Assembly (NCBI RefSeq): GCF_944390845.1
Contig: NZ_CALXRM010000001.1
Span: 1-64,000, forward strand
From: an uncultured Brachyspira sp.
Lineage (GTDB): Bacteria > Spirochaetota > Brachyspiria > Brachyspirales > Brachyspiraceae
Direction of reading: 5' to 3'
Length of the DNA stretch: 64,000 bases
How positions within the stretch are numbered: the stretch's first letter is position 1; each line of letters opens with the position of its first letter. Shown here piece after piece: positions 1 to 64,000 of the stretch. A model generated the notes under the pieces. The model did no database searches. It was not told the origin of the DNA and was given only the letters and a program-made list of their open reading frames with translations. The translations under genes and the position numbers were made by a program.

Positions 1-19
1 TTCTAGTAATTTAAATTAT

Positions 20-39
20 AAGGAATACCTTCTTTTTTT
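20..39 (+). terminator. Possible weak terminator of an upstream gene
   Basis: A 4-bp stem AAGG/CCTT (20-23 with 28-31) is followed by a seven-T run. It could end a gene lying left of the window. The stem is short, so this is a weak call. Confidence 0.25.
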
Positions 40-95
40 AAAATAAAAGTGTGCAATATCTATGGCTCTTAAACAATCAGTATAAAAAACATATA

Positions 96-124
96 TTTAC
101 AAACATAACTTTTTATATTATAAT
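96..124 (+). promoter_or_regulatory. treR promoter
   Basis: TTTACA at 96-101 and TATAAT at 119-124 are separated by exactly 17 bases and lie 25 bases before the treR start. This is a near-consensus housekeeping promoter. No copy of the TGTACGTACA operator found upstream of treB is visible here, so treR autoregulation is not evident. Confidence 0.6.
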
Positions 125-149
125 ATTTCAATTCAAAATAGAGGTTGTT

Positions 150-857
150 ATGGCATCAAAGTACGAAGAAATTTATAATAATTTGCTCGATAAAATAAGA
201 TTTGGATACTACAAAAAAGGGGATATACTTCCAAGCGAATATGATTTGATGAAAGAATACGATGCTTCAAGGGATACCATAAGAAAGTCATTGCAGCTTT
301 TATCTAACAATGGATGCATTCAAAAACATAAAGGAAAAGGTTCTATAGTTATCAATTCAAATATATATAATTTTGAATTCGGAGGAATATTCAGTTTTAA
401 AGAAGTTGCTTCAAAAATGTACGGTAAAGTAGAAACTATAGTGCATAGATGTGAATGCATAAAACCTGATGCATTAGTAAAAAAAGCATTGAAACTAAAT
501 GACGATGATAAAGTATGGGCTATAGAGAGAATAAGAAATATAGACGGAGAAAATATTATACTTGATATAGACTTTATTAATGCATCTATTATACCGTTTA
601 TAGATGAAAATATTTTAAAAGACTCTTTATATGAACATATAGAAAAAAATCTTCAGTTAAAAATATCTTATGCTGAAAGAGAAATATCATGTGAAAAAAT
701 AAATAATAATGATAAAAAGCTTTTAGATTTAAAAGATTATGATATGGTGATAAATGTAGAGTCTAGAACATTTTTATCAGATACAAGAGTTTTTCAGCTC
801 ACATCTGCAAGACATAGACCAGATAAATTTAAATTCAGAGATTTTGCAAGAAGATAA
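150..857 (+). CDS. treR: GntR-family trehalose operon repressor, TreR-like
   Basis: A DNA-binding repressor of the GntR/HutC family, probably sensing trehalose-6-phosphate. An N-terminal winged helix-turn-helix (about residues 3-70, with the motif GDILPSEYDLMKEYDASRDT) is followed by a UTRA ligand-binding domain (about 85-235). The reading frame is open upstream to position 51. The ATG at 150 is chosen because GAGG lies at 141-144 and because the protein then begins with the normal family N-terminus. The 235-aa length suits TreR. The identity as TreR rests on the neighbouring treB and treA genes and on a palindromic operator before treB. Another sugar-phosphate GntR regulator is possible but less likely. 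Confidence 0.85.
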   Translation: MASKYEEIYNNLLDKIRFGYYKKGDILPSEYDLMKEYDASRDTIRKSLQLLSNNGCIQKHKGKGSIVINSNIYNFEFGGIFSFKEVASKMYGKVETIVHRCECIKPDALVKKALKLNDDDKVWAIERIRNIDGENIILDIDFINASIIPFIDENILKDSLYEHIEKNLQLKISYAEREISCEKINNNDKKLLDLKDYDMVINVESRTFLSDTRVFQLTSARHRPDKFKFRDFARR

Positions 858-860
858 TTA

Positions 861-1580
861 TTATTTTTTTATTGTGAATTTACAATTTGGATAATTACTG
901 CATCCATAAAATTGTCCGTATTTTCCCTCTCTTAAAATTAATTTTCCTTTACATCTTGGACATATACCATTACTTATTTCTTGTTTAGTATCATTTATAT
1001 TTTTTATATGTTCCGAATTTGAAATATTATTATGATTTGATATTAATTTCTCATAAATATAATTCATTTCATCAGTAGTATAATTATTTCCTTCATTAAA
1101 ATTATTTAAATAATTTTTTAAATCACATAAATTAATTACATTATTTATATCTATTTTATCAGCATTATTTTGAGTAAATACAATTAATGAATAAACATTA
1201 TATTTATTATCCAATAATTTTTTTAAATGAAATATATGAGATTTATTTTGTTTTAACGGATTATAAAAATAGTTCTTTTTACCATGTCTTAAACATTGAG
1301 TCCATTTTTCCTGATTTTCACTGCCAAATATAAGTCCGCTGTAATTTTTAGTTTCTATGCAAAATATACCATTTGCTCTTATTTCTATATGATCTATTTG
1401 ATGACTTTTTCCATTATCATCAATTATTACTAAGTTATTTATTTGCCTATGTTCTGCTTTACCAAAAAATAATGGATTTAAAGCATTATCTACTTCAAAT
1501 TCTCCTACTTTTCCTTTAAGTGAATCAGTATATAAAAAATTAGGAATAAGTTTTTTAGTGAAATCATTTAATAATCCCAT
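861..1580 (-). CDS. NERD-domain protein with C-terminal topoisomerase-type zinc ribbon
   Basis: A predicted nuclease-related (NERD) domain occupies about residues 20-135, including the core KSHQIDHIEIRANGIFCIETKNYSG, in which the Asp, Glu and Lys of the restriction-like fold are visible. A C-terminal zinc ribbon has four cysteines in a CPRC...CSNYPNC pattern, as in the tail of topoisomerase I. The combination suggests a DNA-interacting protein, but its role is unknown. The ATG at 1580 is preferred over the one at 1589 because AAGG is only 1 base from the latter and about 10 from the former. The gene lies head-in between treR and treB on the opposite strand, with only 3 bases separating its stop from that of treR, so it interrupts what would otherwise be a compact trehalose locus. 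Confidence 0.75.
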   Translation of the reverse strand: MGLLNDFTKKLIPNFLYTDSLKGKVGEFEVDNALNPLFFGKAEHRQINNLVIIDDNGKSHQIDHIEIRANGIFCIETKNYSGLIFGSENQEKWTQCLRHGKKNYFYNPLKQNKSHIFHLKKLLDNKYNVYSLIVFTQNNADKIDINNVINLCDLKNYLNNFNEGNNYTTDEMNYIYEKLISNHNNISNSEHIKNINDTKQEISNGICPRCKGKLILREGKYGQFYGCSNYPNCKFTIKK

Positions 1581-1675
1581 AATTACCATACCTTATGATC
1601 TAAATATAAAATAATTATAATCTTCTATAAGTATTTATCAATTATTAAAATTAATAAAAAATCATTAAAAGAGAA

Positions 1676-1717
1676 TTGACAAACTTGTACGTATATGTTA
1701 ATATGTACGTACAAGTT
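1676..1717 (+). promoter_or_regulatory. treBA promoter with double palindromic operator, probable TreR site
   Basis: TTGACA at 1676-1681 and TAATAT at 1699-1704 have a 17-base spacer. A 36-base imperfect palindrome at 1682-1717 covers the spacer, the -10 region and the start site. It contains two 10-mers: TGTACGTATA (1686-1695) and the perfect palindrome TGTACGTACA (1704-1713), with centres 18 bases apart. GntR/TreR repressors bind short palindromes of this general kind, and the position would block RNA polymerase. Assigning it to TreR is inferred from the context. Confidence 0.75.
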
Positions 1718-1756
1718 AATGATAATAAAAATATATAAAGCTATGGAGGCATATTT

Positions 1757-3694
1757 ATGGGAAAATTCACCGAAGACGCCACACTTCTATTAAAATATGT
1801 TGGCGGAAAAGAAAATGTTAAGGCAATAACTCATTGTGTTACAAGAATGCGTTTTGTTTTAATAGACCCTAAAAAAGCAGATATCAAAGCTATTGAAAAT
1901 TTAAAATCTACTAAAGGTACTTTTACTCAATCAGGACAATTTCAAGTTATAATAGGTAATGAAGTTTCAGAATATTATAATGAATTTGTTAAAATTTCTG
2001 GTATAGAAGGAGTAAGTAAAGATGCTGTAAAAGAATCAGCAAAAGGCAATCAAACATTCTTGCAGCGTTTAATGTCTAACATAGCAGAAATATTTTCACC
2101 TCTTATTCCAGCTATTATATGCGGAGGTTTTATATTAGGTTTTAGAAGCGTAATATCAGATATAAAATTTTTTGAAGAAGGTACAAAGAGTTTAACTCAA
2201 ATATCTCAGTTCTGGGCTGGAACAAATGATTTTTTATGGTTAATAGGTGAAGCAATTTTCCATTTCCTTCCTGTAGGTATCACATGGTCTATTACTAGAA
2301 AAATGGGAACTACTCAAATATTAGGTATTGTTTTAGGTATAACATTAGTATCTCCTCAGCTTGTTAATGCTTATTTGGTTGGAAGTGTTGATCCTAAGTT
2401 TTATGATTTCGGAATATTTAAAATGCCTATGGTTGGTTATCAGGCACAAGTTATACCGGCTATAATGGCGGGATTTATATTGGTTTATTTAGAGAAGTTT
2501 TGGAGAAAAGTTGTCCCTGAATATGTTTCTATGGTTATAATACCTTTTGCTTCATTAATACCAACAGTTATTATAGCACATGCTGTTGTTGGTCCTATAG
2601 GTTGGAAAATAGGTGAGGCTGTTTCTTATGTTGTATATACTGGCTTAACATCAAAATTTGGTGTTTTATTTGCTGGGGTATTCGGATTCTTCTATGCTCC
2701 TTTAGTAATAACTGGTCTTCATCACATGTCTAATGCTATTGACTTACAGCTTATGAGTCAGTTCGGCGGTACTATGTTATGGCCTATGATAGCTTTATCA
2801 AATATAGCACAAGGTTCTGCAGTAGTTGCTATGTCTATACTTCAGAAAAGAAATAACAAAGCTAAACAAATAAATATACCTGCTTTTATATCATGTTATT
2901 TAGGAGTTACAGAACCTGCATTATTCGGTGTAAATTTAAAATATGGTTTTCCATTTATATGTGCATTGATAGGTTCTTGTGTGGCTGCAATTATATCAGT
3001 TGGTTCTAAGGTTATGGCTACATCTATTGGTATTGGCGGTATACCTGGCATACTTTCAATACAGCCTCAGCATATGTTAATGTTTGCTGTTGCTATGATT
3101 TTTGCTATAGCTATACCATTAGTATTAACTTTTATAGTAGGAAAGAAAAAATTAAAACCAGAAGATTTAACTGATAATACAGATATTTCAGAAAAAACAG
3201 AAACTGTTTCAGATAATGCATCAGCTGCAGAAAGTATAGCTTTAGATGATGATAATTTTGTTTCACCTATGAATGGAAAAGTTTATAAATTATCAGATAT
3301 AGCAGATGAGGCATTTTCAAGCGGTGCTATGGGAGAAGGTTTCGCAATAGAATTAGCTGATAGTATAGTTACTTCTCCTTGTGATGGTGAAATAATAGCC
3401 GCTTTCCCTACAAAACATGCTTATGGTATAGAAACAGCAGGAGGAAATGAAATACTTATTCATATTGGAATGGATACTGTAGAACTTAATGGAGAAGGTT
3501 TTGAATCTTTTGTAAAAGTGGGAGATAAAGTGAAAAAAGGAGATAAAATAGCTAAAGTTGATTTAGAATACGTAAAAAATCATGGAAAATCTTTAGTATC
3601 TCCTGTAGTGTTTACAGACGGAACTAAAATTAATATATTAAAGGAAAATACTATCATAAAAAACGGTGAAGGAAAAATTATAGAAATAAAATAA
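1757..3694 (+). CDS. treB: PTS trehalose-type transporter, EIIBCA fusion
   Basis: A membrane permease that imports and phosphorylates trehalose, giving trehalose-6-phosphate. The domain order is EIIB (about 1-85, phosphocysteine C27 in KAITHCVTRMRF), EIIC (about 105-465, roughly ten hydrophobic segments), and a fused EIIA-glucose type domain (about 495-645). EIIA has H554 (KHAYGI) and the phosphorylated H569 (ILIHIGMDTVELNGEGF). Many TreB proteins lack the EIIA domain, so this is a self-contained EIIBCA version needing only HPr. GGAGG lies 8 bases before the ATG. Sucrose or another glucoside is possible as substrate, but the next gene is a phosphotrehalase, which favours trehalose. Confidence 0.9.
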   Translation: MGKFTEDATLLLKYVGGKENVKAITHCVTRMRFVLIDPKKADIKAIENLKSTKGTFTQSGQFQVIIGNEVSEYYNEFVKISGIEGVSKDAVKESAKGNQTFLQRLMSNIAEIFSPLIPAIICGGFILGFRSVISDIKFFEEGTKSLTQISQFWAGTNDFLWLIGEAIFHFLPVGITWSITRKMGTTQILGIVLGITLVSPQLVNAYLVGSVDPKFYDFGIFKMPMVGYQAQVIPAIMAGFILVYLEKFWRKVVPEYVSMVIIPFASLIPTVIIAHAVVGPIGWKIGEAVSYVVYTGLTSKFGVLFAGVFGFFYAPLVITGLHHMSNAIDLQLMSQFGGTMLWPMIALSNIAQGSAVVAMSILQKRNNKAKQINIPAFISCYLGVTEPALFGVNLKYGFPFICALIGSCVAAIISVGSKVMATSIGIGGIPGILSIQPQHMLMFAVAMIFAIAIPLVLTFIVGKKKLKPEDLTDNTDISEKTETVSDNASAAESIALDDDNFVSPMNGKVYKLSDIADEAFSSGAMGEGFAIELADSIVTSPCDGEIIAAFPTKHAYGIETAGGNEILIHIGMDTVELNGEGFESFVKVGDKVKKGDKIAKVDLEYVKNHGKSLVSPVVFTDGTKINILKENTIIKNGEGKIIEIK

Positions 3695-3706
3695 TAAAGC
3701 GGGGTA

Positions 3707-3782
3707 AATATTTATAGGTTTTTATTATATACACGGCAGTTAACTATAATTATTGGCTGCCGTTATGAAACTTATAAATATT
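3707..3782 (+). other. Nested inverted repeat between treB and treA
   Basis: An outer 15-bp stem (3707-3721 with 3768-3782, one G-T pair) encloses an inner GC-rich stem (ACGGCAG 3733-3739 with CTGCCGT 3757-3763, extendable by U-G pairs to 3742/3754). No T-run follows, so this is not an ordinary terminator. It may be an mRNA stabiliser or processing site giving different levels of TreB and TreA. Confidence 0.55.
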
Positions 3783-3812
3783 ATTATAAAATTATTTAAT
3801 TAGGAATCATTT

Positions 3813-5486
3813 ATGAATTTTAAAAATAAAGTTGTTTATCAAATATATCCAAAATCTTTTATGGATAGTAATAATGACGGATTTGGAGATATAAGAGGAA
3901 TAATATCAAAATTAGATTATTTACAGAATTTAGGAGTAGATATTATTTGGAGTACTCCTTTCTTCGTATCTCCTCAAAAAGATAATGGATACGATGTTGC
4001 TGATTATTATAATGTTGATCCTTCTTATGGTACTATGGAAGATGTTGAAGAACTCATAAAAGAAGCTAAAAAAAGAAATATAGATATAATGTTTGATATG
4101 GTATTCAATCATACTTCTACAGAACATGAATGGTTTAAGAAGGCTATTAATGGAGAAGAAAAATATAAAAATTATTATATATTCAAAAAGGGCAGAGTAG
4201 TTGATGGAAAAAATGAAAAAAAAGTACCTCCTACAAATTGGGTATCTAAATTCGGCGGCAATGCTTGGCAGTATATAGAAAAATTTGATGAGTATTATTT
4301 GCATCTATTCGATGTTAGTCAGGCTGATTTGAATTGGGATAATGAAGAAGTAAGAAAAGAAATTTTTGACATAGTTAACTTCTGGATAAAAAAAGGGGTT
4401 TACGGATTTAGATTTGATGTTATAAACCTTATATCAAAACCAGAAATTTTTGAAGATGATTTTGAAGGAGACGGCAGACGTTTCTATACTGACGGAATAA
4501 ATATACATAAATATTTAAAAGAATTAAATAAAAATACTTTCGGAAAATATGATAATGCTGTTACTGTAGGTGAAATGTCATCAACAAGTATAGAAAACTG
4601 TATTAAATATTCTGGTGAAAAAGAAAATGAACTTAGCATGGTATTTAGTTTTCATCATCTTAAAGTTGATTATAAAAATAAAGATAAATGGCAGTTAATG
4701 GATTTTGATTTTCAAGAATTAAAAAATCTTTTATTTTCTTGGCAGGAAGGAATGCAGGATAATAATGCATGGTCAGCCTTATTTTGGTGCAATCATGATC
4801 AGCCTAGAATAGTTTCAAGATTCGGAGATGATAAAAAATACCATAAAGAATCTGCTAAAATGCTTGCTACTGTTATGCATTGTTTAAGAGGTACTCCTTA
4901 TATTTATCAAGGCGAAGAAATAGGTATGACTAATGCTTATTTTGATAATATTAATCAATATAAAGATGTTGAATCAATAAACTATTTCAATATACTTAAA
5001 AATAATGGCATAGAAGAAAAAGAAATATATAAAATACTTCAAAGTAGATCAAGAGATAATTCAAGAACTCCTATGCAATGGAATGACAAAGAGAATGCAG
5101 GATTTTCAAATGCTAAACCTTGGATAGAAGTTATTGATAATTATAAAGATATTAATGCTGAAAATAATATTAAAGATGAAAACTCTATATTTAATCATTA
5201 TAAAAAATTAATAAAATTAAGAAAAGATTATAAAGTTATTTCAGAAGGTAAAACTATACCTATATTAAAAGATGATAAAAATGTATTTGCTTTTATAAGA
5301 GAATACAATAATGAAAAACTTTTAGTAATAAATAATTTTTACAGTAATGAGTGCACTATAGATTTAAGTAATATTGATTTTGATATAAAAAAATCGAAAT
5401 GCCTTCTTTCAAATTATGATGAGGCAGTACTTGATAACACATTAAAGTTAAGACCTTATGAATCTATAGTACTATATAATAATTAA
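3813..5486 (+). CDS. treA: Alpha,alpha-phosphotrehalase (trehalose-6-phosphate hydrolase), GH13
   Basis: A cytoplasmic glycoside hydrolase that splits trehalose-6-phosphate into glucose and glucose-6-phosphate. It is a complete GH13 (beta/alpha)8 enzyme of 557 aa, the usual length for TreC/TreA. The start is YQIYPKSFMDSNNDGFGDI. Visible catalytic residues are nucleophile D202 (GFRFDVINLI), acid/base E254 (VGEMSS) and D329 (CNHDQPR). AGGA precedes the ATG by 7 bases. It lies 118 bases after treB and is followed by a strong terminator, so treB-treA form a two-gene operon. An oligo-1,6-glucosidase has similar sequence, but the PTS neighbour favours phosphotrehalase. Confidence 0.9.
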   Translation: MNFKNKVVYQIYPKSFMDSNNDGFGDIRGIISKLDYLQNLGVDIIWSTPFFVSPQKDNGYDVADYYNVDPSYGTMEDVEELIKEAKKRNIDIMFDMVFNHTSTEHEWFKKAINGEEKYKNYYIFKKGRVVDGKNEKKVPPTNWVSKFGGNAWQYIEKFDEYYLHLFDVSQADLNWDNEEVRKEIFDIVNFWIKKGVYGFRFDVINLISKPEIFEDDFEGDGRRFYTDGINIHKYLKELNKNTFGKYDNAVTVGEMSSTSIENCIKYSGEKENELSMVFSFHHLKVDYKNKDKWQLMDFDFQELKNLLFSWQEGMQDNNAWSALFWCNHDQPRIVSRFGDDKKYHKESAKMLATVMHCLRGTPYIYQGEEIGMTNAYFDNINQYKDVESINYFNILKNNGIEEKEIYKILQSRSRDNSRTPMQWNDKENAGFSNAKPWIEVIDNYKDINAENNIKDENSIFNHYKKLIKLRKDYKVISEGKTIPILKDDKNVFAFIREYNNEKLLVINNFYSNECTIDLSNIDFDIKKSKCLLSNYDEAVLDNTLKLRPYESIVLYNN

Positions 5487-5532
5487 TTGCAGATTGATCC
5501 TTCATATAAATTTTTATTATCGTTATTAAAAG

Positions 5533-5571
5533 CCTTGCATATATTAGCCTTTATATGCAAGGTTATTTTTT
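5533..5571 (+). terminator. Rho-independent terminator of treBA
   Basis: An 11-bp perfect stem CCTTGCATATA/TATATGCAAGG (5533-5543, 5552-5562) has an 8-base loop and is followed by a T-rich run. The last codons of the convergent gene overlap the hairpin. Confidence 0.85.
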
Positions 5572-6536
5572 AATTTTAATAAAACATATATACTATCTAG
5601 AAGCAAAGCAAATAATATACATATTAAACAAAATAACTGAAAATTATTGAATATCTTAAAAGCAAGAGAATTTGCTGATTCTAATTTTATTAATGCATTC
5701 ATAAAATTAATATTAATTACATTGTATGATAATAGCCATAATGATGATGCAATAGCTGATACTATATCAATACCAATAAACAATGCAACTGTTTTTTTAT
5801 TGTAAGTGTCTGTAAACATTTTGATGATTTCTCTTGATATAAGCATTAAAATGAATATTAAAGGAAATAAAAAACTATTCTTCATAATGTCTATATTAAA
5901 GAATGCAAAATATTCATTATTTATTTTTATTGAAAATAAATTTGGAGATAAGAACAAAAGAGATAAAAATATAATTGCTGCGGATATCTTAATAATTGAA
6001 TTATATAAATTTATTTTTTTATTGGGAAGTTTTGGAAGATTATCAAAATCTACTGTTATGCTGGAAATATCTATATTCTTATTTGAAATAAATACAAATA
6101 TTAATGTTACAAATGAAAATGCTAATAACAATGCAGTAAAAATATTGCTTGCTGTATTAATTATATTGAAAGCTTCATTATTTATAATTATATTAATTAT
6201 TGATGAAACTACTATTCCAAGCAATGTTGAAGATAATACAATTTTTAATACAAATTTATAATATATATAATATGGATATCCTATTAAGCATTTATTGTAA
6301 TCTGTATCATATTTACATGCAAGTTCATAAGGATTTCCGATTTCTATTAAAATATTTTTTATATCATTTATTTTATAGTCTGAGTTTGAAAATCTTTCTT
6401 TGATTATATCATCAATAAGAGTTCTTATTTCATTAGAAACATCTTCTTTAATTTTATCGGGCATTGATTTTGTAACAGTATAAATATATCTTTCAATAAT
6501 ATCTTCCGCTTTTTTATTTTCTTTATTGTTAATCAT
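5544..6536 (-). CDS. HAAS-domain membrane protein
   Basis: A 330-aa protein with an N-terminal helical domain (about residues 8-90, EDIIERYIYTVTKSMPDKIKEDVSNEI) typical of the HAAS domain, which is usually encoded next to PadR regulators. Seven or so hydrophobic segments follow. The function is unknown. HAAS proteins are thought to couple membrane or envelope signals to their PadR partner or to an ABC exporter. The padR-like gene is 33 bases upstream on the same strand, so the two form an operon. No exporter gene is adjacent. Confidence 0.7.
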   Translation of the reverse strand: MINNKENKKAEDIIERYIYTVTKSMPDKIKEDVSNEIRTLIDDIIKERFSNSDYKINDIKNILIEIGNPYELACKYDTDYNKCLIGYPYYIYYKFVLKIVLSSTLLGIVVSSIINIIINNEAFNIINTASNIFTALLLAFSFVTLIFVFISNKNIDISSITVDFDNLPKLPNKKINLYNSIIKISAAIIFLSLLFLSPNLFSIKINNEYFAFFNIDIMKNSFLFPLIFILMLISREIIKMFTDTYNKKTVALFIGIDIVSAIASSLWLLSYNVININFMNALIKLESANSLAFKIFNNFQLFCLICILFALLLDSIYVLLKLKNNLAYKG

Positions 6537-6569
6537 ATAAACTCCTATATATTAAAAAATTAAAAAAAA

Positions 6570-6902
6570 TTATTCATCTATTATTTTATTAACATTAGAT
6601 GAAAATTCCTTCCAATGATGAACAGCTTTTTTTAAAACTTCTTTTCCGTCTTTTGTTATAGAATAATATTTTCTTGGCTTATCTTCTTTAGTATTCCATT
6701 CACTTTTTAAAAGCCCTTGATTTTCTAATCTTCTTAAAAGAGGGTATAAAGTATTAGCTTCAACCGTAATACCGTTTTCTTTTAATTTAGTAATCAAATT
6801 GTATCCGTATTCTTCTTTTTTTAATTGACTAAGTACAACTATTATTAAAGTTCCGCGTCTTAGTTCCTGCATCAAATTTGATACTATATCATCATAGTTC
6901 AA
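6570..6902 (-). CDS. PadR-family transcriptional regulator
   Basis: A 110-aa winged-helix repressor. The core is MQELRRGTLIIVVLSQLKKE...GYNLITKL, followed by the wing strand ANTLYPLLRRLENQGLLKSEW, diagnostic of PadR. The start codon is TTG at 6902, supported by AAAGGA 7 bases upstream; no in-frame ATG fits the family N-terminus. It lacks the long C-terminal helix domain of larger PadR proteins, so it belongs to the short PadR-s2 type. It heads an operon with the HAAS membrane gene, and a palindrome lies inside its own promoter. Confidence 0.85.
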   Translation of the reverse strand: MNYDDIVSNLMQELRRGTLIIVVLSQLKKEEYGYNLITKLKENGITVEANTLYPLLRRLENQGLLKSEWNTKEDKPRKYYSITKDGKEVLKKAVHHWKEFSSNVNKIIDE

Positions 6903-6931
6903 TATTAAATCCTTTATATATTATATAATAC

Positions 6932-6960
6932 ATTATAGTGTGTAATACACAATATATCAA
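6932..6960 (-). promoter_or_regulatory. padR promoter with operator inside the spacer
   Basis: Read on the minus strand: TTGATA (6955-6960), a 17-base spacer, then a perfect TATAAT (6932-6937). A near-perfect palindrome TGTGTAATACACA (6939-6951) fills the spacer. This is the expected layout for autorepression by PadR. Confidence 0.75.
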
Positions 6961-7023
6961 TATGTGAAATAAATTTTATTTAAAAAGCTTTATTTTTATT
7001 CTAATATATGGCATACTATACAA

Positions 7024-7587
7024 ATGAAGAACGATAAAAAAGACTTAAGAATATTGAAAACTGAAAAACTTTTAAAAGAATCATTGCTTGAACTTTTAAA
7101 AACTAATTCATTAAAAGATATAAGTGTAACAGAAATATGCGATAATGCCATGATAAATAGAGTTACATTTTATGATCATTTCAATAATAAAGAGGAATTA
7201 TTAAATTCAATTATAGAGGATATTAAACAGGATATTATAAAAGAATTAAAGAAAGATAATTCAATATATGATTTCAAAAAAAATTATAGAAAAATATTAG
7301 AAAAAGTTATTAATTACTTTGATGATAATAAACAATATTTTAATGTGTCATTAATAGATTATAATAATACATTGCTTTTCGTTTCATCATTATACAAAAT
7401 ATTTACAGAATATTTAGATGAAACCATGAAAACTGATAATATTGAAAACACAAAAATAACTTCTCAATTCTTTTCTGGAGCTTTGGTTTCAGTAATATTA
7501 TGCTGGGTTAAGGATAATAATAAAATCAAAAAAGAAGATTTACTGAATGGTATATGCCTGCTATTAGAAAAATCATTAAAAGAATAG
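7024..7587 (+). CDS. TetR/AcrR-family transcriptional regulator
   Basis: A 187-aa regulator with an N-terminal helix-turn-helix (about residues 10-58: SLKDISVTEICDNAMINRVTFYDHFNNKEELL) and an all-helical ligand-binding domain resembling the C-terminal domain of DhaS-type TetR proteins. The target and ligand are unknown. No Shine-Dalgarno sequence precedes the ATG. A TACTAT hexamer ends 4 bases before it, so the mRNA may be leaderless. It is divergent from the padR operon and could control it or itself. Confidence 0.8.
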   Translation: MKNDKKDLRILKTEKLLKESLLELLKTNSLKDISVTEICDNAMINRVTFYDHFNNKEELLNSIIEDIKQDIIKELKKDNSIYDFKKNYRKILEKVINYFDDNKQYFNVSLIDYNNTLLFVSSLYKIFTEYLDETMKTDNIENTKITSQFFSGALVSVILCWVKDNNKIKKEDLLNGICLLLEKSLKE

Positions 7588-7671
7588 TTTACATAATATT
7601 TTTACAATTATGTCTTGATAATAGTTATTTTTTATATATACTAATATCATAATAAATAGGTGGGGTATATT

Positions 7672-8673
7672 ATGGCAAATGTTGGAATTATAGGTGCTGG
7701 CGGTTGGGGACTTGCACTTGCTAATATTTTCTCAGAGAAACACAATATTAAAGTTTGGGTGCATAGCGAAGAAAGCTATAAACTATTAAATTCTTCACAT
7801 CAAAATGATAATTATTTGAAAAATATTAAATTAAATGAAGATATAAATTTCACAATGGATATAGGCGAGGCTGTAAATGATAGTGAAATAGTTATAATAG
7901 TAACACCATCTTTTGCATTTTCTGAAGCCTGTACAAATATAGAACCATATATAAGTAATGAACAAATATTAGTGTCTGCTACAAAGGGGCTAGATAGAAA
8001 TACAGGTAAAACTATGAGCGAAGTGGCAAGGAGTATAATATCTGGAGATTTATCAATATTAACTCTTTCAGGCCCTTCTCATGCTGAAGAAGTTGCCAAA
8101 GGTGTTCCAACTGCTGTAGTTGTAGGCGGTGAAAAAGGTGTTTCTGAATATGTAAGAGATACATTAACAATACCTCCTAAATTTAGAATATATAACTCTA
8201 CAGATCAAAAAGGTGTTGAAATAGGCGGAGCTTTAAAAAATATTATAGCTATTGCCGGCGGTATAGTAGACGGACTTAAACTCGGCGATAATACAAAAGC
8301 AGCACTCATAACTAGAGGATTGCATGAAATAGTAAGATTTGCATTAAGTAAAGGTGCCAGAACCGATACTATGTACGGACTTTCAGGAATAGGGGATTTA
8401 ATAGTAACTTGTTCCAGCGGACTCAGCAGAAACAATAGACTAGGCAGAGAACTTGCTAAGGGAAAAAAATATCAAGATGTAATAGCTGAAAGTCATGGGC
8501 AGGTTGCTGAAGGAGTATATGCTACTACTGCGGCTTATGAATATTCTAAAAAAAATAATATTTATATGCCAATCACAGAAGCCATATATAATATACTTTT
8601 TAATAATGCGAATATACAGGATACATTAACAGAACTTATGAGTAAAGATGCTAAAAGCGAAGGATTCTTTTAA
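7672..8673 (+). CDS. gpsA: Glycerol-3-phosphate dehydrogenase, NAD(P)+ dependent
   Basis: A cytoplasmic enzyme that reduces dihydroxyacetone phosphate to sn-glycerol-3-phosphate for phospholipid synthesis. The dinucleotide-binding motif GIIGAGGWGLALANIF is at the N-terminus. The substrate-binding segment QKGVEIGGALKNIIAIAGGI and the motif GLSGIGDLIVTCSSGLSRN are intact. An in-frame GTG at 7660 exists, but it lies within the ribosome binding site AGGTGGGG (7658-7665), so the ATG at 7672, 6 bases further on, is the start (333 aa, normal length). Confidence 0.95.
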   Translation: MANVGIIGAGGWGLALANIFSEKHNIKVWVHSEESYKLLNSSHQNDNYLKNIKLNEDINFTMDIGEAVNDSEIVIIVTPSFAFSEACTNIEPYISNEQILVSATKGLDRNTGKTMSEVARSIISGDLSILTLSGPSHAEEVAKGVPTAVVVGGEKGVSEYVRDTLTIPPKFRIYNSTDQKGVEIGGALKNIIAIAGGIVDGLKLGDNTKAALITRGLHEIVRFALSKGARTDTMYGLSGIGDLIVTCSSGLSRNNRLGRELAKGKKYQDVIAESHGQVAEGVYATTAAYEYSKKNNIYMPITEAIYNILFNNANIQDTLTELMSKDAKSEGFF

Positions 8674-8679
8674 TAGTAT

Positions 8680-9111
8680 TTATTGCTGCTGCTGTACTTT
8701 TGTCATTGGTAATACTTGCTGTACTACATTTTTTAATATTATAGAAGCTTGAGCATTATTTAAGTCTTTAAACTCTAATATAACATAAGTAATATTATCT
8801 ATATCTAGTCTAAATTTTGTAGCTTCAGATGATGGATCCCCAACTTTTACATATCCCCTATAAACCATCCATCCTTTTAATACTACATAAGCAAATCCAT
8901 TTTGTTTTAAATCAGCATCAAAAGTAAAATAAGGACTTTTACTTTTATAGTATCCAGCTCTATCTTTTAAAATAGTTGCTTTTGGCTTTTCTACTTCTAC
9001 TGTTTCTTTATTATGATGTTCTGATACTTCTATCATTTGTACATTTGTGCTTTTGCATGAAATAAAAGCAAGAATAATAAAATTAATAATTAATATTAGT
9101 AAGGGCTTCAT
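8680..9111 (-). CDS. Predicted lipoprotein of unknown function
   Basis: A 143-aa protein with a lipoprotein signal peptide ending at a lipobox with C19 (LAFISC). The mature part is small, predicted to be mainly beta strand (GYYKSKSPYFTFDADLKQNGFAYVVLKGWMVY), and ends in a short Gln run. The family is not recognised. It is convergent with gpsA, with 6 bases between the stops, and a lone gene on its strand. Confidence 0.65.
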   Translation of the reverse strand: MKPLLILIINFIILAFISCKSTNVQMIEVSEHHNKETVEVEKPKATILKDRAGYYKSKSPYFTFDADLKQNGFAYVVLKGWMVYRGYVKVGDPSSEATKFRLDIDNITYVILEFKDLNNAQASIILKNVVQQVLPMTKVQQQQ

Positions 9112-9226
9112 ACCATATAATATATAAATTTTTTTTACAAATTCAAGTTTTTTTTATGCTTGAAAGAATATCATATTTAATATATTATATATTTACTTTA
9201 ACTTTAAAATAGATGAGGTGTATAAT

Positions 9227-10285
9227 TTGAGTAAAAAATTAGATGAAAATAGAATAAAAGAAGGAGTAGGCGGTCAGGCTGTTATAGAAGGCATAATGCT
9301 CAGAAATAGAAGTCATTATGTTGTTGCTGTAAGAAAACCTGATAAACAAATAGATTTTATTAAAGCATCTATTCCAGAAAATAAAAATAAATTAACAAAA
9401 ATGCCTTTTGTAAGAGGAGTTGTTAATTTTATAGATATGATGAAATTAGGATATAAAACTTTAGTATTCTCTGCTAATACAGCAGGTCTTGAAGAAGAAA
9501 ACAATAAAAAAGATAATAAGCCTAAATCAGAAAAAAGTGAAAATCTAGCTATGACTTTAAGTATGTTAGTATCTTTAGCATTTGCTGTAGGGCTTTTTAT
9601 AGCTTTGCCTTATTTCATCACTACACTTATAGGAATAAATGAAAAAGAAAATTTTGTTATTTTTAATTTGGCTAGAGGCGGAATAAAATTAGCAATATTT
9701 GTTTTATATTTATTAGTAATTTCATTTTTTAAGGATATAAAAAGAGTATTTGAATATCATGGTGCAGAGCATATGGTAGTTAATGCTTATGAACATGGAT
9801 TAAACCCAGATACAGGAAATATTAGACAATATACTACTATACACCCTAGATGCGGTACTACATTTATGTTTTTAGTATTAACTGTTTCTATATTACTATA
9901 TATGTTTACAAGTTATTTTGTATACACTTATATATATGCTTCTTATACACCTGCAAAAATTGTTGGAAATTTAACAGTACTTGCTATAAATATATTATTA
10001 TTACCTATTGTTTCTGGTATATCTTATGAAATATTAAAACTAGGTTTCAAATTCTACAATTTCCCTCTTATGAGAATAGCAATATTACCTGGTCTATTGC
10101 TCCAAAAAATTACTACAAGAAGACCTAAAGATGACGAAATTGAAGTTGCACTATTTGCTTTAAATAAACTAATAGATGATTCAGTAGAAAACAGAACAGA
10201 AGAAGAAGTTCAGGCAGATATTAAAGCAAACCTAGAAAATAATAATACAAAAGAAGATAATACAGAAGAAAAGTTATGTATATAA
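9227..10285 (+). CDS. DUF1385 / YqhQ-family membrane protein
   Basis: The family signature GGQAVIEGIMLRNRSHYVVAVRKP is near the N-terminus, and EYHGAEHMVVNAYEHG and TIHPRCGTTFMF are further in. Four or more hydrophobic segments are present. The family is widespread and predicted to be a metal-dependent membrane protein, but its reaction is unknown. The frame is open to a GTG at 9218, but that overlaps the ribosome binding site GAGG (9214-9217); the TTG at 9227 is the likely start. The acidic C-terminal tail (about residues 315-352) overlaps the next gene by 10 bases, so the two are translationally coupled. Confidence 0.8.
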   Translation: MSKKLDENRIKEGVGGQAVIEGIMLRNRSHYVVAVRKPDKQIDFIKASIPENKNKLTKMPFVRGVVNFIDMMKLGYKTLVFSANTAGLEEENNKKDNKPKSEKSENLAMTLSMLVSLAFAVGLFIALPYFITTLIGINEKENFVIFNLARGGIKLAIFVLYLLVISFFKDIKRVFEYHGAEHMVVNAYEHGLNPDTGNIRQYTTIHPRCGTTFMFLVLTVSILLYMFTSYFVYTYIYASYTPAKIVGNLTVLAINILLLPIVSGISYEILKLGFKFYNFPLMRIAILPGLLLQKITTRRPKDDEIEVALFALNKLIDDSVENRTEEEVQADIKANLENNNTKEDNTEEKLCI

Positions 10286-11412
10286 GAAAACGTCTTGTAG
10301 CAAAGAAAGATGATTATTACGAATATTCTTCCAGCTATATAAGGAAGTATATCGTTTTAATCTCTGCAGCTTTAATAATTTTATTATTTACATTAATATT
10401 TATACATGTTAATTACAGAGTCATTCCTAATAAATCATATATGAGAAATGATACTCCTGTATTAGATACCAATTCTTCTATAGTTACTATAACAAATAAT
10501 AATGGGGTATATTATACTGGTGATTTTAATAGTATACCTCAATCTATTCAAATAAATGATAAAATGGTTGAAAATCTATATTTGTATTTGTTTCATGATA
10601 ATCATATTATATTTTGGAAATTATACAAATATGGATTAAAAAGATATTTTTCATATTATGCATTTAATATATTAGATGGTGATTCTCAAAAGTTTATAAT
10701 AAAGGAAAATGAAAAAGACTTTTTAGACTTTTATGATAACTTTATAAGATCCCAATTTAGAAAAAGTGTAGGGTATTTGGATTTAGAAATACCTAATTTT
10801 TATAATACAAAAATTAATGTAAAAACTTCTATTAATGATTTAATAGAAACAGAATTTTCATTCAAATTTACTAATTATAGTGCTTCTATGGTAAACTGGG
10901 CAGCTAATAGAGCTTTATATGTATCTTTTTATTATGGACTTCCTTCTGGATATTTAATAGTACCTGGAAGTGAAAACTCTATCACTGATACAAGTTCTGT
11001 TTTAGCAATAAATACTGTTGGAAGAAATCCATCAAGATATACACATAATATAATAGCGGCATTAGTATACACTTCTTATAATACTGAACCTATACCTGTT
11101 TTTATTTATGATTCTAAACCGGAATCACAAAATTCAAGAATAGTAAAATTTTTATTTAAAAATAAATGGTATGTATATAAAAATGTTGATTCTCATGAAT
11201 ACAAAGATGTTATAGACTTTTATTCAAAAGAACAAGGATTTAGCTTTGTATTTACTGTAACAAGCGACTATTCTTATGATGATTTTGGCAGTTTCACTAA
11301 ATTAGATTTAGAAACTACAAAGGGTGTATTAGACGGATATTTTACTGTAGGAGATGAACAATTTAAAATTAATGGAAATGCGGTAAGAGAATTCGTTCAT
11401 AGTGTATTTTGA
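10276..11412 (+). CDS. Single-pass membrane protein of unknown function
   Basis: A 378-aa protein with a basic cytoplasmic N-terminus, one transmembrane helix (about residues 25-48, YIVLISAALIILLFTLIF) and a large extracytoplasmic domain. No family is recognised. It starts inside the 3' end of the DUF1385 gene and is followed 11 bases later by a WYL regulator, so the three probably share an mRNA. The topology suggests a membrane-anchored periplasmic protein. Confidence 0.65.
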   Translation: MYIRKRLVAKKDDYYEYSSSYIRKYIVLISAALIILLFTLIFIHVNYRVIPNKSYMRNDTPVLDTNSSIVTITNNNGVYYTGDFNSIPQSIQINDKMVENLYLYLFHDNHIIFWKLYKYGLKRYFSYYAFNILDGDSQKFIIKENEKDFLDFYDNFIRSQFRKSVGYLDLEIPNFYNTKINVKTSINDLIETEFSFKFTNYSASMVNWAANRALYVSFYYGLPSGYLIVPGSENSITDTSSVLAINTVGRNPSRYTHNIIAALVYTSYNTEPIPVFIYDSKPESQNSRIVKFLFKNKWYVYKNVDSHEYKDVIDFYSKEQGFSFVFTVTSDYSYDDFGSFTKLDLETTKGVLDGYFTVGDEQFKINGNAVREFVHSVF

Positions 11413-11423
11413 TGTGAGGAAAT

Positions 11424-12443
11424 ATGGCTGAAAATAAAAAATTTGTTAGATTATTTGAAATATATACTTCATTAATATTAGATGGTTTTGTATTAAAAAA
11501 TACGCTTGTTGAGTTAAATAATATGTCTGTAAGGACAGCTCAAAGAGATATAGATGAAATTAAAAGATACTTACATATTAAACTTGTATCAGAAAAAGAT
11601 AGATACATTATAAAGCCTGAAGATTTAAAAAAACTTAGAAGAGGTTTTCATTTAAATGAAAATGATCTAAAGCAAAATTTAGATATACTATTTTCTGTTT
11701 TTATGAAAAAAATAAGCAGTAATTTATCTTTAATACCTAATTCTACTATATCAAAATTATTGCCAAATAATGTAAATAATGATTATTATGATATAATAGT
11801 AATTGCTAGTAATGATATAAACAATATATCAGGAAATAGTGAGAACATAGATAAATTATTATCTTGTGCTAAAAATTTGAATGATATAACTTTTAATTAT
11901 TATCTTGAAAGTTCTGATGTTAATTTTAAAGTAGAGGCTGTAGCTTATCTTATTTATTATTTTCAAGGAATATGGTATTTAGTTGCCAATGATAATAAAA
12001 AAGATAAAATAAAAACATATATAGTCAATAATATTTCCAATATAGAAATAATCAAAAAGATAAAATTCACAAATAAAAAAGAAAAAGATGAATATGACAA
12101 ACAATATGAAATTAGATCAGCTAAAAGAGAAGAATTAATAAAATTTTTAGAAAAGAAAAGAAGTATTTATTGGGATAAAAATAATTTAATAAAAACTACA
12201 GTAAAATTTCTTCCAGATGTTGCACATTATTTCAAAAATAGAGATTATGGATTTAATCAAAAAATAAAAAAAGAATTGGAAGATGGATCTATACTAATTA
12301 GTTTTGATTTTTCATCTTTTACAGAACTTAGAATATTTTTAAGTCCTTGGATTGGATTCTTTAAAATTATATCGCCTAAAAAATTTAATGAAGATTTTAT
12401 CAAATATTTAAATGATTCTTTAACTGTTATGAGTGATAATTAA
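11424..12443 (+). CDS. WYL-domain transcriptional regulator
   Basis: A 339-aa DNA-binding regulator. The N-terminal DeoR-type helix-turn-helix (about residues 5-60, SVRTAQRDIDEIKRYL) is followed by a WYL ligand-binding domain centred on IWYLVANDNKKDKIKTYIV and then a C-terminal extension. WYL domains bind nucleic acid or small molecules, and such regulators often control stress or defence genes. Here the gene is last in an operon with two membrane proteins. The start is supported by GAGGAA upstream of ATG. Confidence 0.8.
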   Translation: MAENKKFVRLFEIYTSLILDGFVLKNTLVELNNMSVRTAQRDIDEIKRYLHIKLVSEKDRYIIKPEDLKKLRRGFHLNENDLKQNLDILFSVFMKKISSNLSLIPNSTISKLLPNNVNNDYYDIIVIASNDINNISGNSENIDKLLSCAKNLNDITFNYYLESSDVNFKVEAVAYLIYYFQGIWYLVANDNKKDKIKTYIVNNISNIEIIKKIKFTNKKEKDEYDKQYEIRSAKREELIKFLEKKRSIYWDKNNLIKTTVKFLPDVAHYFKNRDYGFNQKIKKELEDGSILISFDFSSFTELRIFLSPWIGFFKIISPKKFNEDFIKYLNDSLTVMSDN

Positions 12444-12446
12444 AAA

Positions 12447-12485
12447 AATCAGGTATGAATATTTAATATATTTACATACCTGATT
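12447..12485 (-). terminator. Terminator of glnN, probably bidirectional
   Basis: An 11-bp perfect stem AATCAGGTATG/CATACCTGATT (12447-12457, 12475-12485). On the minus strand it is followed by a seven-base T-run, so it mainly terminates the glutamine synthetase gene. On the plus strand the T-run is poor. Confidence 0.8.
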
Positions 12486-12501
12486 CTTATATGATAATTA
12501 C

Positions 12502-14589
12502 TTATGATAAGCTGTATAGCATATCACCATAAGTTGGAAGCTTCCAATATTTTTTAGATACTATTTTTTCTAATTCATCTATTGTTACTCTCATATCTTC
12601 TAAGCAAGCAAATATTTTATCTCTATAAAATATAGCAGATTGAGATATATCAGTAATTTTCTTTCCTTCTACAATATAGTTTTCTAATTTTCCTAATTTT
12701 GTATAAAGACTTTCAATTAAATCATTTAGTTTATTTGCTAAATCTTTTTCAACATCGCATTTTAATTGTAAATGACTTTTTTTATTAGCTATAGATGCCA
12801 CTTCTCCAGAATATTCTATAGAACTTGGTAATATATCTTTATGAACCATATCTGCCAATGTAAGAGCTTCTATATTAATTTCCTTAACATATTCCTCCAT
12901 GCTTATTTCATATCTTGAATGTATTTCAGTTTCTGTTAGTACTTTATGTTTTGTTAATACATCTATATTCTTTTTAGATATGAAATGAGGTAATGCTTCA
13001 GGAGTTGTTTTTAAATTAAATAGTCCTCTTTTTTCTGCTTCTTTAACCCATTCATCTGAATAATTGTTTCCATTATATATTATTCTTTTATGTTTTTTAA
13101 TAGTATTTCTTATAAGCTCATCAACATCTTTATCAAAATCAGATGATTTTTCTAATATATCAGCAAATTGAGATAAAGCTTCAGCAACTATTGTATTCAT
13201 TATAATATTTGGTCCAGAAACAGAAAGACTAGAGCCAACCATTCTAAATTCAAATTTATTACCAGTAAATGCTAAAGGAGAAGTTCTGTTTCTATCAGTT
13301 GTATCTTTAGTGAGTCTAGCTAATGAATTAACTCCCATTTCCATTTCAACTTTTTCTTTTCCTGTATATTTAGTATCATTTTCCATAGATTCAAGTATTT
13401 CAGTAAGTTCATCACCAAGGAACATAGATATTATTGCTGGAGGAGCTTCAGAAGCACCAAGTCTATGGTCATTGCTTGCACTTGCAGTAGTTACTCTAAG
13501 TAAATCTTGATACTCATCAACAGCTTTGATAATAGCAACTAAGAATAATAAAAACTGTTTATTATTAGCAGGATTATCAGTAGGATCTAATAGATTCAAT
13601 CCTGTATCTGTAGCTATAGACCAGTTATTGTGTTTACCGCTTCCATTAACACCAGCAAAAGGTTTTTCATGAAGTATGCATGCCAAATTGTGTTTTTCAG
13701 CTATTACTTTCATAAGCTCCATTGTTATTTGGTTTTGGTCAGTTGCCATATTTGTAATTGTAAATTCAGGAGCTAATTCATATTGACCTGGTGCTACTTC
13801 GTTATGTTCAGTTTTTGCAACTATTCCTAATTTCCAAAGTTCATTATCTAATTCTTTCATAAATTCTGAAACTCTTGGTTTTATTGCGCCGAAATAATGG
13901 TCTTCTAATTCCTGACCTTTAGGCGGACAAGCTCCAAATAATGTTCTTTTACAATATCTTAAATCCGGTCTTTGTAAATAAAGTTCTCTATCTATTAAAA
14001 AATATTCCTGTTCAGCTCCTACAGTTGTGAATACTCTATTAATATTATTATGTCCGAAAAGTTTTAATATTCTTTTAGCCTCTTTTTCTATTACCTGCAT
14101 AGAACGAAGTAGGGGAGTTTTCTTATCTAATGATTCACCACTATAAGAACAGAAAGCACTTGGTATACATAAAGTATCACCTTTTATAAAAGCGTAAGAA
14201 GTAGGGTCCCAAGCTGTATATCCTCTAGCTTCAAATGTAGCTCTTAGTCCTCCTGAAGGAAAGCTAGAAGCATCTGGTTCACCCTGTACTAATTCCTTAC
14301 CAGTAAATTCCATACGTATATCGCCGTCACTTGTTTGTGTTATAAAGCTAGTATGTTTTTCAGCAGTAACACCTGTCATAGGCTGAAACCAATGAGTAAA
14401 ATGTGTAGCACCTTTTTCTATAGCCCATTCTTTCATAGCATGAGCAACAACATTAGCAACTTCTAAATTTAAACGCTCGCCATTTTTTATGGTTTTTATT
14501 AATTTTTTATAGATATCTTTAGGAAGTTTATCCTTCATTACATTATCATTAAAAACCATACTACCGAATATTTCTGGTATTTTTTTCAT
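12502..14589 (-). CDS. glnN: Glutamine synthetase type III
   Basis: A cytoplasmic enzyme forming glutamine from glutamate, ammonia and ATP. At 695 aa it has the length of GSIII, not of GSI (about 450). The N-terminus [18 protein letters not shown] and the motif [20 protein letters not shown] are diagnostic of type III. The catalytic core includes [19 protein letters not shown] and [20 protein letters not shown] precedes the ATG. It has its own promoter (14634-14661) and terminator, so it is monocistronic. No other glutamine synthetase lies in this window. Confidence 0.95.
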
Positions 14590-14633
14590 TTTTATTCTCC
14601 CATAAAGTATTATTATAAATAATAATTTAGAAT

Positions 14634-14661
14634 ATTATATCATTAGTTAGAATTAACACAA
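14634..14661 (-). promoter_or_regulatory. glnN promoter
   Basis: On the minus strand, TTGTGT (14656-14661) and a perfect TATAAT (14634-14639) are separated by 16 bases, about 45 bases before the glnN start. Confidence 0.55.
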
Positions 14662-14708
14662 TATTACTGTTAGTAGTTATTTGAAAAAAAGATAAAAAAG
14701 TGAATTTT

Positions 14709-15524
14709 TTATAAATTTTCTTGTACGATTTGTTTTATTTTGTATAAAGCCTGCAAAATTTCTTTTCTGTGAAGATTATTTCTGGTAGAAAATAATACTT
14801 TAATATCATTAATTTCAGAAAGAGACATATAATCATCACTAGCTATTTTTTCGTATATATAATCAATAGCTTTCAATACAGCCTCATCATAATCTCTAAA
14901 TCTAAAATATTCATTAGGAAGGTTCCATATAAGAGCTTCAATTATACTAGAAGAAAGCTCATTTAATGATTTAATTTCAGAAGCAAAAGTCAAAAATATA
15001 TGTTTAAATATTTTTATTAAATTAATAAAATTTACTCCGCATTCCTGTTCTTTCTTATCAAAATTTTTATTATCTAATTTGGGATAAAATATTTCATTAG
15101 AACCATCAGAAGTAGTAACTAAAGCACCTTCCACATTATTTTCAATGTTTTTAAAAGAGGGTAGAAGTAATATCTTCTCATTATCATCTTGTAATATTAA
15201 ATAATAAGCTATTTCATTAATTTTATCAGAATATGCTTTATTAGTTTTTATTGCATTTAGAATAGAAGTTTTAAAATTTCTTGTATCTAAAGAATTTTGA
15301 TTTTCATCTAATATTAGATACACATTTAAATATTCCATATAATTCACATCTGTTCGATTTCTCTTAGCACCAGATGGTATAATAGAAATATTCTCAAATG
15401 ATTTATGAGAAGATATTAACTTTGATATTAAATCTAATTTTGCATCAATTTTATAATAAGGGTAAGTAGTGGAATTACCTACCCATTTATTCATATATTC
15501 GTATAAATCTATATTTTCTTTCAT
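14709..15524 (-). CDS. Nucleotidyltransferase-fold-like protein, last gene of the che operon
   Basis: A 271-aa protein without a standard family assignment. Its layout resembles CD-NTase/OAS-type nucleotidyltransferases: an early helix that would precede the Gly-Ser loop, SIIPSGAKRNRTDV (about residues 42-55), then a strand YLNVYLILDE where the catalytic DxD should be, then a segment ILLLPSF in the place of the usual IDLVPAF. A C-terminal helical part has SSSIIEALIWNLPNEYF, like the SYLIECLVYNVP segment of these enzymes. The catalytic acids appear replaced, so it may be an inactive or binding-only member. It begins 6 bases after the cheB stop, which strongly suggests co-expression with chemotaxis proteins. 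The fold assignment is by eye and uncertain. Confidence 0.45.
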   Translation of the reverse strand: MKENIDLYEYMNKWVGNSTTYPYYKIDAKLDLISKLISSHKSFENISIIPSGAKRNRTDVNYMEYLNVYLILDENQNSLDTRNFKTSILNAIKTNKAYSDKINEIAYYLILQDDNEKILLLPSFKNIENNVEGALVTTSDGSNEIFYPKLDNKNFDKKEQECGVNFINLIKIFKHIFLTFASEIKSLNELSSSIIEALIWNLPNEYFRFRDYDEAVLKAIDYIYEKIASDDYMSLSEINDIKVLFSTRNNLHRKEILQALYKIKQIVQENL

Positions 15525-15530
15525 TTTAGA

Positions 15531-16667
15531 TTATACTCTTTTCAAAGCTGCAGCAAGTATTTTATCTAAAGGTAAAACCTCATCTACACCACCTCTTGCT
15601 ATAGCTTCTCTAGGCATACCAAATACTGTACAAGTTTCTTCATTTTGTGCTATATTGTATGCACCAGCATCTTTCATTTCTTTCATACCATTAGCACCAT
15701 CATCACCCATACCTGTTAAGATAATACCAATAGCTTTATTTTTAGCATAAACTGCACCGCTTCTGAATAATACGTCTACAGAAGGTTTATGTCTAGTAAC
15801 AGGCTCTCCATCTCTTACTTCTAAGTAATATTTTCCGCCTTTTACTTTAATCATAGTGTGTCTTCCGCCATGAGCTAATGCAGCTTGGCCTCTTCCTATA
15901 GGCATACCATCTTCAGATTCAAATACTTCAATTTTAAGAATACTATTTAATCTCTTAGCAAAAGAAGTAGTAAAGTGTTCAGGCATGTGCTGAGTTATTA
16001 CAATAGGAGGAGCTGAAGGTGTGACATTTTTAAGACATTCTATCAAAGCCTCAGTACCACCTGTAGAAGAACCTATAAGAATAATTTTATCCATAGGAGT
16101 TTCTCTTGAAGGTGTAAGAGGTAATATTATGTCTGCAGTATTTTTTTGATAAACTTTAAACCCAGGAGTTTTTGGAGCTTCTAAACTTATAGGAGTTCTT
16201 TCAGTAACAGTAGAAGTTGTTTCTGTAGGCATAGAAACACCATGCTTTCTATAGAATTTAGCTCTATTGGCATAAGCATTTTTTATTTTTTCTACCAAGT
16301 CAGTAGCTAATTCCTCAACACCATCTCTAACATTAGCTGTAGGTTTTATAATATAATCAAAAGCACCTATATTCAAAGCGTCCAAAGCTAATTCTCTATG
16401 TTTATCCAACAAAGAACTGAACATGATTACTGGAATAGGGTTGTTTAACATTAATTTTTTAAGATAAGTTATACCATCCATTTCTGGCATTTCAATATCT
16501 AGGGTAATAATATCTGGTTTAAGATTTTTTACCTTATTTTCAGCCAAAATTGGATTAGCTGCTGTACCAACCATTTCCAAAGCAGGATCTGAGTTTACTA
16601 TCTTTGTTAGTAATTGTCTAATTAATGCGCTATCATCAATAGCTAATACTTTAATTTTTGTAGCCAT
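15531..16667 (-). CDS. cheB: Chemotaxis protein-glutamate methylesterase CheB
   Basis: A response-regulator methylesterase that removes methyl groups from chemoreceptors. The N-terminal receiver domain has D10-D11, phosphoacceptor D57 (ITLDIEMPEMDG) and the lysine of IIKPTANV. A linker of about 50 residues follows. The C-terminal esterase has the triad elements GSSTGGTEAL (Ser), ITQHMPEHF (His) and GMGDDGANG (Asp). Full length at 378 aa. It is downstream of cheD in the same operon and 6 bases before the NTase-like gene. Confidence 0.95.
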   Translation of the reverse strand: MATKIKVLAIDDSALIRQLLTKIVNSDPALEMVGTAANPILAENKVKNLKPDIITLDIEMPEMDGITYLKKLMLNNPIPVIMFSSLLDKHRELALDALNIGAFDYIIKPTANVRDGVEELATDLVEKIKNAYANRAKFYRKHGVSMPTETTSTVTERTPISLEAPKTPGFKVYQKNTADIILPLTPSRETPMDKIILIGSSTGGTEALIECLKNVTPSAPPIVITQHMPEHFTTSFAKRLNSILKIEVFESEDGMPIGRGQAALAHGGRHTMIKVKGGKYYLEVRDGEPVTRHKPSVDVLFRSGAVYAKNKAIGIILTGMGDDGANGMKEMKDAGAYNIAQNEETCTVFGMPREAIARGGVDEVLPLDKILAAALKRV

Positions 16668-16694
16668 AAAAAATCCTTAATAATTATTAATATA

Positions 16695-17288
16695 TTAAAA
16701 CAATGTGATATCTGATTTTTCCTCAAGTTTATGCTGTAAGTTTTTAGAATATTTAATCTCTTGTTCTGCAGAGAATTCTTTAGTTTTACCTTCAAGCTTT
16801 TTCATTAAAACCCTATTTTCTGTATTAAAGAAAAATACTTTTCTAGGCCAAGAACCTCCTATATCTTCACTTACTATAGGTATTTTTTCATCTGCTAAGA
16901 ACTTTTTAGCGAACTGAATATTTTTATCTGGTACTTGAAGAATATTACTAGTCATACCGGAAAGAACATGTCCACCGCCAAATATTTTAGCAGTAAGATT
17001 TTCTTTCTTACCACCTAGTTTAATAATTTCATTTATCAGAACCTCCATAGCAAAAACACCATATCTAGTATTGTTGTAATCTTCTGCCGGGTTTTCCCAC
17101 TCCCTCATTTCTGGCAGCATAAAGTGATTCATACCGCCAAATTTTAACTTATTTTCAAAAAGACAAACAGATATACAACTACCCAAAACTGTTTTAATTA
17201 CAGCGGGTTCTTTAGATGCATAATATCCACCTATATATATAGTTATTCTTTTAAAATTACTGTTAGCCGCTGCTGGAAAATCTATCAT
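16695..17288 (-). CDS. cheD: Chemoreceptor glutamine deamidase CheD
   Basis: Deamidates glutamine residues of chemoreceptors. The catalytic Cys38 (TVLGSCISVCLFE) and His55 (GGMNHFMLPE) are present, as is the conserved KIFGGGHVL segment. At 197 aa it is slightly longer than typical (about 160), with a charged C-terminal tail. Its presence beside CheB and CheR gives the organism a complete receptor-adaptation set. Confidence 0.93.
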   Translation of the reverse strand: MIDFPAAANSNFKRITIYIGGYYASKEPAVIKTVLGSCISVCLFENKLKFGGMNHFMLPEMREWENPAEDYNNTRYGVFAMEVLINEIIKLGGKKENLTAKIFGGGHVLSGMTSNILQVPDKNIQFAKKFLADEKIPIVSEDIGGSWPRKVFFFNTENRVLMKKLEGKTKEFSAEQEIKYSKNLQHKLEEKSDITLF

Positions 17289-17303
17289 TATTATTACCCC
17301 TAC

Positions 17304-18170
17304 TTAAATCTTTTTATAAATATTACTAGCCACATATTTGAATTTATCAGATACTCCGAATAAAGTTTCAGAGTGTCCTATAAATACAAAACTATCTTCT
17401 TTAAGATATCTATGGAATTTATTAAATAATTCCTTTTGAAACTCTTTATCAAAATAAATTATAACATTTCTACAAAAAATCAAATCAAATTGGGTATGTA
17501 TATCAAAGTCTTCATCTTTAAAATTCAATTGTCTGAAAAACAAATTCTTTTTAAGGATATCTTTTACTTTATATAATCCATCATTATCACCTGTACCTTT
17601 CAAAAAATATTTTCTTAATAGGTTAGGATTAATAGGTTCCACAGATTCTTCTTTATAAATACCAGCTCTCCCATGAGCAAGTACATTTGTATCTATATCA
17701 CTAGCTAAAACCTTTATATCATATCGATCATAATTACTTCCAAAATACTCATGAAGCGTCATTTGTATTGTATATGGCTCTTCACCAGTGGAACAAGCTG
17801 CTGACCAAATTCTAAGGTTTTTAACTTTTCCATCTTTAAAATTTTTCTCCCACTCAGGAAGTAAAGTGCTTTTCATATATTCAAAATGTTTATTTTCTCT
17901 AAAGAAATCAGTCTTATTTGTAGTAACTGCATTTACGAAATTTGTTAGTTCTTCATCTTTAGCATTTTTTACGAAATCTATGTACTCTCTAAAAGAATCC
18001 ATATTCAATGCCCTAAGTCTTTTACTTAGTCTAGAAGTAACTAAAGCCCTTTTATGATTAGACATCTGTATACGAGTTTTATCATAAATAATTTTAACTA
18101 ATTCATTAAATTCCGAATCAGTTAAAGCAGGCATATTAGCATTCATATCTTCCATATTATCATACCCCAT
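17304..18170 (-). CDS. cheR: Chemotaxis protein methyltransferase CheR
   Basis: Transfers methyl groups from S-adenosylmethionine to receptor glutamates. The N-terminal helical domain (about 15-85) precedes the SAM-binding Rossmann domain, with WSAACSTGEEPYTI and the FDLIFCRNVIIYF motif. At 288 aa it is full length. Two in-frame starts are possible: the ATG at 18170, 9 bases from the cheW stop, and the ATG at 18155, preceded by GGGG. The first is reported. Confidence 0.93.
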   Translation of the reverse strand: MGYDNMEDMNANMPALTDSEFNELVKIIYDKTRIQMSNHKRALVTSRLSKRLRALNMDSFREYIDFVKNAKDEELTNFVNAVTTNKTDFFRENKHFEYMKSTLLPEWEKNFKDGKVKNLRIWSAACSTGEEPYTIQMTLHEYFGSNYDRYDIKVLASDIDTNVLAHGRAGIYKEESVEPINPNLLRKYFLKGTGDNDGLYKVKDILKKNLFFRQLNFKDEDFDIHTQFDLIFCRNVIIYFDKEFQKELFNKFHRYLKEDSFVFIGHSETLFGVSDKFKYVASNIYKKI

Positions 18171-18179
18171 TAACTACTT

Positions 18180-18710
18180 TTATACTGTTTTATTGCTATC
18201 ATCATTGGATTTAATTATTTCATCTATAGGCAAAACCATAATAATTTTATTTTCTAATCTAATAACATTAGAGATTTGAAGACCTCTCATATTATCTATT
18301 GGTGTTTCTGTCATTTGACTTTCATAAACAGTTATAACATCACTAACCATATCTGCTAATATTCCGAATTTTCTATTAGTAGTTGATATTACTATTATTA
18401 CATCATCTTCTATAGAATGATCATCTCTTCTGTCTAAGCCAAACCTTATTCTTATATCAACGATATGTAAAATATTACCTCTCAAATTCATTAAGCCTCT
18501 CATAAACTTAGGGCTTCCAGGTACAGGAGTGATATTAGTAACACCAACAATACCATCAATACTTAAAACATCAAGAGCATATTCTTCATTATCAATTTTA
18601 AATACTAGAAATTGCTGACTTGGTTCAGTAGAAAGATTTTCTTCATGATCTAAACCAGTACCACCAACCTGAGGTATATTAGCAGCATTTATTTTTTGAT
18701 TATCTAACAT
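18180..18710 (-). CDS. cheW: Chemotaxis coupling protein CheW
   Basis: A 176-aa scaffold that links receptors to the CheA kinase. The CheW beta-barrel fills about residues 30-170, with FKIDNEEYALDVLSIDGIV, VPGSPKFMRGLMNLRGNILHIVDIR and GILADMVSDVI. A 29-residue N-terminal extension precedes it. The stop lies 9 bases before cheR, and the gene follows cheA by 11 bases. Confidence 0.95.
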   Translation of the reverse strand: MLDNQKINAANIPQVGGTGLDHEENLSTEPSQQFLVFKIDNEEYALDVLSIDGIVGVTNITPVPGSPKFMRGLMNLRGNILHIVDIRIRFGLDRRDDHSIEDDVIIVISTTNRKFGILADMVSDVITVYESQMTETPIDNMRGLQISNVIRLENKIIMVLPIDEIIKSNDDSNKTV

Positions 18711-18721
18711 ATTTCAATCCT

Positions 18722-20887
18722 TTATTTTACACCGTTGTTTATTTTTCCTTGTAAAGACATATTAACTAGCCCTTGTATATCTATAATAAGAGCTATTCTA
18801 CCATCTCCAAGTATAGTACCACCAGCTATTCCAGCATGTTTACTGAAAGCTGAATCCAAAGACTTAATAACTACTTGTTGCTGATCCAAAAGCTCATCTA
18901 CAAATATAGCACATCTTCTATAACCAGCTTCAACAACAACAACAATACCATCTTCTATATTTTCAACTTGTGTATCTATTTCAAATACTTTATGTAATCT
19001 AATTAAAGGTAAATATTCCTCTCTAATTTTTATCATTTCACCTTTACCTTCGAAAGGCTTAACTTGTTCATTTTTTACTTTAATTTGTTCTATAATAGAA
19101 ATTAGAGGCATAATATATATTTGTTTACCTAAAGCAAAAGTAATACCTTCAATAATTGCCAATGTTAAAGGAAGTTTAATAATAAATGTACTACCTTTAC
19201 CTTCTGTTGATTTAATTTCTATTTTACCTTTCATCTTTTCAACATTTGCTCTAACAACGTCCATACCAACACCTCTACCAGATATGTCAGTAACTTTGTC
19301 AGCAGTTGAAAGACCAGGTGCGAATATAGTTCTGTATATTTCTATATCAGAATATTTTCCATCTCTTGAAAGTAAACCTTTTTCTACAGCTTTATTAAAT
19401 ATTTTTTCTTTATTTAATCCATTACCATCATCAGATACTTCTATAACAACGTGACCTTCTTGGTGAGCAGCTGACATAGTAATAGTACCATATTCAGGTT
19501 TACCTCTTGCTATTCTTTCTTCTTTAGTCTTTTCTATACCGTGGTCCATAGAGTTTCTTATAATATGTTTAAGAGGGTCAGATAACTGCTCTAACATATT
19601 TTTATCTATTTCTGTTGTTTCACCTTTTAATACTAACTTAACTTCTTTATTTAATTCCAAGTTAAGGTCTCTAACATATCTATGGAACTGAGTGAATATA
19701 GGACCTATAGGCATCATTCGGATATTCATAACTTCTTCTTGTATTTGTCTTGAAGTTCTATCCATTGAACTTACAGCCTCTTTTAATCCATTATCTATAT
19801 CTAAACTTTGAGTAAGCTGCATTATTCTTGACTGAGCTATAACAAGTTCTCCAATTAGGTTCATTAAACTATCAAGTTTTCTTGTATCAACTCTTACAGT
19901 AGAAGGAGCTTGTACTTTAGCTTTTGGTGCAGCAGTAGCAGCTGGCTGATTAGTAGCTGAAGCAGCTGGTGCTTCTGCAGTTTTTTCTTCTGTTTTTTGA
20001 GCTTCTTCATGCTTTTGTTCTTCTGCTGGAGTTTCTTGAACTTCTTGAGTTGCTTCAGCAGGTTTAGCATCATCTTTTATTTCTGCTTTTGTATTAACGA
20101 TATTAATATCATTATCATCTATTACAAATAAGAATATATTTTGAACTTGTTCTTCTGGAGCATCAGTATCAAAATCCAAAGAAAATTGTGTATAACAAAC
20201 ATAAGGGTCTTCAAGATTTAGAATACTTGGAAGACTATTACATTCTATTTTCAAATTACTGATAGTACCAATAGCTCTTAAATCATTTAAGAACATAAGA
20301 GGGTCTATACCATTATCGAAAATAGTATTTTTAAATCCCATATCAATGTGGAAAGAATTACTTCCGCTCTTAACAGCTTCTGGTTCTTCCTTTTCTGCTT
20401 TAGGAGCTTCCTCTTCTTTCTTTGGCTCTTCTTTTTTAGGTTCAGGTGCTGCAGCTGCTTTTGGAGCTGGAGTAGAGGATACTGTTGAAGGATCATTTCC
20501 ATCTGCTATAGCTTTAATTTTAGCCTTTAAAGAATCTATATTATTAACACCTTCTGTTTCACTTTTTCCATCAACGATATTTTGCAACATCAATTTAACA
20601 GTGTCCAAAAATTCCAACAACACTGTTATCATTTGTGGAGTTACATCTAATTTACCACTTCTTACTTTCTCCAATAAATTTTCAGCAACGTGGTTTAATT
20701 CGCTCATTGTCGTAAAACCAACTGTACCTGCTGAAGATTTAAGAGTATGAGCACTTCTAAATATCTTATTTAAAAGATCTTCATCACTTTTATTATCCTC
20801 TAATAAAACTAAATCATTCTCAAGCCCTTCTACAATCTCTTTCGCTTCGCTTAAGAATATGGATATAAATTCATCACTATCAAACAT
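18722..20887 (-). CDS. cheA: Chemotaxis histidine kinase CheA
   Basis: The central kinase of the chemotaxis pathway. The HPt domain is N-terminal, with phosphorylated H47 (FRSAHTLKSSAG). Two Ala/Pro/Glu-rich linkers (about 135-170 and 275-330) flank a divergent P2-like domain. Dimerisation (about 335-395), ATPase (NSMDHGIEK, VSDDGNGLNKEKI, DISGRGVGMDVV) and C-terminal CheW-like domains follow. At 721 aa it is a normal size. The linkers are strongly repetitive, so spurious open frames appear on both strands here. Confidence 0.95.
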   Translation of the reverse strand: MFDSDEFISIFLSEAKEIVEGLENDLVLLEDNKSDEDLLNKIFRSAHTLKSSAGTVGFTTMSELNHVAENLLEKVRSGKLDVTPQMITVLLEFLDTVKLMLQNIVDGKSETEGVNNIDSLKAKIKAIADGNDPSTVSSTPAPKAAAAPEPKKEEPKKEEEAPKAEKEEPEAVKSGSNSFHIDMGFKNTIFDNGIDPLMFLNDLRAIGTISNLKIECNSLPSILNLEDPYVCYTQFSLDFDTDAPEEQVQNIFLFVIDDNDINIVNTKAEIKDDAKPAEATQEVQETPAEEQKHEEAQKTEEKTAEAPAASATNQPAATAAPKAKVQAPSTVRVDTRKLDSLMNLIGELVIAQSRIMQLTQSLDIDNGLKEAVSSMDRTSRQIQEEVMNIRMMPIGPIFTQFHRYVRDLNLELNKEVKLVLKGETTEIDKNMLEQLSDPLKHIIRNSMDHGIEKTKEERIARGKPEYGTITMSAAHQEGHVVIEVSDDGNGLNKEKIFNKAVEKGLLSRDGKYSDIEIYRTIFAPGLSTADKVTDISGRGVGMDVVRANVEKMKGKIEIKSTEGKGSTFIIKLPLTLAIIEGITFALGKQIYIMPLISIIEQIKVKNEQVKPFEGKGEMIKIREEYLPLIRLHKVFEIDTQVENIEDGIVVVVEAGYRRCAIFVDELLDQQQVVIKSLDSAFSKHAGIAGGTILGDGRIALIIDIQGLVNMSLQGKINNGVK

Positions 20888-20945
20888 GTATTACACCTCT
20901 ACCTTTAATAAAATTCTTATTAGCTCATAATAAGACGGTTGACAA

Positions 20946-21314
20946 TCAATTTAAGAAACGTTTTACAACGTCCAAAAGTTGAGTTGGGTTAAATGGCTTT
21001 ACTAGCCAACCACTAGCACCAGCAGCCTTACCCTCCATTTTTTTCTCATCTTGAGATTCTGTTGTAAGCATAAGAATAGGGGTATATTTATGTTGATCTA
21101 CCTTTCTTACATGCTTAATAAATTCTATACCGTCCATTTTAGGCATGTTAAGGTCAGTTATTATCATATCAACATTTGGAGTTTTACCTAATACCTCCAA
21201 TCCTGTAGTACCGTCATCTGCAGACACTACAGTATAACTGCCCTTTTTCAAGGTATATTCAACAGATGCTCTAGCTGTATTTGAATCGTCTACAATTAGT
21301 ATTGTTTTAGCCAT
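20946..21314 (-). CDS. cheY: Chemotaxis response regulator CheY
   Basis: A single-domain receiver of 122 aa. It has D9-D10, phosphoacceptor D54 (IITDLNMPKMDG), the Thr of MLTTESQ and the Lys of LVKPFNP. It carries the CheA signal to the flagellar switch. It lies 58 bases before cheA, the widest gap in the operon. Confidence 0.93.
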   Translation of the reverse strand: MAKTILIVDDSNTARASVEYTLKKGSYTVVSADDGTTGLEVLGKTPNVDMIITDLNMPKMDGIEFIKHVRKVDQHKYTPILMLTTESQDEKKMEGKAAGASGWLVKPFNPTQLLDVVKRFLN

Positions 21315-21334
21315 ACATTTAACCTCTTATATCA

Positions 21335-21598
21335 TTAATTATTTTTATCATTAATTATTTTTAAATATTCTACAAACAAATTATCCATGCCTTCTACTAT
21401 AAGATTTTTTTGATTTTTCGCAAGTTCTTTTTTCATAGCATACAATATTTGAAGACCTGCTAAATCTATATGGGCATCACCTTCACAATTAAATTTCACA
21501 GTAATATCATCATTGTAATTTGCACTTTTTATAACATTCTTAAAATATTTACTCATGGTTCTTATATTAAGATTGTCATTTATTTCTATAACTGACAT
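21335..21598 (-). CDS. STAS-domain protein of the che operon
   Basis: An 87-aa single STAS domain resembling anti-sigma-factor antagonists. The usual phosphorylated Ser of the DSAG motif is replaced: the sequence reads HIDLAGLQILYAMKKEL. Regulation by serine phosphorylation is therefore unlikely, and it more probably acts as a protein-interaction module in the receptor complex. The in-frame TTG at 21604 is only 3 bases from GGAGG, so the ATG at 21598, 9 bases from it, is used. It sits between the receptor-like gene and cheY. Confidence 0.8.
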   Translation of the reverse strand: MSVIEINDNLNIRTMSKYFKNVIKSANYNDDITVKFNCEGDAHIDLAGLQILYAMKKELAKNQKNLIVEGMDNLFVEYLKIINDKNN

Positions 21599-21622
21599 AG
21601 ACAAACACCTCCATTACTTTTA

Positions 21623-23551
21623 TTAGAACATAGTAAAGTCACCGCTATCTGCTCCTACATCTATACTTATATCGACATTAGGGGCTTCTTCTCCAGATAA
21701 AATACTGTTTGCGATAGCTCTTTCTTTCTTAATTGTATATGAATTAACTATGTCCAAATATTTATCACTTTCTATTTTCCAGTTTTCTATACCTAATATT
21801 TTATAGTATTCATTTTTCTTATCTCTTATAACATTTCTCATGCTATTAAAGATTTCTATTATTTCATTAATCTTAGTAAGCAATGTACTTAATGTACTTA
21901 AATCTATTAAAGTTTTATCTATAAGTCCAAACAATTCATCAGCATAACTATCTAATCTCTTAATATTATTATTAATAATATATTTTGACTCATCTAAACG
22001 CTTACTAACACTCTCAGTCATAGATTCTATAAATGAATGCTCTGTAGATTGTTGATTAATGTTAGACTTAAATTTATTAATAGAGCTAAATATTGCTGAT
22101 TTAATATTATGGAATTGCTCCAAACAAGCATCTACTGTTTCTGTAATGTTTGTAGCTATTGATTCCACGCTTTCTATTGAGAAAGTTTGAGAGTTATTGA
22201 ATATATCGCTGTTCTTTTCTAGTTCTATTTTTGCCAAAAAGTTAATTGAGTTAAATGTTTTAGCAATGTTTTTAGTTTCTAAGAACATACTCTCTAGCTC
22301 TTCAATAGAGTCTATAATAGCTATATTGCTGTCTGATATTCTATATTTATTTGTTAGGAATAATTTAAAATTCTCTAAATAAAGTTTAATAAATCCCATA
22401 TACTCATTAAACAATGATTCTGAAACAGTGAATGGGAATTCTGATTTACCGCTTTCTCCTCCAATCATATACTCAACTATAGTAGTTCTATCTGAAGTTA
22501 TATCTGATAAAGCATCTTTTAAACCTTTCAAACTTTTATAAATATCAGAGTTTGTTAAATCTATTTCTTCATGTATAGATTTAAAGTTTTCTATTATTAA
22601 AGTCAAAACCACATCGTCAAAAGTTAATAAGTCAAGTAATTTGTGTTCTAAAGTCTGATTCTCTTCTTTTTCAAGTTCCTCAGCATCCATTGATTCTACT
22701 TCTTTACCATAAAAGTCAATGAAATTCCTATTTTCATAAACTATAGAATTTATAGACTCAACTATATGTTCTGTTTGCTGTCTAACTATATCTTCACGAG
22801 GAAGAACCATCATTATTTCAAATATAAAATCATAAGTATTATCTACTCTTGAAATGATATCTGATATAATATTAGAAAAAACAGCAAAGGAATTAACCAT
22901 ATTATTATGTTCTTTATCTAACTGTTCTCTCATGATAGTAAAGTTTTGTCTTTGTAATTCATTAGTCTTTAAAATTTCAGTTTTGAATGACTCAAATCTT
23001 ACAAACAACTCTTTACCAATCCTATTCATCTGATCAGCTTGTTCATTTGATGTTTCAGACATTTTAATGATGTTTTTAGATATTTCTCCAAAAGCTCTAC
23101 CGCCGGCACCATATTTAGATGATATTATAATGGCATTCAAAGAATATACTTTAATTTGATCTGCAAGCATTCTTATTTGCTCTATAGAATCCATTATATT
23201 ACTTGTCTTACCAACATCTTCAACAAGAGAATCTGATAACTCATTATCTTGAGCTATAAACCCTTGCATTCTATCAAATGACATAAAGAAATCTTCTTGG
23301 TTTTCTTCCAAATCATTAGAAAAGTTTTTTACACCTTTATCTTTATTAGTAAAGTATGACAACAAATTATTAGCTTTTTCGTTTTCATTTTTCATTTCCT
23401 GTTCAATCATAGGAAATTTTTCACCGATAAAACTATATACTCTTCCAACTTCTTCCAAGAAAGAATGTATATCTTTCACGGTAGTTTCAAGTATAGCAGA
23501 ATAATCAAGAATATCCTGTCGTATATTATTATCTATTATATTTGCTGCCAC
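21623..23551 (-). CDS. Cytoplasmic chemoreceptor-like coiled-coil protein
   Basis: A 642-aa, almost wholly helical protein with no signal peptide or transmembrane segment. Residues about 125-170 (IEQIRMLADQIKVYSLNAIIISSKYGAGGRAFGEISKNII) form a divergent version of the receptor signalling hairpin, where the canonical form reads QTNLLALNAAIEAARAGE. A second segment, PREDIVRQQTEHIVESI, resembles the QDIVRQ element of some soluble chemotaxis proteins. It may be a soluble receptor or a phosphatase-like partner. It is the first gene of the operon, with GTG start and AGGAA upstream. Confidence 0.65.
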   Translation of the reverse strand: MAANIIDNNIRQDILDYSAILETTVKDIHSFLEEVGRVYSFIGEKFPMIEQEMKNENEKANNLLSYFTNKDKGVKNFSNDLEENQEDFFMSFDRMQGFIAQDNELSDSLVEDVGKTSNIMDSIEQIRMLADQIKVYSLNAIIISSKYGAGGRAFGEISKNIIKMSETSNEQADQMNRIGKELFVRFESFKTEILKTNELQRQNFTIMREQLDKEHNNMVNSFAVFSNIISDIISRVDNTYDFIFEIMMVLPREDIVRQQTEHIVESINSIVYENRNFIDFYGKEVESMDAEELEKEENQTLEHKLLDLLTFDDVVLTLIIENFKSIHEEIDLTNSDIYKSLKGLKDALSDITSDRTTIVEYMIGGESGKSEFPFTVSESLFNEYMGFIKLYLENFKLFLTNKYRISDSNIAIIDSIEELESMFLETKNIAKTFNSINFLAKIELEKNSDIFNNSQTFSIESVESIATNITETVDACLEQFHNIKSAIFSSINKFKSNINQQSTEHSFIESMTESVSKRLDESKYIINNNIKRLDSYADELFGLIDKTLIDLSTLSTLLTKINEIIEIFNSMRNVIRDKKNEYYKILGIENWKIESDKYLDIVNSYTIKKERAIANSILSGEEAPNVDISIDVGADSGDFTMF

Positions 23552-23605
23552 TATATATAATTCCTATTTATTTTTTTATATAGTTTAAATAAATTACTCT
23601 ATATA

Positions 23606-23634
23606 AATATAACATTTATTATCGCTTTTTGCAA
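23606..23634 (-). promoter_or_regulatory. che operon promoter
   Basis: On the minus strand, TTGCAA (23629-23634), a 17-base spacer and TATATT (23606-23611) lie about 55 bases upstream of the first gene. The motif is of housekeeping type rather than a sigma-28 motif. Confidence 0.5.
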
Positions 23635-23704
23635 GTAAAAATTTATATACTCAATAATTTTAAAATAAAATTTACATAAATATTAATTTTAATATCATTA
23701 AAAT

Positions 23705-25597
23705 TTAATTTAAATCAAGTATTTTGTTTTTTAAAGCTAAATATTTTGCTGTATAATAAACTCTATTTTGTGATTCTCTATTTCCAAAACCAAAACTTCT
23801 TCTGCTTACAGCAAGTATAGGAGGAGCTTGTATTCTTTTTGATATACCCATTCCCATATATTGCTTCCACCATCTTTCCAAATCATCTACAAATTCATTA
23901 CCATTTTTAAAATATTTATTTAAAATACCTTTTTGACAGCCTATTTTTTCTTCAAGTTCACCTTTAATATACAAATCTGCAATATCTTCTAATATGGATC
24001 TATTCCAAGATTCCATTAAATATTTAAATAAATAATCATGATAATCATATTTTATAGGATCACCTTTGCCTTCATCAACAGCCTGTGCGGTAGATAATTC
24101 TGCACTTGGAACAATATTTATAGTACCTTCAGGAATAATTTCCTTTTTAAATACTTCTTTGTTAACATAATTAGAAAGTCCGTATATTTGATATTTCCAT
24201 AAATCAGCAAGACATGCAAAGAATCCTGCACCATCACCATACATAGTAGAATATCCTACCATAGTTTCTGTCTTATTAGCATTGCAAGTAAATACACCTC
24301 CAAAACTTGCTGCGATAGAAGCTAAAACTCTTGAAGATCTATCCCTTGCTTGTATATTTTCTATAACGAAAGATGATACTGTTAAATTACTTTCTTTTCC
24401 GTCTTTTATAATAGGGGAGGTTTCTAATTGTTTTACTGTATAATCTACTGATTCTTGTATAGGAACTACCATATATGCACAGCCTAAATTATCAGCTAAT
24501 GTTTTAGCAAGATTTTTAGTTGTGTTAGAATTAAATTTACTTGGCATATTTACCAAAAGAACATTGTCTTTACCAATAGCATTTACATACATAGCTGATG
24601 ATAATGCCGAATCAATTCCTCCTGATACGCCTATAACTACTTTACTGATTCCTATAGACTTCATAAATTTTCTTATACCATAAATAACTGTATCGTATAT
24701 TAATTTATATTCATTTTCCTCTTTTATTTCCATAGGATTTGGGAATATTTTATTTTTTACATCTATATCTGCATAATACAAATTATCTTCGTATCTATTA
24801 GCTGTTATTAACAATTTACCATTATTGTCATAAACAGAACTTCCGCCATCAAAAGTATAAACTGTTTTTCCATTATTTTGTATTCCTACATTATTAACAT
24901 ATATTAAAGGAACATTATGTTTACTTGCTATATCACCATACATTTTATGACGTTTAGTATCTTTCACTAAAGTATATGGAGAACTTGATATATTAACAAA
25001 TAAATCAACATCTTTATTGCTATTTATTATATCTATAGGAGAAAATGAATAATTACTGCTCCAAGCATCTTCACATATTGTCAAACCAAGTTTAATTTTT
25101 TCTCCATTGCATTCTATTTCTAATGGCTTTAAATATTCTTTTATATCAGCATTATTTTCAAAAGCCAAATCTTTTAAACTGAAAAAATGTCTTGGGTCTT
25201 CAAATTCTTTATAATTAGGAAGTAAAGATTTTATTATAAAAGGGTAGGAAGTGGAATTATTATGTATTAACTTTCCATCTTTTGCTACAAATAAAGCATT
25301 ATATTTTCTTATTCTACCATCAAAATTTTTCTTAGTTTTATCCGATGCTACATTTCCAAAAATAACATATATGCCATTAGAAGCCTTGATAATTTCTTCT
25401 CCAAGCTCCTCACATTCTTTTACAAATCCTTCGCTTTCCCACATATCACCAAGCATATATCCAGATACTGCTAATTCAGGAAATATTACTATATCTGCTT
25501 TATTTTTTTTAGCAGAACTTATAGCACTTATGATTCTAACTGTATTATCGCATGGTATTGAGGGTATTATTTCAATTTGAGCAATAGCTATTTTCAC
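23705..25597 (-). CDS. nadE: Glutamine-dependent NAD+ synthetase
   Basis: The last step of NAD synthesis, converting deamido-NAD to NAD with glutamine. The N-terminal nitrilase-type glutaminase (about 1-270) has the Glu of VIFPELAVSGY and the nucleophile Cys175 (GLTICEDAWS). The C-terminal ATP-pyrophosphatase domain has the P-loop GVSGGIDSALSS. At 630 aa it is the long eukaryote/mycobacterium-like two-domain form. The start is GTG at 25597 with GGAG 7 bases upstream. It is transcribed alone, 153 bases ahead of the che operon. Confidence 0.95.
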   Translation of the reverse strand: MKIAIAQIEIIPSIPCDNTVRIISAISSAKKNKADIVIFPELAVSGYMLGDMWESEGFVKECEELGEEIIKASNGIYVIFGNVASDKTKKNFDGRIRKYNALFVAKDGKLIHNNSTSYPFIIKSLLPNYKEFEDPRHFFSLKDLAFENNADIKEYLKPLEIECNGEKIKLGLTICEDAWSSNYSFSPIDIINSNKDVDLFVNISSSPYTLVKDTKRHKMYGDIASKHNVPLIYVNNVGIQNNGKTVYTFDGGSSVYDNNGKLLITANRYEDNLYYADIDVKNKIFPNPMEIKEENEYKLIYDTVIYGIRKFMKSIGISKVVIGVSGGIDSALSSAMYVNAIGKDNVLLVNMPSKFNSNTTKNLAKTLADNLGCAYMVVPIQESVDYTVKQLETSPIIKDGKESNLTVSSFVIENIQARDRSSRVLASIAASFGGVFTCNANKTETMVGYSTMYGDGAGFFACLADLWKYQIYGLSNYVNKEVFKKEIIPEGTINIVPSAELSTAQAVDEGKGDPIKYDYHDYLFKYLMESWNRSILEDIADLYIKGELEEKIGCQKGILNKYFKNGNEFVDDLERWWKQYMGMGISKRIQAPPILAVSRRSFGFGNRESQNRVYYTAKYLALKNKILDLN

Positions 25598-25729
25598 AAT
25601 AAATCTCCAAATATGTTATATTACGACCAATAACTATAATAATATAATTAAAGAAAAAATACAATAAACCGTTATATAATATATATTATTTTTTATTACT
25701 GTATGTTAAATATAAATAGGGGAAATGGA

Positions 25730-26317
25730 ATGAGAAGGAAAGATTTTATATTTGAAAATATGAATGAAATAGAAAACATGCTGAATAATATAGAATTTGG
25801 TGTTATGGCTTTACCAGATACTATACCTTATGCTGTACCAATTAGTTTTTGCTACAAAGATAATAAAATATATTTTCATGGTGCTATGTCTGGAAGAAAA
25901 TACGAAATTTTAAAAAATAATCCTAATATTTCTTTCACAGCTTCAAAAGTATATTCATATATACCATCTACATTTATGAACAATAAAATGATACCTACTC
26001 AATTTTTCTTTTCTGTATTTATTGAAGGTAAATTTGAAACCATACAAGATACAGAAGAAAGAAGGAGTATTTTGTATGAATTGGTAAAGAAATATGAACC
26101 AAATAATAATAATTTATCAATAGACGATAAAATGTTTGACTATGCCCAAAATAACATGTTAATAGGTATTATAAATATAAAAAACATCACAGCAAAAGCA
26201 AAATTTGGTCAAAATATGCCTGATGATGAAATAAAAATTATAATTGATGATCTAAAAACAAGGGGAACAAAACTTGACATAGAAACAGTAGATATGATAA
26301 ATAAAACAAGAAAATAG
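25730..26317 (+). CDS. Pyridoxamine 5'-phosphate oxidase-like flavoprotein, NimA-type
   Basis: A 195-aa split-barrel flavin-binding protein. It begins MRRKDFIF, and the core KIYFHGAMSGRKYEILKNNPNISF matches the Nim (nitroimidazole resistance) branch of the PNPOx superfamily. Such proteins may reduce nitro compounds or act as general FMN oxidoreductases; resistance cannot be inferred from sequence alone. The frame is open to an ATG at 25703, but the AGGGGA at 25718-25723 is placed for the ATG at 25730. Confidence 0.8.
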   Translation: MRRKDFIFENMNEIENMLNNIEFGVMALPDTIPYAVPISFCYKDNKIYFHGAMSGRKYEILKNNPNISFTASKVYSYIPSTFMNNKMIPTQFFFSVFIEGKFETIQDTEERRSILYELVKKYEPNNNNLSIDDKMFDYAQNNMLIGIINIKNITAKAKFGQNMPDDEIKIIIDDLKTRGTKLDIETVDMINKTRK

Positions 26318-26327
26318 AAAAAATAAC

Positions 26328-26390
26328 TTGAAAAAAGTATTATAAGTGATAGAATAAAAGTTAAGGTGAAAAAACATCTCTTTTATTCTA
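26328..26390 (+). promoter_or_regulatory. Promoter and hairpin upstream of the cyclic-nucleotide-domain genes
   Basis: TTGAAA (26328-26333), a 16-base spacer and TAGAAT (26350-26355) form a possible promoter. An 11-bp perfect inverted repeat TAGAATAAAAG/CTTTTATTCTA (26350-26360, 26380-26390) overlaps it. There is no T-run, so it is either an operator or a leader hairpin. Confidence 0.4.
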
Positions 26391-26432
26391 AAATATATTA
26401 ATTAGAATAAATATTAATTGAGGACAAATTAA

Positions 26433-27428
26433 ATGCAAACAAGAGTATATAAAGCAGGCTCTATAGTATACTTTACTGGTGATACTTCTGATAGAGTTTA
26501 CATATTAAAACAAGGTCAGGCTCAAAGCATATTTTTGTCAGAAGAAACAGGCTATGAAACTAGAGAGCTTATCAATATAGGTGAGTTTTTTGGTGTAAAA
26601 AGTATACTGGGAACATATCCGCAAGAAGATACTGTTCAATGTTTGACAGATTGTGTTGTTATTATTATTACTTATGAAGAATTTGAAAGTCTGATTGAAA
26701 AGAATAAACCTATCATTATAAAAATGTTGAAAGTTTTTTCTACTCAGCTTAGAAGAATAAATAAGAGAGTTAGAGAATTAGTTGAAAATGATATAAGTGA
26801 GGGTACTATTGATACTTTAGAAGGTTTGTATAGTATTGGAGAGTTTTATTTCAAAAATAAGAAATATAGAAATGCTTTATATGCCTATAAAAGATACATA
26901 CAATATGCTGATGAGGATTCATCATTCTATAATACTGCTAAAGAGAAAATAGAGGAATGTAAGGAAGAATTAGATATAACTGATGACAGCGATATAGCTC
27001 CTCCTACTTCTGCACCTATTTCATCAAGTGCTAAACCTGATGCAAAATCTCAGAATGTTACTATTAATGATCCAAATTATAATAAAGCAGTAGAATTATA
27101 TAATAATAATGATTATATTAATTCTATCAAAATATTTAATAGTTTATTAAAGAGTACAAATGCTCTTGTAGCTGAGAATGCTATTTTCTATATGGGAAAA
27201 TGTTATTACAATATAAATAAATATGATAATGCTTCTACAGTGCTTCTTTCTGCTGTAAAAAAATATCCTAAATCTGCAAATGTAAAAGAAGCTATACTCT
27301 TTTTAGCTAAAACTTGCGAAGCTAAAGGCGACAAAACTAAAGCCAAAGCATATTATCAAAAAGTTATTTCAATGCCTCCTATGGATAATTTCTCTAAAGA
27401 GGCTTATGCTAATGCTTCTAGGTTATAA
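26433..27428 (+). CDS. Cyclic-nucleotide-binding-like domain fused to TPR repeats
   Basis: A 331-aa protein. Residues 1-120 form a CRP-like cupin domain. The phosphate-binding cassette reads GEFFGVKSILGTYPQED and lacks the Glu and Arg that hold the cyclic phosphate, so nucleotide binding is doubtful. A Ser/Pro-rich linker (about 185-205) leads into three TPR-like repeats (about 210-330, NKAVELYNNNDYINSIKIFNSLL) resembling the YbgF/CpoB-type coordinator. No DNA-binding domain. It is 21 bases from the following Crp-like regulator, suggesting they act together. Confidence 0.7.
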   Translation: MQTRVYKAGSIVYFTGDTSDRVYILKQGQAQSIFLSEETGYETRELINIGEFFGVKSILGTYPQEDTVQCLTDCVVIIITYEEFESLIEKNKPIIIKMLKVFSTQLRRINKRVRELVENDISEGTIDTLEGLYSIGEFYFKNKKYRNALYAYKRYIQYADEDSSFYNTAKEKIEECKEELDITDDSDIAPPTSAPISSSAKPDAKSQNVTINDPNYNKAVELYNNNDYINSIKIFNSLLKSTNALVAENAIFYMGKCYYNINKYDNASTVLLSAVKKYPKSANVKEAILFLAKTCEAKGDKTKAKAYYQKVISMPPMDNFSKEAYANASRL

Positions 27429-27449
27429 TTTTAATTAAGGAAAATTGAT

Positions 27450-28085
27450 ATGGATAATAATTTATCTTCTCATACAAAAAAATACAATACTGATGATGTT
27501 ATATTCTTGGAATATGAAAAAGGCGATAAATTCTACATGGTTCAAAGCGGTTCTGTAAAGATTACTAAAGTTATTAAAGATGTTGAAAAATTATTAGACA
27601 TAGTTTATCCAGGTGATTTTTTTGGTGAAATGGCTATACTTGAAGACACTACTAGAAGTGCATCTGCAATAGCTAATGAACCTACTGTTTTATTAGAATT
27701 AAGAAAAGAAAATTTCCAAAATATATTAGCAAACAATACAGCAATGGCTCTTAAACTTTCAAAAATGTTCGCTAAAAGAATATTCGATGCCAAAAGAAGA
27801 CTTTTAATACTACAATTAAATGAAACAGATTTAAGAGTTTATGACTGTTTGCTTTTACTTGCTGAACTTCAAAACATTCCTAGAGATCATTATTATGAAC
27901 CTCAGGAATTAAATGCTACTATAAATGATATTGCAAATTGGTGCGGTGTTAAAGTAGTTGATGTTCAAAAAGTATTGAATAACTTGGTAAAAACAGGTAA
28001 AATTGATATTAAAACTAATACAATTTATGTAAAAAATTTAAAAGAAATTCAAAGACAAATTGACTTAAAAAGAAAGAAATCATAA
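27450..28085 (+). CDS. Crp/Fnr-family transcriptional regulator
   Basis: A 211-aa regulator with an intact phosphate-binding cassette, GDFFGEMAILEDTTRSASAIA, including the Glu and Arg expected to bind a cyclic nucleotide. A long dimerisation helix (about 105-135) and a C-terminal winged helix (NATINDIANWCGVKVVDVQKVLNNLVKTG) follow. It has no Fnr-type cysteines. AAGGAAA precedes the ATG. Its pairing with the degenerate CRP-TPR protein is unusual. Confidence 0.8.
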   Translation: MDNNLSSHTKKYNTDDVIFLEYEKGDKFYMVQSGSVKITKVIKDVEKLLDIVYPGDFFGEMAILEDTTRSASAIANEPTVLLELRKENFQNILANNTAMALKLSKMFAKRIFDAKRRLLILQLNETDLRVYDCLLLLAELQNIPRDHYYEPQELNATINDIANWCGVKVVDVQKVLNNLVKTGKIDIKTNTIYVKNLKEIQRQIDLKRKKS

Positions 28086-28119
28086 TAAAAAATTATTTCT
28101 TTCTATAAACTTTATAAAA

Positions 28120-28161
28120 AAGCTGATGACTGATTATTTAGTTATCAGCTTTTATTTTATT
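28120..28161 (+). terminator. Terminator after the Crp-like gene
   Basis: A 12-bp stem AAGCTGATGACT/AGTTATCAGCTT (28120-28131, 28140-28151, one G-T pair) is followed by a T-rich tract. Confidence 0.85.
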
Positions 28162-28314
28162 AATAACATTATAATTATGTAAAAAATATTTATTTTTCAT
28201 TAATTATTCTACTATATTCACCTAAAAACATATATTAATAACATGATAATTCACAATATTATAATATTAATATATATAATACAGAATTTTATTATCGATC
28301 ATAAAATATTCATA

Positions 28315-28343
28315 TTGACAAAATAATACAATTAATATATACA
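28315..28343 (+). promoter_or_regulatory. Promoter of ankyrin gene 1
   Basis: TTGACA (28315-28320), a 17-base spacer and TATACA (28338-28343), 32 bases before the start codon. Confidence 0.6.
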
Positions 28344-28361
28344 TTTTATAAAATATTTTTA

Positions 28362-28436
28362 AAAAGAGGTTTATATGAAAAAAATTGTATTAATGGCAGT
28401 ATTGTATACTTTATTTAGTTTTAATGCTTTGTATCC
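28362..28436 (+). repeat. Ankyrin-gene 5' cassette, copy 1
   Basis: A 75-base segment holding the ribosome binding site and whole signal-peptide coding region. It is identical to copy 3 (30290-30364) and differs from copy 2 at three positions. Confidence 0.9.
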
Positions 28437-29073
28437 GGCAAACGAGGAAACAGAAGCACGGTTCTTTTTGTATATAGGATCTGGTAATATTGAAGAAGTT
28501 TCAAATTATATAGATGATAAAAAAATCAATATAAATGCCAAATTAGATGATGGTATGACACCATTAATATTATCTATTGTTTATAAGCAAGACGAAATAG
28601 CAAAAATGCTTATAGAAAAAGGTGCAAATCTTAATATCAAAGACAAATCAGGATTTACAGCTTTAATACATTCTATAATGAAAAATAGAACAGAAGTATC
28701 AAAAATGCTTATAGAAAAAAAAGCTGATGTAAATATAAAGCTTTCATTAAATGAAAATGGAATATATATGAAAAATTTTACTCCTTTATTACTTAATGAA
28801 AATAAAGAAATAGCTCAATCGTTAATAAATGCTGGTGCTGATATTAATATAAAATTTACTGCAAAATATGCTGGACAAGATATAAAATTAGAAAATGCTA
28901 CACCTTTAATGTGGTTTATTGTGAATGATAATACTGAAATAGCTCAGTTATTGATAGAAGCTGGAGCTGATATCAATGCTAAAGATAAAAGAGGAAACAC
29001 AACATTAGATTATGCAAAAGAGAAAAACAATACTAAAATAGAGCAGTTACTTATAGCAAAAGGTGCTAATTAA
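28375..29073 (+). CDS. Secreted ankyrin-repeat protein 1
   Basis: A 232-aa exported protein: a signal peptide (MKKIVLMAVLYTLFSFNALYP) followed by about five ankyrin repeats (MTPLILSIVYKQDEIAKMLIEKGANLNIKD and others), the last ending GNTTLDYAKEKNNTKIEQLL. Ankyrin stacks bind protein partners, and this one would act in the periplasm or at the surface. Own promoter and AGAGG ribosome binding site. First of four tandem paralogues. Confidence 0.85.
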   Translation: MKKIVLMAVLYTLFSFNALYPANEETEARFFLYIGSGNIEEVSNYIDDKKININAKLDDGMTPLILSIVYKQDEIAKMLIEKGANLNIKDKSGFTALIHSIMKNRTEVSKMLIEKKADVNIKLSLNENGIYMKNFTPLLLNENKEIAQSLINAGADINIKFTAKYAGQDIKLENATPLMWFIVNDNTEIAQLLIEAGADINAKDKRGNTTLDYAKEKNNTKIEQLLIAKGAN

Positions 29074-29317
29074 TAATCCATTATTATTTATAGCGATAAA
29101 CTTGCTGAAAGATAGCTAGCTGACAACTAAAGTTATCAACTATTTATTTATCACTTTAAAAAGTTCATAAATAATTTTTATTAGTTGTTATATAATTCAA
29201 TAGTGTAAATAATTTATAGGCAATACAGTAATTAAATGTAAATTCTGTATTGTCTAAATAATAACTAATAAATATAAAATTGAGAAAATAATATATTTTA
29301 TTATAGAATATTTTTTT

Positions 29318-29392
29318 AAAAGAGGTTTATATGAAAAAAATTGTATTAATGGCGGTATTGTATACTTTATTTAGTTTTAACGCTTTATATCC
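29318..29392 (+). repeat. Ankyrin-gene 5' cassette, copy 2
   Basis: It differs from copies 1 and 3 at three bases only, all silent third-position or Leu-codon changes (GCG, AAC, TTA), so the encoded signal peptide is unchanged. Confidence 0.9.
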
Positions 29393-30029
29393 AGTAAAAT
29401 CTGAAAATGAAGCACTGTTTTTATCGTATATAGCATCTGGTAATATTGAAGAAGTTTCAAATTTTATAGACAATAAGAAAATTAATATAAATGCTAGAAT
29501 AGAAAATAGTACGACACCATTAATATTTTCTATTATTTTTAAGCAAGATGAAATATCAAAGCTACTTATAGAGAAAGGTGCAGATCCTAATATCAAAGAC
29601 AAGTCAGGATTCACCGCTTTAATATATTCTATAATGTATAATAGAACAGAAATATCAAAAATACTTATAGAAAAAAAAGCTGATGTAAATACAAAAGTAT
29701 CATTAAATGAGAATGGAGTATATATGAAAAACGTTACTCCTTTAATACTTAATGAAAATAAAGAAGTAGCTCAATCATTAATAAATGCTGGTGCAGATGT
29801 TAATATTAAATTCTCTTTTCAACATGCTGGAAAAAATATAAAATTAGAAAATATTACACCTTTAATATGGTTTATTTTTACTGATAATTCTGAAATAGCT
29901 AAGTTATTGATAGAATCCGGTGCTGATATCAATGCTAAAGATAAAAACGGAAAAACAGCATTAGATTATGCGAAAGAAAAAAACAATAGTAAAATAGAGC
30001 AGTTACTTATAACCAAAGGTGCTAAATAA
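29331..30029 (+). CDS. Secreted ankyrin-repeat protein 2
   Basis: A 232-aa paralogue of gene 1 with the identical 21-residue signal peptide and the same repeat arrangement; it is recognisably collinear with gene 1 throughout. Differences are concentrated in the ankyrin loops (for example the segment after LYP and residues 155-175). Own TTGAGA-type promoter at about 29280 and the same AGAGG ribosome binding site. Terminated at 30049-30084. Confidence 0.85.
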   Translation: MKKIVLMAVLYTLFSFNALYPVKSENEALFLSYIASGNIEEVSNFIDNKKININARIENSTTPLIFSIIFKQDEISKLLIEKGADPNIKDKSGFTALIYSIMYNRTEISKILIEKKADVNTKVSLNENGVYMKNVTPLILNENKEVAQSLINAGADVNIKFSFQHAGKNIKLENITPLIWFIFTDNSEIAKLLIESGADINAKDKNGKTALDYAKEKNNSKIEQLLITKGAK

Positions 30030-30048
30030 TAAAAAATATATAGTTTTA

Positions 30049-30084
30049 AAAACTCTATAAGCTAAAGCTGATAGAGTTTTTTTT
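30049..30084 (+). terminator. Terminator after ankyrin gene 2
   Basis: A stem AAAACTCTAT/ATAGAGTTTT (30049-30058, 30071-30080) is followed by eight T. Confidence 0.85.
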
Positions 30085-30245
30085 ATTCGTAAGTCATTTA
30101 AAATTAAAGTTTTCACTTAATTGTTTATTGATTTAAAAGTTATAATAACTATAAAAGTTAAATGTACAAATTACTAATATACAAAAATAGTTTAAGTAAT
30201 TAAATTTAATAATTATAAAATCATATACCCATATAAAGTATATAA

Positions 30246-30274
30246 TTGACAAAACAATGTAATTAGTATATATT
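30246..30274 (+). promoter_or_regulatory. Promoter of ankyrin gene 3
   Basis: TTGACA (30246-30251), a 17-base spacer and TATATT (30269-30274). The same architecture and spacing from the start codon as gene 1. Confidence 0.6.
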
Positions 30275-30289
30275 TTGTATAGAATATTT

Positions 30290-30364
30290 AAAAGAGGTTT
30301 ATATGAAAAAAATTGTATTAATGGCAGTATTGTATACTTTATTTAGTTTTAATGCTTTGTATCC
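30290..30364 (+). repeat. Ankyrin-gene 5' cassette, copy 3
   Basis: 75 bases identical to copy 1, about 1.9 kb away. The coding regions downstream have diverged far more. Confidence 0.9.
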
Positions 30365-31103
30365 AGAGCTTAGTAAAGATGAAAAAGAATTTGTATCATA
30401 TATAGCAAATGGTAATAAAGAAGAAGTTTTAAATTTTTTAAATAATAAAAAAGCAAATATAAATTTAGATATTATGGACGGTGCTACACCTTTGATGTTA
30501 TCTATTATTTATAAGCAAGATGAAATTGCAAAGCTGTTAATAGAAAAAGGTGCTGATCTCAATAAAAAAGAGAAAGAAAGCGGTGCTACACCTTTAATCT
30601 TATCTATTCTTTATGAGCAATATGAAATAGCAGAGATACTAATAAAAAAAGGTGCTAATGTTAATATAAAAGACAATTCTGGATTTACAGCTTTAATACA
30701 TGCTATACAACGTGAGAAAACAGATTTATCAAAAATGCTTATAGAAAAAAAATCTGATGTAAATACAAAAATCACATTTAAGACAGATGGATTATATTTA
30801 AAAGACTTTACTCCTTTGACATTTAATGTAGATATAGAAATAGCTGAGTTATTAATAAAAGCTGGTGCTAAAGTTAATACTAGATTATCTATAAAAGATG
30901 ATGAACGAGATATACAATTAGAAAATATTACTCCTTTAATGTGGGTAATTTTTGATTATAATCCAGAATTAGCAAAATTATTAATAGAAGCCGGAGCTGA
31001 TATTAATGCAAAAGATAAAGACGGAAACACAGCACTAGATTATGCAAGATACAGAAATAATAGCGAAATAGAGCAGCTGCTTATTGAAAAAGGTGCTAAA
31101 TAA
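30303..31103 (+). CDS. Secreted ankyrin-repeat protein 3
   Basis: A 266-aa paralogue with the same signal peptide. It carries one extra ankyrin repeat (SGATPLILSILYEQYEIAEILIKKGANVN, about residues 95-125) compared with genes 1 and 2, accounting for the 34 additional residues. The final repeat, GNTALDYARYRNNSEIEQLLIEKGAK, closes the stack. Own promoter and ribosome binding site. Confidence 0.85.
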   Translation: MKKIVLMAVLYTLFSFNALYPELSKDEKEFVSYIANGNKEEVLNFLNNKKANINLDIMDGATPLMLSIIYKQDEIAKLLIEKGADLNKKEKESGATPLILSILYEQYEIAEILIKKGANVNIKDNSGFTALIHAIQREKTDLSKMLIEKKSDVNTKITFKTDGLYLKDFTPLTFNVDIEIAELLIKAGAKVNTRLSIKDDERDIQLENITPLMWVIFDYNPELAKLLIEAGADINAKDKDGNTALDYARYRNNSEIEQLLIEKGAK

Positions 31104-31295
31104 TAAAAAGTTACTATAAATAAATTTTTTAGTATTTTCTTTGTATATTTAAATAATAAAAATGAAACATTAAAAAATATTTTAATATTACAAAAATATT
31201 TTTTAATATTAATGTATTTCCTATAAGTATAAAATTTATTATTAAAACATAAGTAATTATTTTTTAATAATATGAAAATTAATTTAAATAATATA

Positions 31296-31324
31296 TTGAA
31301 AAAATACTTACATTTGTATATATT
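31296..31324 (+). promoter_or_regulatory. Promoter of ankyrin pseudogene 4
   Basis: TTGAAA (31296-31301), a 17-base spacer and TATATT (31319-31324). It appears intact although the gene is broken. Confidence 0.5.
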
Positions 31325-31358
31325 TAAATATATATATGTTTTTTATTAAGGCATGACT

Positions 31359-32045
31359 ATGAAAAAAGTTATATTAATGATTCTATTTTTTAGTTTTACT
31401 TCCCTTTATTCTTATAATGTAACCGAGTAAGAATTTTTATCATACATAGTAAATGGAAATAAAGAAGAAGTTTTAAATTATATAAACCATAAAAAAGTAA
31501 ATATAAATGCAAAAAATGACAGAGGTTTAACTTTTTTAATTTTATCTATTTTGCATAAACAAAATGAAATAGCTAAAATACTTATAAAAAGCGGAGCTGA
31601 TCTTGATTTGCAGGATAATTTAGGACTTACAGCATTAGCATATTCACTTTTGCATGATAATGATGAAATGAGTAAAATACTTATAGATTCCAAGGCTGAG
31701 ATTCATGTTAAAATAACAGTAAAAACGGGATATATGGATGTGAAAAACGTCACTTTCTTAATGCTTACTACAAATCCTGAAATAGCTAAAAAATTAATAG
31801 AAGTTGGAGTTAATATTGATGCTCAAGCAGATTTTAAATCTTATATGGAAAATATGTATTTAGAAAATATTACAGCTTTAATATTGGCTATTTTTAATGA
31901 TAATACACCCAAAGCAGAAGTATTAATAAATTCAGGAGCCAATGTTAATATAAAAGATAGATATGGACGTACTGCTTTATATTATGCAAAAAGAAATAAT
32001 AATACTAAAATAGTTCAAATGCTTATTGAAAAAGGTGCTGAATAA
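31359..32045 (+). pseudogene. Ankyrin-repeat gene 4 broken by one in-frame stop
   Basis: The reading frame from the ATG at 31359 (AAGG 7 bases upstream) encodes a signal peptide MKKVILMILFFSFTSLYS and five more residues, then TAA at 31428-31430. The same frame then stays open to 32045, encoding an ankyrin stack homologous to the three neighbours. At the aligned position gene 3 has Lys (DEKEF against TE-stop-EF), so a single A-to-T change explains the stop. Translation would release little more than a signal peptide; internal restart is possible at later Met codons. A recent inactivation, or a sequencing or phase-variation event. Confidence 0.85.
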
Positions 32046-32052
32046 TAAAAAA

Positions 32053-33330
32053 TTATTTTTTATTTTCTTTACTATTTAAAATTATTCTATGTATTATTAT
32101 GATTAGAATATTATATATAAGTAATGCTATAAAAAATACTTTCATTACAAACATGAAATTTTCAAAAGTTCTAAGTCCATTTCTTAATGAAAAATAAACA
32201 TAAGAAAATATAACTAAATATCCATAGAATGGTGCAAACAATTTATAAGCAAGACCATAATTAAATGTAAGCACTGTAAAGCCTAAAGAGAACCCAAAAA
32301 TTACTGCTTGAGGAATTAATGGAATAATAGCTTCATATCTATTTGTAAATTGTATCAACACAATTTGTTTAGCAAATACAATTAAAAATACTGATAAACA
32401 AAATGAAGCAAATACAAAAAGTGCAATAGAATAATAAAGTATTTTATTTTCTTTATTTTTCTTATCTTTTTTTGCTATTAAAATATAAGAAAACATTACT
32501 GAAGCTATAGGAGTTCCTATATAGAAAAACATTTTTATTACTAATGATATAGTAGAGTAGTATCCTGCACTTGTTTTATCCAAATACCTATTAGCCATAA
32601 GTACATCGCTTAATGATATCCAATTAAATATAAAATTTATAATAACAATATTTATTAAATATATTAAAAATCTTGATAAGTTTGTAATTGAAAAATGAGT
32701 TTTTATTTCATTAATTTTAATATAGTAGGGTAGTTTAAGTTTTTTTAATTCTATTAAATTAATAATCAAATATAAAATACAAAATAAAGATACAGATATA
32801 ACAGCTCTTTCTAATGTTAATCCTGTTATAATGAAATATGCAAGCAATATTATTTTAGCTATGAATATTGCTATTAAACTTGCAATATAATCATAAGCTA
32901 TATAATTATTAATTTTTAATATTGATTGAGATACTATACCTAAAATAGTGGCAAATATACCAATAGATATTATAAAAAGAGCAGTATAATTTTTGATATT
33001 GAAAAATATATCCATCAATGGTATAGAAAATATATAAAGTATAGTTATTACAAAAGCCATAAAATAACCGTAAGACCAATAAGTTTTACCGTCTTCTTCA
33101 TTTCTATAATGATGCATTATATAATAACTAAAACTAGAAACAGTTAAAACAATAATAGAATATATATTGATTATACCATTATAATGTGCGAAATCTTCTA
33201 TTGATAAACTTCTATTTACATAAATGGAAGAAACATAATTTAAAACGCTGGATATACCATTTATAAATACCAATAATGCATAATTAATATAATATGAATA
33301 TCTTTTATATAATTTTTTTATATTATCCAT
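32053..33330 (-). CDS. Oligosaccharide flippase-like membrane protein
   Basis: A 425-aa protein with about twelve hydrophobic helices. The N-terminus (INYALLVFINGISSVLNYVSSIYVNRSLSIEDFAHYNGI) is typical of the polysaccharide transporter/flippase branch of the MOP superfamily (Wzx-like), which moves lipid-linked saccharides across the inner membrane. The substrate is unknown. It is 39 bases downstream of the GldG-like gene, so the two are probably co-transcribed. Confidence 0.7.
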   Translation of the reverse strand: MDNIKKLYKRYSYYINYALLVFINGISSVLNYVSSIYVNRSLSIEDFAHYNGIINIYSIIVLTVSSFSYYIMHHYRNEEDGKTYWSYGYFMAFVITILYIFSIPLMDIFFNIKNYTALFIISIGIFATILGIVSQSILKINNYIAYDYIASLIAIFIAKIILLAYFIITGLTLERAVISVSLFCILYLIINLIELKKLKLPYYIKINEIKTHFSITNLSRFLIYLINIVIINFIFNWISLSDVLMANRYLDKTSAGYYSTISLVIKMFFYIGTPIASVMFSYILIAKKDKKNKENKILYYSIALFVFASFCLSVFLIVFAKQIVLIQFTNRYEAIIPLIPQAVIFGFSLGFTVLTFNYGLAYKLFAPFYGYLVIFSYVYFSLRNGLRTFENFMFVMKVFFIALLIYNILIIIIHRIILNSKENKK

Positions 33331-33369
33331 ATTATATTAACTGCATGCCTTTTATGTTATTTATATCAA

Positions 33370-34998
33370 TTATCTTCTTCTTAAGAACCATATTAATATG
33401 CCAAGTATACCAAATAAACAAGGCAAACCTATTTGAGCAACGTATCTTATGAAATTAGTTTCAGTAGTTGTAAGAGTAAGATTTTTAATACTAGCTTCTT
33501 TAGGTCTTATAGTAATTTTTTGTCTAGCTTCTAAAAGATAAGCAACAGTATTCATAAATAAATCTTTGTTTCCAGCAAAAGCCACATCTACAGACTGACC
33601 TTGCTCAGGATTAATATAAGCATTCAAAGCAAAAGTAGCATCACCAAATACAACTATTCTTGCAGGAGCTTTTCTTCCTTCTATTTCATAAGTACCAGCA
33701 ATAGCCAAAGGTACAGGTCCCATTATATCAGTTTTAGGATTGAATCTAGCTCTTGATAAATCGAATGTAGCTTCTTCTTTTCCATAACCTCTAGGGCTTG
33801 TTGTAATTATATTTTCAAAGCTGCCGTTATATTGATTTTCACCGCTTAATATACTTCTAGCAACAACTAAACAAGCAAATACATTTCCTTCTTTAAGTGT
33901 TTGTGTTATTGGGTGAGAAGTGTATTGAGGAACAACGTTAACCGGTATAACTACACTTGAAGCTGAATCTATTATATAATCGTTTTTAGTTTTGAATCCC
34001 CAATCTGATAGGAAGTTACCTAAATTAGAATTAAATTTACTTCTATCCATAAAACTATCATATAAAACAAGTAATTTACCGCCTGTTTTTACATAGTTAT
34101 TTAATTTCTCTATTTCAAAATCACTGAAAGTTTCAACTGGTGCTGCTATAACAATCAAAGCGGCATCTGTTGGAATATTTTCAAGTATTATATTTAATTC
34201 TCTAACTTTATAGTTTTCATTTTCTAAATAAGTTTTAACATAAGATAAACCTTCTCCGCCTCTGTCCTGTATCTGTCTTTCACCATGTCCAACAGTAAAA
34301 TATATTACATAAGATTCATTATCCAATAATGTATATATTGCCTGAGTGAATTTTTCTTCACCTACAAACAATGGATCTGAAGTAACTTTTGACTGAGTAG
34401 TTAAATCTTTTCTATAAACTCTAACTTGTTTGCTCTGACCATAAGTAAATACTATTTCTCCAACTTGTGTCATTTGATATTTACTTTTAGCAGAAGGTTT
34501 TTCTATAGGGTTTATATATTCAACTGTGATATGTTTATTTATTCTTTTATATTGTTCTAATAATAAATCAGCTCTCCAATCTGGTGAAGTAGGATCTGTA
34601 CTTGGAGATCTTAACACAACAATAGAAAGAGGACTGTCTATTCTTGATAAAACGTCCATAGTTTGCTGTGAAACTGTATACGATTTATTTTGAGTTAAAT
34701 CGAATCTCATTGGGAAGTTTATACTTATAATGTACAAACCAACAAGTATTGCCAAAATTATTATTAAAGATAATATTCCAAAAAAAGCCTTATGTACAAA
34801 ACGCATCTTTAATAGAGATATAATATGTTTCCTATCTACTATTAAAGTAATAAGAGTTATAATAGAAGATATTGCTAAAACTACCCAAAACACGGTTGTC
34901 GGTGTTTGAGTAACAGCATAAAAGAAAATCCAAGCAAAAAATAATAATACCCAAGAAGCGATTGTAAGAATTCTTAAATTAAACTTTTTATTTGACAT
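33370..34998 (-). CDS. GldG-type ABC-transporter auxiliary protein
   Basis: A 542-aa membrane protein with three N-terminal transmembrane segments, a large soluble region (about residues 100-510) and one C-terminal helix before a basic tail (LIWFLRRR). The soluble part matches the ABC_transp_aux/GldG family: FTVGHGERQIQDRGGEGLSY and an adjacent NYVKTGGKLLVLYDSF segment. Relatives usually sit next to an ATPase and a permease (GldA, GldF). Neither is within this window, so the partners must be encoded elsewhere or were lost. Confidence 0.75.
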   Translation of the reverse strand: MSNKKFNLRILTIASWVLLFFAWIFFYAVTQTPTTVFWVVLAISSIITLITLIVDRKHIISLLKMRFVHKAFFGILSLIIILAILVGLYIISINFPMRFDLTQNKSYTVSQQTMDVLSRIDSPLSIVVLRSPSTDPTSPDWRADLLLEQYKRINKHITVEYINPIEKPSAKSKYQMTQVGEIVFTYGQSKQVRVYRKDLTTQSKVTSDPLFVGEEKFTQAIYTLLDNESYVIYFTVGHGERQIQDRGGEGLSYVKTYLENENYKVRELNIILENIPTDAALIVIAAPVETFSDFEIEKLNNYVKTGGKLLVLYDSFMDRSKFNSNLGNFLSDWGFKTKNDYIIDSASSVVIPVNVVPQYTSHPITQTLKEGNVFACLVVARSILSGENQYNGSFENIITTSPRGYGKEEATFDLSRARFNPKTDIMGPVPLAIAGTYEIEGRKAPARIVVFGDATFALNAYINPEQGQSVDVAFAGNKDLFMNTVAYLLEARQKITIRPKEASIKNLTLTTTETNFIRYVAQIGLPCLFGILGILIWFLRRR

Positions 34999-35302
34999 CT
35001 AATAATAATCCATTTTTTATAAAATTTTAAATTAATTTGAATAAGTATTATATATAATTAATGATAAATTTCAATAGTTATGTTTAGTTATACTTATTCT
35101 GAAACATTATCGGTTAATTTATAAATATATAAAAATAATTTTTTTAATTTTATAAATACTATTATAAAATTTATAAATGTACGATTTGTAAAGAAATATT
35201 TTTTATTTTCATTATTATATATTTTTTAACCTAAACAAATTGAAATAATTAAAAAATCACCTTATTATAAGTACAAAAAATTATAATAAAGTTGGTTTAT
35301 AT
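34999..35302. other. Divergent intergenic region, 304 bases
   Basis: An AT-rich gap between the divergent gldG-like and dxr genes. Apart from the dxr promoter and a GGA ribosome binding site for the gldG-like gene, no open frame, repeat or strong hairpin is seen. Confidence 0.6.
35240..35268 (+). promoter_or_regulatory. dxr promoter
   Basis: TTGAAA (35240-35245), a 17-base spacer and TATTAT (35263-35268), 34 bases before the ATG. Confidence 0.55.
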
Positions 35303-36460
35303 ATGAAAAAAAGAATTCTTTTGTTGGGAGCTACTGGCTCTATTGGTACTAACACTTGTTCAGTTGTTAGAGAGTTTTGCAATGATTTTGAAATAGTAGG
35401 AATGTCTACAAATAGTAAAATAGATGTATTAAGAACTTTATGTATAGAGTTTAAACCTAAAACTGTTAACATATCGGATAAAAGTGCTGCTAATATTTTT
35501 AAAGATTATGATTGTACAGATAATATAAATATTTATGATGGAAGCATTGCTGATTTTGTTAAAAATACAGATTTTGATATATTGGTAAATGCCCTTACAG
35601 GATATGCAGGATTTCTACCTACAATAGAAGCTATAAAAAAAGGCAAAACTGCAGCATTAGCAAATAAAGAAACATTAGTTGTAGGCGGAGATATAATTAA
35701 TGAATTATTAATAAAACATAATGCCAAATTGATACCTATAGACAGTGAACATTCTGCAATATTCCAAATACTCAATCATTTTAAAAAGGAATCATTATCT
35801 AAAGTAATAATAACAGCTTCAGGCGGACCTTTCTTTAGAACGCCTAAAGAAGAATTAAAAAATGTCACTGTTGAAATGGCTTTAAAACACCCAACTTGGG
35901 CTATGGGAAGTAAAATAACTATTGATAGTGCAACTATGATGAATAAAGGCTTTGAAGTTATAGAAGCACATCATTTATTTAATTTAGATTATGATAAAAT
36001 AGAAACTATAATTCACCCTCAAAGTTTAATACATTCTATGGTAGAATTTGTTGATGGCGAAATATATGCCCAAATTGGTAAAAATGATATGCGTCTTCCT
36101 ATACAGCATGCATTAACTTATCCTGAAATAAGAAATACTCCTTTTGAAAAACTAAAATTGTATGAACATTCTGAAATCAATTTTTATAAGATGGATTTTG
36201 ATAAATTCGTAATGTTAAAATTAGCTTATGAATGCGGAAAGAAAGGAGGACTTTATCCTTGTGTTTTGAATGCAGCTAATGAAATATGCGTGTATTCATT
36301 CTTAGAAAAGAAAATAGGTTTTACTGATATATTTGACATTGTAACAAAAGTATGCGACAGAAAAATAAATATACCTCTTTCTGTTGATAATATTATCAAT
36401 ATGGACAGTGAAATCAGAAAAGAAACTAGATGGATAATAGATTCTATGATTAATAAATAA
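35303..36460 (+). CDS. dxr: 1-deoxy-D-xylulose 5-phosphate reductoisomerase
   Basis: Converts DXP to MEP with NADPH, the committed step of the non-mevalonate isoprenoid pathway. The NADPH-binding loop LLGATGSIGTNT is N-terminal. The metal and substrate motifs ANKETLVVGGD, IPIDSEHSAIFQ, TASGGPF and HPTWAMGSKITIDSATMMNKGFE are intact. At 385 aa it is full length. The ribosome binding site is weak (AGTTGG). proS follows after 74 bases. Confidence 0.95.
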   Translation: MKKRILLLGATGSIGTNTCSVVREFCNDFEIVGMSTNSKIDVLRTLCIEFKPKTVNISDKSAANIFKDYDCTDNINIYDGSIADFVKNTDFDILVNALTGYAGFLPTIEAIKKGKTAALANKETLVVGGDIINELLIKHNAKLIPIDSEHSAIFQILNHFKKESLSKVIITASGGPFFRTPKEELKNVTVEMALKHPTWAMGSKITIDSATMMNKGFEVIEAHHLFNLDYDKIETIIHPQSLIHSMVEFVDGEIYAQIGKNDMRLPIQHALTYPEIRNTPFEKLKLYEHSEINFYKMDFDKFVMLKLAYECGKKGGLYPCVLNAANEICVYSFLEKKIGFTDIFDIVTKVCDRKINIPLSVDNIINMDSEIRKETRWIIDSMINK

Positions 36461-36534
36461 AATAAAAATTTGTTGTAATTGATAATTTTTACTTTATAAT
36501 ATATCATTATTAAAAAATATTTTAAGGAAATATT

Positions 36535-38271
36535 ATGCGTTTATCGAAACTATTTATGCCTACTTTAAAAGAAGCTCCTAGCGATGCTATAATAGCTTCA
36601 AATAAATTGATGTTGAGAGCTGCACTTGCAAGAAAAATATCTAATGGACTTTATTCTTATTTACCTCTTGGGGTTAGAGTATTAAACAAAATATCTAATA
36701 TTATACGTGAAGAAATGGATGCTATAGGTTCTAATGAATGCATAATGCCCATACTTGTTTCAAAGGAATTATTGACTCCTTCAGGAAGATGGGAAAGATT
36801 CAAAAAAGAATTATTCAGATTAAAAGACAGAAATGATGTTGATATGGCAATGGGACCTACTCATGAAGAAGCTTTCACTATAACAGCACAAAATGAAATA
36901 CAATCATATAAAGATTTTCCATTAACTTTATATCAAATACATACTAAATTCAGAGATGAAATACGTCCTAGATTCGGAGTTATACGTTCTAAAGAATTTA
37001 CAATGAAAGATGCTTATTCATTTCATATTACTAAAGAATGTCTTGATAAAACTTATAATGATATGAGCGGAGCATATACGAGAATATTCAAAAGAATGGG
37101 ACTTGATACAGTTAGTGTAAAAGCTGACAGCGGTGCAATGGGCGGTGAAGGCAGCGAAGAATTTATGGTTTTGAGCGAAGTAGGTGAGGAAACTATTATT
37201 TTCTGTTCTAAATGTAATTACAGAGCTAATGTTGAAAAAGCTAATGTAAAAGAAGATGAAGCTGCTAAAGCTTACACAGATAAAGCATTAGAAGAAGTTC
37301 ATACTCCTGATATAAAAACAATTAATGATTTAGAAAAATTCTTTAATACAACTTCAGACAATTTTATAAAAAGTATAATATACAAAACTGAAGAAGGCGA
37401 AGTTATATTGGTAGCTATAAGAGGAGATTTAGAAATTAATGAAACTAAATTATCTAATGCATTAGGCGGACTTGATTTAGAACTTGCTGATGAAGAAACT
37501 GTAAAAGAAGTTACAGGTGCTAGGGTAGGTTTTGCTTCTCCTATAGGATTAAAGAAGAAAATAAGAATATTTGCTGATAACTCTATTAAATCAGTAGCTG
37601 ATGCAATAGTAGGCGGAAATAAAGATGATACTCATATCAAAAATGTTAATATAACAAGAGATTTTAATATTGATGTATGGGGTGATTTCAGAGTAGCTAA
37701 AGAAGGAGATAAATGTCCTCAATGCGGAGAAAAATTGTATCAGAAAAAAGGTTTAGAGTTAGGACATATTTTCAAACTTGGTGATAAATATACCGAAGCA
37801 TTTAATTTCAAAGTATTAGATGAAAATAATAAAGAAATAACTCCTATAATGGGTTGTTATGGTATTGGAGTTAATAGAGCTTTAGCTTCTGTTATAGAAC
37901 AAAACTATGATGATAAAGGTATAATATTCCCTATAAGTGTTGCTCCTTATGAGGCTATAGTTGTAGCTATTGATAAAGAAGGAGAAGAATCATTCCAAAA
38001 AGCAGAAGAAATATATAATGCTCTCAATTCTTTAGGTGTAGAAACTATGTTTGATGACAGAAAAGAAAGATTAGGTGTTAAACTTAATGACTGTGATTTA
38101 ATAGGAATACCTATGAGAATAATGGTTGGTAAAAAATCTCTTCAGCGTGGAGTAGTTGAATTCAAACTTAGAAGTTCATCTGAAAGCATTGAAATTAAAG
38201 TTGAAGAAATAATTGAATATGTGAAAAATAAAAAACAAGAATTATTCAATGAAATAAATAGTAAATTATAA
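36535..38271 (+). CDS. proS: Prolyl-tRNA synthetase, bacterial type
   Basis: Charges tRNA-Pro. Class II motifs are visible: motif 2 around FRDEIRPRFGVIRSKEFTMKDAYSF and motif 3 GCYGIGVNRALASVIEQ. The editing (INS) domain is present between them (about residues 225-390), so this is the long bacterial form (578 aa). The C-terminal anticodon-binding domain ends at about 565. AAGGAAA precedes the ATG. A strong terminator follows. Confidence 0.95.
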   Translation: MRLSKLFMPTLKEAPSDAIIASNKLMLRAALARKISNGLYSYLPLGVRVLNKISNIIREEMDAIGSNECIMPILVSKELLTPSGRWERFKKELFRLKDRNDVDMAMGPTHEEAFTITAQNEIQSYKDFPLTLYQIHTKFRDEIRPRFGVIRSKEFTMKDAYSFHITKECLDKTYNDMSGAYTRIFKRMGLDTVSVKADSGAMGGEGSEEFMVLSEVGEETIIFCSKCNYRANVEKANVKEDEAAKAYTDKALEEVHTPDIKTINDLEKFFNTTSDNFIKSIIYKTEEGEVILVAIRGDLEINETKLSNALGGLDLELADEETVKEVTGARVGFASPIGLKKKIRIFADNSIKSVADAIVGGNKDDTHIKNVNITRDFNIDVWGDFRVAKEGDKCPQCGEKLYQKKGLELGHIFKLGDKYTEAFNFKVLDENNKEITPIMGCYGIGVNRALASVIEQNYDDKGIIFPISVAPYEAIVVAIDKEGEESFQKAEEIYNALNSLGVETMFDDRKERLGVKLNDCDLIGIPMRIMVGKKSLQRGVVEFKLRSSSESIEIKVEEIIEYVKNKKQELFNEINSKL

Positions 38272-38293
38272 TAAATATAACATATCAATTTAT

Positions 38294-38340
38294 AAAATGA
38301 ATAAGATAAGTATTATGCTTTCTTATTCATTTTATTTTTT
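38294..38340 (+). terminator. Terminator of dxr-proS
   Basis: A 13-bp stem AAAATGAATAAGA/TCTTATTCATTTT (38294-38306, 38321-38333) followed by ATTTTTT. The next start codon is only 9 bases after it. Confidence 0.85.
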
Positions 38341-38349
38341 AAATTTATT

Positions 38350-38790
38350 ATGGAAAATATAGAAATAGTAAATAGCATTGATAATAATATAATAGATTCT
38401 ATTCTCTTTATAGCTTCAAAAAGCGAATATATACATTTATCTAAAGATTATATAAAACAGTACATAGAAGATGAATATCATAAAGTTATAATAATCAAAA
38501 ATGAAAATATAATAGTTGGATTTTTAATATATTTTTTATTATCTCCAGATGCAGATATAATATTCATAGCTACTTATCCAAATGATAAAGGATACGGAAA
38601 AAAGTTATTATCATACTTATTTAAAGATGCAAAGAATAATAATGTAAGCAGCATTAAATTAGATTTACATGAAAATAATACAAAAGCTAAAGATTTTTAT
38701 CTTAATAATGGATTTAAAAAAATAGCCGTCAGAAAAAAATACTATGATAATCAATTTAATGCTGTCATAATGGAAAAAGAATTAAATTAA
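38350..38790 (+). CDS. GNAT-family N-acetyltransferase
   Basis: A 146-aa acyl-CoA-dependent transferase of the GNAT fold. The acetyl-CoA loop is PNDKGYGKKLLSYLF, followed by VSSIKLDLHENNTKAKDFYLNNGFKKIAVRKKYY, close to the RimI layout. The substrate is unknown. It has no Shine-Dalgarno sequence and begins 9 bases after the proS terminator's T-run, so its own start signals are unclear. Confidence 0.8.
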   Translation: MENIEIVNSIDNNIIDSILFIASKSEYIHLSKDYIKQYIEDEYHKVIIIKNENIIVGFLIYFLLSPDADIIFIATYPNDKGYGKKLLSYLFKDAKNNNVSSIKLDLHENNTKAKDFYLNNGFKKIAVRKKYYDNQFNAVIMEKELN

Positions 38791-38814
38791 TATTTACACA
38801 ATTTATTAAATTAA

Positions 38815-39885
38815 TTAATGGAATTTCTTAAATGCCAATATACAAAGTATTGCAAATATGATATTTGGCATCCATGCTGCAATAAAAGGATTCATATTAC
38901 CTGCCTCACCCATAGATCTAAATACCATAAGAATAGAATAATAAAGCAATGCAACTATTATAACCATAACTAAACTTACAACTAATACACTTTGGGTTGA
39001 AAATTTAGAAAATAATGAAGCAAGTAATACAATAATAAATCCGGAAAAACAATATGATATTCTGTAATGCAAATCTGTCTCTAATTTTGAAGTATTCATA
39101 TTAACTTCTTTTTGAAGTTTTATAATATGAGCCTCTTCACTCAAACTCATAGAATCTAATGGAGGTCTTCCATAAAAATGTTCAGGTCTTTCCAAAACAT
39201 CTAATTGATAATTATTAAGTATTTGAATACCTATTTCTTTATTATCACTAAATGTAGTCAATATACCATTTTGCACATACCATTTTTTATCATTATCATT
39301 CCATTGTATATAAGGACTAGATATTCTAAATTTAATTGATCCGTCTTCATTCATATTTAATATTATAGTATTTGTCATGTATTGTTCTTTGTAGAAATAA
39401 GTTTCTATAAAATATAAGTAGTTATTTCCGCCAAAAAGCTGCCATGGACCACTTTTAGAAGCTTTTTTATTACCACGCATAGCATCATTAGCAGCAAATG
39501 ATACTTTATTTAAAGGTGCTGCTACAAATTCCCAAAATAATACTAATAAAAGACATAATAAAATAACTATTAGAAACATAGGTTTTGAAAATTGAAATAA
39601 ACTAATACCTGAATTTTCTATAGCAAGCATCTCTTTATTTTTAACAAATGTTCCTAAAACATAGGTTGATGAAAACATTAAAGCAACAGGGAATATATAA
39701 TAAGTATTATGCGGTGCCCTAGCTAGGTGATAGACAATGAAATAATTAAGAAACTCTGGATGCTGAGTATAAAAAGATAGCCTGCCGCTTAAATCTGCTA
39801 TAGTAACAAGCACAACAAACAATAACAAAGATCCAAAGAAAAAAGATAGGAACTCTTTTAATAAATAGCTATTTAATTTTTTCAT
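38815..39885 (-). CDS. LptF/LptG-family permease
   Basis: A 356-aa inner-membrane protein of the YjgP/YjgQ family, with N-terminal helices (YLLKEFLSFFFGSLLLFVVLVTI), a periplasmic beta-domain (about 130-260) and three C-terminal helices. In diderm bacteria these drive LPS or lipooligosaccharide export with LptB. Only one such gene is here; LptF versus LptG cannot be decided by eye. Its ATG overlaps the stop of the preceding gene (TAATG), giving translational coupling. Confidence 0.8.
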   Translation of the reverse strand: MKKLNSYLLKEFLSFFFGSLLLFVVLVTIADLSGRLSFYTQHPEFLNYFIVYHLARAPHNTYYIFPVALMFSSTYVLGTFVKNKEMLAIENSGISLFQFSKPMFLIVILLCLLLVLFWEFVAAPLNKVSFAANDAMRGNKKASKSGPWQLFGGNNYLYFIETYFYKEQYMTNTIILNMNEDGSIKFRISSPYIQWNDNDKKWYVQNGILTTFSDNKEIGIQILNNYQLDVLERPEHFYGRPPLDSMSLSEEAHIIKLQKEVNMNTSKLETDLHYRISYCFSGFIIVLLASLFSKFSTQSVLVVSLVMVIIVALLYYSILMVFRSMGEAGNMNPFIAAWMPNIIFAILCILAFKKFH

Positions 39886-40766
39886 TAATTCACATCTATA
39901 CCATATTCTTGATTAAGTTCATTTAATTCATCGGTTATAGCATTATGTAATTCTTTAATTTTTTCTAATAAAGCAGAAGGTTTTGATTTGCTGCTTTTAC
40001 CAGAACCAAATATTTTACTTATTTTTCTTTTAGCCTGTACCAATGTTTCAGCTTTTACTTTAGGATCCGGAATAAATTTTGAAGCATCCATACCAAGCAA
40101 AGCTGCCATATATAACATACCTTCATAACCAAAATTGTTATCTATATCAGGTCCAAATGATTTAATCTTTTCAAAATTTTCTTTACCATTTTGCATACAT
40201 TCTATAGAAGCTGAATATAGTTCACTGGCTTTATATTGGAAGAATGGTATTAATCTATCATAATTTTCATTAGGATAAACATTTGCTAAATCCTCAAGCG
40301 TCCAACTAAGTCTTAAAGCACATAACGCTTTCTTTAAAGTAGGAGCAGTATCTTTACCATGATAACGATAACCATCTAAAGCTAGAAAATAGCTTGCTGC
40401 ACCTTCCATCAATGTTCTATGCCTTTTAAAATCTATATCATTACCAAAAAATTCATGCATGTATTTAGCTCTTAATTTTGCCCCATCTGCTGCTTCCTCT
40501 TTTTTCTTATGATCTATTAATTGAAAATCCTCTTGAAAAGCGGCATATAAACAATTAGGACAAACTACAACTACATATATCAATGGATAAACCACACCAT
40601 ATTTTTTACTTTTTTCATAAGTTCTTCTTAAATCATCTCTCAACTTACCTGCTATTAATCTTCCTCCGCCTGTAAGAAGCATCTCATGATAGAACTCAGA
40701 ATTACATACTGGGCAAGTTCTTGGATTTTTCTCTATAAACGATATTTTTGGTTGTTCATCACTCAT
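39885..40766 (-). CDS. DUF2225 family protein
   Basis: A 293-aa cytoplasmic protein. Two Cys pairs, CPVC (about residues 18-21) and CPNC (about 70-73), suggest a zinc site, and the segment DDLRRTYEKSKKYGVVYPLIYVVVV is typical of DUF2225. The rest is helical and TPR-like. The function is unknown. AGGAA is 6 bases before the ATG. It overlaps the LptF/G-like gene at the stop codon. Confidence 0.75.
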   Translation of the reverse strand: MSDEQPKISFIEKNPRTCPVCNSEFYHEMLLTGGGRLIAGKLRDDLRRTYEKSKKYGVVYPLIYVVVVCPNCLYAAFQEDFQLIDHKKKEEAADGAKLRAKYMHEFFGNDIDFKRHRTLMEGAASYFLALDGYRYHGKDTAPTLKKALCALRLSWTLEDLANVYPNENYDRLIPFFQYKASELYSASIECMQNGKENFEKIKSFGPDIDNNFGYEGMLYMAALLGMDASKFIPDPKVKAETLVQAKRKISKIFGSGKSSKSKPSALLEKIKELHNAITDELNELNQEYGIDVN

Positions 40767-40834
40767 AAAAATTCCTACTTTATAGTTAATCTAATAAACA
40801 TTTAAAATAAAAAAATGTCAAATTTATTATCGAC

Positions 40835-41965
40835 TTATTTCAATTTTTCAATATCACTTATATTGAATTTCGTCATTCTTAATTCACTAAAGACTGTATT
40901 ATAATATATTATATACAAATACGGATATTGTGCAGCTATTAATCTCATATTACCGCTGCTAGGTCCTAAAACAGATAAATCTATTATTCTATCGTCCATA
41001 AATAAATACTTATTACCATCTTCTTTAGCATATAAAACCATCATCTGTGCTGCATAATTTAATGCTGATTCTAATGAAATTATATTAGTATTTTCTGTTG
41101 TTATAACTCCATTTGTAAATACACCATCATAAAACCTTGTATAATTTATAGTTTGCTGATTATCTTTGGTTAAATATACTATATTAAATCTATTATGGGC
41201 CTCATGAGTTATAGAATACATGCCTGCATTTGTCACAATAGCTCTATTATCAAAAAATTTGAATGCTGTATTAGTTTTTCTTGAACCGTAAAAAATGTTT
41301 CCTGTTTTATATTCATGCATATAAAGAGCATATCCGTCCTTTTCACCTACAGCAAAAAAACTATCAACAGGATTATTGGTATAAACAAAATCAGAGAAAA
41401 AATTATCTCTATAGAATCTTGTTACAGATAAAGTACCTCTATTATCTATAAAAAATAATGTTGGATAATAAAATGCTGACATAACCAATTGCAAATCAAC
41501 TATTTTTCTATTTTGCCTTAAATCCATAGCATAATTATTAAAATAGCCGGCATTATTATTGACATATAGTATTTTATTTTCTTTATTATATGCTATATGA
41601 ATATTGCTATTATTTGTTGTAATGCTTATTAAATTTCCCAAAGCTCTATCATTGTCTAATATAGTTCTGGTAAATTTACCTTCTTTTCCTGTAACATATA
41701 CAGCAGTATTAAGTAAATCATCATAATATGCAAAATGTACATTATTATAGCCATCTACAAATAATTCACTAATATACGGTTCTTTTCTTAAAGATGCAAT
41801 ACTCCAAGTAGAAAGCGATTCAAATCCGCTCATTCTTACATAATGCTCTGTGAGTGGGGGAGCATCTTTTTTTACTTCTTTTTGATATTGTCCTGTTAAA
41901 TTAGCATATAAAAAAACTAGGGCAGTAACAATTAATAAACTACTTTTTCTTAGATTTTTTACCAT
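40835..41965 (-). CDS. Exported beta-propeller-like protein
   Basis: A 376-aa protein with a signal peptide (about residues 1-25). The mature part contains repeated strands of the form HFAYYDDLLNTAVYV, HIAYNKENKILYV, NIVYLTKDNQQTINYTRFYDG and YIIYYNTVFSELRMTKFN, a pattern seen in beta-propeller blades. No enzyme motif is visible. Its start overlaps the end of the GlmU-like gene by 26 bases in another frame. Confidence 0.6.
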   Translation of the reverse strand: MVKNLRKSSLLIVTALVFLYANLTGQYQKEVKKDAPPLTEHYVRMSGFESLSTWSIASLRKEPYISELFVDGYNNVHFAYYDDLLNTAVYVTGKEGKFTRTILDNDRALGNLISITTNNSNIHIAYNKENKILYVNNNAGYFNNYAMDLRQNRKIVDLQLVMSAFYYPTLFFIDNRGTLSVTRFYRDNFFSDFVYTNNPVDSFFAVGEKDGYALYMHEYKTGNIFYGSRKTNTAFKFFDNRAIVTNAGMYSITHEAHNRFNIVYLTKDNQQTINYTRFYDGVFTNGVITTENTNIISLESALNYAAQMMVLYAKEDGNKYLFMDDRIIDLSVLGPSSGNMRLIAAQYPYLYIIYYNTVFSELRMTKFNISDIEKLK

Positions 41966-43475
41966 CTTCTATTTTTTCTACCGATTCAACACCTTCTTCT
42001 TTTGGTCTTATAAATCTGCATTTTATTACATTACCTTTTTCATCAAGCAATGCTTTAATATGAGAGTAGTAAAATATACAATGTTCTATATAAGCATTAT
42101 CATCAACAATAGATCCATATAAATAACTTACACCTTTAATCAATACATTAGAACCTATTTTTACAGGGTGATTATTGCTTCCTGTAACATTAACACCTCT
42201 TTCCAATGTTGTATTCTCACCTATATGAACATTTCCCTTAATTTGATCGCCAGAATAAATATGAACATTATTATCTAATATAAGTTTCTGATTTTCTAAA
42301 CAAGAAAGAAAAACATTATCTCCTATATAAGCATTTTCGCCAAGATGTACATTTCCCTCTATTTTAGCACCATGAGATATTGTTACACCATAATTAAGGG
42401 TAACACCTTTTCCAATATAAGCACCTTTTCCAACATATATATCAAGAGGTTTTTCATCTTTATCTCTTTCTAATATTTGTTCTACTACAGAATCATCAAT
42501 AAAGAAATCTTCAGCATCATATATAGTAATTATATTTTTTAGTTTATTATAAACATTTGATCTTGCTATAGATTCCATTTCTTTTAGAACTGTTTTATCA
42601 TTAAATCCTAAAACAACTCTATTGTCTTTAGGCATATAAGTAGAAATAGTTAAATTATTATTAATAAAAATTTCTATTAAATCAGTTAAATAAAGCTCAT
42701 TTTGTGCATTATTAGCTTCTAATTTTTGTATCAATTCTTCTAAAGGCTTCATTTTGAAACCATATATTCCAGCAACATATTCATTAAAATTGTCTAACAA
42801 TTCATCTTTTTCATAAGAAAATTTTTCATCTTTATAGATTTTATAAAGTTTTTCTTCGTCTTTCATTGCTAGAATATCTTTATATTCAATAACACCAACA
42901 ACATTACCTTGAGAACCTTGTCTGTATTTACTTTTATTTCCATCAGAAGTTAATCCTCTGCTTCTGAGTATTCTTCCATAATAGTTACTGCCTTTAGGAC
43001 CATCATACATAGCAGTCATAACTATCATATCTGTTTTAGACTTCAAAAATTCTTCATGAAATTCCTTCATAGTTTCAGAATCTATAAGTCCCATATCAGC
43101 ATATATTACATAACAATACTTGATATTCTTTAAATCGCTCTTTTCAAGTCCTACTTTAACAGCATGACCTGTTCCTCTTTGTTCTTCCTGATAAGCAAAA
43201 TTAGTATTAGATTGCTTGCCCACTGCATTAGCAACATCTAACGCCTTTATACCAACTACTATAGTAATATTAGTTTTAGGCATACCATTTTTCACAGCTA
43301 GTCTGACTCTTTCTATACTTGGCACTCCCCATATAGTATGAAGCATTTTAGATGTAGAGCTTCTTATTCTTTTGCCATGACCAGCCGCTAATATTATCAC
43401 TAAAGTATCATTTTTAGAAAATTTTGATGATAATGAAGCAAGAGCATTTTCAATTTCAACTACATTTTTTTCCAT
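41940..43475 (-). CDS. GlmU-like sugar nucleotidyltransferase with left-handed beta-helix
   Basis: The N-terminal part (about 20-260) is a UDP-GlcNAc pyrophosphorylase-type domain with VIILAAGHGKRIRSSTSKMLH and a GTGHAV uridine-binding loop. The C-terminal part (about 330-480) is a hexapeptide-repeat helix (YIGKGVTLNYGVTISHGAKIEG, NVHLGENAYIGDNV). The acetyltransferase signature of true GlmU (NYDG with a following K and the catalytic His region) is not seen, and the tail is Lys-rich. It may therefore be only a nucleotidyltransferase. The ATG at 43475, with AGGAG 8 bases upstream, is preferred over 43502. glmU itself is the nearest alternative. Confidence 0.75.
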   Translation of the reverse strand: MEKNVVEIENALASLSSKFSKNDTLVIILAAGHGKRIRSSTSKMLHTIWGVPSIERVRLAVKNGMPKTNITIVVGIKALDVANAVGKQSNTNFAYQEEQRGTGHAVKVGLEKSDLKNIKYCYVIYADMGLIDSETMKEFHEEFLKSKTDMIVMTAMYDGPKGSNYYGRILRSRGLTSDGNKSKYRQGSQGNVVGVIEYKDILAMKDEEKLYKIYKDEKFSYEKDELLDNFNEYVAGIYGFKMKPLEELIQKLEANNAQNELYLTDLIEIFINNNLTISTYMPKDNRVVLGFNDKTVLKEMESIARSNVYNKLKNIITIYDAEDFFIDDSVVEQILERDKDEKPLDIYVGKGAYIGKGVTLNYGVTISHGAKIEGNVHLGENAYIGDNVFLSCLENQKLILDNNVHIYSGDQIKGNVHIGENTTLERGVNVTGSNNHPVKIGSNVLIKGVSYLYGSIVDDNAYIEHCIFYYSHIKALLDEKGNVIKCRFIRPKEEGVESVEKIEDGKKSKKK

Positions 43476-43502
43476 AATAATAACTCCTATTTTACTTATC
43501 AT

Positions 43503-44027
43503 TTATTTTTTACTTTGTTTGTTCGTATATATTTGTTCAAACACAGGTTTTTTTATATTCGGAAGTTCATTAAGACTTTTTTGAGTATTTACAGTATTAG
43601 TATTTTTATCTAATTCTTCTTTAGCTTTCAAAATATCTTCCAAGCTATTTTTTTTATAATTATTTGGAAGAAATACATTTTTGCTATCTAATTCTAATTT
43701 GTCATTGTTTTTATTTTGATTAAAAGTTTCATCTTCTTTCAACCATTTTCTCAAAACTTTAACAATAGATTCTGACAATTTATCCAATTTCTGTTTAGCT
43801 CTTACATTTCCGCCAAGATTTGAATCTTCTTTAATTATAAGTCTATACAACTGCATAGCTTTTATTATATTTTTCTTTTCAAAATTATAATAATCAGCTA
43901 CTTTTTCTATACCGCCAAAATAGGAAGCAGTAAGATAACATCTATAAGCACCTTCTATATCTTTTTGATTAAAAAGTTCATTTCCTTTTCTAACCAAAGC
44001 ACTTCTTGTAGAATCTTTTATTTCCAT
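43503..44027 (-). CDS. Helical, TPR-like protein of unknown function
   Basis: A 174-aa cytoplasmic protein. Residues about 8-75 (LVRKGNELFNQKDIEGAYRCYLTASYFGGIEKVADYY) look like one or two TPR helix pairs; the rest is charged and low in complexity. It heads the operon that continues with the GlmU-like gene. No ribosome binding site is seen, and the promoter's -10 box ends 7 bases before the ATG, pointing to a leaderless mRNA. Confidence 0.6.
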   Translation of the reverse strand: MEIKDSTRSALVRKGNELFNQKDIEGAYRCYLTASYFGGIEKVADYYNFEKKNIIKAMQLYRLIIKEDSNLGGNVRAKQKLDKLSESIVKVLRKWLKEDETFNQNKNNDKLELDSKNVFLPNNYKKNSLEDILKAKEELDKNTNTVNTQKSLNELPNIKKPVFEQIYTNKQSKK

Positions 44028-44034
44028 GATATAT

Positions 44035-44062
44035 ATTATATACCTATAATGGAAAACTGCAA
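44035..44062 (-). promoter_or_regulatory. Promoter giving a probable leaderless mRNA
   Basis: On the minus strand, TTGCAG (44057-44062), a 16-base spacer and a perfect TATAAT (44035-44040). The ATG at 44027 begins 7 bases after the -10 box, at the expected transcription start. Confidence 0.65.
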
Positions 44063-44091
44063 GTATTAATTTTATATATAGGTAGATTATA

Positions 44092-45474
44092 TCAAACTTT
44101 ATTAATTTCCAATTTCATTTCTTTTATCATACTATAACCAAGAGGCAAAGCTAATATAAATGTTAATAAATCAGCAAAAGGCTGAGCAATTTCTATACCT
44201 GTTATTCCTAATAATTTTGGAAATATATAAATTATAGGTACAAGAAATATACCCTGTTTAGCTATAGCTAAAATAGAAGCTCTTATAGTTTTTCTAGTAG
44301 TTTGAAGCATCATACTTGATAAAGTTATAATCCCCCATAAAGGTAAACTCAATGCCTGATATCTTAATGCTCTATTGGCTACATCAAGTAAAGTTATATC
44401 TTTATCATTAAATAAATGAACTATCTGTGATGAATAAATATATATTATAATAGCTAATATTAATAAAACAAATGTTGAAATTTTTACACAAAAATAAAAA
44501 GCATCTATAACTCTTGAATATTTTTTAGCTCCATAATTGAATCCGCATACTGGCTGAAAACCTTGTCCAAAACCGATAATAGCGGAATTGGCAAACATAG
44601 CAACTCTATTAACTATAGACATAGCAGCTATTGCAGCATCGCCAAATGGAGCAGAAGCAGTATTTAAAAATGCTGTAGAAAAACTTGATATACTCTGTCT
44701 GCAAAGACTTGGAAGCCCGCCTATCACGATAGCTTTATATTTTTGCAAACTTGGTGAAAAATCTCTTATATTTATTGGCAAAGTTCCCCATACATTAGTA
44801 CCTACCAAAAGTATACAAAATCCAACAAATTGACTTATTATAGTTCCTATAGCTGCACCTTTTACACCCATATCAAAATGAAATATTAATATAGGGTCTA
44901 ATACAATATTTAAAATTGCTCCTGTTATTAACCCTATCATTGCAAATACTGCATTTCCTTGAAGTCTTAATTGATTATTAAGTACAAGTGAAGCTGTCAT
45001 ATATGGAGCACCTATTAAAATATATTTCATATAACTAATAGAATAGGGTAATATAGTTTCTGTTGAACCTAACATGTATGCTAAAGGCTTAATAAAAATA
45101 ATTCCGCAAACAAGAATAATAAAACCTACTATCATTGCTGATAAAAATCCAGTAGCTGCCATTTTTGAAGCTTCTTCTGTTTCTTTTGCCCCAAGTTTTA
45201 ATGAAATATAATTACCTGATCCATGTCCGAAGAAAAATCCTATTGCTTGTATTATTGCCATCATAGAAAATACTATTCCTACTGCAGCAGTTGATTGAGT
45301 ATTAATTTTACTTACAAAAAAAGTATCTGCCATATTATAGAATGATGTTGTAAGCATACTAATTATAGTTGGTATCCCCATTTTTATAACTAAAGCTTCC
45401 ACATTAGATTCCGTTAATTGTTTAAATTTTCTATCTTGTTTTTCTGTTTCCTTTGACTTTACCTCACAATCCAT
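44092..45474 (-). CDS. MATE-family efflux transporter
   Basis: A 460-aa, twelve-helix exporter of the multidrug and toxin extrusion family, powered by Na+ or H+. It has the two-fold repeat: MGIPTIISMLTTSFYNMADTFFVSKINTQSTAAVG in the first half and GLPSLCRQSISSFSTAFLNTA in the second, with GFGQGFQPVCGFNYGAKKYSRV typical of the family. The substrate is unknown. AAGG precedes the ATG. Confidence 0.9.
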   Translation of the reverse strand: MDCEVKSKETEKQDRKFKQLTESNVEALVIKMGIPTIISMLTTSFYNMADTFFVSKINTQSTAAVGIVFSMMAIIQAIGFFFGHGSGNYISLKLGAKETEEASKMAATGFLSAMIVGFIILVCGIIFIKPLAYMLGSTETILPYSISYMKYILIGAPYMTASLVLNNQLRLQGNAVFAMIGLITGAILNIVLDPILIFHFDMGVKGAAIGTIISQFVGFCILLVGTNVWGTLPINIRDFSPSLQKYKAIVIGGLPSLCRQSISSFSTAFLNTASAPFGDAAIAAMSIVNRVAMFANSAIIGFGQGFQPVCGFNYGAKKYSRVIDAFYFCVKISTFVLLILAIIIYIYSSQIVHLFNDKDITLLDVANRALRYQALSLPLWGIITLSSMMLQTTRKTIRASILAIAKQGIFLVPIIYIFPKLLGITGIEIAQPFADLLTFILALPLGYSMIKEMKLEINKV

Positions 45475-45611
45475 AATACCTTCTTTATATTAGCAATTTT
45501 TAAAAGAGTATATAACTTTTTATTTATAACCGCAATATGTTTTTTTTATTTGACTTTTTTAATTTATTTAGTACTATAGTATGAATAAACATAATGTTAG
45601 GAATATTAATT

Positions 45612-46538
45612 ATGAATAATAATGTAGAAAACTTTATAAATACTTTAGAAAACAATGATGAATATACATTTACATTAGAAATATCACCTCAAGCAAAATA
45701 TGATTTAGGATACATAGAAGAAAAAATAAATGATTCAAATATATCAGATTATATAAATGCATTTGTGGTTACTGATTCACCATTTGCTAATTTAAAAATA
45801 TCTTCAATACTTGCCGCATTGCAATTACAGCAAAGATTAAACAATAATAAACCTTTCATTGCCACTCAGACAATGAGAGATAAAAACTCAATAGCTTTAC
45901 AAAATGATTTAATAGGAGCTAATTATTTTGATATAAGAATGGTGCTTGCTGTTACTGGTGATGCTATAGCTAATGGCAATCAAAAACAAGCAAAAGCTGT
46001 ATTTGAAGGAAATTCAGAATTACTTATAAGTATAATAAAAGATTTAAATAAAGGAAAAAGTTTAGGTGAATTTATTTTCAAAGAGCCGTTAAAACCAATA
46101 TATCCATTCTGCGTTATTAACAGTTATGCAAAAAATAATGATACATTAAAAGTAAGACTTGCTAAAAAAGCTAATTCCGGTGTTAAAGCAATATTTACTC
46201 AGCCTATATATGAAGCCGAAAGATTGGAGTTATTATTAAAGTGGATAGATGAACTTCCTTTAAAAGAAAAACCTGTATTAGTACCTGGATTCTTTCCAAT
46301 ACTTACTTATAAAACTGCATATTTTATATATTATAAACTTCCAGGTGCTTATATTCCAGAAACTTGGTTAAATAAATTAAAAGAGGCTAGCGATAAATCT
46401 CCTGAGGAAGAGAAAAAAGTTGCAGTAGAATTATCAACTAATTTATTTAATGATATGGTCAAAATTCATAAGAAAATGCATATTATGAGTATGAATAATT
46501 ATGATTTTGTTGTTAGCTTATTAAAAAATATAAAATAA
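45612..46538 (+). CDS. metF: Methylenetetrahydrofolate reductase family protein
   Basis: A flavoprotein reducing 5,10-methylene-THF to 5-methyl-THF, the methyl donor for methionine synthase. The TIM-barrel pattern is recognisable: TFTLEISPQ at the start (family Glu), YINAFVVTDSP, a central VLAVTGDAIANGNQK (GD motif) and GVKAIFTQPIYEAERLELLL. At 308 aa it is a normal length. AGGA serves the ATG at 45612 rather than that at 45594. It faces the metH pair and ends 1 base from the activation-domain gene, which supports a shared pathway. Confidence 0.8.
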   Translation: MNNNVENFINTLENNDEYTFTLEISPQAKYDLGYIEEKINDSNISDYINAFVVTDSPFANLKISSILAALQLQQRLNNNKPFIATQTMRDKNSIALQNDLIGANYFDIRMVLAVTGDAIANGNQKQAKAVFEGNSELLISIIKDLNKGKSLGEFIFKEPLKPIYPFCVINSYAKNNDTLKVRLAKKANSGVKAIFTQPIYEAERLELLLKWIDELPLKEKPVLVPGFFPILTYKTAYFIYYKLPGAYIPETWLNKLKEASDKSPEEEKKVAVELSTNLFNDMVKIHKKMHIMSMNNYDFVVSLLKNIK

Positions 46539-46539
46539 A

Positions 46540-47352
46540 TCAATTAGCAAAATAGTAAGCATCTTCACAAAATGAGATTATAGCACATGTACTAAGTTCA
46601 GGATCCATCATATAGCTTTCTGTAAGTATAACATTGAATTCTCCTGGCTTTAATTGGTCAAAAATAATTCTGTTGCCGTACATATTTGAAAGTGCTTTAT
46701 ATCCGAAAGAATATCTGCAGCCTACATGTTTTCTTTTACCATTATTTTTTAAATTAAGCAAATTTTCCATATAAGTTTGAAGTATATCAACATAATTTTC
46801 TATAATATGTGTTCCTAATGCATTATAGAAATAATATTCTTTATATTCATCATTATCATATAAACTTTTTAAAAATTGATGAAACTTTGTTCCAAGGCTT
46901 ACTAAAGTAAAACCTATAGTATCTTCTTCTTTATCAAAAAAATCTACTATAGAATTATAAGGTTCTTTTTCCATACGCTCCAAAGGAATTTCTATTTTTT
47001 CATTCTTTAATTCATTAGTTTCAAAATCTACATTATATATGTATAATTTATCATTTTCTGTAATAGTCTTATAAAAACCATAAATCATTACAGGTTCAAT
47101 TAAATTATTTTCTATGATATTACTTTTCATTTCTTCGTATTTAGGTTCTACTTTAGTTTTAATCATTTCATTATACTTTTCCATATCTTGATTCTTTGTA
47201 GAATATCCGAAACCTGCTCTAAAAAGACGTACTTTGTTAATCATATCAAAAGCTTCTTTTTCTATTTGTTTGTTGAACTCAAAAACTTTTCTTCCATAGA
47301 ATGGAGGTTTATTTATATAATGTTCATGATTTTTATGATTTATTTCAGGCAT
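46540..47352 (-). CDS. Methionine synthase activation-domain protein
   Basis: A 270-aa stand-alone equivalent of the C-terminal reactivation domain of MetH, which binds SAM and helps remethylate oxidised cobalamin. The diagnostic segments are RAGFGYSTKNQ near the start, KHVGCRYSFGYKALSN and VILTESYMMDPELST at the end. It lies 15 bases after the metH core gene, which lacks this domain. Together they make one split methionine synthase. Confidence 0.85.
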   Translation of the reverse strand: MPEINHKNHEHYINKPPFYGRKVFEFNKQIEKEAFDMINKVRLFRAGFGYSTKNQDMEKYNEMIKTKVEPKYEEMKSNIIENNLIEPVMIYGFYKTITENDKLYIYNVDFETNELKNEKIEIPLERMEKEPYNSIVDFFDKEEDTIGFTLVSLGTKFHQFLKSLYDNDEYKEYYFYNALGTHIIENYVDILQTYMENLLNLKNNGKRKHVGCRYSFGYKALSNMYGNRIIFDQLKPGEFNVILTESYMMDPELSTCAIISFCEDAYYFAN

Positions 47353-47367
47353 TGCTGTTAGTGTCCT

Positions 47368-49989
47368 TTAATTATTATTTTCTTTATCTCTGTCAGCTAT
47401 TATCTCTTTTATTGCTAAAATATCATCAAATCCATCTTTACAGTAAAATATTTTAGCAGTATCTCCATAAACTTTTTTACAATCATTTTCTACAAACTCT
47501 TTTGTAAGTGCAGCTCCTCCAAGTATAATAGGTATTTTTAAACCTTTTTCTCTTATATATGCAAGATTATCTTTCATCACTTCAGTAGATTTTACTAAAA
47601 GCCCAGACATTCCTATACAATCTGCATTATGTTCATGATAGGCCTCTAAAAATTTTTCTATAGGAACTTTAGTACCAATATTAACAGTTTCAAATCCATT
47701 ATTTTTTATGATGATTTCAACTAAATTTTTACCAACATCATGCACATCTCCTGCCACAGTACCAAGTATTATTTTAGCAGTTTTTTCTTGTTTTTTCTTC
47801 TCTAAAAATTCAGATAAGAAGTCAACACTTTTCTTCATTACTTCAGCAGAACCTAAAACGAAAGGAAGCTGTATAGTACCTTCACCAAATTTTACACCAA
47901 TATCAGCCATAGTAGGAAGAAGTATTTCATCAATTATAGCCTGTGCAAATTTCTTTTCTCCTCCAAACTCTTCGCTATTTTCTTTCACTTCATTAAGTAA
48001 GTTTTGCATATCTTTCCATTCACCATCAAGCATAGCATCTCTTATAGCTTCCCTTATAGGCTTTTTGATATTTTCTTCTTTATTAAGTTCTTTTTTTTCT
48101 TTTTTATCAGAGAAATGATTTATATAATTTATTAAAGGTTCTTTAGTATTACTTTTATTGTAAATTAATTCTCTTGCTAACTCTATTTCTTTTTCATCTA
48201 TCTTTGAAAGAGGAAGTATTTGAGCTACATTAACAATTGCAGTAGTAAGGCCATGATTAATAGCTTCATACAAAAATACTGAATTCATTATCTTTCTTGC
48301 TTCTTCTTTAAGTCCAAAAGATATATTTGATACACCCAAACTTATAGAACATTCAGGATATTTTTTTGATAATTCTTTAATAGCATTTAAAGTTTCAACT
48401 CCTGCTAAAAAGCTTTTTTCATCACCGCTTGCAAGCGTAAATGTAAGAGGGTCGAATATTATATCATGAGGCAGTATCTTATGAACATTAACAGCACGAT
48501 CATACATTCTTTCAGCCATTCTTAATTTATCTTCGCAAGTAAATGCCATTGATTTTTCATCTATTGTAAGAAGCATAATGGATGCACCATATCTTTTAGC
48601 CAATGAACATATAGTATCAAATTTTTCTTCACCTTGCTCCATATTAGCAGAGTTTATTATTGGCTTTCCGCCATACACTTTTAAAGCAGCTTCTATAACA
48701 TTAGGCTTTATTGCATCTATAACTAAAGGCAAAGAAATTTGTTTAACATAAGCAGAAATAATTTTTGTAATATCTTCTACTTCATCGCGTCCAGCCCAAG
48801 CAGCATTAACATCTATTGCATGACTTCCTGCTTTTACCTGTTTTATACCAACATCAAGCATTCCGTCCATATCGCCCGCAATCATAAGTTCTCTAAATAT
48901 TTTACTTCCTGTAGCATTACTTCTTTCACCAATCATTAATGGTGCTGGATTTTGTTTTATGCTTACAACATTAAATAAACTTGCTATATAAGGTCTTTGT
49001 TTATCTAATATAGGCTTTTTAGGTTTTATACCTTTTACTTTATCAGCCAAAGCCTTTATATGGAGTGGAGTAGTGCCGCAGCATCCTCCTATAAATGCAA
49101 GTCCGTCTAATTCAAAAAACTTACTATTAATATTTGCAAACTCTTCAGGTGTCATACTATAATATGCTTTTCCGCCTCTATTTTCTGGAAGTCCTGCATT
49201 ACTATGTATCGATATAGGAAGACATGATATTTCTGAAAGCCTTTTTATATGACGCATTGCCATATCCGGACCAGTACCGCAATTCATACCAATAGAAAAT
49301 ATATCCAAATTTGAAAGTATAGTATATGCTGTTTCTATATCTGTACCTAAAAGCATAGTACCTTCTTTTTCTATAGTAACAGATACCATTATTGGAATTT
49401 CTTTATTAAGTTTTTTAGCAGTATCATTAACCGCTAGTATTGCAGCTTTTAATTGCAAAACATCTTGTGCAGTTTCAAGAAGTATTATATCAATACCTCC
49501 ATCTATTAATCCTCTTGCAGCTTCTGTATATCCATTGTACATTTCATCAAAACTAATTTGTCCTAAACTAGGAAGTTTTACTCCAGGTCCTAAACTGCCG
49601 GCAATAAATATATCTCTATTTAAATCTCCTTTTAAATTAGGATTTTTTAAATATTCTTCTCTTGCCTCATTAGCTATTAATGCAGCACTTTTAGCTAGTT
49701 CATAAGTTTTATCTGCAATGTCATATTCACTTAAAACCCAAGGTATAGCTCCGAAACTGTTTGTCTTTGTTATATTTGCATTAGCATTCAAATAATCTAT
49801 ATGTATTTCTTTCATTATATTTGGAGCAGTTATATTCAGTATTTCATTACAACCTTCTATATTATTTCCATTTATAATCCAAGATTCTTTTTTAATTTCT
49901 TTCTTTTGAAGTTCTGTACCTGTTGCACCATCTATTATTAAATATTGTTCTTTTATAAGTTCTTTTAATTTTTCTTTAATATTATTCAT
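47368..49989 (-). CDS. metH: Cobalamin-dependent methionine synthase, lacking the activation domain
   Basis: Transfers the methyl group of 5-methyl-THF to homocysteine via cobalamin. The domains in order are homocysteine-binding (about 1-310; zinc Cys in GMNCGTGP and GGCCGTTP), pterin-binding (about 340-585), cobalamin cap (about 650-735) and cobalamin-binding (about 740-870), with lower axial ligand His750 (GDVHDVGKN). At 873 aa it is shorter than the 1200 aa of E. coli MetH because the activation domain is a separate gene. GGAG precedes the ATG. Confidence 0.95.
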   Translation of the reverse strand: MNNIKEKLKELIKEQYLIIDGATGTELQKKEIKKESWIINGNNIEGCNEILNITAPNIMKEIHIDYLNANANITKTNSFGAIPWVLSEYDIADKTYELAKSAALIANEAREEYLKNPNLKGDLNRDIFIAGSLGPGVKLPSLGQISFDEMYNGYTEAARGLIDGGIDIILLETAQDVLQLKAAILAVNDTAKKLNKEIPIMVSVTIEKEGTMLLGTDIETAYTILSNLDIFSIGMNCGTGPDMAMRHIKRLSEISCLPISIHSNAGLPENRGGKAYYSMTPEEFANINSKFFELDGLAFIGGCCGTTPLHIKALADKVKGIKPKKPILDKQRPYIASLFNVVSIKQNPAPLMIGERSNATGSKIFRELMIAGDMDGMLDVGIKQVKAGSHAIDVNAAWAGRDEVEDITKIISAYVKQISLPLVIDAIKPNVIEAALKVYGGKPIINSANMEQGEEKFDTICSLAKRYGASIMLLTIDEKSMAFTCEDKLRMAERMYDRAVNVHKILPHDIIFDPLTFTLASGDEKSFLAGVETLNAIKELSKKYPECSISLGVSNISFGLKEEARKIMNSVFLYEAINHGLTTAIVNVAQILPLSKIDEKEIELARELIYNKSNTKEPLINYINHFSDKKEKKELNKEENIKKPIREAIRDAMLDGEWKDMQNLLNEVKENSEEFGGEKKFAQAIIDEILLPTMADIGVKFGEGTIQLPFVLGSAEVMKKSVDFLSEFLEKKKQEKTAKIILGTVAGDVHDVGKNLVEIIIKNNGFETVNIGTKVPIEKFLEAYHEHNADCIGMSGLLVKSTEVMKDNLAYIREKGLKIPIILGGAALTKEFVENDCKKVYGDTAKIFYCKDGFDDILAIKEIIADRDKENNN

Positions 49990-50029
49990 TATTCAAGCTC
50001 CAATTTTTATATAAAACTGCATTTTGACT

Positions 50030-50058
50030 ATTCTAATATAAAAATATAAATATAACAA
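50030..50058 (-). promoter_or_regulatory. metH promoter
   Basis: On the minus strand, TTGTTA (50053-50058), a 17-base spacer and TAGAAT (50030-50035). The leader before the ATG is only about 35 bases, so there is no room for a cobalamin or SAM riboswitch. Confidence 0.5.
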
Positions 50059-50122
50059 GTTTTAACTTCTATTAACAATAAAAATATTATTAACAATTAT
50101 AAAAAAAATTTTATTATAATCA

Positions 50123-50150
50123 TTGACAAATAAAGTTATTGTAGTATACT
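50123..50150 (+). promoter_or_regulatory. Chemoreceptor gene promoter
   Basis: TTGACA (50123-50128), a 16-base spacer and TATACT (50145-50150). It gives an mRNA leader of about 90 bases with no strong structure seen. Confidence 0.6.
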
Positions 50151-50247
50151 AAAAATATGGATATTAATACATATTATTATTATTTCCAGTTATTGTCCTC
50201 AGTTTCTTTATTTTCCATTAATAATATAATCAGCCAAAGGATTTTTT

Positions 50248-52065
50248 ATGATTAATTTATACAAAAAAAATAAACTTATTTTAAGCTTCATAATACCTTA
50301 TACAATTTGTATAATGGTTATATTTATAGCAGTTTTGTCTTTATATATACCAAAATATAAAAATGATTTTATTGCTATGTCTAAAGATAATGCAAAATTA
50401 TTATCCAATACATTAGACAACAATATGTATGCAATAAAGAAACAAATGGAAATATTTTCTTCATATTTGGAAGCAGAATATTATACAAATAATTTCCCTA
50501 CTATAATGTCAAATATAGTTAGAAGAGATAATGATATAGCAAATATATATTTTGCAACAACTGTTCCATATAAAGATGGAGGAGTAATGTTTAATAGTGC
50601 ACCTTTGCCATCAGATTATGATCAAACTACAAGAGAATGGTTTATAAAAGCACTAGAAACTACAAATATATTTATATCAAATCCATATATTGATGTTGTT
50701 ACAGAATCATTAGCCATAGCATTCAGTAAAGCGATTTATAATTCTGATAACACAGTGCGAGGAATATTAGGTGTAGATATAATATTTAATGAACTTGCAA
50801 ATGATACTTTATCCAATGCAATGATATACAATTATAATATAAGTTTAATAAATGGAGAAGGAATTTATTTTTATCATAAAAATCAAAATGCTATTTTAAA
50901 AGAAAATATATTTAATAATGCAATATTTTCAGACCATAAAAATGATATCTTAGGAAGCGATTCATTTGCATTTATAAAAAATAAAAAATTATATATGAGT
51001 ACAAACATAAAAAATACTCCATGGTATTTAATAGTAGAAGCTAATATAGATATTTTAGAATGGAATGTTCTTAGACTTATTATTGTTATGATAGTAGGAT
51101 TTATAATGTTAATATTAATGGAGTCAATACTTGTTACAATAATAGCAAAACCTATATCAAACACTTTAAACAATACAATAAAAATTGTAGAATCTATGTC
51201 TGAAGGAAATTTCAATGCCTCATTTAATAAAAAAGAATTAGAAAAAAAGAATGAAACTGGAACTCTAGTTAGGGCAATGAAAATGATGCAAAACAAATTA
51301 GGCAGCATTATTCATAACTTAAAAAATGAAATTAACGGCATTAATAGTTCTATGGAAATAATAAATAATGGAAATAAAAATTTATCACAAAGAGTTTCTG
51401 TACAATCTTCTTCATTAGAAGAATTAACAAGCTCAATAGAATTTGTATTCTCATCTATAAAAGATACAGTAGTTAATACAGACAATGCTAAAAAAACAAG
51501 TGATAATATGTTGGAATCAACAATAAGAGGAGTAAATGCTATAAAAGATACTGCTAAAAATGTTATAGAAGTATCTGAATATAGTAAAAAAATAGCAAAT
51601 ATTACTTCTATAATAGAATCAATAGCTTTTCAAACAAATATATTAGCTCTCAATGCTTCAGTTGAGGCTGCACGGGCTGGTGATCAAGGTAAAGGATTTG
51701 CAGTGGTTGCTTCAGAAGTAAGGAATCTATCTACTAATGTAAGCAGTGCAGCAAAAGATATAAGTACTATAGTAAGTGAAACTATAAAAAAAATAGAAGT
51801 AGGAGAAACTACAGTAAGAGAATCTTCTAAAGCATTGGAAGAAATAGAAACTTTTGCAAATGAAATGTCTGATATATTAGTATCTATATTACAATCTATA
51901 AAAGATGAAGAAGAAAGTATGTCAAAAATAAATACTGCTGTTACTGAACTTAATAATATTAATTATACAAATTCAAATATAGCTGAACAAGGGGCAAATG
52001 AAAGTAATAATATACTTGAAAAAACAGAAAATATAGTTAATGAAGTATCTTATTTTAAATTTTAA
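50248..52065 (+). CDS. Methyl-accepting chemotaxis protein
   Basis: A 605-aa transmembrane receptor: TM1 (about 12-35), a periplasmic dCache-type sensor (about 40-275, with [20 protein letters not shown] and [20 protein letters not shown]), TM2 (about 280-300), HAMP (about 300-355) and a cytoplasmic signalling coiled coil with hairpin tip [27 protein letters not shown]. The ligand is unknown. It would feed the che proteins encoded at 15.5-23.5 kb. It is monocistronic. Confidence 0.93.
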
Positions 52066-52176
52066 AGCTTATTTTTTTATTTATTGTGATAAAAACTATA
52101 AATTACGCATTATTTTTAATATAAAAAATCAATTAATACGAATTATTATTTAGTAAAAGTAATATTTGATACCATA

Positions 52177-52204
52177 TTGACATTTTATTTTCATACTATA
52201 TAAT
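52177..52204 (+). promoter_or_regulatory. Promoter of the polysaccharide operon
   Basis: TTGACA (52177-52182), a 16-base spacer and a perfect TATAAT (52199-52204), 46 bases before the first gene. Confidence 0.65.
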
Positions 52205-52250
52205 AGTAGAATTATATATTTTTTACTATTTAGTTTATTGAGGTAGTATT

Positions 52251-53492
52251 TTGAATAATATTTTTGATAATATACTATATAGATTAGATGCTTCTAAAAA
52301 AAAATCCCCATCTGTTTTTATTTCAATAATTATTCCTGTATATAATACAGAAAAATATCTTAACAGATGTATTAATAGTATAATAAATCAAAAATTTCAA
52401 AATTTTGAAATAATTATAGTTAATGATTGTTCACCAGGAAATTGTGAAGAAATTATAAAACAATATAATAATAATAAAATAATATATATAAAAAACGAGC
52501 AGAATTTAGGCAGTGCTTGGACCAGAATTAATGGATTATCTTATGCTACTGGAAAATATGTACATTTTGTAGATAGTGATGATTGGATTGTAGATGACAG
52601 TTATGATAAAATATTTAAATATTTAAAAAGAAATTTTGATGCATTATATTTTAATGGCGTATATGCTGATGACGAAAAAACTTGGGAATATAGTTTTCAT
52701 ATACCAGAAGATTCTAAATTATATGGTAAAAGAATTGCATTTGATAAAATGTTTTTCAATGATGCACAAAAAAGAACATTGTGGTGTAGGGTATTCAAAA
52801 GAGATATAGCAATTAATGGTGCTAAATATATGCCTAGAGAACATATTAGTGTTGCTGATGATTGGATATTAAATTTATTCATATTATTTCACACAAAAAA
52901 TTATAGAAGTGTTTCTGACATATTTTATTATTATTACCAAGACAACCCAAATGCTGTTACAGCTATAGTAGAAAATAAAAAAAATAATACTATTTCTTTT
53001 AATAAATTAAATAACAATCTTAGACAATTATATATTTCCTACAATGCCGTGGTTAGTTTTTTAAAAGAAAAAAAAGTTTGGAATATATATAGATCTTCTT
53101 GGGTATTATATATAATAAGGGATTTAAAATATAGTTTTATAGAACCATTTAAAAACTTTGACGGTTATTTTAACTATTTGTTGAATGAAGATAAAGATAA
53201 ATACACAAAAGAAAGTTTAGAGTATTTTAATTCTAATATATCAAATTTAAATATATTAAATTTCTTATATCTAAATTTATTAGATGCTTCAGGTATTTGG
53301 GAAAGAAATTCTTTTAAATATTCTTTAATATCTTTATTATATAAGTTATATACATCGATTATTAGAATTAGAAATTATCCGCAAGCTGTATTTAAAATAA
53401 ATGTAACCAAAAATAATGAATATAGAAGAATGTATATAAGGTTATTATTTTTTAAAATAACACTAAAATTAAAATCAAAAGATGGAAAATAA
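52251..53492 (+). CDS. Glycosyltransferase family 2
   Basis: A 413-aa GT-A enzyme adding a sugar from a nucleotide donor to a surface glycan. The N-terminal region has VFISIIIPVYNTEKYLNRCINS and the metal-binding DSDD (HFVDSDDWIV). The C-terminal part is divergent and ends in RMYIRLLFFKITLKLK. The start is TTG at 52251, with GAGG 7 bases upstream. First gene of an operon reaching to 59143. Confidence 0.9.
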   Translation: MNNIFDNILYRLDASKKKSPSVFISIIIPVYNTEKYLNRCINSIINQKFQNFEIIIVNDCSPGNCEEIIKQYNNNKIIYIKNEQNLGSAWTRINGLSYATGKYVHFVDSDDWIVDDSYDKIFKYLKRNFDALYFNGVYADDEKTWEYSFHIPEDSKLYGKRIAFDKMFFNDAQKRTLWCRVFKRDIAINGAKYMPREHISVADDWILNLFILFHTKNYRSVSDIFYYYYQDNPNAVTAIVENKKNNTISFNKLNNNLRQLYISYNAVVSFLKEKKVWNIYRSSWVLYIIRDLKYSFIEPFKNFDGYFNYLLNEDKDKYTKESLEYFNSNISNLNILNFLYLNLLDASGIWERNSFKYSLISLLYKLYTSIIRIRNYPQAVFKINVTKNNEYRRMYIRLLFFKITLKLKSKDGK

Positions 53493-53493
53493 T

Positions 53494-54606
53494 ATGTATG
53501 AATATTTAATAGTTGGAGCCGGTATTTCAGGTTCTGTACTCGCTAATCTAATAGCTAATAAACTCAATAAAAAAGTATTAGTAATAGACAAAAAAGATCA
53601 TATAGCTGGTAATTGTTATGATTATAAGGATAAAAACGGAATAACTATTCATAAATATGGTGCTCATATATTTCATACAAACAATAAAGAAGTATGGGAT
53701 TATATTTCTGAATTTACAAAATGGAATTATTTTTACAATAAAGTTAATGTTGTTATAGAAGGAAATAAGGTTTCATTACCATTTACTTTAAAAACTTTAC
53801 GAGAGCTATTTTCTCCAAATATGTCATCAACAATAGAAAAAAAACTTATAGATAAATATGGTTACGGCATAAAAGTACCTATATTAGAATTTTTAAATAG
53901 TGAAGATAAAGATTTAAAATTTATTGGTAATTATGTTTATGAAAATATTTTTAAAAATTATACTATAAAACAATGGGGATTAAAACCAGAAGAAATTGAT
54001 CCTACAGTTACAGCACGCGTACCAATTTATATATCTAATGATGTAAGATATTTCCAAGATAAATACCAAGGAATACCTTTAAATGGTTATACTAATTTAA
54101 TAAATAATATATTAAATCATAAAAATATTACAGTTCAATTAAATACTGAATATAAAGATTTAGAAAATTACAATTTTAATTGCATATTTCATACTGGTGC
54201 TATAGATGAATATTTCAATTATAAATTTGGCGAATTATCGTATAGAAGTCTTAAATTTGATATTCAAACTATAAATAAAGAATATTATCAAAATACAGCT
54301 GTAACTAACTATCCTAATGACTATGATTTTACACGCATAATAGAACATAAATATTTTTTAGATGAAAAAAGTGATAAAACAACTATTTCTATAGAATATC
54401 CTGAAGCATTTGAAGTTGGTAAAAATGAAAGATATTATCCTATTTCAAATGATAAAAATAATAAATTATACAATATGTATTTGGAAGAAGCCAAAAAAAT
54501 CAATAATTTACATTTCTTAGGTAGACTTGGAGATTATAAATATTACAATATGGATTTAGCTGTAGAAAGAGTTTTATCCTTTTTTAAGGAGAAATTTAAT
54601 GCCTAA
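53494..54606 (+). CDS. glf: UDP-galactopyranose mutase
   Basis: A flavoenzyme converting UDP-galactopyranose to UDP-galactofuranose, which shows that the glycan made here contains galactofuranose. The FAD-binding motif YLIVGAGISGSVLANLIAN is at the N-terminus. The motif HIAGNCYDY and the substrate loop NYTIKQWGLKPEEID are present. The ATG at 53494 gives the family N-terminus; the ATG at 53482 overlaps the previous gene and is less likely. Full length (370 aa). Its end overlaps the next GT gene by 8 bases. Confidence 0.95.
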   Translation: MYEYLIVGAGISGSVLANLIANKLNKKVLVIDKKDHIAGNCYDYKDKNGITIHKYGAHIFHTNNKEVWDYISEFTKWNYFYNKVNVVIEGNKVSLPFTLKTLRELFSPNMSSTIEKKLIDKYGYGIKVPILEFLNSEDKDLKFIGNYVYENIFKNYTIKQWGLKPEEIDPTVTARVPIYISNDVRYFQDKYQGIPLNGYTNLINNILNHKNITVQLNTEYKDLENYNFNCIFHTGAIDEYFNYKFGELSYRSLKFDIQTINKEYYQNTAVTNYPNDYDFTRIIEHKYFLDEKSDKTTISIEYPEAFEVGKNERYYPISNDKNNKLYNMYLEEAKKINNLHFLGRLGDYKYYNMDLAVERVLSFFKEKFNA

Positions 54607-55771
54607 AGTTTCTATTATTATGCCTACATACAATGTAGAAAAATATTTTAGACAATGTTTAGAAAGTGTAATAAATCAAACACTAAAAGACATAGAAATC
54701 ATACCTGTAGATGACGGCAGTCCTGATAATTGCGGAAGAATTATGGATGAATATGCCCTTAAAGATGAGAGAGTAAAACCTATACATAAAACTAATGGAG
54801 GATATGGAACAGCTGTAAATATTGGTATAGAAAAAGCAACTGGAGAATATATTGCTATACTTGAAACAGATGATTGGGTAGAACCAAATGCTTATGAATT
54901 ATTATATAATAATGCTAAAAAAAATAATACTGATATTACAAAATGTGCATTTTATTATTATAATTCGTATGATATCATACAAAATAGAAAATATACAGAA
55001 TATAATAATAATTTATTTGTAAATATAATAGATAATGCTCCTGAAAATACATTTAATATTTCAGAATATCCTGAATTATTATTTTTTCATGCATCTGTTT
55101 GGGCTGCTGTATACAAAAAAGAATTTATAAAAAATATCAAATTCATAGAAAAAGAATACTATCAAGATTTTCCATTCGCTATGGAGGCTTTATGTAAAGC
55201 AAAATCAATATCTATAGTAAAAGAATATTTAATTCATTACAGAATGGAAGATGGTCAAAATTCTTCAACTAGCCAAAAAAATCAAAAATTATTACATATG
55301 GCTATTAACACTATAAGAGGAAAAGAAATTATAAAAAAATATCAATTATATGATAATTTAAAAGAACAATTTTATTTCCATGCCATTTTAGCAAATATAG
55401 GATTTTATAAAAATATTCAATTAAAATACAAAAAAAAATATTTATTATTATTAAAAGATATTTTCCAAGAATTAGCTAACGATAAAAATTTTAGATATAT
55501 TTATTTTTCAAATGAACAAAAAAAATTGGTAAATGATGTTTTAAATAAGCCGGTTTTCCATATAATGTTAAAGTGGTATTTTAAATATATTAAATCATTT
55601 TTTATCTATAAATATAATTATCAAAAATATAATATAATTGTATTATTTAAATTTATCAAAATAACTAGAAAATCGACTCTATTAGAATTGAACAATAAGA
55701 TTAATAATTTAGAATATATGATATTAGAGTTAAATGATAAACTCAATAAAAATAACAAGGAAAATAAATGA
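54599..55771 (+). CDS. Glycosyltransferase family 2
   Basis: A 390-aa GT-A enzyme with VSIIMPTYNVEKYFRQCLES and a catalytic ETDD motif (IAILETDDWVE). AAGGAG precedes the ATG, within the 3' end of glf. The last 35 residues are a Leu/Asn-rich coiled coil (LELNNKINNLEYMILELNDKL). Its stop overlaps a 27-codon ORF by ATGA. Donor and acceptor are unknown; being beside glf it may be a galactofuranosyltransferase. Confidence 0.88.
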   Translation: MPKVSIIMPTYNVEKYFRQCLESVINQTLKDIEIIPVDDGSPDNCGRIMDEYALKDERVKPIHKTNGGYGTAVNIGIEKATGEYIAILETDDWVEPNAYELLYNNAKKNNTDITKCAFYYYNSYDIIQNRKYTEYNNNLFVNIIDNAPENTFNISEYPELLFFHASVWAAVYKKEFIKNIKFIEKEYYQDFPFAMEALCKAKSISIVKEYLIHYRMEDGQNSSTSQKNQKLLHMAINTIRGKEIIKKYQLYDNLKEQFYFHAILANIGFYKNIQLKYKKKYLLLLKDIFQELANDKNFRYIYFSNEQKKLVNDVLNKPVFHIMLKWYFKYIKSFFIYKYNYQKYNIIVLFKFIKITRKSTLLELNNKINNLEYMILELNDKLNKNNKENK

Positions 55772-55851
55772 ATAAATATACAATAAATAATATAGTTTTG
55801 TGTATACCAATTAAAAAAATTAATAAACTTATTAAAAGGGACTATTTATAA
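55768..55851 (+). CDS. Possible 27-residue peptide coupled to the upstream GT
   Basis: The ATG overlaps the GT stop as ATGA, and AAGGA lies 6 bases upstream. The peptide contains NNIVLCIPIKKINKLIK, which resembles short hydrophobic-basic tails at the ends of the neighbouring GT and HAD proteins. It may be a remnant of a truncated gene or a real microprotein. The ribosome binding site is the main support. Confidence 0.35.
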   Translation: MNKYTINNIVLCIPIKKINKLIKRDYL

Positions 55852-55876
55852 GTTTAATTAATAGGATTAACAAACT

Positions 55877-57841
55877 ATGATAAATAAAGAAAATGTATAT
55901 AAATTATATTCATTTGATATATTTGATACTTTAATTACAAGAAAAACTGCCACTCCTCTAGGCATATTCTTACTTATGCAAGATAGGCTTAAATCTTATG
56001 ATATAGATAAATATATAAAAAACAACTTTTATTATATAAGAATTGAGACTGAAAGATATTTAAGAAAATATTTCTGTAATGCAGAAAATGAGGACATAAC
56101 ATTATTTGCCATATATGATTTAATAGCTAATAATTACAATTTATCAGAAAAAGAGAAAAACACTTTAATAGATCTAGAAATAAAATTAGAGTACGAAAAT
56201 TCTGTACCAATTTATGATAATATAAAGCTAATAGAAGAATTGGTAAAAAATAATAATAAAGTTATATTAATAAGCGATATGTATTTATCAACAGATATAA
56301 TACGTAATATGCTATTAAAACATAGTAATGTTTTCGAAAAAATAAAAATATATGTTTCTTCTGATGTACAAAAAGCTAAATTCACTGGAAATTTATATAA
56401 ATTAATAAAAGAAAAAGAAGAAATAGAATATACAGATTGGATTCATAAAGGTGATAATAAATATGCTGACATAAAAATGGCAGAAGAGTTATCAATAAAT
56501 ACTGAATTGTATGCATTTGAACCACTAATGGAATTTGAAAATAGATTATTAAAACATTACCATAAAAGCTGTTTAGTTCAATTAGTTATTGGTATGAATA
56601 GAAACTTAAGATTATCCAATAAAAAAAATATTCAAACAGATTTAGGTATATCTTTAGGAGGACCAGTTCTATATTTTTATGTTAATTGGCTTTTGGAAAG
56701 TGCTATAAAAAATAACATAAAAAGTTTGTATTTTATTGCAAGAGATGGATTTATATTAAAAAATATTGCAGATATAATAATAAAATCAAAAGAACTAAAT
56801 TTAAAAACTTACTATATATATGGCTCAAGAGAAGCATGGCAAATTCCAACTGTAGTAGGCGGAGTACCAATACCACAATCATTTTTAGGGAAATCACATA
56901 CTATACATGATTTAGTATGCTTTTTACAAATATCAAAAAAAGATTTATTTAGATTCTTACCAAAAAAATATAGAAATATTAATAAAAAATTAAATGATAC
57001 AATAAGAAAAGAACTCTATGAAAATTTATTTTTAAATGAACTTTTTATAGAATTCCTAAAAGAAAAACATAAAGAAAAATATGATCTGCTTATAAAATAT
57101 TTATACCAAGAAATAAATTTTGATGAAAATTTTGCATTTGTAGATTTAAGAGGTACAGGAGAAACTTTAGATTATTTAGCAACTGTTTTAAATAAAAAAT
57201 TTAAAATTTATTTATTATATAGAGCACCTTATTCAGAAAAGCACAATATACAAACTTATAATTTTTTTAATCAAGCTTCATATATAAATGTAGTAATAGA
57301 AATATTAGCAAGAGCATTACATGGTCAAACTATAGGATATGAAATGTCAAATGGTAAAATAATTCCTATATTTGAAAATTCTGAAGTAGAAGCTATAAAT
57401 AATATTGGTTATAAAGATTATATTGATGGAATAAAGATATTTGCAAAAGAATATTGTATGAATGATAGTAACAATTTAGATGAATTAAATTTGAACTTTT
57501 TTATAGAATACCAAAAATATTTATTATATTTTGTTACTAATCAAGAAATAATTAATTTTATAGGTTCTATACCTTTTAAAATTGATGGAAAGTCAGAAAA
57601 ATTAGAAGAATACGGACCTTCTATTTCTGTTATTAATTTATTTAAATACTTTTTCACTAATAAAAAATATTTAAATTTTCATATATCATTAGGAAGAAGT
57701 TCTAAATTTATTAAAAAATTACATAAAAAGATTAATAATATGAATGTTAATCTTTTTTTAATAAAAATAAATATTAATAAAAGACAAAGATACTCTTACA
57801 TATCATTATTTGGAATAAAAATATGCATAAAAAATACTTGA
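55877..57841 (+). CDS. HAD-superfamily protein of the polysaccharide cluster (COG5610-like)
   Basis: A 654-aa protein. The N-terminal HAD domain (about 8-215) has FDIFDTLITRKT (nucleophile D14; the +2 position is Phe16, as in non-phosphatase HADs), VILISDMYLS and HKGDNKYADIKMAEEL. A long second region (about 240-600) has IKSLYFIARDGFILKNI and FAFVDLRGTGETLDYLA. Such proteins occur in capsule and glycan loci but their reaction is unsettled. It ends RYSYISLFGIKICIKNT, a motif shared with its neighbours. Confidence 0.75.
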   Translation: MINKENVYKLYSFDIFDTLITRKTATPLGIFLLMQDRLKSYDIDKYIKNNFYYIRIETERYLRKYFCNAENEDITLFAIYDLIANNYNLSEKEKNTLIDLEIKLEYENSVPIYDNIKLIEELVKNNNKVILISDMYLSTDIIRNMLLKHSNVFEKIKIYVSSDVQKAKFTGNLYKLIKEKEEIEYTDWIHKGDNKYADIKMAEELSINTELYAFEPLMEFENRLLKHYHKSCLVQLVIGMNRNLRLSNKKNIQTDLGISLGGPVLYFYVNWLLESAIKNNIKSLYFIARDGFILKNIADIIIKSKELNLKTYYIYGSREAWQIPTVVGGVPIPQSFLGKSHTIHDLVCFLQISKKDLFRFLPKKYRNINKKLNDTIRKELYENLFLNELFIEFLKEKHKEKYDLLIKYLYQEINFDENFAFVDLRGTGETLDYLATVLNKKFKIYLLYRAPYSEKHNIQTYNFFNQASYINVVIEILARALHGQTIGYEMSNGKIIPIFENSEVEAINNIGYKDYIDGIKIFAKEYCMNDSNNLDELNLNFFIEYQKYLLYFVTNQEIINFIGSIPFKIDGKSEKLEEYGPSISVINLFKYFFTNKKYLNFHISLGRSSKFIKKLHKKINNMNVNLFLIKININKRQRYSYISLFGIKICIKNT

Positions 57842-57895
57842 TATGTTGAGTAAGTTATTATTATTGAACTTAAATAAAAATTAGGGTTATTAATT

Positions 57896-59143
57896 ATGAT
57901 AAAAAAAATATTAGAGTTTATTTTTTCAAAGAAAGATAAAGGTATATACTGTTATATAACTATATTAGGTATAAAAATAGTTACTAAGCCATTAAGATTG
58001 AAAATATTAGAAATGGACAAAAGAATTGAAAATAGTTTTAATACTTTAAGAAAAGAAATATTAATATCTAGAGGTTTAAACTATCAAGTACCAATATATA
58101 GTTTAAATGAAAATGAAATAAAATATAGTCCTTTAGTATCTGTAATTATCACAGTATATAATATTGGCAGCAAATATTTAGTTCATTGTTTAGAATCTGT
58201 AATAAATCAAACATTAAAAGATATAGAAATTATTATAGTAAATGATGCCTCTCATTTGAAAGAAGATGATGATATATGTTTATCTTATAAAGAAAAAGAT
58301 AGTAGAATAACATATATTAAACTTGATAAAAATGTAGGGGATGGAGAAGCAAGGATGTGCGGACTAAGAAAAGCAAAAGGATATGCAGTTTCTTTTGTAG
58401 ATGGTGATGATTATTTATCACCCAATTTGTATGAAATAACAGTTGGCAATATGTTACAAAATTCTCTTGATATAGTTTGTTATAATTTTTTTATTTTACA
58501 TAAAAATAATAATAATATTGTTTTTTTAAATTCTGCCAATAACAATATGCCATATAATATTTTTTATAAAAAAGATTCTATAGACATATTTAGCAATACA
58601 TATCTATATATAGACGGACATTTATGGAACAAATTATTTAGAAGAGAAATACTATTAAAAGTTGGTTATAATAATATGGCAGCTAGATATAAATGTAAAG
58701 ATTTAAATTATTGTTTTAAAGTATTTATAGAAGCAGAGGCTATATCATATATACCAATTAATTTATATTTTTATATAGATAGTAGGCAAACTTCAATAAT
58801 TAACAATACAAATTTTAAAGATAATTTTTTTACAGATATATATTATATATATACTGATATGTATGATTATATTAATAAATCTTCTAATGAAATGATAACA
58901 AAATTATTTGCATCTAATTTTGATTGGCTATATAATTCAGCATTAAAATTTGATAGATATAAAATAAAAGATGAAAAATATTTTATTAATTTATTTGGAA
59001 AAATCATATTAGATCTAAAAAATTATGGAGCTATCAATATAGAACAATTAATTGAAAATGTAAAAATTAATAATAATAACAATATTAATATGATTAATTG
59101 GCTTGATAATTTATTTTTAATAAGTAGAAAAAAGATAAAATAA
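57896..59143 (+). CDS. Glycosyltransferase family 2 with N-terminal extension
   Basis: A 415-aa protein whose GT-A domain begins late (about residue 80, VSVIITVYNIGSKYLVHCLES) and has the metal motif DGDD (SFVDGDDYLS). The first 75 residues contain IYCYITILGIKIVTKP, matching the C-terminal tail of the preceding HAD protein, so an older fusion or a common glycan-enzyme tail is likely. Last gene of the operon; AGGG lies 9 bases before the ATG. Confidence 0.88.
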   Translation: MIKKILEFIFSKKDKGIYCYITILGIKIVTKPLRLKILEMDKRIENSFNTLRKEILISRGLNYQVPIYSLNENEIKYSPLVSVIITVYNIGSKYLVHCLESVINQTLKDIEIIIVNDASHLKEDDDICLSYKEKDSRITYIKLDKNVGDGEARMCGLRKAKGYAVSFVDGDDYLSPNLYEITVGNMLQNSLDIVCYNFFILHKNNNNIVFLNSANNNMPYNIFYKKDSIDIFSNTYLYIDGHLWNKLFRREILLKVGYNNMAARYKCKDLNYCFKVFIEAEAISYIPINLYFYIDSRQTSIINNTNFKDNFFTDIYYIYTDMYDYINKSSNEMITKLFASNFDWLYNSALKFDRYKIKDEKYFINLFGKIILDLKNYGAINIEQLIENVKINNNNNINMINWLDNLFLISRKKIK

Positions 59144-59156
59144 TTATATGTAAATA

Positions 59157-59198
59157 AAAAATTGAATGTATTTTATTGATAAAATATATTCAATTTTT
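59157..59198 (+). terminator. Terminator of the polysaccharide operon
   Basis: A 20-base arm (59157-59176) pairs with 59179-59198 with one mismatch (G-T), followed by T-run. The central bases form the loop. Confidence 0.85.
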
Positions 59199-59338
59199 TT
59201 AAATTGAAATTTATTAAAAAATGTACTGATTGTTTTATAGGCTATTATCTATATCCATAGATTTCATATATATAAATTTATCATTATTTTTAACAGGAAT
59301 AAAGGTACAAATTACTATTTGTATAATATTTATTATAA

Positions 59339-59381
59339 AAAACTTGTAATTAATATTTCTTAAAAATTAATTACAAGTTTT
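59339..59381 (-). terminator. Terminator of ugd
   Basis: A 16-bp perfect stem AAAACTTGTAATTAAT/ATTAATTACAAGTTTT (59339-59354, 59366-59381). On the minus strand a T-run follows. Confidence 0.8.
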
Positions 59382-59409
59382 AATCTATATATCATAAAAA
59401 TAGAATGGA

Positions 59410-60717
59410 TTATCCTATTCTAATATATTTCAAACCTCTTGACTCTAAAATATTTCTATCATATATATTTCTACCATCAAAAATAATTTTATCTTTTAAT
59501 ATATTAGCAATTCTAGTAAAATCAGGACGTCTAAATTCATTCCATTCAGTCAAAAGAAGTAAAGCATCAGCATTTTCTAATACATCATATGATGAACTAG
59601 CATATTTTATTTTATCACCAAATATAACTTTAGCAGTCTCCATAGCTTTAGGGTCATAGCCTTTAATAATAGCACCTTTTTCAAGTAAAGAATTTATTAT
59701 AGTAATAGATGGAGCCTCTCTCATATCATTAGTATTAGGTTTAAATGCAAATCCCCATACAGCAAAAACTTTTCCTTCTAATTTATTATTATAATAATCT
59801 TCTATTTTTTTTACAAAAATTTCTCTCTGTTTGAAATTAACTGAATCAGCAGCTTTTAATATATCATATTCACATCCATTTTCTTTAGCAGTATTTAACA
59901 ATGCTTTTACATCTTTAGGAAAACAGCTTCCGCCATAACCTAATCCAGGAAACAAGAATTGACTTCCTATACGTCTATCAGCTGCCATTCCCAATCTAAC
60001 CATATCTACATTAGCACCAACTTTTTCACAAATATTTGCTATCTCATTAATATAAGATATTTTAACAGCTAAAAAAGAATTAGCTGCATATTTTGTCATC
60101 TCAGCAGATTTTACATCCATAGTAATTACAGGATTACCAGTTCTTAAGAAAGCAGAATATAATTCATACATTATTTTAGTAGCTCTTTCAGAATTAGAAC
60201 CAATTACTATTCTATCAGGTTTTAGTGAATCTTCTACAGCAGCACCTTGCTTTAAAAATTCAGGATTAGATACCACATCAAATTCATTTTTAAATTCATC
60301 TTTAGCATTTGATCTTATTATTTCAGTAACTTTTTCTGCAGTACCAACTGGCACAGTAGATTTATCAACTATAACCTTATATCCATTCAAAGCTTTTCCT
60401 ATTTGTTCTGCCACAGTATATACATATTTCATATCAGCAGAACCATCTTCTCCTTGAGGTGTACCTACCGCTATAAAACAGATTAAAGATTCTTTAACTG
60501 CATTTGCTAAATCAGAGCTAAAAGATAATCTCTTTTCTCCAACATTAAATTTAATTAAATCATCTAATCCAGGCTCATAGATTGGTATTATTCCATTTTT
60601 TAATTTTTTTAATTTATCTTCATCATTATCAACACATATTACAAAATTACCCATTTCAGCAAAACAAGCTCCCACCACTAAACCAACATAGCCGGTACCA
60701 ATAACACATATTTTCAT
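59410..60717 (-). CDS. ugd: UDP-glucose 6-dehydrogenase
   Basis: Oxidises UDP-glucose to UDP-glucuronate, a precursor for surface glycans. NAD-binding motif CVIGTGYVGLVVGACFAEMG, catalytic Cys265 in GYGGSCFPKDVKAL, and FKPNTNDMREAPS. At 435 aa it is full length. The TTG at 60723 is only 3 bases from GGAG, so the ATG at 60717 is the start. Convergent with the polysaccharide operon, which it may serve. Confidence 0.95.
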   Translation of the reverse strand: MKICVIGTGYVGLVVGACFAEMGNFVICVDNDEDKLKKLKNGIIPIYEPGLDDLIKFNVGEKRLSFSSDLANAVKESLICFIAVGTPQGEDGSADMKYVYTVAEQIGKALNGYKVIVDKSTVPVGTAEKVTEIIRSNAKDEFKNEFDVVSNPEFLKQGAAVEDSLKPDRIVIGSNSERATKIMYELYSAFLRTGNPVITMDVKSAEMTKYAANSFLAVKISYINEIANICEKVGANVDMVRLGMAADRRIGSQFLFPGLGYGGSCFPKDVKALLNTAKENGCEYDILKAADSVNFKQREIFVKKIEDYYNNKLEGKVFAVWGFAFKPNTNDMREAPSITIINSLLEKGAIIKGYDPKAMETAKVIFGDKIKYASSSYDVLENADALLLLTEWNEFRRPDFTRIANILKDKIIFDGRNIYDRNILESRGLKYIRIG

Positions 60718-61014
60718 TATCAATGTCTCCTTTAATCCTAAAGTATATATTTGAAATTAATAATCAAATATACAAATATTATAAGTTCGTTTATATATGT
60801 ATAATTATAAAGCTAATATTTATATTTACAATCATAAAAATAATATATATTAATAAAATTGTCAATATTTTATATATTATTATTTTTGTGATTTATCTAT
60901 TTTTAATTATATTATAATAATTAAAAATATTTTTACAAATATGTAAAATATACTGTTATTATTATTAATTGTTATTCTCATTCTCAAAAACATAAAAATA
61001 TAATTAGGTAAATT

Positions 61015-62103
61015 ATGAAAAACAAACTATTAATATTTATCATTTTTGCATTAACTATATTGTCCATTAATAATTTTATATCATTTATATTCTTTTATTC
61101 TATATTATCTTTTCTAATAATGATGTTATCTTGTTCATCATTATCAAATATAGATAATTATCAGCACTTTTATTTGATAAATCAAGACAAAGAATATTTA
61201 AATATTTTAATATTAAATAATAACTATGAATATGGAACTATATATTACTCAGACAACAATAATAATGTAGTAGAATATAAAATAAAAAAATTAAACAAAT
61301 TAGATGGTTCATTTAAATCTGAAACAATTGACGGAAAGAAATTAAATGGTTATTTACCAAACAAAAACAGTGGTTTTGAAGGATCTTTAAATAATCAAAA
61401 AGTACATTTTGACTATCCAGGTTCATATATATCAGAAACTAATATATTACAGTATAATTATTCAAACCATATTGGAAAAGCAACATTAAAATATGAAATT
61501 TCTTTATTTCTTTTAAACAATCCCAATAGTATAAAAGCAATAGATATTATTAATTCAAATATAAATAAAGAGTATGGCATAACAGAGACAGTTAATATAA
61601 AAGATCAAAAAGAAATATATGATATAATAGAAACTACATTGAATAATAACATGCAAAAACATTTTCATGAATTAGGTGAAAAGATTGGAAATGAAGAATC
61701 AATTTACTATATAAAAAATACAATACCAAATATAACATTTATAAATGATGATTTAATTTCAATATCAAGTGATAATATATTAAAAAATGCTGTATATTAT
61801 TTGAATAGCGGAGAACAATTAAAAATCAATTATATCATTGCTGATACTAATAAATGTATAGAAATAATAAGATCTAAAATGCTAGATAATAAAAAAATTA
61901 TAGAAAATAAAAAATTTAACATTAATAATATAAGTTTAGAAAACAATTACTTTTACATAACACCTAACGGCATAGTTTTCAATTGGCTTTTACATTACAA
62001 AGATAATATCATTAATAAAGAAATCGATTATGTAAGTGTATTTCTAGAAGCAAAAGAAATTAATGATGTAATAAGCAATAAATTTAAGAAAATATTTAAT
62101 TAA
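61015..62103 (+). CDS. DUF3298-like probable lipoprotein, degenerate paralogue
   Basis: A 362-aa protein paralogous to the next gene: shared INSNINKEYGIT, LENNYFYITPNGIVFNW and overall layout. It has an unusually long hydrophobic leader (39 residues) before a possible lipobox Cys40 (LIMMLSC). In the C-terminal domain the TGGAHG motif of DUF3298 proteins is missing; the aligned place reads ISSDNILKNAVYYLNSG. AGG lies 7 bases before the ATG. It may be non-functional or altered. Confidence 0.6.
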   Translation: MKNKLLIFIIFALTILSINNFISFIFFYSILSFLIMMLSCSSLSNIDNYQHFYLINQDKEYLNILILNNNYEYGTIYYSDNNNNVVEYKIKKLNKLDGSFKSETIDGKKLNGYLPNKNSGFEGSLNNQKVHFDYPGSYISETNILQYNYSNHIGKATLKYEISLFLLNNPNSIKAIDIINSNINKEYGITETVNIKDQKEIYDIIETTLNNNMQKHFHELGEKIGNEESIYYIKNTIPNITFINDDLISISSDNILKNAVYYLNSGEQLKINYIIADTNKCIEIIRSKMLDNKKIIENKKFNINNISLENNYFYITPNGIVFNWLLHYKDNIINKEIDYVSVFLEAKEINDVISNKFKKIFN

Positions 62104-62194
62104 TAATTATAAATCTTTTTTACAAATGATAGTACAAATTGTTTTATAATAAATATATTTTGGGAAGTATATTATAATTTATAAGAGGGTAAAA

Positions 62195-63322
62195 ATGAAA
62201 TCTAGTTTTTTAACTTTATTATTATGTTTATCAATATTAGTTTCATGTACTACTAATACAAATGATAATCAAAAAGAAGCTACTAATGATTCCAAAACTA
62301 CGAAATTGGAACTTAGTGAAAATGAAAAAGCAAACAATTATGAAGTTGTATATTTGGTAGCTGATACTGGCGAATATATCAACTCAGAAGTAACACAAAA
62401 TGAAAATGGCAATTTCGGTTATATATACTATAGAGATGCCAATCAAAATTTAACTACATTCAATATTACAAGAGCAGGGGAGCTTGATGAAGGAAGTGTA
62501 TCAGCAACTTCTTATGACAATAAAACATTAGAAGGAAATTTCCCTAGCATAGCATATCCATTCGTAGCTACAATAGATGGTAAAGAAATGACTTTCAAAA
62601 CTGGAAAAACATCTATAACTGGTGCTAGAATAATTGAATACACTTATTCTAATGTATCACCAAAAGCAGATGATCCTAGATATTTCCAATTCAAAAGTGC
62701 AATATTTGCTTTGAATAATGAAAATCAAATTGAAGTAATAGACAAAATAAATTTAGATATAAATAAAGAGTTCAATATAACAAATGCAACTGTTTTCAAT
62801 GATTTGACAAAATTATTAACAGCTCAAACTATAGTAAGCAATAAAATGACTCCTATCTATGATGAATGGGTAAAATCAGATTATATATCACATATAGAAA
62901 ATTATTCTTCTCAATTTGGTATAGATTATTTAAGTAAAAAAGTTGTATCTATAAACAAATTAGTTTATGAATATACTGGCGGAGCACATGGAAATTATGC
63001 TACAGTAAATAGTGTATACTCATTAGAAGATGGAAGCAAATTAAAAATAGAAGATCTTATAATCGACTTAAAAAATCCAGAATTATTAAAATTAGTGAAA
63101 GATAAATTAGTAAATATTGAAGGCAGAGATGCTAATTCTTATATAGGTTTAGACGAGCTTACATTAGAAAATAACAATTTCTATTTGACATCAAAAGGTT
63201 TAGTATTTACTTGGGGCATTTATGAAATAGGACCTTATGCAATAGGTGAAACTAGAGTATTAATACCTATAAAAGAAATAACACCTTATTTAAAAGACAA
63301 ATACAAAACAATCTTTGAATAA
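62195..63322 (+). CDS. DUF3298 (RsiV/PdaC-type) lipoprotein
   Basis: A 375-aa lipoprotein: a signal peptide with lipobox Cys18 (ILVSC). Residues about 215-375 form a DUF3298-type domain with YEYTGGAHGNYATVNSVYSLEDGSKLKIEDLI. Related domains occur in anti-sigma factor RsiV and deacetylase PdaC; here no catalytic domain is attached. The function is unknown. GAGGG lies 5 bases before the ATG. Terminated at 63347-63382. Confidence 0.75.
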   Translation: MKSSFLTLLLCLSILVSCTTNTNDNQKEATNDSKTTKLELSENEKANNYEVVYLVADTGEYINSEVTQNENGNFGYIYYRDANQNLTTFNITRAGELDEGSVSATSYDNKTLEGNFPSIAYPFVATIDGKEMTFKTGKTSITGARIIEYTYSNVSPKADDPRYFQFKSAIFALNNENQIEVIDKINLDINKEFNITNATVFNDLTKLLTAQTIVSNKMTPIYDEWVKSDYISHIENYSSQFGIDYLSKKVVSINKLVYEYTGGAHGNYATVNSVYSLEDGSKLKIEDLIIDLKNPELLKLVKDKLVNIEGRDANSYIGLDELTLENNNFYLTSKGLVFTWGIYEIGPYAIGETRVLIPIKEITPYLKDKYKTIFE

Positions 63323-63346
63323 TAAAAATATCTATTTATAAAGTGT

Positions 63347-63382
63347 AAAAGAGGGTAGTTATTAATTTAACTATCCTCTTTT
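63347..63382 (+). terminator. Terminator after the DUF3298 gene
   Basis: A 14-bp stem AAAAGAGGGTAGTT/AACTATCCTCTTTT (63347-63360, 63369-63382, one G-T pair). The T-run lies within the stem's end. Confidence 0.75.
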
Positions 63383-63606
63383 AAGTTCAAATTAGTAATT
63401 GAAATTTATAAAACATAAATTATATAAAATATTAGACAATAAACAAATATTATACTTCCAAAGAAATCAAAAAATATTATTAGTTATTATTGGTATTATC
63501 TTTCTTTATTAAACCAGCTTATACAATGCTTATTCAATGTAATAATAGAAAATAATTTGCTTACTGATGAGCAATTCAGAAGCGATGAATTCTAATATAA
63601 TATTTT

Positions 63607-63646
63607 TATAAAGGTATTAATTATTTTTTTAATTAATACCTTTATA
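63607..63646. repeat. Perfect 16-bp inverted repeat
   Basis: TATAAAGGTATTAATT (63607-63622) and its reverse complement (63631-63646), separated by 8 bases. No T-run on either side. It sits in a 580-base region without genes, just before the GC-rich element. Confidence 0.6.
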
Positions 63647-63758
63647 TTAAACTTGCTCCAAAAATAGTTTACAATATTAAATATAACATTTTGTAATTTA
63701 CCAATTATAAAAATAGCCTTTTATATGTTCTATAAAAAATATTTTAGTATATAAATAT

Positions 63759-63859
63759 GAAGTCCTTTTGCTTCTCGCCAAAGGCGTACTTCGTATGGGT
63801 CACCACCGAGTAGGTGCCTAATCTGCAAAAGAAGTGGGTGTGGGTGGCTAGTCCCCACA
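63759..63859. other. GC-rich foldable element, possible structured RNA or repeat
   Basis: About 100 bases of roughly 53% GC inside surroundings of about 20% GC. Possible stems: GAAGTCCTTT with AAAGG (63780-63784) and ACTTC (63788-63792); CTTTTGC (63765-63771) with GCAAAAG (63825-63831); CGCC/GGCG (63776-63786); CACC/GGTG (63801-63816); TGTGGG/CCCACA (63839-63859). The first two exclude each other. No long ORF. Type unknown. It ends 44 bases from the uvrA stop. Confidence 0.5.
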
Positions 63860-63903
63860 ATTAATAAATAAAATTAATTTTGAAACCAAGAATGTTATTT
63901 TAA

Positions 63904-64000
63904 TTAAATATACTTCCAAGTGTAGCCTTTTTTCATCTCTAGAATTTCATCAACAGTACCTTTAGCAATGATTTCTCCTCCATTAGTACCACCTTCTAAT
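63904..64000 (-). CDS. uvrA: UvrA excinuclease subunit, C-terminal fragment
   Basis: The gene runs off the window's right edge; only about the last 32 codons are visible. They read LEGGTNGGEIIAKGTVDEIL...GYTWKYI and stop, matching the UvrA C-terminus (EGG, GGEIVAEGT, YTGKYL). UvrA is the DNA-damage recognition ATPase of nucleotide excision repair. A UvrA-like paralogue cannot be excluded from this fragment. Confidence 0.75.
   Translation of the reverse strand, partial: LEGGTNGGEIIAKGTVDEILEMKKGYTWKYI

Follow-up and report, generated by a model that had tools for sequence, protein, structure and literature searches.

An array of ankyrin-repeat genes in an uncultured Brachyspira sp. carries nearly the same 75-nt cassette, made of the ribosome-binding site and the signal-peptide-like start of the protein, in front of three diverged ankyrin bodies. 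Comparison with related genomes makes it probable that, in the family as a whole, this cassette has been exchanged between gene copies while the bodies diverged. Partial gene conversion in tandem paralogue families homogenises one segment between copies and lets others diverge. The array is an example of such partial concerted evolution in a tandem family, with which it shares a homogenised segment, an ordinary rate of change between orthologues and incongruent trees, and from which it differs in nothing essential. It is a new case of a known process, in which the homogenised segment happens to be the ribosome-binding site and the signal-peptide-like N-terminus.

The array and its cassettes

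The window, that is, the whole stretch of 64,000 nucleotides that was analysed (G+C content 26%), contains the following features of the array and its neighbourhood:

27450..28085, + strand, CRP/FNR-type regulator gene, upstream neighbour of the array
28118-28153, terminator-like hairpin after the CRP/FNR-type regulator gene
28315..28361, + strand, head of copy 1: TTGACA at 28315, 17 nt, TATACA; recognised by eye and absent from the list of the promoter scan
28362..28436, + strand, 5′ cassette of copy 1: Shine-Dalgarno AGAGG, ATG at 28375 and 62 coding bases of a hydrophobic N-terminus; MKKIVLMAVLYTLFSFNALYP
28375..29073, + strand, ankyrin gene 1, body class A, 232 aa
29280..29317, + strand, head of copy 2: promoter-like TTGAGA-N18-TAGAAT; the upstream region is unrelated to that of copy 1
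29318..29392, + strand, 5′ cassette of copy 2: differs from the other two by three silent changes
29331..30029, + strand, ankyrin gene 2, body class B, 232 aa
30246..30289, + strand, head of copy 3: promoter-like TTGACA-N17-TATATT, 11/12 matches
30290..30364, + strand, 5′ cassette of copy 3: 75/75 nt as copy 1
30303..31103, + strand, ankyrin gene 3, body class C, 266 aa; exceeds genes 1 and 2 by about one repeat
31359..32045, + strand, fourth ankyrin gene, interrupted by TAA at codon 24; its 5′ part is unlike the cassettes
32053..33330, − strand, polysaccharide-flippase-like gene (Pfam Polysacc_synt_3), constant downstream neighbour

Direct reading and a gapless alignment showed that the cassettes of copy 1 (28362-28436) and copy 3 (30290-30364) agree at all 75 nt and that the two copies differ at the very next base in both directions. 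The three changes of copy 2, at 29354 (GCA/GCG), 29381 (AAT/AAC) and 29387 (TTG/TTA), are all silent, and the identical stretch covers the ribosome-binding site together with 62 coding bases of the signal-peptide-like start. The ankyrin parts are diverged, the proteins of copies 1 and 2 being 64-65% identical to that of copy 3; over codons 22-72 the number of differing bases out of 153 was 53 for copies 1 and 3, 27 for copies 1 and 2 and 48 for copies 2 and 3. The original prediction had described the identical cassettes, the silent changes and the diverged ankyrin parts, and the alignments bore it out. The first 36 nt of the cassette have exactly three matches in the window and none in 100 shuffles. 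Across the whole genome, full-length matches were restricted to these three sites, followed by matches of 26 and 21 nt, and an exact search of viral contigs returned no match to the cassette.

The ankyrin repeats of genes 1-3 score above the Pfam cut-off (96-164 bits for PF12796 and 93-126 bits for PF00023), and the Pfam scan of these genes gave nothing notable besides them. Among models of type IV secretion ankyrin effectors (NCBIfam AnkH and others), only ankyrin-containing models responded, the best with 93 bits against a cut-off of 600. The N-terminus, judged by eye, is signal-peptide-like, with a hydrophobic stretch after MKK, and the three ankyrin-repeat proteins are probably exported. 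At the other end, the last 25 codons of copy 3 (within 30303-31103), as well as those of its counterpart in genome G009, resemble the ending of classes A and B. Most class-C genes of other genomes finish differently, with ITKLIS..KGGRF or a similar tail, and the pattern possibly reflects exchange at the 3′ end as well.

Three of the four ankyrin genes are intact, each with an ATG, a ribosome-binding site and a promoter-like sequence. This last element is weak evidence, because shuffled sequences give nearly as many promoter-like sites (38 ± 7) as the region as a whole (46). The single broken copy, which was missing from the original prediction, has a 5′ part that differs from the cassette, and its best identity in the other loci read is at most 49%. 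In the rest of the genome, seven other ankyrin-bearing stretches included one adjacent pair with a similar pattern and no export signal (L116, 1524 and 2087, + strand, G000:C47), in which the first 63 bases are 92% identical and the remaining protein 48%.

Rates of change across the genus

The whole-genome matches searched for fell in one genus, the named records among them being Brachyspira, with one further distant hit outside it. The named relatives were B. alvinipulli ATCC 51933, B. innocens ATCC 29796 and uncultured Brachyspira metagenome-assembled genomes, and a 73-nt cassette query gave long matches in most of the genus. At least one cassette-bearing gene was present at the same genomic place in 17 of the 26 genomes examined. 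As for the remaining ones, the gene is cut by a contig end in G013, G014 retains a broken class-B remnant with a decayed cassette still at the locus (L071), and the other seven had only short matches or none. The flippase-like gene was present in all 19 loci read, window included, and the CRP-type gene in 16 of them, the exceptions being G011, G013 (where the contig ends) and G014. Each locus holds one to three cassette-bearing genes. Their bodies fall into classes that we named A, B, C and S, and A, C and S each form one side of a fully supported branch of the body tree. The first ankyrin gene of G018 (locus L066) is a mosaic whose N-terminal part is of class B and whose remainder is close to S; it stands beside S in the body tree and was kept as B, the label being taken from the N-terminus of this partly S-like gene.

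The comparison set consisted of one genome per species. Distance and tree tests were based on 29 full-length genes of 32, the early-ending G006_1, G007_2 and G010_2 being left out, and the test for long identical runs used the first 72 codons of 31 genes, with G006_1 left out. All tests left out the gene of G013, which the contig end cuts, and the broken remnant in G014.

Because the array recurs across the genus, conservation and exchange could be told apart by comparing orthologues with paralogues. In 113 orthologue pairs of different species, the cassette had accumulated 0.073 differences per base and the body 0.076, a ratio of 0.95 (95% interval 0.60-1.38). In the 13 within-genome pairs involving class C, the corresponding values were 0.078 and 0.251, a ratio of 0.31 (0.18-0.47), and the contrast between the two ratios was reversed in none of 5000 codon bootstraps. 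Among these within-genome paralogues the cassette was the least diverged of 209 windows, whereas among orthologues it ranked 96 of 217, the windows in both counts overlapping and not being independent trials. Because the ratio is 0.95 for orthologues and 0.31 for paralogues, unusual conservation is disfavoured and homogenisation favoured. A generally slow evolution of the cassette was considered and rejected on the orthologue ratio.

The original prediction had offered gene conversion or selection on the 5′ part, and had named as evidence against it a 5′ part that diverges as fast as the other parts of the genes. Such equal rates were indeed found between species-level orthologues, and together with the low divergence of paralogues they point to exchange. 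For the family, the conversion half of the proposal gained support from the rates, from the misfit of trees and from the reassortment and tracts described below. The selection half, understood as extra selection that slows evolution, is unsupported because orthologues change in the cassette at the body's rate. The same ordinary rate argues against a cassette kept for co-regulation as a nucleotide-level control element, be it an RNA structure, a small-RNA target or a protein site. An identity that spans the ribosome-binding site and synonymous positions would suit such an element. However, copies differ from one another by silent changes, as do species, the three 5′ ends folded as RNA no better than shuffles (z of 0.26, 1.33 and 0.36) and a search of 28000-32200 against Rfam was empty up to an E value of 1, all of which leaves this explanation hardly credible.

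The tree fit pointed in the same direction as the rates. On the body tree the cassette requires 1.10 changes per site, close to the 1.08 of the body itself, and its consistency index of 0.420 lies below those of all 184 body windows (0.465-0.698), which overlap and are not independent trials. Within-genome and between-genome cassette distances were compared in all 12 genomes with a B or S gene plus a C gene (10 for the body controls). From −15 to +63, the difference gave P = 0.0008 with the 12 genomes and 0.0008-0.0173 with one genome per clade. The within-genome excess was not significant in the coding part alone (P = 0.17; thinned, 0.06-0.31) and at best marginal from −40 to +63 (thinned, 0.04-0.15).

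A different explanation of the likeness between paralogues is selection alone, according to which the signal-peptide and ribosome-binding region tolerates few states and the copies look alike without exchange. Cassette divergence starts at 1.4-1.5 times that of the body at small distances and, as body divergence rises, plateaus near 0.075-0.08, in orthologues and paralogues alike. Such a plateau is predicted both by a pool of exchanged alleles and by a constrained, saturating signal peptide, and the cassette does encode an N-terminal export-like segment, of which window copies 1 and 3 are at or near the family's commonest sequence. Against this, orthologues change in the cassette as fast as in the body, and 24 of its 63 coding columns are variable, 10 of them third positions. 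The small number of synonymous sites in the cassette, only about 12, counts against the exchange reading. We regard selection alone as rather unlikely, and exchange as probable, a grading kept at this level because the within-genome excess depends on the segment compared, the origin of the window pair is uncertain and the plateau fits a saturating signal peptide.

Reassortment and conversion tracts

Exchange between copies was also suggested by the upstream heads, which proved to be reassorted with respect to the ankyrin bodies, with junctions in or beside the cassette. Heads of genes at position 1 are common to A, B and S bodies. The first gene of B. alvinipulli (G002) combines a class-B body with a head 93% identical to the one before the class-A gene of the window. 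Neither of these heads is related to that of the class-B gene in the window, and the exchange point in the G002 gene lies in or just above the cassette. A tree of the heads in which class-B genes form one clade was rejected (p-AU 3.7e-5), in a test chosen once the head matches were known, and one in which position-1 genes form a clade was weakly rejected (p-AU 0.017), with long branches present.

Two relatives carry clear conversion tracts. In G023, the B and C genes are identical to each other between about −42 and coding base 63, and the B gene has a position-1 head above this tract and a B body below it. In G007, a broken gene with a C body has a cassette 3-4 changes away from two B cassettes and at least 8 from other C cassettes. 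Selection alone has difficulty with such multi-site haplotypes that cross classes, and it leaves the reassortment of heads and bodies unexplained. In the longest-run test, four of 18 within-genome pairs passed the Bonferroni threshold of 0.0028 (copies 1 and 3 of the window, genome G000, and pairs of G023, G007 and G025), all four runs sitting in the cassette, and seven of the 18 had no run at P below 0.1.

The window pair itself calls for more caution. Between-genome pairs passed the run test too, with the same long runs in 11 of 177, seven of which involve window copy 3 and three the B gene of G023, so that the identity of copies 1 and 3 need not stem from a recent event within the genome. 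Among the genes that match copy 3 in this way are paralogues in other genomes. Over 81 bases (−18 to coding base 63), copies 1 and 3 differ at three positions, all outside the identical 75, and copy 3 differs from its G009 orthologue at four; the body differences are 53/153 and 8/153, respectively. In the cassette, therefore, no orthologue is nearer to copy 3 than copy 1 is. By eye, six of 11 other class-C cassettes have a different base at codon 11, which in three of the six is the sole difference from window copy 3 over the 62 coding bases. Because class-C relatives are one base away, a single mutation may account for the identity, as may an exchange further back in time. It is probable, not proven, that the exchange process of the family also made copies 1 and 3 identical.

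Two larger blocks of the window also stand out in similarity to relatives. Positions of about 24000-28400 are 94-98% identical to G002, most other aligned kilobases being 76-90% identical, and the right edge of this block is inseparable from the first cassette, as G002 is without a class-A body. The block is a probable exchange between species, in one case, that ends at the array. At about 4000-7000, identity to G009 is 94%, compared with 77-89% in adjoining kilobases; this stretch is possibly a second exchange block or else conserved genes.

Relation to antigenic variation and proposed mechanism

The original prediction had likened the array to surface-variation loci. If the array were an active locus of this kind, the cassettes would be switch sites, connecting a single expression signal to different bodies among members of a population. 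The layout resembles the vpma/vsp loci of mycoplasmas, where conserved 5′ untranslated and signal-peptide regions precede diverged bodies; those loci have a single active promoter, carry recombination sites at −1 to −72 and encode an Xer-type recombinase (PMC2268961). The reassortment of heads and bodies, with junctions in or beside the cassette, and the one to three cassette-bearing genes per locus fit the comparison as well. Further, many Brachyspira ankyrin proteins were found in exoproteome and surfaceome fractions in a published proteome study (PMC4955376), which is compatible with export of the array proteins. No switch was found, however. Unlike in vpma/vsp, all array copies lie on the + strand, each intact copy has its promoter-like sequence and no recombinase was present among the seven neighbouring proteins scanned. 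The body classes are stable across species, and dN/dS of the bodies, calculated by hand with the Jukes-Cantor correction, was below 1 (about 0.38 for C-C, 0.36 for B-B and 0.66 for within-genome paralogues), suggesting that the bodies are on average under purifying or relaxed, not diversifying, selection. A switch was set aside as the default reading on the grounds of orientation, recombinase scan and dN/dS; the array is not a demonstrated surface-variation machine, and an active one seems very improbable. Short conserved 5′ homology also serves recombination in the vmp genes of relapsing-fever Borrelia and in Anaplasma msp2, whose silent copies feed one expression site (PMC4534519). The 5′ homology of the array is alike, but no silent archive was found at it.

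We propose instead that the tandem family evolves by modules, in which head (promoter region), cassette (ribosome-binding site and N-terminal segment) and ankyrin body would each have a history that is partly its own. Neighbouring copies, and also related strains and species, would undergo homologous recombination that repeatedly moves the cassette by gene conversion and places crossovers in it. The cassettes would in this way form one common pool, and bodies A, B, C and S would remain distinct. Ordinary RecA-type recombination is the presumed agent, and function is what we infer to hold the bodies apart.

Recombination has been reported to contribute as much as mutation to core-genome change in B. 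pilosicoli (PMC8116685). Ankyrin-like genes number 31-35 per strain in that species and at least 48 in B. hyodysenteriae (PMC3532143, PMC4476648); these genes share genus and domain with the array, and the excerpts of the reports mention neither a common 5′ cassette nor exchange among copies. Among the matches listed in literature searches, judged by title and start of abstract, none dealt with gene conversion in Brachyspira or with ankyrin genes, gene conversion and tandem arrays in bacteria; the matches listed for ankyrin recombination in Brachyspira contained nothing on this locus.

In conclusion, Brachyspira genomes hold dozens of ankyrin genes, and this locus shows how one array of them changes, offering a defined place for measuring recombination between copies, strains and species. 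A bolder and doubtful extension is that the 75-nt cassette, through its constant homology, acts as the joint at which heads and bodies are shuffled within arrays and across Brachyspira species. If this were true, such a joint would produce new combinations of expression and body fast enough to matter in the gut.
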